A stretch of DNA of 37,608 bases from Nitrospirales bacterium (lineage in GTDB: Bacteria; Nitrospirota; Nitrospiria; Nitrospirales; UBA8639), in assembly GCA_020027535.1 (NCBI GenBank), contig JAHRAK010000032.1, positions 1 to 37,608 of the forward strand, in the 5' to 3' direction. The notes under the pieces were generated by a model. It did not search any database, was not told the origin of the DNA, and saw only the letters and a program-made list of their open reading frames with translations. Position 1 is the first letter of the stretch. Each line of letters begins with the position of its first letter. The translations under genes and the position numbers were made by a program. Shown piece by piece: positions 1 to 37,608 of this stretch.

Positions 1-1
1 A

Positions 2-151
2 AACGGAAAAGGCGAAGTCATCTATACCTTGAGAAAAAACGTCAGGAAACCCAAGGGCGCGAATCCCGGGGCTGTCACGGTGACCCAGGAAAAGAGCTTG
101 TGGGTCTTCGTGGACCAGGCGCGTTTGGATCGACTAAAAGAATCCGGTTAA
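2..151 (+). CDS. C-terminal end of an NFACT-R (DUF814) domain protein, truncated by the window edge
   Basis: The open frame enters from the left edge and stops at TAA 149-151, giving about 49 residues. They contain the stretch VRKPKGANPGAVTV followed by a short beta-strand-like tail (EKSLWVFVD). In the RqcH/Rqc2/Tae2 and related NFACT families the RNA-binding NFACT-R domain ends with this signature (RKPKGAxPG, then a strand). Full-length family members bind stalled 50S-tRNA complexes and add C-terminal alanine tails; some shorter proteins carry only the NFACT-R domain, and the visible part cannot tell the two apart. The family call rests on this one motif. Confidence 0.7.
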   Translation, partial: NGKGEVIYTLRKNVRKPKGANPGAVTVTQEKSLWVFVDQARLDRLKESG

Positions 152-330
152 TACCCTCTACCTCCCCTACCCCCTCCTTACAAAGGAGGAGAATCGGATT
201 GGAATGCCTATCGTTCCCTCCCCTTTGTAAGGGGAGGTTGAGCTAGGCATGCCCCCGCGAAAGCGGGGGTGGGGTAGAAACCGATACACATTAGACACAG
301 GCAACGAACACAACAAACAAGGAGCATGAC
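152..330 (+). repeat. Three tandem GC-rich hairpins between genes
   Basis: Three perfect or near-perfect hairpins lie in a row: 173-189 (CCTCCTT/AAGGAGG), 217-237 (CCTCCCCTT/AAGGGGAGG, 3-nt loop) and 252-269 (CCCCCGC, GAAA loop, GCGGGGG). Similar CCCCTCC...GGAGGGG hairpins recur near 16674, 30700 and 37529. None is followed by a T-run, so they look like dispersed palindromic repeats more than classical terminators. They may still stabilise the 3' end of the upstream transcript. Confidence 0.7.
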
Positions 331-945
331 ATGAACGATTCACTGACGGAAGAAGTGCGAGAGCAGCGAAAAACGAACTATGACATTCATCCCCTTATCG
401 TCAATCGATGGTCTCCCCGCTCAATGACCGGCGAGGAATTATCCGACGATGAACTCATGCCGCTGTTTGAAGCGGCCCGCTGGGCTCCGTCTTCGTATAA
501 TGCGCAACTGTGGCGATTTGTCTATGCGAAGCGACAAACTGCGTTCTGGGACACGTTTGTGGACCTACTGGCAGAAGGGAATAAAGCTTGGACGCAGCAG
601 GCTGCTGCCTTGGTCGTCGTCACGTCCAGAAAGCTTTTTGAACGTAATGACAAACCCGCCGCCACGTATGCCTTCGATGCAGGTGCGGCATGGGAAAATT
701 TGGCGTTGGAAGGCACACGCCGGGGGCTGGTCGTACACGGCATGCAGGGATTCGATTACGAGAAGGCCAGAAGGGAACTGCACGTGCCCGAAGACTACGA
801 CGTACTGGCTATGATCGCCATTGGGAAACGCGCACCCAAGGAGTCCTTACCCCCTCAGCTTCAAGAGATGGAGCGTCCGAACGACAGGCGCCCATTGGAT
901 GAAATCATCATGGCCGGACGGTTTGGAAAAGAAGAGAGTCCATAA
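331..945 (+). CDS. Nitroreductase family flavoprotein
   Basis: A 204-residue protein of typical nitroreductase length. The N-terminal half has the family pattern: NRWSPRSM near residue 26, then FEAARWAPSSYNAQLWRF around residues 46-63, where the conserved Arg/Ser/Asn positions contact FMN phosphate and the ring. A GKR-type motif (AIGKRAPKE) sits near residue 166. Family members are FMN-dependent NAD(P)H oxidoreductases acting on nitroaromatics, quinones or dehalogenation substrates; the substrate cannot be told from sequence. The start is supported by an AAGGAG Shine-Dalgarno sequence seven bases upstream of the ATG. It appears monocistronic, flanked by repeat-rich gaps. Confidence 0.9.
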   Translation: MNDSLTEEVREQRKTNYDIHPLIVNRWSPRSMTGEELSDDELMPLFEAARWAPSSYNAQLWRFVYAKRQTAFWDTFVDLLAEGNKAWTQQAAALVVVTSRKLFERNDKPAATYAFDAGAAWENLALEGTRRGLVVHGMQGFDYEKARRELHVPEDYDVLAMIAIGKRAPKESLPPQLQEMERPNDRRPLDEIIMAGRFGKEESP

Positions 946-1232
946 CAATCTCAGGCCATGACCCGGGTGACGCAACCCCTCTCTTTCTGTCATCCCCGAC
1001 CTGATCGGGGATCCAGGATTTCCCCTTTCTCCCCGGAGGGCGGGAGAGGAAGAAAAGTGTGATGAGACCACGCAGCTACAACTGCAACGGACAAAGACTC
1101 TGGATTCTCGTAAATAGGCTGGAGCCCCGATCGGGTCGAGGACAAGCGTCGAGAATGACAGAAGGAGAGATGTTTGTGGAGCAGGATTCATTCGGGATGG
1201 CGCAGAGGCCGTGCCCTACGGCGAGAGAGGCT
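946..1232. repeat. Repeat-filled gap: dispersed palindromes plus a composite repeat
   Basis: No gene is visible. Bases 987-1017 hold a palindromic repeat (TGTCATCCCCGA, then TCGGGGATCCAG), and 1099-1162 hold a longer inverted copy ending in GAATGACAGAAGGAG. Bases 1042-1110 are strongly similar to 12426-12505: both read gggagagg, aagaa, gatgaga, gctacaac, then a CTGGAT-CTCG end. This identifies a composite element present at least twice in the window. Confidence 0.75.
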
Positions 1233-2024
1233 CTATTCCCCGACCCGGACCAGCATGCCACGATCCTTGCACACGGAAAACGTGTATTGATAGACCGCGA
1301 TCATGAGCAGCAAATACAAGCCGTTCAGGCCCATCGCCCACCACAGATGTGACCACGGCACGACCTGATTCAGTAAGACCTCCCGCATGCCCTCGAACAC
1401 GTGCGCGGCCGGATTGGCCAGGGCAAAGGGTTGCAGCCAACTCGGCAGCACGGACAGCGGATAGAACACGCAGGAGATCGGTTGGAACAGAAAGACCAAC
1501 CCCCAGGCGAGGACTTCGGCCTGCTGGCCGAATCGCATGATCACCGACGTGGTCAGGATCCCGATGAGCCAGCCGGAGGCAATCAGGTTCAGGATGAACG
1601 GGATCAGGGTCAGCCCCATGATGAAGACGTTGTAGGAATAAAAAAACAGGGCGGCGAACGCCATAATGATGGAAACGGCAGCCACCTTGAAGATACTCAT
1701 GGCCATCATCGCCGCCAGAAATTCTCCGGCGGTGAGCGGGCTCGCGAACAGATTCATGAGATTTCTCGACCAGATTTCTTCGAGAAAGGAGATGGTGATC
1801 CCCTGTTGCGCTCGAAAAAGAATGTCCCAGAAAATGAGCGCCCCAAGAAAAAAGACCACGGCCCCGTGCAGTTCTTTCCCTTCTTCGGCCAGATACATCG
1901 TAATGAATCCCCACACCACCAGGTCCAACAAGGGCCAGTAGAAAATCTCCAACAACCGCGGGAAACTCCGGCGATACAGAAACAGATGCCTGGATATTAG
2001 TGCGGAAATACGGCCGAGGTTCAT
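1233..2024 (-). CDS. ABC-2 type transporter permease
   Basis: A 263-residue integral membrane protein with about six hydrophobic segments and the ABC-2 permease pattern: an amphipathic N-terminus, paired helices, and a late FQPISCVFYPLSVLPSW segment typical of the membrane half of drug, polysaccharide or lipid exporters. Its ATPase partner is encoded upstream on the same strand at 3068-3796, but a HEPN-type gene now lies between the two. The ATG overlaps the repaired HEPN stop codon as ATGA, so translational coupling to the intervening gene is possible. Substrate unknown. Confidence 0.88.
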   Translation of the reverse strand: MNLGRISALISRHLFLYRRSFPRLLEIFYWPLLDLVVWGFITMYLAEEGKELHGAVVFFLGALIFWDILFRAQQGITISFLEEIWSRNLMNLFASPLTAGEFLAAMMAMSIFKVAAVSIIMAFAALFFYSYNVFIMGLTLIPFILNLIASGWLIGILTTSVIMRFGQQAEVLAWGLVFLFQPISCVFYPLSVLPSWLQPFALANPAAHVFEGMREVLLNQVVPWSHLWWAMGLNGLYLLLMIAVYQYTFSVCKDRGMLVRVGE

Positions 2025-2724
2025 GGACTGGGCATCCTATCCGGCTGATCGTCATCGCCTACTCGCGGGTAGTCGAGTATTCCCCAAACACGGGAATCGG
2101 GAGTTTTGCAAATATCTTCCTCCATGATCTTCAAAATCGGTGGCATAAGGGCTTCCATGATGCGGTAACCGTCCTTCACTTGGCTTCGTCCCAAGCCTTC
2201 AGCAAAAAAGTAGTACCACCATGGACAATCTGATTGCGCAACACATAGAGTCGCTTCAAGACCTCTTCGAGAACATTGGGAATATTGCCATTTCTTCGGG
2301 CTTTGAACACCCGTTCATTGCGCTTTTCAAATTCAGACTCCCAATTTTCGCCTTCCGGTCTGTCTTTAACCCACTTCCAGAACTGGCCGAATACATACTT
2401 GTTCTTCAGTAGACCTTCAACAGGGCCAGAGAATTTTTTCTGGAGAATCGTTTCAATGACTCCCTCACGATCCCGTTCTACAATCTTGCTCACAAAATCC
2501 GTGAACCTGTCCTGTTCATAGACTTTGACATCGTTGTTCATGTCCGAAAGTTCGGTTCCATAGGCCGCGTTGAACGCAATCCAGAGGAAGATGAACTTTT
2601 CGTCATTGGACTTAGATCTTTTGCTTAGCTCTAGCCAGCTATGGGTGCGCTGCCTCCGGGTATCATTATGCTCAGACTGAGGTATTTGGCTGCTTTTTCT
2701 TGCCATGGCTGCGTATCTCGTCAT
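2021..2724 (-). pseudogene. HEPN-domain protein gene with a one-base homopolymer frameshift
   Basis: The uninterrupted frame gives 182 residues ending at 2176. Near its C-terminus is LRNQIVHGG (Arg about 163, His about 168), the RNxxxH motif that forms the active site of HEPN ribonucleases. Right after it the frame is lost at a run of six A on the + strand (2204-2209). If one base is restored, the frame continues for about 60 residues beginning GLGRSQVKDGYRIMEALMP and stops at 2021-2023, giving 234 residues. The restored segment reads like the conserved C-terminal helix expected after this motif. The stop would overlap the permease ATG. The lesion may be a true mutation, an assembly error in a homopolymer, or slippage. 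The start is uncertain because neither the ATG at 2724 nor the one at 2706 has a good Shine-Dalgarno sequence. No MNT-type partner gene is adjacent. Confidence 0.72.
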
Positions 2725-3067
2725 GTTGGAGTACTATCTGATTCCCCACCGCACAAAAGATGGAATGCACACAAACAAATGGGCATGAAAATAGCCCAAA
2801 TCTGTCATTCCCGCGCACGCGGGAATCCAGGGTCTTTCTCTTCTGCCTCTCCATTCGTGTGAACCCACCTGGAACAAATAAAACCCTGGATCCCCGATTA
2901 AGAATGTCGGGGATGACAGAAGGAGGGCCTTGATACGAATATGGCTCTCAGACGTCCCATTTTTATTCGTCAAGGTGCAGGCGCCAGCCTGCCTAAGGGA
3001 TTTCCAGATTGCTTGCCTATCTACCCAAGGATAACGAATCTTCAGATTTTCTGTCCTAATGCCGACA
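2725..3067. repeat. Gap between ABC ATPase and HEPN gene, with two dispersed palindromes
   Basis: This gap has no convincing gene. It holds two copies of the dispersed repeat in opposite arrangement: 2801-2831 (TGTCATTCCCGCG, then CGCGGGAATCCAG) and 2884-2921 (CCTGGATCCCCGA, then TCGGGGATGACAG). The part from 2930 to 3067 is ordinary unique sequence in which I see nothing. An open frame running from inside the ATPase across the gap is an out-of-frame shadow. Confidence 0.65.
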
Positions 3068-3796
3068 TCAACTTTCACGGGCGATTTTGAGGAAGACCCG
3101 TTCAAGGTCGTCTTCGCCGTATTGGGCAATGACTTCTTCGGCGGTTCCCTCGGCGATGATTTTCCCTCGTTGCAGAAACACGATCCGGTCGGACATTTCC
3201 TCGATCTCCCGCATGTTGTGCGAGGTGTACAACATGCTGAGGCCGGACGTCTCACGATATTCTTTTAAAAACCCTTTCACCTTGTGGGCGATATCCGGGT
3301 CCAGACTGGCCGTGGGTTCATCGAGAAACAGAATTTTCGGTTCGGTCAGGACCGCCTTCGCCAACGTCAGCCGCGTCATTTGTCCTGACGACAATTTGCG
3401 GGTCACTTTATGGCGCATGTCTTCCATCTCGAGTTTTTTGATCACGTCATCGATTCGCCTGTCGATATCCGATACACCATATAGCCTACCCGTCACCCGG
3501 AGATTTTCTTCCGCGGTCAGGGCAAACGGCATCGAGATATAGGTGGATGAAAAATTGACCTGCCGGAGAATCGTTTCCCGATGGCGCAGAAGATCGAGTC
3601 CAAACATCTCGATCGTCCCGTGTGTGGGGGTAATCACCCCCAGAAGCATTTGAAAAGTCGTGGTTTTCCCCGCGCCGTTGGGTCCGAGCAGGCCAATGGT
3701 TTCTCCGGGTTGGATCTCGAACGACACGTGATCCACCGCGGTGAAATCGCCGAATCGTTTGGTCAGGTTTTGAACGCGAAGGATTGGTGACGACAT
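3068..3796 (-). CDS. ABC transporter ATP-binding protein (ABC-2 exporter type)
   Basis: A 242-residue cytoplasmic ATPase with all nucleotide-binding motifs: Walker A GPNGAGKTT near residue 39, the signature LSSGQMTRL near residue 137, Walker B ILFLDEPTASLD near residue 156, and the H-loop histidine in TSHNMREIEE. It is of the single-domain type that pairs with ABC-2 permeases, and it presumably energises the permease at 1233-2024. It lies 23 bases downstream of the six-haem cytochrome gene on the same strand, so it may be read from the molybdopterin operon. Export of a specific substrate cannot be inferred. Confidence 0.92.
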   Translation of the reverse strand: MSSPILRVQNLTKRFGDFTAVDHVSFEIQPGETIGLLGPNGAGKTTTFQMLLGVITPTHGTIEMFGLDLLRHRETILRQVNFSSTYISMPFALTAEENLRVTGRLYGVSDIDRRIDDVIKKLEMEDMRHKVTRKLSSGQMTRLTLAKAVLTEPKILFLDEPTASLDPDIAHKVKGFLKEYRETSGLSMLYTSHNMREIEEMSDRIVFLQRGKIIAEGTAEEVIAQYGEDDLERVFLKIARES

Positions 3797-3819
3797 CGGT
3801 GACGTTTATTGACGTAGGG

Positions 3820-4521
3820 TTAAAATAAAAAAGCTCCAATTTTGTCCGGGAGATGACAGACTTCACAATCTTTGCTGAGCACCTTGCCTTCATAGGCGGT
3901 TTCGTTGTCGTGGCATCGCACACAATCAGCCAGTGACGATTTCCATAACGCCGAACCTTCCGGATGGTCGGGATGGTACGGCTGCATGTCCAACTTGACG
4001 TGCCCCCGTGGTATCACGATGGGATAACCTTTGACGGGTTTGCCGTGAACCACGCGCGCGTGGCAGGTGGTGCAGCCCTCCCCTTCTCCGCGTTCCTGGA
4101 AGGCTTCCATGTGTTTCCGGTGACTCATGATCAATCCGATATCCTTGACGGGCTTCGGCAAATCTCTCGTGGAAACTTCCGACACCCTGAGTATCGCACG
4201 ATGGCAACTCAAACAGAGGTTTGAATCCACCTGCGCTTGCAAGTCATGGGGCTCGGTCGGCGTTCCGAACCACGTGATCGCCACGTCTTTCAGCCCGGCA
4301 TACACTTTATCTTCGATAAACCCTTGCAGGCCGGGGCGAACGTGACACTCCACGCAGGCGACGTCTTTGTGGGACGACGTTTTCCAACTGTCCACCGAGG
4401 GACGAATGGTATGACAGGACGCGCAAAACTCGGGATGGTTGGTGACTGGAATGGCTGCCGTCCCGGCTACAACGAGGACCACGACAGCGACCAGGAGGAC
4501 GGTGACGGTCCTGCGGTTCAT
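3820..4521 (-). CDS. Membrane-anchored six-haem c-type cytochrome, NapC/NirT-like
   Basis: A 233-residue protein with one N-terminal membrane anchor (residues about 5-25) and a periplasmic domain with six CxxCH haem-binding motifs, at residues 33, 56, 103, 150, 200 and 219. The first pair (CASCH followed by CVECH) and the anchor resemble the NapC/NirT/NrfH quinol dehydrogenase family, which usually has four or five haems; six makes this an extended version. Its expected role is electron transfer between membrane quinones and periplasmic redox proteins. It starts one base after the mobB stop codon, so it is translationally tied to the molybdopterin genes, suggesting that it serves a molybdoenzyme. 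Confidence 0.87.
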   Translation of the reverse strand: MNRRTVTVLLVAVVVLVVAGTAAIPVTNHPEFCASCHTIRPSVDSWKTSSHKDVACVECHVRPGLQGFIEDKVYAGLKDVAITWFGTPTEPHDLQAQVDSNLCLSCHRAILRVSEVSTRDLPKPVKDIGLIMSHRKHMEAFQERGEGEGCTTCHARVVHGKPVKGYPIVIPRGHVKLDMQPYHPDHPEGSALWKSSLADCVRCHDNETAYEGKVLSKDCEVCHLPDKIGAFLF

Positions 4522-4522
4522 G

Positions 4523-5026
4523 TCAAGTGGAGGGGGGCTTGGGGTAGTGCTGAATAATCAGCTTGGCCAGCGCCGCGATATCGTCGCGATCAATGCACGG
4601 AACGGATGATTCTATGGGTTTCATCGAGACGATGGCCAACAACCCGTCAATGGCGACGTTGACTTCTTCCAGTTGTTCACGAACCACGGCAATTTTTGGA
4701 TAACCTTCGCTTTTCCATCCTTCCGCAATGATTAAATCCGTGCGGCTGTCCAAAAACCGGTCTCGCACCTCTTCGACTTTCATTTCTTCGGAGACGTCGG
4801 CAAACATGGCAAGGCTTCCCTTGGAAATCACGATGACCGCATGCGCCCCGGCTTGTTTATGCCGCCAGCTGTCCTTTCCCTCCGTGTCCAACTCAAACCC
4901 GTGTCCCGCATGCTTCACGGTTACCACCCGATACCCTGCACGAGTGAGTTCGGGAATGACCCGTTCAATCAACGTGGTTTTCCCGCTGTTCGACCGACCG
5001 ACAAAGGATAGGATAGGTGGTGCCAT
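4523..5026 (-). CDS. mobB: Molybdopterin-guanine dinucleotide biosynthesis protein B
   Basis: A 167-residue P-loop GTPase of the MobB family. The N-terminus has the Walker A GRSNSGKTTLIERVI at about residues 9-23, followed by VTVKHAGHGFELDTEGKDSWRHKQAGA, the family hallmark with its conserved His and Asp residues. A later IIAEGWKSEGYPKI segment is also diagnostic. MobB binds GTP and assists MobA in attaching GMP to molybdopterin to form the bis-MGD cofactor. It sits between moeA (3-base gap) and the cytochrome gene in the same operon. No mobA is present in the window. Confidence 0.94.
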   Translation of the reverse strand: MAPPILSFVGRSNSGKTTLIERVIPELTRAGYRVVTVKHAGHGFELDTEGKDSWRHKQAGAHAVIVISKGSLAMFADVSEEMKVEEVRDRFLDSRTDLIIAEGWKSEGYPKIAVVREQLEEVNVAIDGLLAIVSMKPIESSVPCIDRDDIAALAKLIIQHYPKPPST

Positions 5027-5029
5027 GGG

Positions 5030-6256
5030 TCAAAAATCCTTGCTGAGTACTTGTACGCGAACGGTATCGCCGGGATTGATTTTTTCCACGTCTTCGGGAA
5101 TATCGATCAACCCGTTGGCCTTGACCATGGAGGTCAAAATCCCTGAACCTTGCGGCCCTGTCGTCCGAACGGTGAGTTTTCCGTTTTCCTGTTCCAGGAT
5201 CCCTCGAAGGAAATGCCGGCGATCAGGATGTTTGGAAAACTTTTCCTGAAACTCGGCCTCGACCACCGGACGCACCAGGTGCCGGCAGCCTCCCATCTTC
5301 ATGACCGCCGACCGAACCAACTGTTCAAACGTGACCATGGACGACACGGGATTCCCGGGTAGCCCGAAAGCCAATTTGCCCTGGATCTTGCCGAAGGCCA
5401 GGGGTTGTCCCGGGCGAATCGCCAGTTTCCAGAAATGCATGTCGGCTCCAAGTTCCGCGAACACGACTTTGGTGAAGTCGTAGTCGCCCATGGACACGCC
5501 GCCCGAGAGAACCACAATATCACAGCCCAATCCCTGCGAGATCTTTTCCTTGAGGGATTCGGGCGTATCCCTGGCAATGCCCAACAAGAGCGGGATTCCA
5601 CCCGCCTCTTGAACCGCCGCCGCAATCCCATAGCTGTTCGAGTTGACGATTTTATTCTCGTCGAATTTCTCATCGAGATCGGCGAGTTCATCACCCGTGG
5701 AAAGGATGGCGACCCGGGGACGTTGATGCACCAGCACAAACGATTTCGCCAAAATCGCGAGCATGCCGATTTCCGCCGGACGCAGTTGGGTGCCTTTGGG
5801 AATGATGCATTCGCCTTCCTTGACGTCTTCGCCCTTTGGACGAATATTGGCACCCTGGGGTTCCGGTTGGAAAATCCGGACGTGGGTTGCGGACGGTTCC
5901 GTGAATTCAACCCGTACCACAGTATCGGCTCCCTCCGGAACCGGGGCGCCGGTCATGATGCGAATGGCTTCACCGGGCCCCACGGATTTCGTGGCAACCT
6001 GCCCGGCCTGCACGTCTTCGACGATCGTCAATTCCGCCGGCTTGGTAATTTCATGCTCTTTCTTGATGTCTTCCCACCGGACGGCAAACCCGTCCATGGC
6101 CGAATTGTTCCACGGGGGATTATCTCGTGGCGCGACGATATCTTCCCCCAACACCCGTCCCAACGCGTCCAGCAATCCGACTTTCTCGCACCCCAACGGG
6201 GTGGCGGCGTCCAGCACGATCTCTTGAGCTTGTGTGAGAGAGGTTAACCCGTCCAT
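5030..6256 (-). CDS. moeA: Molybdopterin molybdenumtransferase
   Basis: A 408-residue protein of the normal MoeA length. It shows MDGFAVR near residue 53, IMTGAPVPEGADTVVR near residue 99, the STGDEL motif near residue 186, SGGVSMGDYDFTK near residue 250 and GLPGNPVSSMVTFEQ near residue 298. MoeA inserts molybdate into adenylylated molybdopterin, the last step of Moco formation. It lies six bases downstream of the mrp-type gene and three bases upstream of mobB. All key motifs appear intact. Confidence 0.96.
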   Translation of the reverse strand: MDGLTSLTQAQEIVLDAATPLGCEKVGLLDALGRVLGEDIVAPRDNPPWNNSAMDGFAVRWEDIKKEHEITKPAELTIVEDVQAGQVATKSVGPGEAIRIMTGAPVPEGADTVVRVEFTEPSATHVRIFQPEPQGANIRPKGEDVKEGECIIPKGTQLRPAEIGMLAILAKSFVLVHQRPRVAILSTGDELADLDEKFDENKIVNSNSYGIAAAVQEAGGIPLLLGIARDTPESLKEKISQGLGCDIVVLSGGVSMGDYDFTKVVFAELGADMHFWKLAIRPGQPLAFGKIQGKLAFGLPGNPVSSMVTFEQLVRSAVMKMGGCRHLVRPVVEAEFQEKFSKHPDRRHFLRGILEQENGKLTVRTTGPQGSGILTSMVKANGLIDIPEDVEKINPGDTVRVQVLSKDF

Positions 6257-6262
6257 GCGTCT

Positions 6263-7222
6263 CTACTTTTTCTTGAATGGGCTCTTGGTCGCAATCTGCA
6301 CCAGTGACCCTTTTTTCTTGCAAAACTCATCAACTTTATTGGCTATGCCGTGATACGCGTCGGCCGTCGGCAAATCCGAATGGAACAAGGCATAAGGTTC
6401 ACCGAAGTCGCTCTGCTTCACCACCTCGGGATCCAGCGGAATCCTTCCTAAAAAGGGAACGCCCATATCGTGGGCGGACGCTTCTCCCCCACCCAGTCGA
6501 AAGACTTCGATATGCTGGTGACAATGCGGACAATCGAGACCGCTCATATTCTCCACGATACCGATAATCGGCAATTCGCTATCCCTTGCGAAGGTGACGG
6601 ACTTTCGGGCATCGAGCAAGGCCACCTCTTGCGGGGTCGAAACGATGACACATCCGGTCACCTCCCCGATCAGGTCGATCGTCGTGACCGACTCATTTCC
6701 CGTTCCGGGCGGCAAATCCACGATAAGAAAATTCAAATCCTGCCACTCGACGCCGCCGAGTAATTGATTGATGAATTCGAATTTATAGGCATCGCGCCAG
6801 ATAATGGGATCATCGGAGTTTTGGAGCAGAAACGACATCGAGGCGATCTTCATGTTGTAGGCCTGATGGGGAATGATCCCGCCACCCGTGCTGATCTTGA
6901 GGCGTTGGCCTTCGGCTCCGACCATCTTGGGAATATTGGGGCCGTGAATATCCATGTCGCAGATACCCACCTCATAGCCTTTCAATGCCAGGCTGACGGC
7001 CAGATTCGTGGAGAGGGTGCTCTTGCCGACTCCACCTTTGTTACTCATGACGAGGATCTTGTAGTCGATCCGCTCCATACGTTTGGCCACCAGCCACCGG
7101 CTATGACCTTCCTTGTCTTTTTGGCACGTTTCGTTCTCGTCACAAATCGCGCAGGCCCACATATACGTACAGGCATCGCCTTCTGTTGTCGCAGGTTGAA
7201 ACATTTTCAATTCAGGACTCAT
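6263..7222 (-). CDS. mrp: Mrp/NBP35-family P-loop ATPase, probable Fe-S cluster carrier
   Basis: About 319 residues. The deviant Walker A SNKGGVGKST near residue 60, the switch DMDIHGPNIPKM and the Walker B LIVDLPPGTG identify the Mrp/ApbC/NBP35 family, which carries and inserts [4Fe-4S] clusters. An N-terminal cysteine group (ACAICDENETC) and a later CPHCH pair could bind clusters; the N-terminal group recalls Nbp35. I chose the ATG at 7222 because a perfect GGAGG lies five bases upstream; a longer frame would need a TTG at 7234 that falls inside that Shine-Dalgarno region. Position between mogA and moeA suggests a role in maturing Fe-S/molybdenum enzymes. Confidence 0.92.
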   Translation of the reverse strand: MSPELKMFQPATTEGDACTYMWACAICDENETCQKDKEGHSRWLVAKRMERIDYKILVMSNKGGVGKSTLSTNLAVSLALKGYEVGICDMDIHGPNIPKMVGAEGQRLKISTGGGIIPHQAYNMKIASMSFLLQNSDDPIIWRDAYKFEFINQLLGGVEWQDLNFLIVDLPPGTGNESVTTIDLIGEVTGCVIVSTPQEVALLDARKSVTFARDSELPIIGIVENMSGLDCPHCHQHIEVFRLGGGEASAHDMGVPFLGRIPLDPEVVKQSDFGEPYALFHSDLPTADAYHGIANKVDEFCKKKGSLVQIATKSPFKKK

Positions 7223-7234
7223 GAACGCCTCCAA

Positions 7235-7367
7235 GTCTCATATTGCGATGAACTCCGTTGTCATTCTGAGCGTCGCGAAGAATCTCTCACTCTATAACCG
7301 AAGATTTCAAAAACGAGATCCTTCACGGCGTTCAGGATGACAAACTGTTATTCTCTGTTGATCTTTC
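7235..7367. repeat. Dispersed inverted repeat between mogA and mrp
   Basis: Bases 7259-7345 form a long imperfect inverted element that starts TTGTCATTCTGAGCGTCGCG and ends with GTTCAGGATGACAA. It is another family of short dispersed repeat, here placed inside the molybdopterin operon. It may fold in the transcript and separate expression of mogA from the genes downstream. No gene is visible. Confidence 0.6.
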
Positions 7368-7853
7368 TCACTTTTTTCCTGAGGGCAAACCCGATATTTT
7401 TCCAACGGTGTGATCGAGGATCGGAAGGAACGTCGCTAAATTATCGATCGCCCCCTTGGGACTGCCCGGAAGATTGACCACCATGGTCTTACCGCGAATC
7501 CCGGCTATTCCTCGAGACAGCATAGCCGTCTTCATTTTTTTCAGACTTTCCGCCCTCATGGCTTCCCCAATGCCGGGTATTTCTTTTTCGATAATATCCC
7601 GTGTCGCTTCAGGAGCCCAATCCGTGGGCCGAACCCCGGTTCCTCCTATGGTGAAAATCACTTGAAGATCTTGTTTCTCACAAAGGCTCACCAAATGCTT
7701 GCGAATGGTCTCGCGATCATCCGGCACGACTTCATACCCGACAAGATGAAGGTCATTGTCCTGCAAATATCGGCAAAGGCTTTCTTTTCCACGATCTTCC
7801 GCTTCTCCGGAACAGATTTTACTGTTGATGACCAATACCGCAACGCCAATCAT
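7368..7853 (-). CDS. Molybdenum cofactor biosynthesis protein, MogA/MoaB family
   Basis: A 161-residue protein with the molybdopterin-binding fold. Diagnostic segments are VLVINSKICSGEAEDRG near the N-terminus, the catalytic-type FTIGGTGVRPTDWAPEAT near residue 87 and VVNLPGSPKGA near residue 130. MogA adenylylates molybdopterin ahead of MoeA; MoaB proteins are close homologues, so I give the family and not one symbol. It starts 17 bases after the tatC stop codon and is followed by a repeat-containing spacer and then mrp, moeA and mobB, which gives a nearly complete late Moco pathway. No strong Shine-Dalgarno sequence is visible. Confidence 0.92.
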   Translation of the reverse strand: MIGVAVLVINSKICSGEAEDRGKESLCRYLQDNDLHLVGYEVVPDDRETIRKHLVSLCEKQDLQVIFTIGGTGVRPTDWAPEATRDIIEKEIPGIGEAMRAESLKKMKTAMLSRGIAGIRGKTMVVNLPGSPKGAIDNLATFLPILDHTVGKISGLPSGKK

Positions 7854-7870
7854 ATGAAAACGTAAAGACG

Positions 7871-8797
7871 TCAGGGTACACCCACGTACTCGTCATCGGG
7901 ACCAGCCGTTTTGGGTTGCAGCACGCCGGATTCCTTTGACGAGGGACCCGCGTCAACCTTCTCTTCCGCTTCACTGGCCTCGTCCGTTGCTTTTTTCTTA
8001 AAAAACCCGGCACTGATAATGCCGACTTCATAGAAAAAGTACATCGGCAACGCCATGATACATTGATTAAAGGGATCCGGCGTCGGCGTGAGCAGTGCGG
8101 CAAAAAGAAACGACCCCAAAAACGCCCATTTTCGGTACTTTTTCAGAAATGGCGCATCGACCCACCCCAATTTGGCCATGAGTGTCAGCGCCAGAGGCAC
8201 TTCAAAAATCAGGCCGAAGACCACCAGTAACCACAGCGCGAATCCCACGTAACTGGCAATCGACAATTGCGGAATGAACCCTGCCTGGACGCCGTAGGAA
8301 ATCAAAAAGTTCAGGGCAAACGGCAACACGAAAAAGAAGCAGAATCCCAATCCCAAATAAAAAGCCACGGCACTCGTCATGACAAACGGCGCCACGAACC
8401 GGCGTTCCTGTGCATGCAAGCCGGGAACCACGAAGGACCATATTTCCCACAGGATATAGGGCGTTGCGAGCACTAGGGCAAAGAGAGCCGCCACTTTGAG
8501 GTTTTGCCATAAAGCTTCGGCCGGAGACAAAAAGATAAAGGGAATCTTCGGCAAGTCGGTCGGAACCCATTCCAGGCTTCCGGGAACGAACATGTTCTGC
8601 AGTGGAATCCGCAACCACTGCACCAGGGTATCGGCGTAGAAAAACGTCCCGATGAAAAACAAGGCCACGACGACCACCACTTTCGTCAGCTTTGCCTGAA
8701 ATTCAAACAAGTGCTGCATAACCGGCATCTTTTTATCCTCGAGAGGATTAAAGACCTTGTCCTGCAGCCACTTTGTAATTTTCGATTGTTCCGCCAT
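7871..8797 (-). CDS. tatC: Sec-independent translocase subunit TatC (copy 1)
   Basis: A 308-residue membrane protein with six predicted helices and the TatC landmarks: VPGLHAQERRFVAPF (conserved Glu of the first periplasmic/cytoplasmic region), FGLIFEVPLAL with the conserved Glu, and LLTPTPDPFNQ. TatC recognises twin-arginine signal peptides and forms the core of the Tat complex. The N-terminal HLFEFQAKL differs from the usual HLxELRxRL signal-binding segment: the Glu is kept but the arginines are replaced. The C-terminus has an unusual acidic tail of about 45 residues. It is co-directional with htrA and mogA. No tatA or tatB is in the window. Confidence 0.94.
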   Translation of the reverse strand: MAEQSKITKWLQDKVFNPLEDKKMPVMQHLFEFQAKLTKVVVVVALFFIGTFFYADTLVQWLRIPLQNMFVPGSLEWVPTDLPKIPFIFLSPAEALWQNLKVAALFALVLATPYILWEIWSFVVPGLHAQERRFVAPFVMTSAVAFYLGLGFCFFFVLPFALNFLISYGVQAGFIPQLSIASYVGFALWLLVVFGLIFEVPLALTLMAKLGWVDAPFLKKYRKWAFLGSFLFAALLTPTPDPFNQCIMALPMYFFYEVGIISAGFFKKKATDEASEAEEKVDAGPSSKESGVLQPKTAGPDDEYVGVP

Positions 8798-8881
8798 GTC
8801 TCAGTACGACTCTTTGCTTCCGTTCCGGAGAACCGTCAACAATGGCCGTGGCCCAGGCCGCGACCCGGTATGACACGCACG

Positions 8882-10342
8882 TTATTGGGGATTGACCGCC
8901 ACAAAGAGATTATTTCCTCTCCGGCTTAAAAAGAGAACGACCAACTCTTCTTTTTCAATCATGGGGGCCACCCGTTGGTAATCGGCCAGACTTTTCACGA
9001 CTTCCCGATTCACTTCCTGAATGATATCCCCTTGTTGCAAACCCGCCGCTTCCGCCGCACTCCCGGGCTCCACCTCATTGACCACCACGCCGGCAACCTC
9101 TTCAGGGAGGCTCAGTTGCTTCCTTCGTTCCTCAGTCAACGGTCCAACGTCCAAGCCGGCAAGAACATTGTCGAGCTTTTCCAATGCCGCGGGAGGAGAG
9201 GAGCTTCCTCCACTGGCGAGCACTTCATTCGTCGGCCGTTCTCCCACCTTCATGGTCAGCGTCGTTCTTTCGCCGTTGCGTAACACGGTGATCTCAACCT
9301 CGGAGTCGACCGGTGTCCGCGCCACGATATTTCGGAGATGATTGACGTCTCGAATCTTTTGGCCGCGATATTCGAGCAGCACGTCGCCTCGTTGCAATAT
9401 TCCGCCCGCGGACGGGCCTTTTTCATTTACTTCACTGATCAGCACCCCGCCCTGATGCGATTCCGGTAATTGAAACGATTGCGCCAGGGCCGGGTTCAAT
9501 TCTTGAATCGCAATCCCCATCCATCCTCGTACGACTCGTCCACTCTTGATCAGGCTGCTCGTAATATCCCTGACAATGTCAACGGGAATGGCAAACCCAA
9601 TCCCCTCCGAGCCGCCGGTGCGTGAGAAAATGGCGGTGTTGATGCCGACAATTTCACCGGCCATGTTCACGAGGGGCCCGCCGGAATTGCCGGGATTGAT
9701 CGGCGCATCGGTCTGGATGAAATCTTCGTATTCCGTGATTCCGACGTTTCCACGACCCATCGCGCTGATAATCCCCATCGTCACGGATGATTTCAGGCCA
9801 AAGGGGCTCCCCACGGCCAGGACCAGATCACCCACCCTGATCGTCTCGTGCGCACTCCATGGAATGAACGGGAGATTTTCTCCTTCGATCTTGATCACGG
9901 CCAAGTCCGTTTTCGGATCAGTCCCCACGACTTTCGCGGCATATTCCTTTCCATCAAAGGTCGTCACCGTAATGTTCGTGGAATCTTCCACGACGTGGTT
10001 GTTGGTCACGATGTACCCTTCCGGACTGATGACGACTCCGGAACCGGCACTCATGCTGGGCGGTCCGAACGGCGGTCTTCCGGGAGGCCCTGGCGGACCA
10101 CCAAAGGGGCCCGGGGGTAACCGTCTGAGGCCCCGGGAGCTGGCTGGTTCTATGACCGCGACGTTCACCACGGCGGGTTGCACTGTCGCAACGATGTCGG
10201 AGAATCCTCTGCTAAAGGCCTCTGGTACCGTTGCCGACGCCGGCTGGGGCGAAAAAACGGCCAGGGTCCCCACAAAGGCAAGCACGATAAGACCAAATGA
10301 AAATTTCTCCTTGCGACATCCCTGTAAAATTTCCATAATCAT
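8882..10342 (-). CDS. Do-like periplasmic serine protease with two PDZ domains
   Basis: A 486-residue protein with an N-terminal signal segment (hydrophobic about 16-32, ending SATVPE). It has a trypsin-like domain with the triad His116 (TNNHVV), Asp146 (TDLAVI) and Ser220 (PGNSGGPL), then two PDZ domains. This is the DegP/DegQ/HtrA architecture, a periplasmic protease-chaperone that clears misfolded proteins. A proline/glycine-rich insert (about residues 75-96) just before the protease domain is longer than usual. AAAGGA lies eight bases upstream of the ATG. It heads the run of genes tatC-mogA-mrp-moeA-mobB-cytochrome, with an 84-base gap before tatC. Confidence 0.95.
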   Translation of the reverse strand: MIMEILQGCRKEKFSFGLIVLAFVGTLAVFSPQPASATVPEAFSRGFSDIVATVQPAVVNVAVIEPASSRGLRRLPPGPFGGPPGPPGRPPFGPPSMSAGSGVVISPEGYIVTNNHVVEDSTNITVTTFDGKEYAAKVVGTDPKTDLAVIKIEGENLPFIPWSAHETIRVGDLVLAVGSPFGLKSSVTMGIISAMGRGNVGITEYEDFIQTDAPINPGNSGGPLVNMAGEIVGINTAIFSRTGGSEGIGFAIPVDIVRDITSSLIKSGRVVRGWMGIAIQELNPALAQSFQLPESHQGGVLISEVNEKGPSAGGILQRGDVLLEYRGQKIRDVNHLRNIVARTPVDSEVEITVLRNGERTTLTMKVGERPTNEVLASGGSSSPPAALEKLDNVLAGLDVGPLTEERRKQLSLPEEVAGVVVNEVEPGSAAEAAGLQQGDIIQEVNREVVKSLADYQRVAPMIEKEELVVLFLSRRGNNLFVAVNPQ

Positions 10343-10632
10343 AAAGTGTATCCTTTAAAGTTAATGGCTCAAGTCAGCACCAACGCAGGGGACAGACCGC
10401 CTCGGGAACCCTTCGCCGTTTCACGGAAAGACCATTACGCCTAATTAACCGATTTTACACTAATCCCTTTCGGCTGTTCAAAGGCAAATCGAGAACGCCT
10501 TGAAAGTGGGCGGGAAAACGGAATCGAATCTTGTTGTGGAACGGAGCACCCTCTCCCCCATTAGTGGGAGAGGGCTGGGGCGAGGGGGAATTTGTCAGCG
10601 AATGAGCGAACAACACATAAACTTTTGACCCT
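10343..10632. repeat. Divergent intergenic region with a GC hairpin
   Basis: The region separates the protease (-) from the dehydrogenase (+) and must hold both promoters. The clearest structure is the hairpin 10549-10574 (CCCTCTCCC/GGGAGAGGG), followed by GCTGGGGCGAGGGGG, a repeat also seen at 12411-12434. The AT-rich segment 10330-10365 and 10440-10462 may contain the htrA promoter, but I cannot fix its boxes. Confidence 0.55.
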
Positions 10633-11589
10633 ATGCGCGCGCTGACCTTACGTTCAGGTTTGGAATATTGCGAGCAATACCCCACCACGGCGCCGGTCGA
10701 CGGAGAAGCCATCGTCCGGGTCATCCAGGCGGGGATCTGCGACACGGACCTGCAATTGGTGCAAGGCTACATGGGCTTTCAAGGAGTGCCTGGCCATGAA
10801 TTCGTCGGAATCGTCCAAGAAGCCCCGCACCATCCTGACCTCGTCGGAAAGCGGGTCGTCGGTGAAATCAACGTGGCCTGCCGGGTCTGTCCGGTCTGTC
10901 AAGCCGGACGACCGACCCATTGCCCGCGTCGAACGACCTTGGGTATCGACCACCGGGACGGAGCCTTTGCCGATTTTCTCTCCTTGCCTGGAGAAAATCT
11001 CTATCCTCTTCCCGACGAAATCACCAACGATCAAGCCGTCTTTACGGAGCCTCTTGCCGCGGCCTGTCAAATTCTCGAACAGGTCCCTATCGACCCAACG
11101 GACCGAGTCCTGGTCATCGGGGATGGAAAACTGGGGCTGTTATGCGCTCAAGTCCTGCATCGCACCCGATGCAGCTTGACGGTCCTGGGACGTCATCCCG
11201 ACAAATTGCAGATCCTTGTTGCTCGCGGCATTCACACGAGTCGGGACCCTGCATCGCTTTCTCCGGGATTCGATATCGTCGTCGAAGCAACCGGTACCGC
11301 CGATGGATTCGCACTGGCCCGCGAATGCGTTCGTCCACGGGGAACCATCGTGCTCAAATCAACCTACCATGGGCAGACCGCCGTGGACATGACCGCGCTC
11401 GTGGTTCATGAAATAACCGTGGTGGGCTCACGGTGCGGTCCATTCCCGGCAGCGATCGCGTTACTGCGGGAAAACGCCATTGACGTGCAATCGCTCATCC
11501 ACAAACGTTTTCCAATTGAACAGGGGACGGAAGCCTTTGCCCACGCGGCAACCAAAGGCGTGTTGAAGGTACTCCTTGAGATGACTTAG
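10633..11589 (+). CDS. Zinc-dependent medium-chain alcohol dehydrogenase
   Basis: A 318-residue MDR-superfamily oxidoreductase. The N-terminal GroES-like domain shows GICDTDL with a catalytic-zinc cysteine, GHEFVG with the zinc-binding His, and the structural-zinc cluster CRVCPVCQAGRPTHC (Cx2Cx2Cx7C). The Rossmann part has VLVIGDGKLGLLCAQ, a GxGxxG variant (GDGKLG). Close relatives include threonine/sorbitol-dehydrogenase-like proteins; the substrate is unknown. The protein is somewhat shorter than typical 340-350-residue members. The ATG has no clear Shine-Dalgarno sequence. It stands alone between repeats and the BrnT/BrnA locus. Confidence 0.92.
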   Translation: MRALTLRSGLEYCEQYPTTAPVDGEAIVRVIQAGICDTDLQLVQGYMGFQGVPGHEFVGIVQEAPHHPDLVGKRVVGEINVACRVCPVCQAGRPTHCPRRTTLGIDHRDGAFADFLSLPGENLYPLPDEITNDQAVFTEPLAAACQILEQVPIDPTDRVLVIGDGKLGLLCAQVLHRTRCSLTVLGRHPDKLQILVARGIHTSRDPASLSPGFDIVVEATGTADGFALARECVRPRGTIVLKSTYHGQTAVDMTALVVHEITVVGSRCGPFPAAIALLRENAIDVQSLIHKRFPIEQGTEAFAHAATKGVLKVLLEMT

Positions 11590-11612
11590 AAGAGGCGCTG
11601 CCGAAGTCTCTG

Positions 11613-11661
11613 ATACAAAATATTTTCATTTGTATATACATACGTATATTATTTAACCACA
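11613..11661 (+). promoter_or_regulatory. AT-rich promoter/operator region before the toxin-antitoxin locus
   Basis: This stretch is sharply AT-rich compared with its flanks and holds the near-palindrome ATATACATACGTATAT. BrnT/BrnA-type operons are autoregulated by the antitoxin bound to an inverted repeat near the promoter, so this is a reasonable operator candidate. The exact -10 and -35 elements are not clear. Confidence 0.35.
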
Positions 11662-11970
11662 ATGAAATTGCAGTTTTCCGGCTTTGAGTGGGATGACGGG
11701 AATCTGAGGCATTGCCAAAAACACGGGCTCAACCGGAAACAAGTCGAACAGCTTTTTCAGCAAGACGACTTGTTGGTTACGCCTGCTCTGCTACACCCGC
11801 AATAGGAAGAACGTTATCTGGCTGTTGGTCGGGCACGAAAAGGCAAATCGATGATGGTGGTCTTCACAATCAGGAGAGTTGACGAGACCATACGAATTCG
11901 TCCGATCAGCGCCCGCTATATGCATGAGAAGGAGTCCAGGAAGTATGAAGAAGAAAGTGCCGAGATTTAA
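11662..11970 (+). pseudogene. brnT: BrnT-family toxin, broken by a premature TAG
   Basis: The frame opens at ATG 11662 with FSGFEWDDGNLRHCQKHGL, the family-typical start (WD...N..KHG). TAG at 11803-11805 stops it after 47 residues. Read through, the same frame continues EERYLAVGRARKGKSMMVVF and ends with IRPISARYMHEKESRKYEEE, stopping at 11968-11970: the core and C-terminal motif of BrnT (GRSxKG, then RxISAR). A complete BrnT is about 90-100 residues, matching the 101 sense codons here. BrnT is a RelE-fold ribonuclease, so a 47-residue fragment should be inactive. The 3' end overlaps the antitoxin start by 26 bases, the usual operon arrangement. Confidence 0.85.
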
Positions 11971-12211
11971 GACCGATCAGGAAGCCGAACAGTTTCTGGA
12001 CCGGGATCTGACGGACTACCTGAACCTGAAAAACTTTACACCCGTCACGTTTGAGTTGTTACCGAAAACGAAACAAGTCAATCTACGATTTTCCGAACCG
12101 CTGTTGAACGCCGTCCGCAAACGAGCGGAGCAGGAAGGCATTTCGTATCAGAAATTCATTCGCCGGGCGGTGGAAGGCTCACTCAAGAAGAAGCCTAAAG
12201 CTCTCGCATGA
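11945..12211 (+). CDS. CopG/BrnA-type antitoxin
   Basis: An 88-residue protein starting at ATG 11945 inside the end of the toxin frame; AAGGAG lies nine to fourteen bases upstream. The N-terminus (VPRFKTDQEAEQFLDRDLTDY) matches the toxin-binding part of CopG-like antitoxins of the BrnA group, and the C-terminus (VNLRFSEPLLNAVRKRAEQE, GISYQKFIRRAV) is a ribbon-helix-helix DNA-binding domain. In intact systems it neutralises BrnT and represses the operon. Here the toxin is interrupted, so this is a surviving antitoxin that may still act as a repressor or protect against related toxins. A longer in-frame start at 11879 is less likely. Confidence 0.87.
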   Translation: MKKKVPRFKTDQEAEQFLDRDLTDYLNLKNFTPVTFELLPKTKQVNLRFSEPLLNAVRKRAEQEGISYQKFIRRAVEGSLKKKPKALA

Positions 12212-12256
12212 CCAACTCTTGTCAAAGTCATCTCAGTAGGCAACAATAGGCATGAA

Positions 12257-12331
12257 GCTGGCGTAGCTCAATGGCAGAGCAGCGGTTTTGTAAACCGCTG
12301 GTTGGAGGTTCGATTCCTCTCGCCAGCTCCA
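12257..12331 (+). tRNA. tRNA-Thr (anticodon TGT)
   Basis: A complete cloverleaf of 75 bases including an encoded CCA. The acceptor arms GCTGGCG and CGCCAGC pair perfectly, the anticodon stem is GCGGT/ACCGC with loop TTTGTAA, which places TGT at 12289-12291, and the T arm has GGTTCGATTCC. It reads ACA and, by wobble, other Thr codons. A run of eight T follows almost directly. Confidence 0.97.
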
Positions 12332-12697
12332 TTTTTTTGTGACGTTGCGTTCCCGGCTTCCCTAGCCTATCAATTCTTTGCCCCTGCTCTTTCATCCTCC
12401 CTCACCCCAGCCCTCTCCCGCCTTGGGGAGAGGGTAAGAAGAGCGCGATGAGATCGCGCGGCTACAACGAAAGTAAAAAACAAAGATAAAGACACTGGAT
12501 CCTCGATTAAGAACGTCGAGGATGACAGGAAACGTCAAAGACGCTGGATCCCCGATCAGGTCGGGGATGACAGACAAGGAAAAAGCAGATTCTTTCCTTC
12601 GATAGACTCAGGACAGGCGCTTCGCTCAGAATGACCACTTCGGAAGTGGCCACTCGGCATACCCCCAAAAAGAACTCCGAAGCGTCTGGGGCCTCTT
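12332..12697. repeat. Repeat-rich gap after tRNA-Thr
   Basis: No gene is seen. It contains a hairpin at 12411-12434 (CCCTCTCCC/GGGAGAGGG), the composite element 12426-12505 that resembles 1042-1110, and two copies of the palindromic dispersed repeat at 12491-12529 and 12541-12573 (CTGGATCCCCGATCAGG then TCGGGGATGACAG). A fragment of another repeat family (GATAGACTCAGGACAGGCGC) is at about 12601-12620. tRNA 3' ends are common landing sites for such elements, but no integrase is present. Confidence 0.7.
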
Positions 12698-13216
12698 TTA
12701 GGACGCAACCGTCACGGTCATTTCGATGCGTTCGAGCGGATTGTCACGGCCGTCGCGCTTGGCGGCGACGACGCGATCAACAAGGTCCAGGCCGCTGACG
12801 ACTTCTCCGAATGCCGTGTATTGGCCATCGAGAAACGGTGAATCGGCCACACAGATAAAAAACTGTGATCCTGCGCTATCCGGGTCCTGGGCCCGGGCCA
12901 TCGAGAGCACGCCCCGCTTGTGTTGCTTGGAGTTAAACTCAGCCTTGATGTGATACCCGGGCCCACCCATCCCATGATTGGAGCGATCGTGGTTCTTGCT
13001 GTTCGGGTCGCCGCCTTGGACCATGAACCCGGGTATGACTCGATGAAACGTGGTCCCATCGTAAAAATTCTGCGCCGCGAGTTTACAAAAATTCTTGGCG
13101 TGATCCGGCGCCACGTCCGGATAAAATTTCAGGACAATGTCTCCCCAGGACTCCCCTTGAGAAGACACGGCAATGGTCGCACGGGTGTTTGTGGTGACCT
13201 CGATCATCTCGGACAT
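12698..13216 (-). CDS. Cyclophilin-type peptidyl-prolyl cis-trans isomerase
   Basis: A 172-residue protein. The cyclophilin core is complete: TTFHRVIPGFMVQGGDP (catalytic Arg in FHRVIP), SMARAQDPDSAGSQFFI and FLDGQYTAFGEVVSGLDLVD. No signal peptide is seen, so it is probably cytoplasmic; it speeds proline isomerisation during folding. I chose ATG 13216 because AAGGAGA lies four bases upstream; a longer frame to 13288 would run into the neighbouring gene. It is the last gene of the co-directional run starting at radA. Confidence 0.94.
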   Translation of the reverse strand: MSEMIEVTTNTRATIAVSSQGESWGDIVLKFYPDVAPDHAKNFCKLAAQNFYDGTTFHRVIPGFMVQGGDPNSKNHDRSNHGMGGPGYHIKAEFNSKQHKRGVLSMARAQDPDSAGSQFFICVADSPFLDGQYTAFGEVVSGLDLVDRVVAAKRDGRDNPLERIEMTVTVAS

Positions 13217-13227
13217 ACGTTCTCCTT

Positions 13228-14280
13228 TCAAAAGTAAGGCCGGGGCATCGCGTAGTGAATGCCCAGCTCTTCGCTGATATTGACCCAATGGTTGCCGGCG
13301 TCTTGACTGCGAAAGGCGCCCGCGTTGGTCCCGGCGTAAAATTCACTCTCCGAAGAGGCCATCAAGACCTGAATCGACAATTCGGTTAACCCGTTATTCA
13401 CCGGCACCCATTCGGAATTCTGAAAATTATTCTTGAAGATCCCTCGACCAGTGGCGACGTATAACGCCGCCCTCGTGGCAACGATCCCACGAATCGAGTC
13501 ATTCGGCAACGAACGACCGATCGACTGCCACGTCTTCCCTGAATCCTTGCTTCGATAAATGCCTCCATCCTGTGTGCCCACGTACAGATGTTGTTGAGGG
13601 CTCACCGTCGTCACGCGAATGAACGTATGGGTCAGATGTTCCTTGGGATCCACCAGGGGATCACCCACTCTTTGCCATCGGACCGTGCCGTGTTTGGTTG
13701 CGTCGATCTGATACAGTCCTTTGCCGGCGGTGCCGGCGAATAATTGAGACGTGTTCGTCATCGCCAGGCTTGCAATGAGCGTTTGCTCGAGACCGGGTAC
13801 CACAGCCGACCATTGTTGAGCGGCTTCACCCCACTGGTAAACGCCCTTCCCCGTACCCGCATAAATCGTCCCGTGGTGAGCCAGGAGGGATTTGACCTCC
13901 ACGAGTCGCAAGCCGGCTTTGATCGATTCCCAGGTTTTTCCATCTCCCGTTGTCCGAAAGACGCCGCCGCGTACAGTTCCGGCGTATACCGTCCCGTTCT
14001 CATCCGCACTCAAACACAGAATAAAACGATTCCCCAAACCATTGTTGATCGCTTCCCACGTCCCGCCGTAATCGTCACTGAAAAACACCCCGAAACCGAA
14101 CGAACCGGCATAGAGCACTCCTCCGCCCGTCGTCGCCAAGGCTTGGATACTCGGCGGAACGCCACCGTCGCGTTCCAATGGATTGGGATGCACCTTGTCT
14201 TCAGCGAAACAGGGAATTCCTCCCCACGAAATGGCGAGGACAAGCAGAGAGACTATGCGGAATGAACCATGCGGCGTCAC
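13228..14280 (-). CDS. Secreted seven-repeat beta-propeller protein (BNR/YCF48-like)
   Basis: A 350-residue protein with an N-terminal signal peptide (hydrophobic core about 9-22, ending near CFAED). The rest is seven repeats of about 45 residues, each with a YAGT..GGVF or YVGT..GGIY strand followed by a short turn and a GxTW/W..I..GL segment, consistent with a seven-bladed propeller. Such proteins resemble photosystem assembly factor YCF48 and sialidase/Vps10-type propellers, but no catalytic signature is visible. It may be a periplasmic binding or assembly factor. It lies 36 bases downstream of tatC copy 2. Precise function unknown. Confidence 0.82.
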   Translation of the reverse strand: MTPHGSFRIVSLLVLAISWGGIPCFAEDKVHPNPLERDGGVPPSIQALATTGGGVLYAGSFGFGVFFSDDYGGTWEAINNGLGNRFILCLSADENGTVYAGTVRGGVFRTTGDGKTWESIKAGLRLVEVKSLLAHHGTIYAGTGKGVYQWGEAAQQWSAVVPGLEQTLIASLAMTNTSQLFAGTAGKGLYQIDATKHGTVRWQRVGDPLVDPKEHLTHTFIRVTTVSPQQHLYVGTQDGGIYRSKDSGKTWQSIGRSLPNDSIRGIVATRAALYVATGRGIFKNNFQNSEWVPVNNGLTELSIQVLMASSESEFYAGTNAGAFRSQDAGNHWVNISEELGIHYAMPRPYF

Positions 14281-14316
14281 GAGGCGACCTGCCCGACAAG
14301 CAACCGGTGCGTGTGC

Positions 14317-15111
14317 TCAGGACACACGATCACCCGCCGTTCCGCTTGGCAAGGACGTCTCTTCTTCCTGATCATCGTTCTCTTCTTTTTCCTCGGAAGG
14401 TTCAGGAGGAGTCCGGCCAAAAATTTTGGCGCCCCACACGCCGATTTCATATAACACGATCAGGGGAATGGCCATGAGGAGCATCGTAAAAAGGGTCGCA
14501 TCGGGCGTGATGACCGCCGACAGGATCAGCGCCAACATGGCCGCGTGCCGGCGGTATTGCGCCAGGTGCGTGTGAGACACCAATCCCGTCCGCGCCAGGA
14601 GAGACAGCACCAACGGAATTTCAAACGCAAACCCGAACGCCACCAAAAACTTCACGTTGAAATCCACGTAGGTGCCGACGGCCAATTCGGGTTTGAGTTC
14701 TCGCTCCAGCCCGAATGACACGAAAAAATCAATCACCAACGGGAGAATCACCAAATTGCAAAAGGCCAAGCCCAGCACGAAAAAGCCGGTCGCGAGCAAG
14801 AACAGGGGAATGCCCCAGCCTTGTTCTCCCGGTAACAAGGCCGGCTGAACGAATTTCCAAAATTGATAAAGGATGACGGGCAGGCTGGCCACGACCGCGG
14901 CGAGAAACGAGATCTTGATCGACGCAAACAGGGCTTCAGCCGGCCCATAAAACAACAGATCATCCGCAAAGGGTCGCTTGAACCATTCAATCAAATCGGC
15001 AGAAATCGAAAACATCACGATAAACGCTACCATCATCGTCGCCCCGACGATAATGAGCCGGCGTTTCACGTCACGGATATGGCGAGCGAAAGGATGGACG
15101 AGTGTGGCCAT
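14317..15111 (-). CDS. Second, divergent TatC-family protein (copy 2)
   Basis: A 264-residue membrane protein with six predicted helices. TatC landmarks are present: PVILYQFWKFVQPAL, a Glu in LLPGEQGWG where ordinary TatC has HERR, FGFAFEIPLVL with the conserved Glu, and VITPDATLF. It differs from copy 1 (7871-8797) throughout. The N-terminal HIRDVKRRL keeps basic residues but replaces the signal-binding Glu with Asp, the reverse of copy 1, while the ERR motif has become EQG. It could be a specialised translocon, or a partner in a mixed complex. It sits between DUF465 and the propeller gene. The acidic C-terminal tail has no obvious family match. Confidence 0.88.
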   Translation of the reverse strand: MATLVHPFARHIRDVKRRLIIVGATMMVAFIVMFSISADLIEWFKRPFADDLLFYGPAEALFASIKISFLAAVVASLPVILYQFWKFVQPALLPGEQGWGIPLFLLATGFFVLGLAFCNLVILPLVIDFFVSFGLERELKPELAVGTYVDFNVKFLVAFGFAFEIPLVLSLLARTGLVSHTHLAQYRRHAAMLALILSAVITPDATLFTMLLMAIPLIVLYEIGVWGAKIFGRTPPEPSEEKEENDDQEEETSLPSGTAGDRVS

Positions 15112-15145
15112 TGTCTGTTGCGGAACGTTACCCCGAAGTCACGAG

Positions 15146-15388
15146 TTACGAGGCTGCGGTTTTTTGTTGCTCATTCCGGTATTCGCGGATGAACATTGCC
15201 ATTCGGTCCTTCTTATCCAATTTTTCTTTCTGAATCTGTTTTTTGAGCACTTCTTCTTCAGGAGTTAAAATGTGATTTTTCAGTAATTCCTGGAGTTGCT
15301 CGTCCAATTGATGATGCCTTTCTTGGAGTTCACGAAAGTCGGCATTGGTCGTACGGAGGTGTTCGGCGATTTGGTCATCAGTCGGCAT
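15146..15388 (-). CDS. DUF465 (YdcH-like) small helical protein
   Basis: An 80-residue, highly charged protein predicted as almost entirely helical, with ADFRELQERHHQLDEQLQEL in the N-terminal half and LKKQIQKEKLDKKDRMAMFI in the C-terminal half. This is the DUF465/YdcH pattern: a short helical hairpin with the conserved LKKxKLxxKDxM segment. Function is unknown. It is co-directional with rimI (29 bases upstream) and tatC copy 2 (34 bases downstream). Confidence 0.85.
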   Translation of the reverse strand: MPTDDQIAEHLRTTNADFRELQERHHQLDEQLQELLKNHILTPEEEVLKKQIQKEKLDKKDRMAMFIREYRNEQQKTAAS

Positions 15389-15417
15389 GAGGCCCCTCCT
15401 TTGTCAAGAAATGAATA

Positions 15418-15921
15418 TTACGGTTGAAGATTTTCCGCCAATTGCAATTGCATAAGAATAGCATCCTCATTCGGGTTCGTATAGTAGGCCCGGCGTCGAC
15501 CGTATTGCTGAAAGCCCAACGTCTGATACAGCTTCTGCGCCAAGCGATTGCCGGCCCGGACTTCCAGGAGGGCCCGTGTCGTTCCGTGAGCAATCCCCTC
15601 CTCTACGGCATGCCGGACCAGATGGCTCGCAATTCCCTGGCGCCGGTGATCCGGTCGCACTGCCAGGTTCATCAGGCGTAACTCGTCAAAGACCACCCAG
15701 TAACAGATATACCCCAGGAGCCGCTTCGCGGGAGGCATCTCGCCGTGACAAAAGGCTCCGAGGAACCGGGCGAAGGGATTCCCCAGCAACTCCGCTTCAA
15801 ACATCCCCCGTGTCCAAGGTTCCGAGAACGATTCCTGCTCAATGGCGAGGACGTCATCCAAATCCCGGGAGTGAAACGGGTGAACGTGAACATCGAGACG
15901 GGATGCAATTCGGGTCACCAT
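15418..15921 (-). CDS. rimI: Ribosomal protein S18-alanine N-acetyltransferase (GNAT)
   Basis: About 167 residues from ATG 15921. The GNAT fold is shown by IEQESFSEPWTRGMFEAEL at the start, a central LRLMNLAVRPDHRRQGIASHL with the acetyl-CoA-binding R/Q-x-x-G-x-A pattern, and NRLAQKLYQTLGFQQYGRRRAYY at the end. RimI acetylates the N-terminus of ribosomal protein S18. It lies immediately downstream of tsaB, with which it is commonly linked. A longer frame to 16059 would overlap tsaB by over 100 bases and is rejected. The Shine-Dalgarno sequence is weak, so the exact start is not certain. Confidence 0.9.
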   Translation of the reverse strand: MVTRIASRLDVHVHPFHSRDLDDVLAIEQESFSEPWTRGMFEAELLGNPFARFLGAFCHGEMPPAKRLLGYICYWVVFDELRLMNLAVRPDHRRQGIASHLVRHAVEEGIAHGTTRALLEVRAGNRLAQKLYQTLGFQQYGRRRAYYTNPNEDAILMQLQLAENLQP

Positions 15922-15931
15922 CGTGCGATAC

Positions 15932-16633
15932 TCAGGGCGACGTGCGCCGTCTTTTGAGATCCCATTGGACTTCCGCTTCCGAACGTTGAACGTAATGCGG
16001 CGAGAGATGAGAGCCGGCAACCTGTCCGGTTTGAAAAGCGTCCAAACTCGCCAGCCCAACGTGGTAGGCAGACGGGTTCATCGACTCCGACACACCGCAG
16101 ATGGGCACATCTCCCAACGCTTCCATGATCACGCGCTGATGACGCAACCACCCTTCTCCAAAGAAGACCGTGGGCTGACGAATCGAATCCATCATGTCCC
16201 GAATCGTTCCGACCCGATCTTCCAATAACCGAACCACGTGCCCGTCTTTCCATTGAAACTGTGCCCAATAGACTTCATTGGTTCGCGCAACCAGCATGGG
16301 ACAGACGGGGTACACGGAGCTTCGGTGACTCCAAGCCATCGCTTCCAACGTCGGCACGGTGACAAGGGGCAACCCCGTGACGGTTCGGAATCCTACCATA
16401 GTCGAAAGGCCTACGCGCAAACCCGTAAACGATCCGGGACCTGAGGACACGGTAAGTCCCTCAATGGCCGAAAACGGGCATGGCAGCGAGGCCAGAAGGT
16501 CTTGAATGGCAGGGATGAGGGATCCGGCGTGTGAGGAACAGTTGTCCTGACTCTTTTCAGCCAACAGAATCTTCCCATCCATGAGAGCCACACTTTGATA
16601 TCGTGTGGCGGTTTCAACGGCGAGCAGTTTCAT
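15932..16633 (-). CDS. tsaB: tRNA threonylcarbamoyladenosine biosynthesis protein TsaB
   Basis: A 233-residue ASKHA-fold protein. Typical features are MKLLAVETATRYQSVAL at the N-terminus, QDNCSSHAGSLIPAI near residue 29, LTVSSGPGSFTGLRVGLST near residue 60 and a conserved TLEAMA near residue 94. TsaB (YeaZ) is the non-catalytic partner of TsaD in making t6A at position 37 of ANN-reading tRNAs. It precedes rimI, ending ten bases before its chosen start, and follows a gap with a GC hairpin. The C-terminal part is longer than the minimal core but ordinary in outline. Confidence 0.93.
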   Translation of the reverse strand: MKLLAVETATRYQSVALMDGKILLAEKSQDNCSSHAGSLIPAIQDLLASLPCPFSAIEGLTVSSGPGSFTGLRVGLSTMVGFRTVTGLPLVTVPTLEAMAWSHRSSVYPVCPMLVARTNEVYWAQFQWKDGHVVRLLEDRVGTIRDMMDSIRQPTVFFGEGWLRHQRVIMEALGDVPICGVSESMNPSAYHVGLASLDAFQTGQVAGSHLSPHYVQRSEAEVQWDLKRRRTSP

Positions 16634-16673
16634 TGGCGTTCCAAATATTCACGACGGTCTCTACCTCCCCTGG

Positions 16674-16717
16674 CCCCTCCTGATCCTTCGCTACGCTCAG
16701 GACAAGCAAAGGAGGGG
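16674..16717. repeat. GC-rich hairpin repeat between lipoprotein and tsaB
   Basis: CCCCTCC at 16674-16680 pairs with GGAGGGG at 16711-16717, with a 30-base interior that includes CCTTCGCTACGCTCAGGAC. The same architecture occurs at 30700-30744. It is one of the two main dispersed repeat families in the window and not a T-tailed terminator. Confidence 0.7.
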
Positions 16718-16724
16718 AATCGGG

Positions 16725-17543
16725 TCACTGGAATTCGAATTCCTTTTCGGGCACCGGCACATTTGGCGAAAGCTCTGAAAACTCCAATGTGACTGATCCT
16801 GACGTCGCGTGTTCTTTCACTTTAACCAAAAAAGGAAGCACCACCGGTTGCTCCTTCGACCCCACGTTGCGAAAATCCCCGGCCGTGAGAGTGATCAACC
16901 TTTTCCCCTTCGACGTGAGATATTCAACGGCTTGAATCAGAGCCGACGACCGATCCACCCATATATGTTGCAAGAAGGAGGCGTTCCGGGCATCTCCGGA
17001 AGACAAGGATATGGTATATCGATAGGCTGTTTTCGCAGCCCGAACTTCGCGAAACTGCTCTGCGGTCCATCGGAGTTTGCCAAGGAGAACGTCTATGGCA
17101 CGTAAACTCAATTGAACCGGAATACTCAGATCTCCAAGCCGACTAAAATCCGGCACTCGTCCAACCACGGGATACAAACGATCGGGTGTGCTCAGGGAAT
17201 AGGATCGTCCATGCAGCAAGAAATCGAAGAGCGTTCCACCAAATCGTGTAAACCCTTTAATGCGGACCGCTTGCGGTCGTTGGTAAAGCAGTGTCCCGTG
17301 AATGCTGTACGAAAAAGGGGCAAACGACCCTTGAACGTCGGCCTGAAATAATCCCTTCAAAGTTGTCACGTTCGCTTCACGTGCGCGAATGGTTGCAAGC
17401 ACTTCCTGGGGAGTCAGCGAGGGACCCGGCGCGACCGGTGGTGAGACCGGCGGTGAAGGAGCACGACCGGCGCACGCGCCAAGACTGAGGACCAACATCC
17501 CGCCGGCTACCCACAAGACAAAAGGGTGCCTGTAATACGACAC
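16725..17543 (-). CDS. Outer-membrane-type lipoprotein, LolB/DUF4292-like
   Basis: A 272-residue protein with a type II signal peptide: hydrophobic residues 8-20 and lipobox LGAC, giving a lipidated Cys24. A proline-rich linker follows (residues about 29-43). The remaining domain has a pattern of beta strands (FKGLFQADVQGSF-like start, then LLYQRPQAVRIKGFTRFGGTLFDFLL, typical of LolB/LolA-like half-barrels and DUF4292). Such proteins bind acyl chains and help place lipoproteins in the outer membrane, but identity as LolB is not proven. It is 26 bases downstream of radA, in the same direction. Confidence 0.7.
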   Translation of the reverse strand: MSYYRHPFVLWVAGGMLVLSLGACAGRAPSPPVSPPVAPGPSLTPQEVLATIRAREANVTTLKGLFQADVQGSFAPFSYSIHGTLLYQRPQAVRIKGFTRFGGTLFDFLLHGRSYSLSTPDRLYPVVGRVPDFSRLGDLSIPVQLSLRAIDVLLGKLRWTAEQFREVRAAKTAYRYTISLSSGDARNASFLQHIWVDRSSALIQAVEYLTSKGKRLITLTAGDFRNVGSKEQPVVLPFLVKVKEHATSGSVTLEFSELSPNVPVPEKEFEFQ

Positions 17544-17569
17544 GTACGTGTCCCTCCAACCGATGGATG

Positions 17570-18946
17570 CTACGAAGCCGACGTCACCACGTGATCGAAC
17601 ACTTCGCCGACTTCCTGAACCCCATAGAGTTCGATCCCCGGATTACTCAAATGCTTGGTGATATTCCCCTGAGGCAACACGCACCGTTGAAAACCCAGTT
17701 TCATGGCTTCACGAATTCGCAAATCGACTTGACTGACGGGCCGAATCTCCCCTCCCAAACCGACTTCCCCAATGCAGCACGTCTGCCTGTCGAGCGCATG
17801 GTCACGGAAACTGGAGACGATGGCCGCGACGATGCCCACGTCAATCGCGGGCTCGTCGAGTCGAAGCCCCCCCACCACGTTGAGATACACGTCATGCCCG
17901 GACAGGTGTAACCCCAATCGTTTTTCCACCACGGCGAGCAAGAGGGCCACACGATTCAATTCTATCCCATTCGCCATACGCTTGGGCATCGCATACCCCG
18001 TGGAAGTGACTAGGGCTTGCAGTTCGACCAGAATCGGCCGGCTGCCTTCCAGGCTCGACACCACGACCGACCCCGTGCTTCTGGCAGGCCGTCCCGCCAA
18101 AAACAATTCTGACGGATTTGTCACCTCCTGCAACCCTTCATCGTTCATTTCAAACACGCCGATTTCATTGGTCGCCCCAAACCGATTCTTCACGGCCCGC
18201 AGGATACGGTAGGCGTGGCTCTTGTCGCCTTCGAAATACAGGACGGTATCCACGATATGCTCCAGCAGTTTGGGACCGGCAATCATTCCCTCCTTTGTCA
18301 CGTGCCCGATGAGGAATACCGGCACACCCGTTCGTTTGGCATACCACATAAGTTGGCACGCCACTTCCTGCACCTGGCTGATCGTTCCGGGAGCGGACGT
18401 GATCTGGTCGGTATAGACGGTCTGAACGGAATCCACAACCAGGGCCGTCGGACAAAGGGTGTTTGCGACTTTGAGCAGGCCTTCAAGAGAGGTTTCCGTT
18501 AAAATATACAATGAGGAACTCAAGACGCCCAGGCGATCCCCGCGCATTTTGATTTGTTGAGCGGATTCTTCACCCGTGACGTAGAGTACCGGCGGGGTTC
18601 GTTGCTCCAGCCCATGCAAGGCCTGAAGCAGCAAGGTGGTTTTTCCGATGCCGGGGTCGCCGCCGACCAGGACGATCGATCCGGGGACGACGCCACCACC
18701 CAGGACACGATCAAGTTCGGTTAGCCCGGTCGCAAAGCGGGGCTCCTTGGTGACGGCCACTTCATTGATCGGCATCGCAGACTCTTTGTCGCCAACCGTC
18801 CTCTGGCCATGGGACCGGGGCCGAACGGCGTTTTCCTCTTTCAGGGAATTCCACTGTCCGCAATCCGGACAACGCCCGGCCCACCGTGGCGTTTGGCCCC
18901 CACACTCCTGGCAGACGAAAATCGTGCGAGCTTTACCGGTCTTCAT
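17570..18946 (-). CDS. radA: DNA repair protein RadA
   Basis: A 458-residue protein, the usual RadA length. It begins with a C4 zinc finger (CQECGGQTPRWAGRCPDC). Next come Walker A VGGDPGIGKTTLL near residue 90, the RadA signature KNRFGATNEIGVF near residue 254, and a C-terminal Lon-protease-like domain (residues about 310-450) lacking protease activity in the family. RadA is a RecA-like branch-migration helicase that processes recombination intermediates. It follows the Ig/HAD-like gene by 33 bases. All key motifs are intact. Confidence 0.97.
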   Translation of the reverse strand: MKTGKARTIFVCQECGGQTPRWAGRCPDCGQWNSLKEENAVRPRSHGQRTVGDKESAMPINEVAVTKEPRFATGLTELDRVLGGGVVPGSIVLVGGDPGIGKTTLLLQALHGLEQRTPPVLYVTGEESAQQIKMRGDRLGVLSSSLYILTETSLEGLLKVANTLCPTALVVDSVQTVYTDQITSAPGTISQVQEVACQLMWYAKRTGVPVFLIGHVTKEGMIAGPKLLEHIVDTVLYFEGDKSHAYRILRAVKNRFGATNEIGVFEMNDEGLQEVTNPSELFLAGRPARSTGSVVVSSLEGSRPILVELQALVTSTGYAMPKRMANGIELNRVALLLAVVEKRLGLHLSGHDVYLNVVGGLRLDEPAIDVGIVAAIVSSFRDHALDRQTCCIGEVGLGGEIRPVSQVDLRIREAMKLGFQRCVLPQGNITKHLSNPGIELYGVQEVGEVFDHVVTSAS

Positions 18947-18979
18947 AAGACGTTTGCGCAGCCGGAGAATCGTCGGAGG

Positions 18980-19906
18980 TTATAACTGTTTCCGCACTTC
19001 TTTCCATGAGGTGACGATCTTCGCACGTCGTGGATATTTCTTCTTTTCCCTGGGATCGGGAAAGATCACCGTCTTGACCCGGTTTTTTACCAACGTTTGT
19101 GCAAACTCCCACGTTCGTCCGATAGCCGCTTCCAGGTTGTCCCACCCGCCTTCCTTCAACTTTTCCATAAACGCCAACAGGGCCTTGGGGTCCTGGGGAA
19201 CCATTCTGGTAATCCCGACGGGAAATTCGTGTTGCCTCAACCACTCACGGGTTTCGTGCAAAGCCGTGCCTTGATGCTCATGCAAATAGATCACGTTGTA
19301 ATAGAATTCGGTCAGCTTCGACAGCGCATGCGCGGCATTCTCCTGAGGCTTTCCCAATGCACCAAGGCTCCCGACAACGGGAAGAGTGGGCAACGGGATC
19401 GAACCATCTCCTTGAACAAGAGTGGAAAAGTCCACCAATAAAATCGGACGCCGGCGTTCCCAGGACGCCAGATTCCCTGTCCCTTCCACGGATTCGACAC
19501 GTGGGCTGGATTCAACGGTTGCCACAATCTTGTGATTACCCCGCATGTGGGTCTTGAATTCAAAAAAGACCCGGCCGTCTCCACCAGTGAGCGCCGTACC
19601 GGCATGCTGGCCTTGAACGGTAAAGGTAATGGTTTCTCCTCCCAAACCCTTGTTGCCCAATAACCCTTTTTCAATCAACGCGGCCTTCAACATGACGGAG
19701 GTCCCCGGTCGAGCCAACACGTCCTCGACAATCAGATGCCCCTTTACTTTATCCTGTGCCGCAGCCGTACCGGGAGTGAGAAGAAAGCCGATGCCGACGA
19801 AGATCGACAAGACGAATTGGAAGGGAAAAACACCGTTCACGAGGGAAGTCCTAAAAAACGTCGAACCGGAGGAATCGAAACCACTGTCAACGAGACAATG
19901 TAGCAT
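18980..19906 (-). CDS. Exported protein: Ig-like domain plus degenerate HAD-like domain
   Basis: Up to 308 residues. A hydrophobic signal segment is at about residues 29-50 (ending AAAQD), which lies far from the ATG; a GTG at 19840 with AGGA upstream would put it at a more normal distance, so the true start may be there. Residues about 55-135 look like a bacterial Ig-like beta-sandwich. From 153, ILLVDFSTLV, then YLHEHQGTALHETREWLRQHEFP, resemble the layout of HAD-type (App1/LNS2-like) phosphatases, but the catalytic DxDxT is replaced by DFST, so activity is doubtful. Function unknown. It stands just upstream of radA. Confidence 0.65.
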   Translation of the reverse strand: MLHCLVDSGFDSSGSTFFRTSLVNGVFPFQFVLSIFVGIGFLLTPGTAAAQDKVKGHLIVEDVLARPGTSVMLKAALIEKGLLGNKGLGGETITFTVQGQHAGTALTGGDGRVFFEFKTHMRGNHKIVATVESSPRVESVEGTGNLASWERRRPILLVDFSTLVQGDGSIPLPTLPVVGSLGALGKPQENAAHALSKLTEFYYNVIYLHEHQGTALHETREWLRQHEFPVGITRMVPQDPKALLAFMEKLKEGGWDNLEAAIGRTWEFAQTLVKNRVKTVIFPDPREKKKYPRRAKIVTSWKEVRKQL

Positions 19907-19983
19907 GCCGATCTTGGATAGATCCAGCCGGGATTTCTTACATCGCCAGGCATCAACAGTGCCGAACAGGGTTCTCTCTGCCG

Positions 19984-20268
19984 CTAGCCAAGCTGACGCT
20001 TGCGAAGTTCTTCCTCATACGTCTTCCGGTACAGCACGTCCCATTCCGAGGAACCTTCGGGAATCCGGCGGGAGTAGGAGTTCAGGCGGGATCGGACCAA
20101 CTGATGAATGTGCTCCTCGGCTTTCATCGAGTCCGTCAGGATGCGTTTGATTTCTTTCAACGCTTGAGCGGAAACACCACGAAACGTCCCTTCAGACGTC
20201 CCTTGGAGAGCCTGAAGAATCACGTGGGAAAGATGCGTCTGCTTGTCGTCGGATAAAAGGGGGCACAT
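19984..20268 (-). CDS. DUF507 family protein (first of a tandem pair)
   Basis: About 94 residues from ATG 20268, mostly helical. SDDKQTHLSHVILQAL near the N-terminus and EIKRILTDSMKAEEHIHQLVR in the middle match the DUF507 pattern seen also in the neighbouring protein, and YEEELRKRQ closes it. DUF507 proteins occur in Nitrospirota, Deltaproteobacteria and related phyla, and have no known function. I prefer ATG 20268 to an upstream TTG because a hairpin at 20289-20310 occupies the expected leader. It is separated from the second copy by only that hairpin. Confidence 0.75.
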   Translation of the reverse strand: MCPLLSDDKQTHLSHVILQALQGTSEGTFRGVSAQALKEIKRILTDSMKAEEHIHQLVRSRLNSYSRRIPEGSSEWDVLYRKTYEEELRKRQLG

Positions 20269-20288
20269 ACGATAACGTAGCACCAATA

Positions 20289-20310
20289 GGGATCAACGAT
20301 AGTTGATCCC
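20289..20310 (-). promoter_or_regulatory. Perfect 9-bp hairpin between the two DUF507 genes
   Basis: GGGATCAAC and GTTGATCCC form a perfect nine-base-pair stem around the loop GATA. It starts three bases after the upstream stop codon and ends about 20 bases before the next ATG. There is no T-run, so a transcript-stability or translation-control element, or an operator, is more likely than a terminator. Confidence 0.5.
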
Positions 20311-20313
20311 TGC

Positions 20314-20595
20314 TTACAGGACCAACTCTCGCTCTTTGACCAACTTGTTTTTCACCATCGTGAACATCTTTTGATAATCCGATCGACCGCTTTGAAACTC
20401 CGCATCATATTGTTTCAACAGAGCCCGGATTTCGGCATGAAGCCGGTCTTCCACGGAAAGCTCGTCGGTAATGGCTTTCCGGACGGCATCGATCAAACGT
20501 TCCTTCGATCCGGCAACCTCCAAAAGCCCTTGCTCCTGCAAGCGCTCCACGACAGTCGTTGCCAACAATCGAATGCGTTCTTCGGTCACTCGCAT
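20314..20595 (-). CDS. DUF507 family protein (second of a tandem pair)
   Basis: A 93-residue helical protein with the full DUF507 layout: MRVTEERIRLLATTVVERL at the N-terminus, a central DELSVEDRLHAEIRALLKQY and a C-terminal DYQKMFTMVKNKLVKERE. It is the more typical family member of the two here. The ATG begins four bases after the stop of the cyclophilin-like gene, so the two are likely co-translated. No function is known. Confidence 0.83.
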   Translation of the reverse strand: MRVTEERIRLLATTVVERLQEQGLLEVAGSKERLIDAVRKAITDELSVEDRLHAEIRALLKQYDAEFQSGRSDYQKMFTMVKNKLVKERELVL

Positions 20596-20599
20596 CCCG

Positions 20600-20995
20600 T
20601 TAGGAAGTCACCTTTTCGACTTTCATCATCGTGGCACCGACGGCTCCATGAAGCACCGTTGGATCTCCGATCAATCGTCCGACGACGTTCACCCGATCAG
20701 CAGGGACAGGATCTTCTCCGATACTCATGGGGGTCCGTCCAAAAAAAACCGCCAACATCCCACCAAGCCCCCAAAACGCGACGTCGCCCACTTTCACGTT
20801 CGTCGTCGCAGTTTCACGGTAGTCCTTGACTCCGGGAAGCTGGCAATAAAATTCCTCTCCCCATTGATTCACCCTGGCTTCAACCGGCAAGGCGTCGTAG
20901 ATGTCCTGCGCCGTGCGCGTAGATTTCAACTCCACTTCCACGGCAACGCCGCCAATCGTAATTTTAATCCGCTTTTGTTGCTCTTCCATCAACAA
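20600..20995 (-). CDS. Cyclophilin-like fold protein (PF04126/DUF369-like)
   Basis: A 131-residue protein. KRIKITIGGVAVEVELKSTRTAQDIYDALP at the start (positions about 8-37), WGEEFYCQLPG in the middle and VGDVAFWGLGGMLAVFFGRTP define a compact beta-barrel like that of cyclophilin-like archaeal/bacterial proteins of unknown role, unrelated in sequence to the true isomerase at 12698-13216. Its gene heads the small DUF507 operon. Confidence 0.72.
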   Translation of the reverse strand: MLMEEQQKRIKITIGGVAVEVELKSTRTAQDIYDALPVEARVNQWGEEFYCQLPGVKDYRETATTNVKVGDVAFWGLGGMLAVFFGRTPMSIGEDPVPADRVNVVGRLIGDPTVLHGAVGATMMKVEKVTS

Positions 20996-21163
20996 ATTCT
21001 CCCCATATTTCGACCATTAAGTCTCGGACTCAAGTAGAGAGAAAGGATTCTTGGCATGAAAATAGTCAACGACACCCGAATCTGTCATTCATCTGTCATT
21101 CCCGACATTTGTAATCGGGAATCCAGCATCTTTCCCTTCCTTTTTCACCTTCATTCGTCCACC
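20996..21163. repeat. Gap with a dispersed palindromic repeat
   Basis: Bases 21093-21126 hold a copy of the palindromic family (CTGTCATTCCCGA then TCGGGAATCCAG), preceded by a partial direct copy of TCTGTCATTC at 21081-21090. It marks the boundary between the housekeeping run and the AT-richer islet. No gene is visible. Confidence 0.65.
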
Positions 21164-21349
21164 TTATTTCTGCCACGAGCGAATACGGTGCTCCATTTTC
21201 TCATTTGATATCACATGGCCTTCTCGGGAATCCGCAAGACCGCGCTCTACCATGCGTTCGAACGTCAGTTCACGCAAAATTTCCTCATAGGTTGCATCAT
21301 CCGGCTGCGACTCGATTACTTCCTTCATCTTCTCTTTCGCGATTGCCAT
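21164..21349 (-). CDS. Small antitoxin-like protein without an adjacent toxin
   Basis: A 61-residue protein with the pattern VIESQPDDATYEEILREL, then FERMVERGLADSREGHVISNEKMEHRI. This is like the short antitoxin-type proteins that often precede a RelE/ParE-family toxin gene: one helix, a central VERGLxDxxEGxVxS and a C-terminal helix. No toxin-like frame follows, so it would be an orphan antitoxin. Family assignment is by pattern only. It has AGGAGA about eight bases upstream of the ATG. Confidence 0.65.
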   Translation of the reverse strand: MAIAKEKMKEVIESQPDDATYEEILRELTFERMVERGLADSREGHVISNEKMEHRIRSWQK

Positions 21350-21425
21350 GGAATCTCTCCTCTACGCTTAAGACATAACGTTGCAAGTCGGTCGTCGAAA
21401 AATGAAGTTGTTTGGATTTGCCTGG

Positions 21426-21881
21426 TTAGCTGCTATTTCTATCAAACTCCAGCCGGCCGGCGCGTTGATAGAGTTCGGCTAAAGCCTCCTCAGCCTTTTC
21501 ATACATATCTTTCAGTGTTTTGTCTTTCCTCATAAGCGGATGGCTGCCAAGAAATTGATAAATGTAATCCAATGCGACGGACGCTCGATCCATGAGTTCA
21601 AAATAATGGCCGTCATTTATGGTGTCATCCGTGTCGTCAGAAACAAGGGTTGACCCTTTGTCTGTTTCTTGTACTTCAAGTATCGGACGACGGAACGCAT
21701 GGAGAAAATACCTGATGTCTTCTCTGAGTTCCTCAGCCGTTTCACCCATAGGCATGACTGATTCTTGCGTCCAACCTTCTACACCCCCATCCTCCTGGTA
21801 ATAAACCTCGTGGACATGATACGTCACCGAATCCGTCTCAGGATGATGCTTCCTGATTACTCTGTAATTCCAATGTGACAT
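21426..21881 (-). CDS. Conserved protein of unknown function
   Basis: A 151-residue acidic protein. The N-terminus WNYRVIRKHHPETDSVTYHVHEVYY, with a following DGGVEGWTQ turn, looks like a small beta-sheet domain found in other conserved hypothetical proteins that begin WNYRV. From about residue 95 it is helical, ending in EKAEEALAELYQRAG. No catalytic motif or signal peptide is visible. It sits in the AT-richer islet with small accessory genes. Confidence 0.6.
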   Translation of the reverse strand: MSHWNYRVIRKHHPETDSVTYHVHEVYYQEDGGVEGWTQESVMPMGETAEELREDIRYFLHAFRRPILEVQETDKGSTLVSDDTDDTINDGHYFELMDRASVALDYIYQFLGSHPLMRKDKTLKDMYEKAEEALAELYQRAGRLEFDRNSS

Positions 21882-21915
21882 TTCTTTTCAGCTAACGCCG
21901 AACTCAACGGCAGGG

Positions 21916-22176
21916 TTACCCACCCGCTGAAGTGCTTTGTTGTACGATGCGGCACTTTTCGTAAACAAACTCAGGATCAAGGTCAGCGCCAGATTCCCAT
22001 GCAACGGTGTCAAACGAGACATGAACCGTTTCGAAGACGCTTGGATTTTGTATTTTTTTAAAAACCCCAAGATTTAAGTAAGGCTTCATATCCAGTAATC
22101 CGTACTCTCCATTATCAAAAACTATTGATAAAACGTAATCCTCTTGACACTCAACAGATACCACAGCAGGATGCAT
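21916..22176 (-). CDS. DUF2442 family protein
   Basis: An 86-residue protein from ATG 22176, with GAGG about eight bases upstream. The layout VVSVECQEDYVLSIVFDNGEYGLLDMKPYL, then FKKIQNPSVFETVHVSFDTVAWESGADLDPEFVYEKC, is the classic DUF2442 pattern. Genes of this family are commonly paired with DUF4160 genes, as here (10-base gap), and the pair is suspected to be a toxin-antitoxin-like module. That function is inference. A longer frame to 22224 overlaps the partner. Confidence 0.85.
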   Translation of the reverse strand: MHPAVVSVECQEDYVLSIVFDNGEYGLLDMKPYLNLGVFKKIQNPSVFETVHVSFDTVAWESGADLDPEFVYEKCRIVQQSTSAGG

Positions 22177-22186
22177 CAGATTGTCC

Positions 22187-22453
22187 TCATTGTAGTGGTT
22201 GAATCTTAAATGGTTCTTCATCATTCATGACGAGTTCCCAATTTGCCATGAGATCTTCTTGGTGCAGTTCTGCCCACGCCAAAACTAACTTAGTCTGCTT
22301 TTTGGGCAACTTGCCGTCAATAATTTCACAAGTGCGAATACCAACCTTTGCTTTATGTTCAGCGTAATACACATGAAAGTGAGGTGGAGGGTGCTCACCA
22401 GGTGCAAAATACATTCTAATGATGATGCCATAAAACATCGATATAGTTGGCAT
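22187..22453 (-). CDS. DUF4160 family protein
   Basis: An 88-residue protein with the DUF4160 signature: MPTISMFYGIIIRMYFAPGEHPPPHFHVYY at the start, where the PPHFHV stretch is diagnostic, and then KVGIRTCEIIDGKLPKK and a helical LVLAWAELHQEDLMANW. It is encoded immediately before DUF2442, the usual order. Its biochemical role is unknown. The codon usage looks AT-richer than neighbouring housekeeping genes. Confidence 0.88.
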   Translation of the reverse strand: MPTISMFYGIIIRMYFAPGEHPPPHFHVYYAEHKAKVGIRTCEIIDGKLPKKQTKLVLAWAELHQEDLMANWELVMNDEEPFKIQPLQ

Positions 22454-22475
22454 TCCAAAATCCCTTGTCTAGCGT

Positions 22476-22575
22476 TGTAGGTTGGATTAGCGTAGCGTAA
22501 TCCAACAATTCCATGACTGGCGGTCGTCCTGAACGAAGTAAGGGTGTCGGGTTACGCTTTGCCAACCCGACCTAC
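22476..22575. repeat. Twin-hairpin dispersed repeat (GTTGGATTAGCG/GGGTTACGC family)
   Basis: The element begins TGTAGGTTGGATTA and ends ACCCGACCTACA, so its ends are inverted copies. Inside are two hairpins: GTTGGATTA/TAATCCAAC around GCGTAGCG, and GTCGGGTT/AACCCGAC around ACGCTTTGCC. The GTAGGTTGGGTTAGCG type is a widespread bacterial palindromic element. No transposase or RAYT gene is in the window. It overlaps the start of the downstream gene's terminal region. Confidence 0.8.
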
Positions 22576-22995
22576 ATCACTCATTTGTTCATCTCCACGG
22601 CCTATTCTATGCCACGCTTCTCTAAATTGCGGCGCGTCATAAGCGGTTGGTTGAAGCCAATACGAAACCTTTCCATTTTTCTCGCCTCGATGCGCTAAAG
22701 ACCTGACTTCTCCAGGAACCATTACAAAAACATTTGGCTCCTTAGCCACATTGTTTACTATAATCCAAAAATCGCCCATTACCTTCTCGAGACTGTTGCC
22801 AAGAGGAACAGGATTTCTTTTCGATAACGCTTTAACCTGGACACCAATGAACCTGGTATTGCTTTTGTTATAGGCAATAATATCTATGCCGCGAGCATTG
22901 CGTGCCGTAGGCATAACATTCCACCCCATGCACGACAGCTTATAGCATGTGTAATACATGCCCATATTTCCCGTGATCTGCGGGTTAAAGTTCAT
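22552..22995 (-). CDS. PD-(D/E)xK-like nuclease-fold protein of unknown role
   Basis: About 147 residues from ATG 22995. The motif ARGIDIIAYNKSN, followed by FIGVQVKALS, gives an Asp and a QxK in the spacing expected of PD-(D/E)xK enzymes, where Q replaces the usual E. The surrounding text (NMGMYYTCYKLSCMGWNVMPTARNA, YWLQPTAYDAPQFREAWHRIG) is shared by a common family of conserved hypothetical proteins. A longer frame to 23439 is mostly the shadow of the opposite gene. Activity is not proven. The last residues are encoded within the twin-hairpin repeat, so its C-terminus may have been extended. Confidence 0.68.
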   Translation of the reverse strand: MNFNPQITGNMGMYYTCYKLSCMGWNVMPTARNARGIDIIAYNKSNTRFIGVQVKALSKRNPVPLGNSLEKVMGDFWIIVNNVAKEPNVFVMVPGEVRSLAHRGEKNGKVSYWLQPTAYDAPQFREAWHRIGRGDEQMSDVGRVGKA

Positions 22996-23076
22996 CTTTC
23001 TTGAATTTCCAGGAAACCAACTGTAGCGTGTTCCCAAACTCGATCGCAAGAATTGGGAGAGCCGCACGACGCCGTC

Positions 23077-23838
23077 ATGCTTGAATCTTCGTTCATTTTT
23101 CTGAAGGGTATCGGAGAAACCACGGAACGGCGTTTGTGGGACGACGGCGTGACTCACTGGCGGCAATTCCTGGAGACTTCCGCCGCCTTGGGTATCGGTC
23201 CTGCACGAAAAGCGCTTTATGACCGTGAGGTGGAACAAGCCTGGGAGGATTTCCAACGTGCGCAATGGCGCAGGGTCGGCAGGCGGTTCAAGGCAGCCCA
23301 TCATTGGCGACTGTTCGAAGTCTTTCGCGCTCGAACGGTGTTCCTGGACATCGAGACCAACGGATACCCTGCCGGAGAAGGTGAAATCACCATGGTCGGT
23401 TTGTACGGTCATCACACGATGACTACGCTGGTTCGTCATCAGAACCTGACACTGGATCGTTTAGAAGAGGAACTGTCCAACTACGACTTGATCGTGACGT
23501 TTTTCGGATCGGGGTTTGATCTGCCGTATTTGCGGGCGAGTTACCCTCAATTGGATCTCTCCCACGCCCATTTCGACCTGTGTTTCGCAGCCAGACGATT
23601 GGGCCTGCGAGGCGGGTTAAAACACATCGAAGCGGAACTCGGGCTGGCTCGTTCCGCCGGCGTTCAAGGCTTGGATGGCTGGGATGCCGTCAATCTGTGG
23701 CATGCCTGGCAAGCCGGAGATGAGCGGGCCGGCGAGACCCTGCGTGAGTACAACGAAGCGGACGTCCGCAATCTCGAGCCGCTTGCCGAATATCTGTATC
23801 AAGCCCTTCGAGAGCGGCACGGACCCGTTCACGATTGA
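23077..23838 (+). CDS. RNase H-like 3'-5' exonuclease (YprB type)
   Basis: About 253 residues. The N-terminal part has LKGIGETTERRLWDDGVTHW, a helix-hairpin-helix-like segment; then VFLDIETNGY supplies the DxE of the DEDD nuclease motif, followed by IVTFFGSGFDLPYL with the second Asp and a C-terminal YNEADVRNLEPL with the last Asp. This is the order of the RNase_H_2/YprB family. Such enzymes degrade DNA or RNA, and the substrate here is unknown. The ATG at 23077 has no good Shine-Dalgarno; a TTG at 23053 is the alternative. It is followed after two bases by a phosphatase gene. Confidence 0.82.
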   Translation: MLESSFIFLKGIGETTERRLWDDGVTHWRQFLETSAALGIGPARKALYDREVEQAWEDFQRAQWRRVGRRFKAAHHWRLFEVFRARTVFLDIETNGYPAGEGEITMVGLYGHHTMTTLVRHQNLTLDRLEEELSNYDLIVTFFGSGFDLPYLRASYPQLDLSHAHFDLCFAARRLGLRGGLKHIEAELGLARSAGVQGLDGWDAVNLWHAWQAGDERAGETLREYNEADVRNLEPLAEYLYQALRERHGPVHD

Positions 23839-23840
23839 CC

Positions 23841-24608
23841 ATGGACCGCACGACACAATGGCATGGAGCCGGCGTGACGCACGTCGGCTTCGTACGTCCC
23901 ACGAACCAGGACACCTTCCTGGTTTCAAATGAACTGGGGTTATGGATTGTTGCCGACGGCATGGGCGGGCATGCAGGAGGCGACGTGGCCAGCCAAAAAA
24001 CCGTCGAAGCGATTCACCGCTATATCGCGGAACGTGCGGGACAGGACCAAGCGACCAGGACGGAGGAGATCCCCTCGCTTTTACGGTCGGCGATCGGGTA
24101 CGCCAACGAAACCGTTCGCGCCCATGCCAAAGCCCACCCCGAATTCACCGGGATGGGAACAACCATGGTTCTTCTCTATCGGCCTGACCCCTTCTCCCCG
24201 CTTGCATGGGTCGCCCATGTTGGAGACAGCCGCGCGTATCTCATCCGCGATCAACAGTTTTCAGCATTGACCAGGGATCACACCGTACTCGAAGAACACA
24301 TCCAGCAAGGACTCCTGCCCCGATCAACGCCGGCCAGCCACCCGGACGGGCACGCCCTGACCCGAGGAGTGGGAATCGAATCCACCGTTGAAGCCGACGT
24401 CTCGACAGTAAAACTTAAAGCAACAGATGAAGTTCTCCTGTGCAGCGACGGCCTGAACAAAATGTTGAATGATGAAGATATATTGGACATTTTGATGACG
24501 ACGCGCCCACAAACACCGGAACAAAAATGTCAGGCACTCATCGATCAAGCCAACGTCCGGGGAGGCCTGGACAATACGACCGTGGTCCTGATCGCCAGAT
24601 CGCGCTAA
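23841..24608 (+). CDS. PP2C-type serine/threonine protein phosphatase
   Basis: A 255-residue protein with all PP2C motifs: VRPTNQDTFL, VADGMGGHAGG (metal-binding Asp/Gly), GMGTTMV, HVGDSRAYL, LLCSDGLNKM and GGLDNTTVV. It removes phosphate from Ser/Thr and is commonly a partner of bacterial Hanks-type kinases or regulates stress responses. No kinase gene lies nearby. The start overlaps closely with the exonuclease stop, so the two are likely translated together. I prefer ATG 23841 to a TTG six bases earlier. Confidence 0.94.
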   Translation: MDRTTQWHGAGVTHVGFVRPTNQDTFLVSNELGLWIVADGMGGHAGGDVASQKTVEAIHRYIAERAGQDQATRTEEIPSLLRSAIGYANETVRAHAKAHPEFTGMGTTMVLLYRPDPFSPLAWVAHVGDSRAYLIRDQQFSALTRDHTVLEEHIQQGLLPRSTPASHPDGHALTRGVGIESTVEADVSTVKLKATDEVLLCSDGLNKMLNDEDILDILMTTRPQTPEQKCQALIDQANVRGGLDNTTVVLIARSR

Positions 24609-24811
24609 CCCGCCTTCTCCTTCTGTCATCCTCGACGCTTGTCCCCGACTTGATCGGGGATCCAGGCGATCTATAAGAATCCAGTGTCTTTTCTTTCTTC
24701 TCCGCTTGCAAGGATAGAGACCCTGGATTCCTGCTTCCGCAGGAATGACCCATTCTTACTTTTTTTGTATCAATGACGGACGAAGGATGTTCTGCAACTT
24801 ACGGAAGAAAG
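24609..24811. repeat. Gap with two dispersed palindromic repeats
   Basis: 24622-24665 and 24719-24750 are copies of the family: CTGTCATCCTCGACGCTTG with TCGGGGATCCAG, and CCTGGATTCCTGC with GCAGGAATGACCC. They sit between the convergent phosphatase and the small membrane protein genes. No gene is evident. Confidence 0.65.
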
Positions 24812-24976
24812 TCAGTACTGCCCGCCCATGGGTTCGCATGTGATCCAGGTGGCGCAACTCCATTCATAGAATTGCACGATCAGCCACAATAGTAATGGGA
24901 TCGCAATCGCCACAAGCATGGCGAACAACAGGATGCGAACGGGCACCGAAAGTTTCTTGATCAGCGAAAAACCCAT
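24812..24976 (-). CDS. Small single-pass membrane protein (54 residues)
   Basis: A 54-residue frame beginning MGFSLIKKLSVPVRILLFAM and ending EWSCATWITCEPMGGQY. Residues about 13-34 form one strongly hydrophobic helix, with positive charges (KK, R) before it and two cysteines after it. It begins 14 bases after the riboflavin synthase stop codon. AGAGG lies eleven bases upstream of the ATG. I recognise no family. Topology suggests the cysteine side is outside the cytoplasm. Confidence 0.6.
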   Translation of the reverse strand: MGFSLIKKLSVPVRILLFAMLVAIAIPLLLWLIVQFYEWSCATWITCEPMGGQY

Positions 24977-24990
24977 CGAATATCGTGCCT

Positions 24991-25647
24991 CTACGTCAGA
25001 CCGTGTTTTTGCAGATAGTCGCGGTCGATGACCGGAGCAGCTTTTTCCGGTAGCTTACCGCTGTGTTGCAGCAAGCGCTCGACGTATTTGCCGATCAAGT
25101 CCGACTCCAGGTTGACGGCATCCCCGGGCTGCTTGATTCCCAAGGTGGTGACCTTAGCCGTGTGGGGAATAATTGCCACGGACACACCGTTCTCCAACAC
25201 GCTGTTGACCGTCAAACTGACACCATCCACGGTAATCGATCCTTTGGGAATACAATACCGGAGGATGGGGTCCGGCACTTCAACCGTCAGCAGTATGGTG
25301 TTGCCCTCTTGAGTCCGCTCTCGAAGGATGCCGGTTCCATCCACGTGACCCGTCACGAGATGCCCCCCCATACGGTCGTTCAGTTTCAAGGCCCGCTCCA
25401 GGTTCACGGCCGCGCCTGCCGAGAATGTGCCTAGCGTGGTGACGCTGACGGTTTCTACCGAGACGTCAACTGAAAAATCCGTTTCACCAACGTCAGAGAC
25501 CGTCAAGCAGGCCCCCGAGACACTCACGCTTTCGCCAAGCTGAAGATCCTTGAGAATGGCACGCGCCAAAATCGACAAACGCGCACCGGCAAGGCCCGGC
25601 TCAAAGGATTTCACCACGCCCATTTCTTCGACAATCCCGCTGAACAC
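24991..25647 (-). CDS. ribE: Riboflavin synthase, alpha subunit
   Basis: A 218-residue protein made of two similar beta-barrel repeats, as the family requires: MFSGIVEEMGVVKSF with VSVSGACLTVSD in the first and GHLVTGHVDGTGIL with ITVDGVSLTVNSV in the second. It converts two 6,7-dimethyl-8-ribityllumazine molecules to riboflavin. The start is GTG, with AAGGA eight bases upstream. The preceding frame, a 42-residue membrane protein, ends one base before it. No other rib gene is present in the window. Confidence 0.95.
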   Translation of the reverse strand: MFSGIVEEMGVVKSFEPGLAGARLSILARAILKDLQLGESVSVSGACLTVSDVGETDFSVDVSVETVSVTTLGTFSAGAAVNLERALKLNDRMGGHLVTGHVDGTGILRERTQEGNTILLTVEVPDPILRYCIPKGSITVDGVSLTVNSVLENGVSVAIIPHTAKVTTLGIKQPGDAVNLESDLIGKYVERLLQHSGKLPEKAAPVIDRDYLQKHGLT

Positions 25648-25648
25648 C

Positions 25649-25777
25649 TTATTCGTCCTTGTCGTTGCTCAGAAAAACACTGCGAAACACGATGATAAAC
25701 ACCACGACCAACACGACCACTCCCGCCGCGGCCAACACACCAATGACGACGTCGCCCGTTGTCATCGCTTCTTCCAT
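25649..25777 (-). CDS. Tiny single-pass membrane protein (42 residues) before ribE
   Basis: A 42-residue frame, MEEAMTTGDV followed by an uninterrupted hydrophobic stretch (VIGVLAAAGVVVLVVVFIIV) and a charged tail FRSVFLSNDKDE. AAGGA lies nine bases upstream of the ATG, so it is likely translated. It ends one base before the ribE GTG. Such short membrane peptides are hard to assign; the position implies co-expression with riboflavin synthase. Confidence 0.6.
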   Translation of the reverse strand: MEEAMTTGDVVIGVLAAAGVVVLVVVFIIVFRSVFLSNDKDE

Positions 25778-25814
25778 GCTTGTGTATCCTTTCCGTCGAT
25801 GCGCGGCGGTCCCG

Positions 25815-26999
25815 TTAGAGACGCCCGAACCGCCGGCTGGTCGCCACCCAAAAACCCGCTGCTGTTATGAATTGCAGGCAGCCGATCATGGCAAATGCCC
25901 CAGTATAACTGATTGCGGCGACGAGTACACCTGCTACGATCGGCCCGCCGGCATGCCCGATATCCATGATGGTTCCGCGCAATCCCATACCGGCTCCGAC
26001 GTTCTTGGCTTTTCCCAGATCCGCGATCATCGCGGCCGATGAGGACGTAATGATCGCTTCACCAAAACCAAACCCTGCCGCGCACAGGAGCAACCAACCC
26101 AAGCGAGTCGTTTGAGGAACGGCCATGATGGCAACGCCGCAAATCAGAAGGCCCAGTGCGATCAACGGCCGTCGCCCGACGTGATCCGATACGCGGCCCA
26201 TCACCGGCTTGGAGAGAAACGACGTGAGTCCTTGCATTCCAAACAGTAATCCACTCTCTGCCAGACTCAGCCCGATGGATAGCCCGTATAACGGCAAAAA
26301 CGCCATCAGGGTACCGTTGGCCATCATCTTCGAGGCTTCCGCAACACTCGCGGCCAGCATCTGGAGATGTCGCAACACGGTCCGCAACCCTTGCAGCACG
26401 TTCGAGAGAAGAACCTTGGGCTCCAGCTTCACGGTGCGCGACGGGGCGGGGTAGCGCCACCAAAGCGTCAGATAGAACGCAAGCCCGGCCAGCCCGAACC
26501 CACCACCGGTGAGAAACGTTTCGGTATATCCGGCCGTATCGATGATCCATCCACCCAGCATCGGGCCTAACAGTGCTCCACCTTGCGCGGCAGAGGTATA
26601 CCAGCCCAATGCCGCACCTCTCGTCGCGGGATACAGATCTGCAACCATGGCGAGAGCTAACGGCGTAAAGACGGCCGTGGCCAATCCATGGACCACCCGC
26701 AACACCGTCAGGACCTCCAGGTTGGGCACCAACGGATAGACAAAGGGGGGCAATGCAAACGCCAAGACCCCAATCAACATCAAGCGTGGCCGGTTCACCA
26801 GGTCGGATAACGTGCCAACCGGGAGCTTCAGCAGGATGCCCGTCATGGTCGAAGCGGCGACGATGAAACCTACCGTGACCGGTCCGGCCCCCAACGTTTC
26901 AGCGAACGGAGCCAAGGCCGGCATGCGGACCAGGTTGTAGCTGACGAAGGAACAAAACCCCACTCCGCACAACAGAACGAAAATCGGGACAACGGTCAT
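25815..26999 (-). CDS. Major facilitator superfamily transporter
   Basis: About 394 residues with twelve hydrophobic segments. The cytoplasmic loop between helices 2 and 3 carries the MFS motif GTLSDLVNRPRLML, and the equivalent in the second half is GRVSDHVGRRPLIAL. The organisation resembles drug or sugar-efflux antiporters. The substrate is unknown. I use ATG 26999, where the transmembrane part starts; the longer frame needs a TTG at 27038. It is divergent from the ClC gene. Confidence 0.88.
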   Translation of the reverse strand: MTVVPIFVLLCGVGFCSFVSYNLVRMPALAPFAETLGAGPVTVGFIVAASTMTGILLKLPVGTLSDLVNRPRLMLIGVLAFALPPFVYPLVPNLEVLTVLRVVHGLATAVFTPLALAMVADLYPATRGAALGWYTSAAQGGALLGPMLGGWIIDTAGYTETFLTGGGFGLAGLAFYLTLWWRYPAPSRTVKLEPKVLLSNVLQGLRTVLRHLQMLAASVAEASKMMANGTLMAFLPLYGLSIGLSLAESGLLFGMQGLTSFLSKPVMGRVSDHVGRRPLIALGLLICGVAIMAVPQTTRLGWLLLCAAGFGFGEAIITSSSAAMIADLGKAKNVGAGMGLRGTIMDIGHAGGPIVAGVLVAAISYTGAFAMIGCLQFITAAGFWVATSRRFGRL

Positions 27000-27384
27000 T
27001 TGCGTACGCGGTCTCTCATGTGTTGACCATTGATACAAAAACTAACCTCTGACACCCCGAACTGTCATTCCTGCGAAAGCAGGAATCCAGTGTCTTTCTA
27101 TTCACAAACGACACTCGAAAAACCCCTGGATCCTCGTAGATTGCCTGGATCCCCGATCAAATCGGGGACAAGCGCCGAGGATGACAGGAGAGGGAGTGAT
27201 GGGGTCAAGATCGGGTGCGCAGCATTGGTTTTTATCCATGCCATGGACATTTTGCAAGGAACGCAGCCTGGTGGAAAACCAACAGAGCCATCAAAGGCAC
27301 CACTTTTGTTGTTTTCGTCTTCAAGCTGTACTATACCTTTTTGGCATTTTGCCTCTTGCAACCTTTCCGAAGGCTTGACGATTC
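27000..27384. repeat. Divergent gap with dispersed palindromes
   Basis: This 385-base gap between divergent genes should hold the two promoters. It contains a short palindrome at 27062-27092 (CTGTCATTCCTGC, then GCAGGAATCCAG) and a longer composite at 27124-27187 (CCTGGATCCTCG, CCTGGATCCCCGATC, then GAGGATGACAGG). The remainder, 27190-27384, is unique sequence in which I see nothing. Confidence 0.65.
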
Positions 27385-28731
27385 ATGACGACGCGTCTTA
27401 CGGAACTGTCCATTCTGTTTCTCAGCCTGGTCAAATGGTTTCTCCTGGCCAGTGTCGTGGGCTTGCTCGTTGGGCTCTCCTCCACCCTGTTTCTCATCCT
27501 GCTCCAGAGCAGCATCGCTCTCACGCAATCATTCCCGTACATATTTCTTCTCCTGCCGGTCAGCCTTGCGCTCTCCGGGGTCATGACGGCCAGATTCGCT
27601 TTCAGAGCTCGAGGGTACGGCACGGAACAAGTGATTCGCGCCATTCATCAAGAAGGCGGGAAAATCCACCCTCGCGTGATTCCCGTCAAATTCATCGCCA
27701 CGATCGTCACGATTGCGAGCGGAGGCTCGGCAGGCAACGTCGGGCCCTGTGCACAAATCGGCGGAGCGTTGTGCTCGGCATTCGGACAATTCATCCGCTT
27801 AGAGGACGTCGATCGAGTACGACTCGTCGTCTGCGGAATCAGCGCGGGCTTCGCCGCCGTGTTCGGCACCCCGGTCGCCGGGGCCCTGTTTGCCATTGAG
27901 GCACTCTGGATCGGGCGACTTTCCTACGGGGCACTGTTCCCTTCCCTGGTTTCGGCGTTTGTCGGGCATCAGGTTGCCGCAAACTTGGGGATTGCGTATC
28001 TCTCGCCCGTCTCACCATCGGTTCCGTCGTTGACTATTCCCTTTTTTCTCAGCGTAGGATTGGCGGGAGTCACGTTCGGCGTGGCGGCGTTCATCTTCGT
28101 GGAAATTATGGGACTCGGAAAACGGCTTGCCATTTTGACCAAAACTTCCTCCGTGCTGACCGGTGTGACCGGCGGGTTGATCCTCATCGCCGTGACCTTT
28201 CTTTTTTCAGACGACTACCTCGGCCTGGGCTGGGCGACGGTTTCTCAAGCGCTCAAGGGCGACGACCTTCCCTGGTACGCCTTTGCCGTCAAGGCCGTCA
28301 CGACCAGCGTGACGTTGAACTTCGGCGGCAGCGGGGGCATTCTTCTTCCCCTCTGTTTTTATGGGGCCGCCCTGGGATCGGCCTTGGCCAATGGGTTGGG
28401 ATTGGATCCCGCCACCTTTGCCGCATTGGGACTCGTCAGCGTGTTGGCCGGTGCCACCAATACTCCCATCGCCGCTATTGTCCTGGCCATGGAATTGTTC
28501 GGCCCCGCCATTGCGCCGTACGCGGCCACGAGTTGTGCCATGAGTTACCTGCTCACGGGCCATCGGAGCGTCATCCCCACGCAACTGCTGCACGAATCCA
28601 AGTCCCCGTCGTTTTCACTCGCGTCTCAACAGGAAATCGAGGGTGCCACGTGGAGCATCAAATCCCGACGCACGACCTTCACGAAAATTTTCTTCGGCAA
28701 ACCGTCTTCACCTGAATCTTCAGACGACTAA
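27385..28731 (+). CDS. ClC-family chloride channel/transporter lacking the gating glutamate
   Basis: A 448-residue ClC membrane protein. The selectivity segments GGSAGNVGPCAQIGG (residues about 113-127) and GTPVAGALFAIEAL (161-174) align with GGxxGREGPxVQIG and GxPLAGxxFxxEE of ClC transporters. In the first, the external gating Glu is replaced by Val119; in the second, the internal Glu pair keeps E172 but the next is Ala173. Family knowledge: these glutamates are needed for chloride/proton exchange, and their loss gives channel-like behaviour. A third conserved segment, FGGSGGILLPLC, lies near residue 313. No CBS domains follow. The start is the first ATG with no strong Shine-Dalgarno. Confidence 0.9.
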   Translation: MTTRLTELSILFLSLVKWFLLASVVGLLVGLSSTLFLILLQSSIALTQSFPYIFLLLPVSLALSGVMTARFAFRARGYGTEQVIRAIHQEGGKIHPRVIPVKFIATIVTIASGGSAGNVGPCAQIGGALCSAFGQFIRLEDVDRVRLVVCGISAGFAAVFGTPVAGALFAIEALWIGRLSYGALFPSLVSAFVGHQVAANLGIAYLSPVSPSVPSLTIPFFLSVGLAGVTFGVAAFIFVEIMGLGKRLAILTKTSSVLTGVTGGLILIAVTFLFSDDYLGLGWATVSQALKGDDLPWYAFAVKAVTTSVTLNFGGSGGILLPLCFYGAALGSALANGLGLDPATFAALGLVSVLAGATNTPIAAIVLAMELFGPAIAPYAATSCAMSYLLTGHRSVIPTQLLHESKSPSFSLASQQEIEGATWSIKSRRTTFTKIFFGKPSSPESSDD

Positions 28732-28769
28732 TCGCATCTCCATCCAGCCTCGCCAGGTGTCGGTCTTCT

Positions 28770-28798
28770 TTGTGCTTCCGACAAGATCCTGTTACAAT
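28770..28798 (+). promoter_or_regulatory. Possible sigma-70-like promoter giving a near-leaderless transcript
   Basis: TTGTGC (28770-28775) and TACAAT (28793-28798) are separated by 17 bases, a suitable -35/-10 pair. The downstream ATG at 28811 is only 12 bases beyond, so a transcript would start a few bases before it. No Shine-Dalgarno is present there, consistent with leaderless translation. The -35 box is only half consensus. Confidence 0.35.
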
Positions 28799-28810
28799 TT
28801 TTTTTCATTC

Positions 28811-30670
28811 ATGCCGCCTGCCATTCACCCAGTCGATCTTCTCCAAGCCCTTCGACACCAACGTCTGACCCCGGCCATTGTCTTTTTGACTTCCCGGCGC
28901 GCTTGTGACGAGGCCATTGACAGCTTCGAACATCGCCATGTCTCGATTCCGGCCACGCGATCGGCCGCCATCACGCACGTGCTGGAAAAGATGACTGCCG
29001 AATATCCCAGTATCGCCGACCACCCCCTGATTCCCACGGTTCAACACTATGGCGTGGCGGCCCATCACGCCGGGCACCTGCCGTCCTGGAAAATTGCCGT
29101 TGAAGAACTCATGCGTCAGGGGTGTCTGGACGCGGTCTTTGCCACCACGACCTTGGCCGCCGGTGTGGATTTTCCCGCCCGCACCGTCGTCGTGACCCAA
29201 TCAAGCGTCCGCAAGGATCGCGACATCATGGAACTGACCGTCAACGAGATTCAGCAACTCGCCGGCCGCGGCGGGAGACGAGGGAAAGATTACGTGGGCT
29301 TCGTCGTGGTCACGCCGTCGCCGTATATCGACCTCGGCCCAATTGCCAACGGACTCACGAACCACCCGGAGCCTATCGACAGTCAATTTCTCCTCTCCTA
29401 TCCCATGGTCCTGAATCTCTTGAAAGCCCATACCGTCGATCATATTCAACCCATTCTGGAAAAGAGCTTTGCGCAATTTCAGATCAACCAACGAGCCGAC
29501 AGGTATGAAACCAAACTGGATGAGGTGGAAACACAACTGGAAGCCTATGGCCAGCGTGAATGCGCCGATTGGATTACGCAATGGCAATCCTTCACCCTTG
29601 CCAAAAAACGCCGCTCGCACCATCGCCTGAAAACGCGGCACGACCCGCCGGAAGTTTCGGCCCAATTGGCGTTCCTGACACCGGGTCGCGTCGTCGAACT
29701 CTCCAAGGATCACGCCATCGTCCTGCGTCAATATCGAAGCCGCGGACAAGGGTACGCCATGTTGACCGTGATTCGAAGTGGCGGACAGATTGTGGAATAT
29801 CCCGCAAACACGATCACCGCCGTGATCGATGAAATCATTGACGTCGCGGAGGCCCGAAAATTTCCATGGTGCACGCCTCATAGCCTGAAGCACGCGATCG
29901 AAACCTTGGAAAATTTTCCCACTCGATTACGACGCCTCCCCATTCGGGTGGACCAGGACGGCACCGACAGCCCGGTCCTGACCGAGATGCTCAGCCACGA
30001 GTTCCCTTGCCCAACCTGCCCGGCCCGTCCTGCTTGTCAAAAGGATCACCCGCAGGCGCTGAAGCTGCGCCAGGAAGATCATCGACTGACGAAAACCATT
30101 CATGCCTTGCGCACCGAACTCTGGCATCGCTTCCAGCAACACGTGGAGGTGTTACAAAAATTCGGCTACCTGACCCCCGCGTGCCAGCTGACCCCCGAAG
30201 GTGACTGGGCACGCCTGATTCGCATCAATCATTCGTTACTCATCACGGAATTGATACGGATGGGGGCGTTTGAAGGGATCAGCGCTTCTCTACTGGCGGG
30301 AGTGTTGGCAAGCATCGCACATGATGACGACCGGCCGGCCTCCTTTCCCGGACGTCATCCGGCGCTGATCTCTACCCTCGGACAGGTCCGGAAGGTTGCC
30401 CACTCGTTGTCCGCGTATGAAGAACCACCCCTCCTGAGGTGGGATATCGCAGCGATCGCCGACCTGTGGATCGGCCAGCCCACCCTGCCCTGGAGCGAAT
30501 TCATTCGCTCGACCACCATGGCGGAAGGGGATCTCTATCGACTCTTGGCCAGGACCTTGGAATATCTCTCGCAACTGCATGGATTACGATCGACTCATCC
30601 CGGACTGGCCGATAGCGCGAGGGACGCAATGGACCGCATGCGCCGGGACGTGCTGCAAGAATTGCCATGA
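28811..30670 (+). CDS. Ski2/HelY-like helicase, C-terminal half as a separate gene
   Basis: About 619 residues. It begins inside the second RecA-like domain, with motif IV AIVFLTSRR (22-30), then VAAHHAGHLP (82-91), motif V ATTTLAAGVDFPART (111-125) and motif VI QLAGRGGRRG (149-158). The rest is like the C-terminal region of HelY/Mtr4-type helicases: a beta/linker region, the cysteine group FPCPTCPARPAC near residue 396, and a DSHCT-like helical end. There is no Walker A or DExH here; these are in the next gene (30794-31828). It ends 120 bases before that gene. The ATG is chosen because upstream in-frame codons fall within clc. Role by family: RNA/DNA unwinding; here presumably needs the other half. 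Confidence 0.9.
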   Translation: MPPAIHPVDLLQALRHQRLTPAIVFLTSRRACDEAIDSFEHRHVSIPATRSAAITHVLEKMTAEYPSIADHPLIPTVQHYGVAAHHAGHLPSWKIAVEELMRQGCLDAVFATTTLAAGVDFPARTVVVTQSSVRKDRDIMELTVNEIQQLAGRGGRRGKDYVGFVVVTPSPYIDLGPIANGLTNHPEPIDSQFLLSYPMVLNLLKAHTVDHIQPILEKSFAQFQINQRADRYETKLDEVETQLEAYGQRECADWITQWQSFTLAKKRRSHHRLKTRHDPPEVSAQLAFLTPGRVVELSKDHAIVLRQYRSRGQGYAMLTVIRSGGQIVEYPANTITAVIDEIIDVAEARKFPWCTPHSLKHAIETLENFPTRLRRLPIRVDQDGTDSPVLTEMLSHEFPCPTCPARPACQKDHPQALKLRQEDHRLTKTIHALRTELWHRFQQHVEVLQKFGYLTPACQLTPEGDWARLIRINHSLLITELIRMGAFEGISASLLAGVLASIAHDDDRPASFPGRHPALISTLGQVRKVAHSLSAYEEPPLLRWDIAAIADLWIGQPTLPWSEFIRSTTMAEGDLYRLLARTLEYLSQLHGLRSTHPGLADSARDAMDRMRRDVLQELP

Positions 30671-30699
30671 GAGACGAAGAAGGAACAGCACACGCAGTT

Positions 30700-30744
30700 C
30701 CCCTCCTTTGCCTGCCCTGAGCGAAGTCGAAGGGTAAGGAGGGG
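30700..30744. repeat. GC-rich hairpin repeat between the two helicase halves
   Basis: CCCCTCCTT (30700-30708) pairs with AAGGAGGGG (30736-30744); inside, CCCT...AGGG extends the fold around GAGCGAAGTCGA. It is the same family as 16674-16717. It lies in the spacer between two genes whose products must act together, and may affect their relative expression. Confidence 0.7.
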
Positions 30745-30793
30745 CGAGGGGAGGAAAAGAGAAAAACGGCCTAACGGTACACCGAGCAAACAC

Positions 30794-31828
30794 ATGACCA
30801 ACGACGTATTGGCAAAACAATTGGCCGGCCTGCCCGTCAAACTGCTTCACCACCTGGCAAGGAAACGGGTGCCGCGACATTTCCGAATGGGGAAGAACCG
30901 ACTGATTCAAACACTCTTGGCCCTGTCACCCGATCAGCAGGCAGAAATCGAAACCAGCCTCGCGTCCCTCCTGCAAGAACCTGCACGCTCTCCCGACCTT
31001 CCCAAGCCACCCGATACGCCGTCCCGGCCCTCCCCGCCACGGCACAACGTACCGGCGGAACCGGCACCGGCTATCAGCACGAAGGAGCTTTTTGAAGGGA
31101 TCGGCGTTCCTCCGCAACGGCCTTTCAAGCCTGACGACTGGCAACAAGAAGCGATCAACCACTTGGCGACCAATGACGTGATCTTGAGCGTCCCCACCGG
31201 CAGCGGCAAGACCTACGTGGCGCTAGAAGCCATGCGACGGGCGATCGAAGCCGAGCAAACGATTATTTACACGTCACCCTTGAAGGCGCTCTCAAACACA
31301 AAGTTGACGGAGTTTTCGCAGACATTCGGCTCTGATCAGGTCGGCATTCTCACGGGCGATCGTCGTGACAATCCGCAGGCTCCCATTCTGATCATGACCA
31401 CGGAGATCCTGCGGAATTTACTGTACGATGCCGCAAGCGGTGAGATCGACATGCGGTTGGATACATTGGGCTTGATCATTTTGGATGAATCGCAGTTTCT
31501 GGCTGATCGGGAACGTGGAGTGGTCTGGGAAGAAACGATTATTTTCGCTCCTGCGCAATCGCGACTCCTGCTGCTGTCGGCCTCCATCGGGAACCCTGAC
31601 GAAGTCGCCGCCTGGATCAGCTCGATTCGTTCCACATCCTGTCACCTGATCCATCATCGGAACCGCTCGGTGCCGCTTCGCGCGGCCTATCTCGACCCCT
31701 CCGGGAAACTCGCACCCTTTTTCCGCACACGGGACATTGCCCACGGCAAAGGCGTCGCCCTCCACCCCGAAACCAAACGCCTGTTCGCGAACTACGAAGA
31801 CCGGACCCTCGGGCCGCGCAAACGCTGA
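30794..31828 (+). CDS. Ski2/HelY-like helicase, N-terminal half as a separate gene
   Basis: A 344-residue protein. Residues about 7-43 form a basic helical SAP/Rho-N-like segment (LARKRVPRHFRMGKNRLIQ); a proline-rich linker follows (63-93). Then comes the first RecA-like domain: motif I PTGSGKT (134-140), Ia TSPLKALSNTK (160-170), GILTGDR, motif II DESQ (231-234) and motif III SAS (262-264). The protein ends about 80 residues later, at the hinge where the second RecA domain should start. That second domain is encoded in the gene upstream. DESQ and SAS are variants of the usual DExH and SAT. Alone it could bind ATP but lacks the arginine fingers of motif VI. Confidence 0.9.
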   Translation: MTNDVLAKQLAGLPVKLLHHLARKRVPRHFRMGKNRLIQTLLALSPDQQAEIETSLASLLQEPARSPDLPKPPDTPSRPSPPRHNVPAEPAPAISTKELFEGIGVPPQRPFKPDDWQQEAINHLATNDVILSVPTGSGKTYVALEAMRRAIEAEQTIIYTSPLKALSNTKLTEFSQTFGSDQVGILTGDRRDNPQAPILIMTTEILRNLLYDAASGEIDMRLDTLGLIILDESQFLADRERGVVWEETIIFAPAQSRLLLLSASIGNPDEVAAWISSIRSTSCHLIHHRNRSVPLRAAYLDPSGKLAPFFRTRDIAHGKGVALHPETKRLFANYEDRTLGPRKR

Positions 31829-31880
31829 AGCCAGAGGCTTCGACCGGCCCATGGATTATGTTGTCGCGAACATTCCAAAC
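31829..31880. other. Spacer with nothing recognised
   Basis: Unique sequence after the helicase stop and before the 9-bp array. A short ATG frame at 31851 runs into the array but does not look like a gene. Confidence 0.4.
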
Positions 31881-31963
31881 TGTACAAAACTCAACAAATT
31901 GTACAATTTGTACATATTGTACAAAACTTTACAAAATGTAACATTTGTACAAAATGTGACGAA
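31881..31963. repeat. AT-rich array with about 9-bp periodicity, TGTACAAAA consensus
   Basis: Units start at 31881, 31891, 31900, 31909, 31918, 31928, 31937, 31946 and 31955: TGTACA, TCAACA, TGTACA, TGTACA, TGTACA, TTTACA, TGTAAC, TGTACA and TGTGAC, each followed by three or four A/T-rich bases. Spacing is 9 bases with two 10-base steps. Many units are centred on the palindrome TTGTACAA. The array lies between the helicase (+) and DUF971 (-). It may be a minisatellite or a set of protein-binding sites. It is not CRISPR: there are no long repeats or unique spacers. Confidence 0.75.
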
Positions 31964-32004
31964 CTTGGAAGAAATAACAGGATTTCAAGAAATGCAGAAA
32001 ATTG

Positions 32005-32028
32005 AAAAAAGGCGGCTCAGAGGAGCCG
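32005..32028 (-). terminator. Intrinsic terminator of the recO-DUF971 unit
   Basis: On the minus strand, CGGCTC and GAGCCG pair around the loop CTCT (32013-32028), and after CC comes a run of six T (32010-32005). This is a standard Rho-independent terminator. It overlaps the last codons and TGA of the DUF971 gene. Confidence 0.75.
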
Positions 32029-32382
32029 GCGGGAGGGTTTTTTCTCCGCGGCCGGATCTTTATCAGGCCGGCAGAGGTCGCATTGACACATTTGCCGAAG
32101 TTTCCCGAACGCATACAACCCGGTATCATGCCCGTCACTCCAAAGCAGGCGTAAGGCATAATGCCCCACCGGCTGGATATCCTTCAGCATGATCAGCATC
32201 GGGACGTCATCGGGTTTCAGTTTCAACTCGCCGGTCCATTCATCCGTACAGGCCGCACAGGGGCAGTGTAACCGCAGATACCGAATCGGATAGACGCCTT
32301 GGTGCCCATCGCTCCACGCGATGCCGAACACGCCCTTCTCGATCCACTTCATATCTTCGGGGTGAATGATCTCCGTGCCCAT
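32017..32382 (-). CDS. DUF971 protein (gamma-butyrobetaine hydroxylase-like N-terminal domain)
   Basis: A 121-residue protein. IAWSDGHQGVYPIRYLRLHCPCAAC near residue 21 and VGHYALRLLWSDGHDTGLYAFGKLRQMC near residue 71 give the DUF971 pattern, with cysteines in CPCAAC and CQCDLC that may bind metal. Bacterial DUF971 proteins are often near mrp/Fe-S genes and are thought to act in cofactor assembly; function here is unknown. AAAGG lies nine bases upstream of the ATG. It follows recO on the same strand. Confidence 0.88.
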   Translation of the reverse strand: MGTEIIHPEDMKWIEKGVFGIAWSDGHQGVYPIRYLRLHCPCAACTDEWTGELKLKPDDVPMLIMLKDIQPVGHYALRLLWSDGHDTGLYAFGKLRQMCQCDLCRPDKDPAAEKKPSRRLL

Positions 32383-32413
32383 GTCTCGACGCCTTTCCCG
32401 CTCTCACATCTTG

Positions 32414-33190
32414 CTATACGAGACCATACGGCACCGGTTCCGGCTCCGCCGCCAACAACTCTTTTTCCGGCAACCGTTTCCCGACAACGGTTCTCGCATA
32501 GGTTTCGACAATGTCTTCGACTTCCCTCCGTACCTGGCCTGTCGCCTTCAGCCGCGCCGCAAGCGCAAATGGGATGCGCCGAGCTTGGCGGAGAAATGCC
32601 GTGCTTCCCTGAGACATCGGCAAACAATAGTCCCAATTGCCCTGATCGCACGGTCTACACAATCTCCCCCCGGCCGAAGGAGAAAACCTGGATGACTGCG
32701 CTGCAACATCCCGGCCACAGGATGCACACTGATCGATCTGTGGTTGAAACCCTGATTGTCCCAGGACCTGAATCTGAAAAATCACCGTAAGTAACCCCGG
32801 ATCATCCGTTCGGGCCAACGAGCGCAATCCCTCCAGCAGCGTGTGAAAAATCGTGGGACTCGAGTCACGGTCCGCCGTCACGCCGTCAACCAAGGCCACC
32901 ATACAAGAAGCCGCCCAGATATGGTCCAAGTTCTCTCGCAACGAGATGAAGGATTCGAGGCTATCAACTTGGCTGACCGATGCAAGGCCGTCATTGCGCT
33001 TGTCGAACAATGTGAGATTGACCGACGAAAAAGGTTCGAGCATGCCGCCGAATCGACTTTTCATCCGGCGCGCGCCGCGTGCAATGCCTCGAACCTTCCC
33101 GAGTCGAAGAGAAAAAAACGTGAGAATACGGTCAGCTTCTCCCCAGCGCATGCTTTTGAGCACGATCGCATTGGTGGTGACAAGAGCCAT
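32414..33190 (-). CDS. recO: DNA repair protein RecO
   Basis: A 258-residue protein. The N-terminal OB-fold starts ALVTTNAIVLKSMRWGEADRIL and continues FFSLRLGKVRGIARGARRMKSRFGG, as in RecO. The helical part contains a zinc-type cysteine set (CASCGRDV, later LCRPCDQ). RecO anneals SSB-coated DNA and loads RecA in the RecFOR pathway. It lies 31 bases upstream of the DUF971 gene and downstream of mgtE (68 bases). The length is normal. Confidence 0.95.
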   Translation of the reverse strand: MALVTTNAIVLKSMRWGEADRILTFFSLRLGKVRGIARGARRMKSRFGGMLEPFSSVNLTLFDKRNDGLASVSQVDSLESFISLRENLDHIWAASCMVALVDGVTADRDSSPTIFHTLLEGLRSLARTDDPGLLTVIFQIQVLGQSGFQPQIDQCASCGRDVAAQSSRFSPSAGGRLCRPCDQGNWDYCLPMSQGSTAFLRQARRIPFALAARLKATGQVRREVEDIVETYARTVVGKRLPEKELLAAEPEPVPYGLV

Positions 33191-33258
33191 ACAAGGACGT
33201 CACTCGTCGGATTCAGAGGGGGAGCACCAAGAACCCCTTCGCCCCTTCAACCGGGCAG

Positions 33259-34695
33259 TTATTTCAGATACTCCAGCATTATGGTGGCGAATCCAAGGTA
33301 GATGCTGACCCCCGTGATGTCCATGGCCGTGGTGATAAACGGTCCTGCCGCCACGGCCGGGTCAACATGAAACTTTCGTAAGAGTAACGGGGTCACCGTG
33401 GCTATACTCGACGAAATAAGAAACGTAATCAGTAAGGCCCCACCAACCACCAATCCTAAATATCCGTTTCCCTGCCACATCCATCCCGTTAGAAAAAGTA
33501 ACGTTCCACAGATCACACCCAAGAGTAACCCGATACGCAATTCTCGAAACACGACCTTCCAAATATCACTGTGCTCAACATGACCCGTCGCAAGCCCCCG
33601 AATGATCAGCGTCGAAGATTGAAGCCCCAGGTTCCCGCCCATCGCTGCAATCACGGGAATAAAGATCACCACGGCCACGACCTCCTGAATCGTGAACCGG
33701 AACCACCACAGGATGAGTCCCGACACAAGGCTTCCGGCCAAATTGGTAAACAACCAGGGGAACCGCAGGCCCGCGGCCAGAAGACTGGGGATGCGCATCT
33801 GAGCGTCTTCTTCGGCGGCTCCGGCCATCTTCAACATATCCTTGGTGTCTTCATCTCGAATGACGTCCACCACGTCGTCTACCGTAATAATTCCCACGAG
33901 CCGATGTTCGGGATCGACAACCGGGATCGCCAAGAGGTTGTAGTTTGCCACCTGACTGGCGACTTCTTTTTGTGCGGTCTCCACGCTCACACTAATGACG
34001 TCGCGGAAAAGCAGGCTTTTCAGGGGCGCCGTTGGAGCCACCACCAGTAATTCACGCAACGACACCACGCCCGTGAGCCGCCCTTGACGGTCCGTTGCAT
34101 AAATATAAAACACGGTCTCGGCCTTGGTGGCCTGTTGCAGGCGCTGGATCGCTTCCCGGGCCGTGGTTTCTTCGGGCAGCGAGAAGAACTCCGTCGTCAT
34201 GATGCTGCCGGCCGTTCCCTTGGGGTACGCCATCAGATTGGCCACCTCTTGAGACTCTTCGGCCTTCATCAGCGGCAAAATATTCTGCGCCAATTCCTCG
34301 GGCAGGACGCCCAAAATATCCGCGGCGTCATCAGCCGGCACGGTCCGTAACATCCACGCAATATCGGCGGCGTTCCGCTCCTCAAGCAGTTCCAGAATCA
34401 TCTCGTCACTCAACTCGCTCACGACTTTTCCCTGCTCCGCCACGCCTTCGACCAATTCAAAGATCGTCCGTCGTTCTTGAGACGCATCCAAATTCATAAT
34501 CACCCGGGCAATATCCGCAGGATGCAACCGGGCAATCAGATTCGTCAGGTTTGAAATGGCACCACGCTTCAAGAGACGACGCGTCGAGAGCCGCACCACG
34601 TCAAATTTGCTTTGACTATTGGTCGGCCCCGAAGCGGCCTGCTCCTTGGCGGTCACAGAGGTACCTGGGGTCATGGTCTTTACCGGATCCGTCAT
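33259..34695 (-). CDS. mgtE: Magnesium transporter MgtE
   Basis: A 478-residue protein. An N-terminal superhelical MgtE-N domain (about 40-150, with LHPADIARVIMNL and DDAADILGVLPEE) is followed by a pair of CBS domains (about 150-275) that sense cytoplasmic magnesium, and by five transmembrane helices (about 300-478, ending GVSIYLGFATIMLEYLK). This is the full MgtE layout for gated Mg2+ uptake. The ATG overlaps the era stop codon as ATGA, so translation is likely coupled. Confidence 0.96.
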   Translation of the reverse strand: MTDPVKTMTPGTSVTAKEQAASGPTNSQSKFDVVRLSTRRLLKRGAISNLTNLIARLHPADIARVIMNLDASQERRTIFELVEGVAEQGKVVSELSDEMILELLEERNAADIAWMLRTVPADDAADILGVLPEELAQNILPLMKAEESQEVANLMAYPKGTAGSIMTTEFFSLPEETTAREAIQRLQQATKAETVFYIYATDRQGRLTGVVSLRELLVVAPTAPLKSLLFRDVISVSVETAQKEVASQVANYNLLAIPVVDPEHRLVGIITVDDVVDVIRDEDTKDMLKMAGAAEEDAQMRIPSLLAAGLRFPWLFTNLAGSLVSGLILWWFRFTIQEVVAVVIFIPVIAAMGGNLGLQSSTLIIRGLATGHVEHSDIWKVVFRELRIGLLLGVICGTLLFLTGWMWQGNGYLGLVVGGALLITFLISSSIATVTPLLLRKFHVDPAVAAGPFITTAMDITGVSIYLGFATIMLEYLK

Positions 34696-35594
34696 GGTTG
34701 TGTTGAGTATCCCAATTCCACCAACAAGCGGTCATCATCGCGCCATGCGTCTTTTACTTTCACATGGAGTTGCAAATACACCTTGCCTGCCAAAGCCTCT
34801 GCCAACTCCAACCGGGCGGCGGTGCCGATCGCTTTTAACCGCGCCCCGGATTTTCCGATCACAATCGCCTTCTGGCCGGGTTTTTCAACGAAAATGGACG
34901 CGGCGATCTTGGTCACGCGTTTTTCTTCCTGAAACTCGTCCACCTTCACGGCTACGGCATAGGGCAGTTCCGCCTTGGTCGATTCAATGACTTTTTCCCG
35001 TATGGTCTCCGCCGCCAAATGACGCCATGACTGGTCCGTCACAAAACTTTCATCGAAGGCTTCGTCCTGCTCGACGACTCGATCAAAGGCCAGCGACGCC
35101 AACCGGTCAACGTTCAGGCCGGTTTTAGCCGATAATGGAACAATTTCCGTCCACTCCCCCAACGTACGATACGCCTCGATCACCGGCAACACGTGACGTT
35201 TACGAATCAAATCGATTTTATTCACCAACAAAAAAACAGGTAACCCTTGCGGTCGCCCGTGCTTCGAGAATATTTGATCTACCACAAATCGATCGGCAGG
35301 GCCAGGCAAATTTCGTCCATCGACCATGACCGCAAGCACGTCGGCATCATGAACGGCATCCAACGCCGTTCGCACCATGAGTTTATTGAGTCGATGCCAA
35401 GGCCGATGCAGCCCGGGCGTATCCAACAACGCCAACTGACCTTGCGGGAAATGCGCCACTCCAAGAATCCGGGAACGCGTGGTCTGGGGTTTGTCGGAAA
35501 CAATGGCAATTTTTTGATTGACCAACGTGTTGACGAGGGTGGATTTCCCCACGTTGGAACAGCCCACAACAGCCATCGTACCGAATTTCATCAT
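34692..35594 (-). CDS. era: GTPase Era
   Basis: A 300-residue protein with an N-terminal GTPase domain: G1 GCSNVGKST (about 11-19), G3 DTPGLH, G4 NKIDLI, and a C-terminal KH domain containing VEKPGQKAIVIGKSGARLKAIG. Era binds 16S rRNA and assists 30S maturation. It precedes mgtE with a four-base overlap. No other ribosome-maturation genes flank it in the window. Confidence 0.96.
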   Translation of the reverse strand: MMKFGTMAVVGCSNVGKSTLVNTLVNQKIAIVSDKPQTTRSRILGVAHFPQGQLALLDTPGLHRPWHRLNKLMVRTALDAVHDADVLAVMVDGRNLPGPADRFVVDQIFSKHGRPQGLPVFLLVNKIDLIRKRHVLPVIEAYRTLGEWTEIVPLSAKTGLNVDRLASLAFDRVVEQDEAFDESFVTDQSWRHLAAETIREKVIESTKAELPYAVAVKVDEFQEEKRVTKIAASIFVEKPGQKAIVIGKSGARLKAIGTAARLELAEALAGKVYLQLHVKVKDAWRDDDRLLVELGYSTQP

Positions 35595-35715
35595 TCAACC
35601 AAAGCGGAAGGAACAGACAGGGGAAGAGTCGAGGCAGGAAAACCTAAGCGGTCATGCAACCATCAGACACCTCCTCCTTCCCCCCGACCCTCTCCTTCCA
35701 CAGGAAAGGGAGATT
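35595..35715. other. Spacer between ftsB and era
   Basis: Holds a CT-rich imperfect hairpin (CCCTCTCCTTCC near 35688-35699 with GGAAAGGGAG near 35703-35712) of the GC-hairpin repeat type; no gene. Confidence 0.45.
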
Positions 35716-36042
35716 CTACGGCGACTCAACAAATTGATACACCGTCTCTCCTTCCTTCACGTACCCCAACCGCTCCCGTGCCACTTGTTCCAAGGTAAAG
35801 AGATCGGATTCCAGAAGATCGATGTCCTCTCGAAGAGCCGTGTTCGCCTGCTCCAAGGAGGCAATCTCTTCTTGCGTCCTGTCAAGTTCTTGAGTCATCT
35901 TCCAATACTGGGGTAACCCCGTTCCCTCCAACATCCAAACCAGGCACAGCACGATCCCAATGCTGACACCCAGTGGATAGACCACCGATCGTGGGATGGA
36001 CCACCGACTCGGTTTCTCCAGTTTTCGATTCTGGCGGACCAC
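35716..36042 (-). CDS. Septum formation initiator FtsB/DivIC family
   Basis: A 108-residue bitopic membrane protein. A basic cytoplasmic N-terminus is followed by one helix (about residues 22-38), then a coiled coil (EIASLEQANTALREDIDLLESDLFTLEQVARERLGY) ending in VKEGETVYQF, the hallmark of FtsB/DivIC. It bridges FtsL and FtsQ in the divisome. The start is GTG with GGAAGG just upstream, inside the end of eno. The linkage eno-ftsB is common in bacteria and supports the call. Confidence 0.9.
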   Translation of the reverse strand: MVRQNRKLEKPSRWSIPRSVVYPLGVSIGIVLCLVWMLEGTGLPQYWKMTQELDRTQEEIASLEQANTALREDIDLLESDLFTLEQVARERLGYVKEGETVYQFVESP

Positions 36043-36043
36043 C

Positions 36044-37333
<1,290 letters not shown>

Positions 37334-37608
37334 TCACGCGTCGCTTTTTGTCAAGAGGAACGGCTCACGCAGGCTGGCGCCTGTACACCAAGGGATGAAA
37401 ATGGGATGCCTTGCACCAATTTGTCACTCCTGTCTGTGTTCAGTCATTCGTTGACAATTTTCACCGCTTCCCCTTCGACAGACTCAGGATGCCTCAGTTC
37501 CCCGCCTTGGTAAGACAACCCCCTCAATCCCCCTTATCAGGGGGACTGCAGAGCCCTTTCTACCCCCCTGATAAGGGGGGCCAGGGGGGTTCAGCTCTGA
37601 CGCCACCC
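37334..37608. repeat. Right-edge gap with two GC hairpins
   Basis: Upstream region of eno. At 37529-37544 (CCCCCT/AGGGGG around TATC) and 37563-37580 (CCCCCCT/AGGGGGG around GATA) are two near-identical hairpins, flanked by CCCTCAATCC and GGCCAGGGGGGTTCAG. They resemble the dispersed elements at 152-330. No gene reaches the right edge. Confidence 0.6.

Follow-up and report, generated by a model that had tools for sequence, protein, structure and literature searches.

How can a complete helicase be read from two neighbouring genes when the half that should come last is encoded first? The question is raised by a locus in the window, the 37,608-nucleotide stretch of Nitrospirales DNA analysed here. 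A preliminary description of this locus had proposed a helicase split over two same-strand neighbours, C half first and N half second, with the cut at the hinge between the two RecA domains. Our analysis supports both points. The split and its order are borne out by domain content, motifs and matches to SKI2 and Mtr4, while the place of the cut follows from alignment to fused relatives and from mapping onto Mtr4. The features of the locus are as follows.

28811..30670, plus strand: C-half gene (gene 1), 619 aa, with RecA2 motifs IV-VI, a ratchet-like helical part, a small beta domain, a CPTCPARPAC cysteine cluster and a DSHCT end
29045..29284, plus strand: Helicase_C match with motifs V and VI, C-half residues 79-158 (Pfam and alignment)
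30188..30655, plus strand: DSHCT domain, C-half residues 460-615 (Pfam)
30671..30793, plus strand: intergenic stretch of 123 bp between the C-half and N-half genes
30794..31828, plus strand: N-half gene (gene 2), 344 aa, with RecA1 motifs I-III and a tail towards the hinge
30794..30976, plus strand: basic N-terminal four-helix module, N-half residues 1-61
31139..31600, plus strand: DEAD match with Walker A GSGKT, DESQ and SAS, N-half residues 116-269 (Pfam and invariant columns)

The C-half gene lies within a long GTG frame opening at 28643. Its start was set to the ATG at 28811, since this is the point at which the split relatives examined begin, reading MPPxIHPVDL or something close to it. 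Its RecA2 domain contains motifs IV-VI with the GRxGRR signature (Pfam Helicase_C, alignment), motif V reading FATTTLAAGVDFPA and motif VI reading QQLAGRGGRRG, and its DSHCT domain (PF08148) is matched above the Pfam cut-off with an E-value of 1.8e-21. The N half is matched by the Pfam DEAD family (E 1.5e-21) and features motif I as PTGSGKT, motif II as LDESQ and motif III as SAS. The motif residues are invariant or conserved in alignments of both halves; the N halves of one family, f4, read DEAQ where the others read DESQ. No promoter-like or terminator-like site was found on the plus strand of the stretch between the genes. A copy of a dispersed repeat, CCTGAGCNNAGTCGAAGG, is situated there at 30711-30733; the repeat has 37 copies across the genome, of which 18 are forward and 19 reverse, and the reversed control pattern has 0. 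A chlorite dismutase probe of this genome gave no match.

Taken together, the two halves are complementary to a one-chain helicase. In human SKI2, the N half matches residues 269-527 and the C half residues 556-847. Structural comparison of the predicted model by VIA-align places the N half (model residues 755-995) on Mtr4 98-360 with a Z-score of 24.3 and the C half (model residues 3-619) on Mtr4 370-1039 with a Z-score of about 19, and the whole Ski2-like core fold is recovered across both halves. Fused relatives read VDPVVLIEAM...LPAIYF where the C half begins, and the N half stops in the linker that precedes this segment. The cut falls within the linker that joins RecA1 to RecA2, and the conserved parts are all retained. 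By type, the pair is a Ski2/Mtr4-type SF2 helicase; its new part is the two-protein, swapped-order architecture, fixed in a whole bacterial order. The Ski2-like trait of RecA1 and RecA2 on one polypeptide is replaced across the order by two genes, RecA2 then RecA1. Nor is this a circular permutation, with one chain and the C part first, as a stop codon closes the C half in every examined locus holding both halves. A search of the open-access literature found no published report of such a split helicase, or of the family in these bacteria.

Predicted structures provide further insight into how the halves may pair. As a modelling device only, the read-through chain was folded by AlphaFold as one joined chain in which a residue stands in for the stop, and was scored by pLDDT and pTM. 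The joined chain reached a pLDDT of 85.9 and a pTM of 0.76. By our own estimate, this pTM is about what would be expected if RecA1 were confidently placed against the C half, and exceeds that expected of the C half alone; the estimate allows for about 140 linker or disordered residues, which add almost nothing to pTM. The N half folded alone gave a pTM of 0.58, with pLDDT of 46-61 in its tail and 52-56 near motif II, and in the joined chain these regions rose to about 87-92 and about 88, respectively. This gain would fit pairing of the halves and is only suggestive, the two runs having used different alignments. Foldseek aligns in sequence order, and the halves of a swapped chain are not scorable by it in one superposition.

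The first AlphaFold alignment put the N-terminal 90 residues of the N-only rows in C-half columns, so the joined-chain model says little on the N-terminal module of the N half. In the N half folded alone, the four helices of this module (residues 1-61) are confidently predicted. The module is conserved and basic in sequence (LHRLARGRVHRHFRLGKRRLIExLL) and is found in most of the order, being absent in f4 and in the fused relative G226. A Pfam search gave no match for it. It leaves a SAP-like impression, and it could serve in binding to nucleic acid or to a partner.

The arrangement extends well beyond the window. The C half is present in 57 of 60 relatives and the N half in 55 of 60. Of 270 genomes searched in the class, 229 gave a match to each half, and almost all of these belong to a single order of four families. 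Among the match positions listed in this 270-genome search, every same-contig pair (145/145) reads C then N on one strand, with the genes no more than 270 bp apart in 142. The split order, which the preliminary description had suggested looking for in sister species, is therefore conserved there, and its conservation across the order excludes a chance origin. The genes overlap through their stop and start codons, or lie a few bases apart, in about a dozen genomes, which suggests translational coupling there. Neighbouring genes vary by family, including a ClC channel in the window and a GlgC-type nucleotidyltransferase gene in f3, which makes the pair itself the conserved unit. Both halves are also under strong purifying selection, with mean dN/dS values across eleven genomes of the genus of 0.106 (C half), 0.161 (N half) and 0.090 (RecA1 taken by itself).

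The pair is not linked everywhere. Distances between separated halves range from 7 to 25 kb overall (25 kb in G232, 13.6 kb in G042), and the halves are far apart or unlinked in f4. Despite the distance, both are retained in G012, G232 and G042. Both are likewise kept in G287, G039, G045, G048 and G261, where they lie on different contigs, some near contig ends. The halves of G012 (L083 5226-10814) are separated by a 1862-aa ORF, repetitive and secreted or autotransporter-like by look, which was seen in a single species of the genus. Nor is the system universal. Two near-complete genomes of one genus, G047 and G194, keep the C half and gave no match to the N half, possibly through loss, masking or a contig end, and the near-complete G151 gave no match to either half; some of these absences may be due to contig ends or masked stretches. 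Sugar-nucleotide genes directly follow the C half in G194 (L194, G194:C5).

We consider it very probable that both genes encode halves of one Ski2/Mtr4-type SF2 helicase acting as a non-covalent heterodimer. The N-half protein would supply RecA1, with ATP binding and the DESQ box, and the C-half protein would contribute the ratchet-like domain, DSHCT and RecA2, whose motif VI provides the arginine fingers. The ATP site would be completed only when the two proteins meet, at their interface. The heterodimer would be a 3'-5' translocase, most likely on structured RNA, like its relatives Mtr4 and Ski2; by this analogy a role on RNA is likely, because these relatives work in RNA processing and decay. 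A working helicase assembled from two proteins, as the preliminary description had envisaged, is the most likely and best-supported reading of the split, its conservation, the selection on it and the complementarity of the halves. The analysis itself establishes the split, its gene order, its conservation, the purifying selection, a single-gene ancestry in normal order and, by prediction, the folds; assembly, ATPase activity, unwinding and an RNA substrate are what we infer, the last by analogy with the relatives. We also lean towards a broader view, in which the whole order uses an obligate two-subunit SF2 helicase with one RecA domain per subunit and an ATP site only at the interface. The split and the reversed order would then be kept by selection, perhaps because the N-terminal module of the RecA1 subunit regulates assembly.

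It is also conceivable, if rather unlikely, that the halves act apart and form a helicase no more, the N half as a nucleotide-binding regulator and the C half as a nucleic-acid-binding factor. Such roles would suit separate proteins that are unlinked in a few genomes, and an N half that bears a module of its own in most of the order. However, motif V and the arginines of motif VI serve an ATP site shared with RecA1, both sides of this site are conserved, and in 142 cases the genes have stayed close together with the C half first.

The preliminary description had raised three further concerns, namely an intact second copy beside eroding halves, read-through joining and an assembly artefact, and the evidence speaks against each. 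Gene splits often signal gene death, and the split clade sits on a long stem branch, but order-wide retention, dN/dS of about 0.1, preserved catalytic motifs and the absence of internal stops from nearly all copies make it highly improbable that the two genes are decaying remnants of a broken helicase gene. A search of the window's own genome found no intact helicase copy elsewhere, the only match scoring 18 bits. We give as little credence to the idea that the halves become one permuted chain at expression, whether by read-through, frameshift or splicing. The two genes of the window are in frame with each other, and a single TGA separates them; among relatives, however, the relative frame is 0, 1 or 2 and the linker sequence is variable, so read-through cannot be the general rule, and it is impossible across halves 7-25 kb apart. 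One candidate C-N fusion, a single 981-aa frame in G252, was rejected because the frame crosses a run of N, a scaffold gap, at the join. An assembly or binning artefact can practically be set aside, since the source assembly of the window does comprise 140 contigs but the arrangement recurs in the single-contig genomes G009, G010, G028, G030, G054, G192, G229 and others.

How did the split arise? The preliminary description had proposed a search for a fused homologue in normal order, and such homologues were found in G226, in public-scan loci and, as long single frames, in Cyanobacteriota. G226 belongs to another order of the same class and, apart from the split order, it alone in the class has a clear homologue; it encodes a normal-order single gene of 718 aa (L081:5939-8095). 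That gene is flanked by genes that look membrane pyrophosphatase-like and copper-type P-ATPase-like. A scan of public genomes found more than 550 relatives, of which the best 80 were kept. These loci come from Methylomirabilota, Rokubacteria, Cyanobacteriota/Sericytochromatia, Dormibacterota, Chloroflexota, Planctomycetota and others, and almost every one is a single ORF with the N part first; with this sampling, a second split lineage elsewhere is possible. The helicase was also matched in 116 of 117 Cyanobacteriota genomes, where almost every best match falls within a single frame of over 700 codons; the order of parts inside long frames was checked for the public-scan loci only, not for these 117. 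As the one-gene form is widespread, the split is the derived state. All three trees (N, C and joint) unite the split sequences in one clade, with 100/100 support and a long stem, and from this monophyly a single origin, no later than the ancestor of the order, is most likely.

Two models have been described for circular permutations, duplication and fission-and-fusion (PMC3320104), and the routes open to the helicase are akin to them. The split may have come from tandem duplication of the full gene followed by loss of the outer halves; no intermediate of this route was found among the genomes examined. Another possible route is fission with relocation, the halves being apart first and rejoined later. 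Adjacency of the genes in three families favours a local event, while f4, a possible sister to all other families (support 76/98, joint tree), has unlinked halves and so leaves the fission and relocation route available.

Several known systems come close to this enzyme. Mtr4/Dob1 and Ski2 (SKIV2L), both exosome-associated, give the best sequence and fold matches and share the RecA1, RecA2, ratchet-like and DSHCT parts; they form one chain in normal order, whereas the split form consists of two proteins with swapped gene order. Mtr4 and Ski2 are 3'-5' RNA unwinding enzymes of RNA processing and decay (PMC5818665). Single-gene bacterial Ski2-like helicases (Cyanobacteriota, Methylomirabilota, Rokubacteria, Dormibacterota and G226) are homologous over both halves, with identities of about 40-48% in RecA1 and about 22-37% in the C part. 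They are encoded by one ORF of roughly 650-1000 aa with the N part first, and that of G226 is without the N-terminal module of the split form. Actinobacterial HelY is likewise a bacterial Ski2-like helicase with a DSHCT-type end; it is a single chain, likened here to the split form by description. NCBIfam returned weak Hel308-type matches, far below cut-off. The plastid helicase ISE2 is related to the cyanobacterial single-gene type. ISE2 has been named in chloroplast intron splicing and rRNA processing (PMC5442247).

A parallel for the architecture is the fission-and-fusion permutation of the transhydrogenase type, in which parts of an enzyme likewise occur as separate proteins in varied orders (PMC3320104). 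Transhydrogenase is a membrane enzyme, whereas the cut in the split helicase separates the two sides of one ATP site. Among the loci examined, no permuted fusion of the helicase halves was found.

Helicase cores are usually viewed as two RecA domains tethered in one chain. An order-wide enzyme with this tether cut would provide a natural test of the role of the tether in ATP hydrolysis and translocation, and its natural split point could be of use for engineered helicases. The presence of two partial helicases in the annotation of these genomes would also be explained. In evolutionary terms, the split pair resembles an intermediate that has persisted on the way to circular permutation, by one or other of the proposed routes (fission-and-fusion or duplication).
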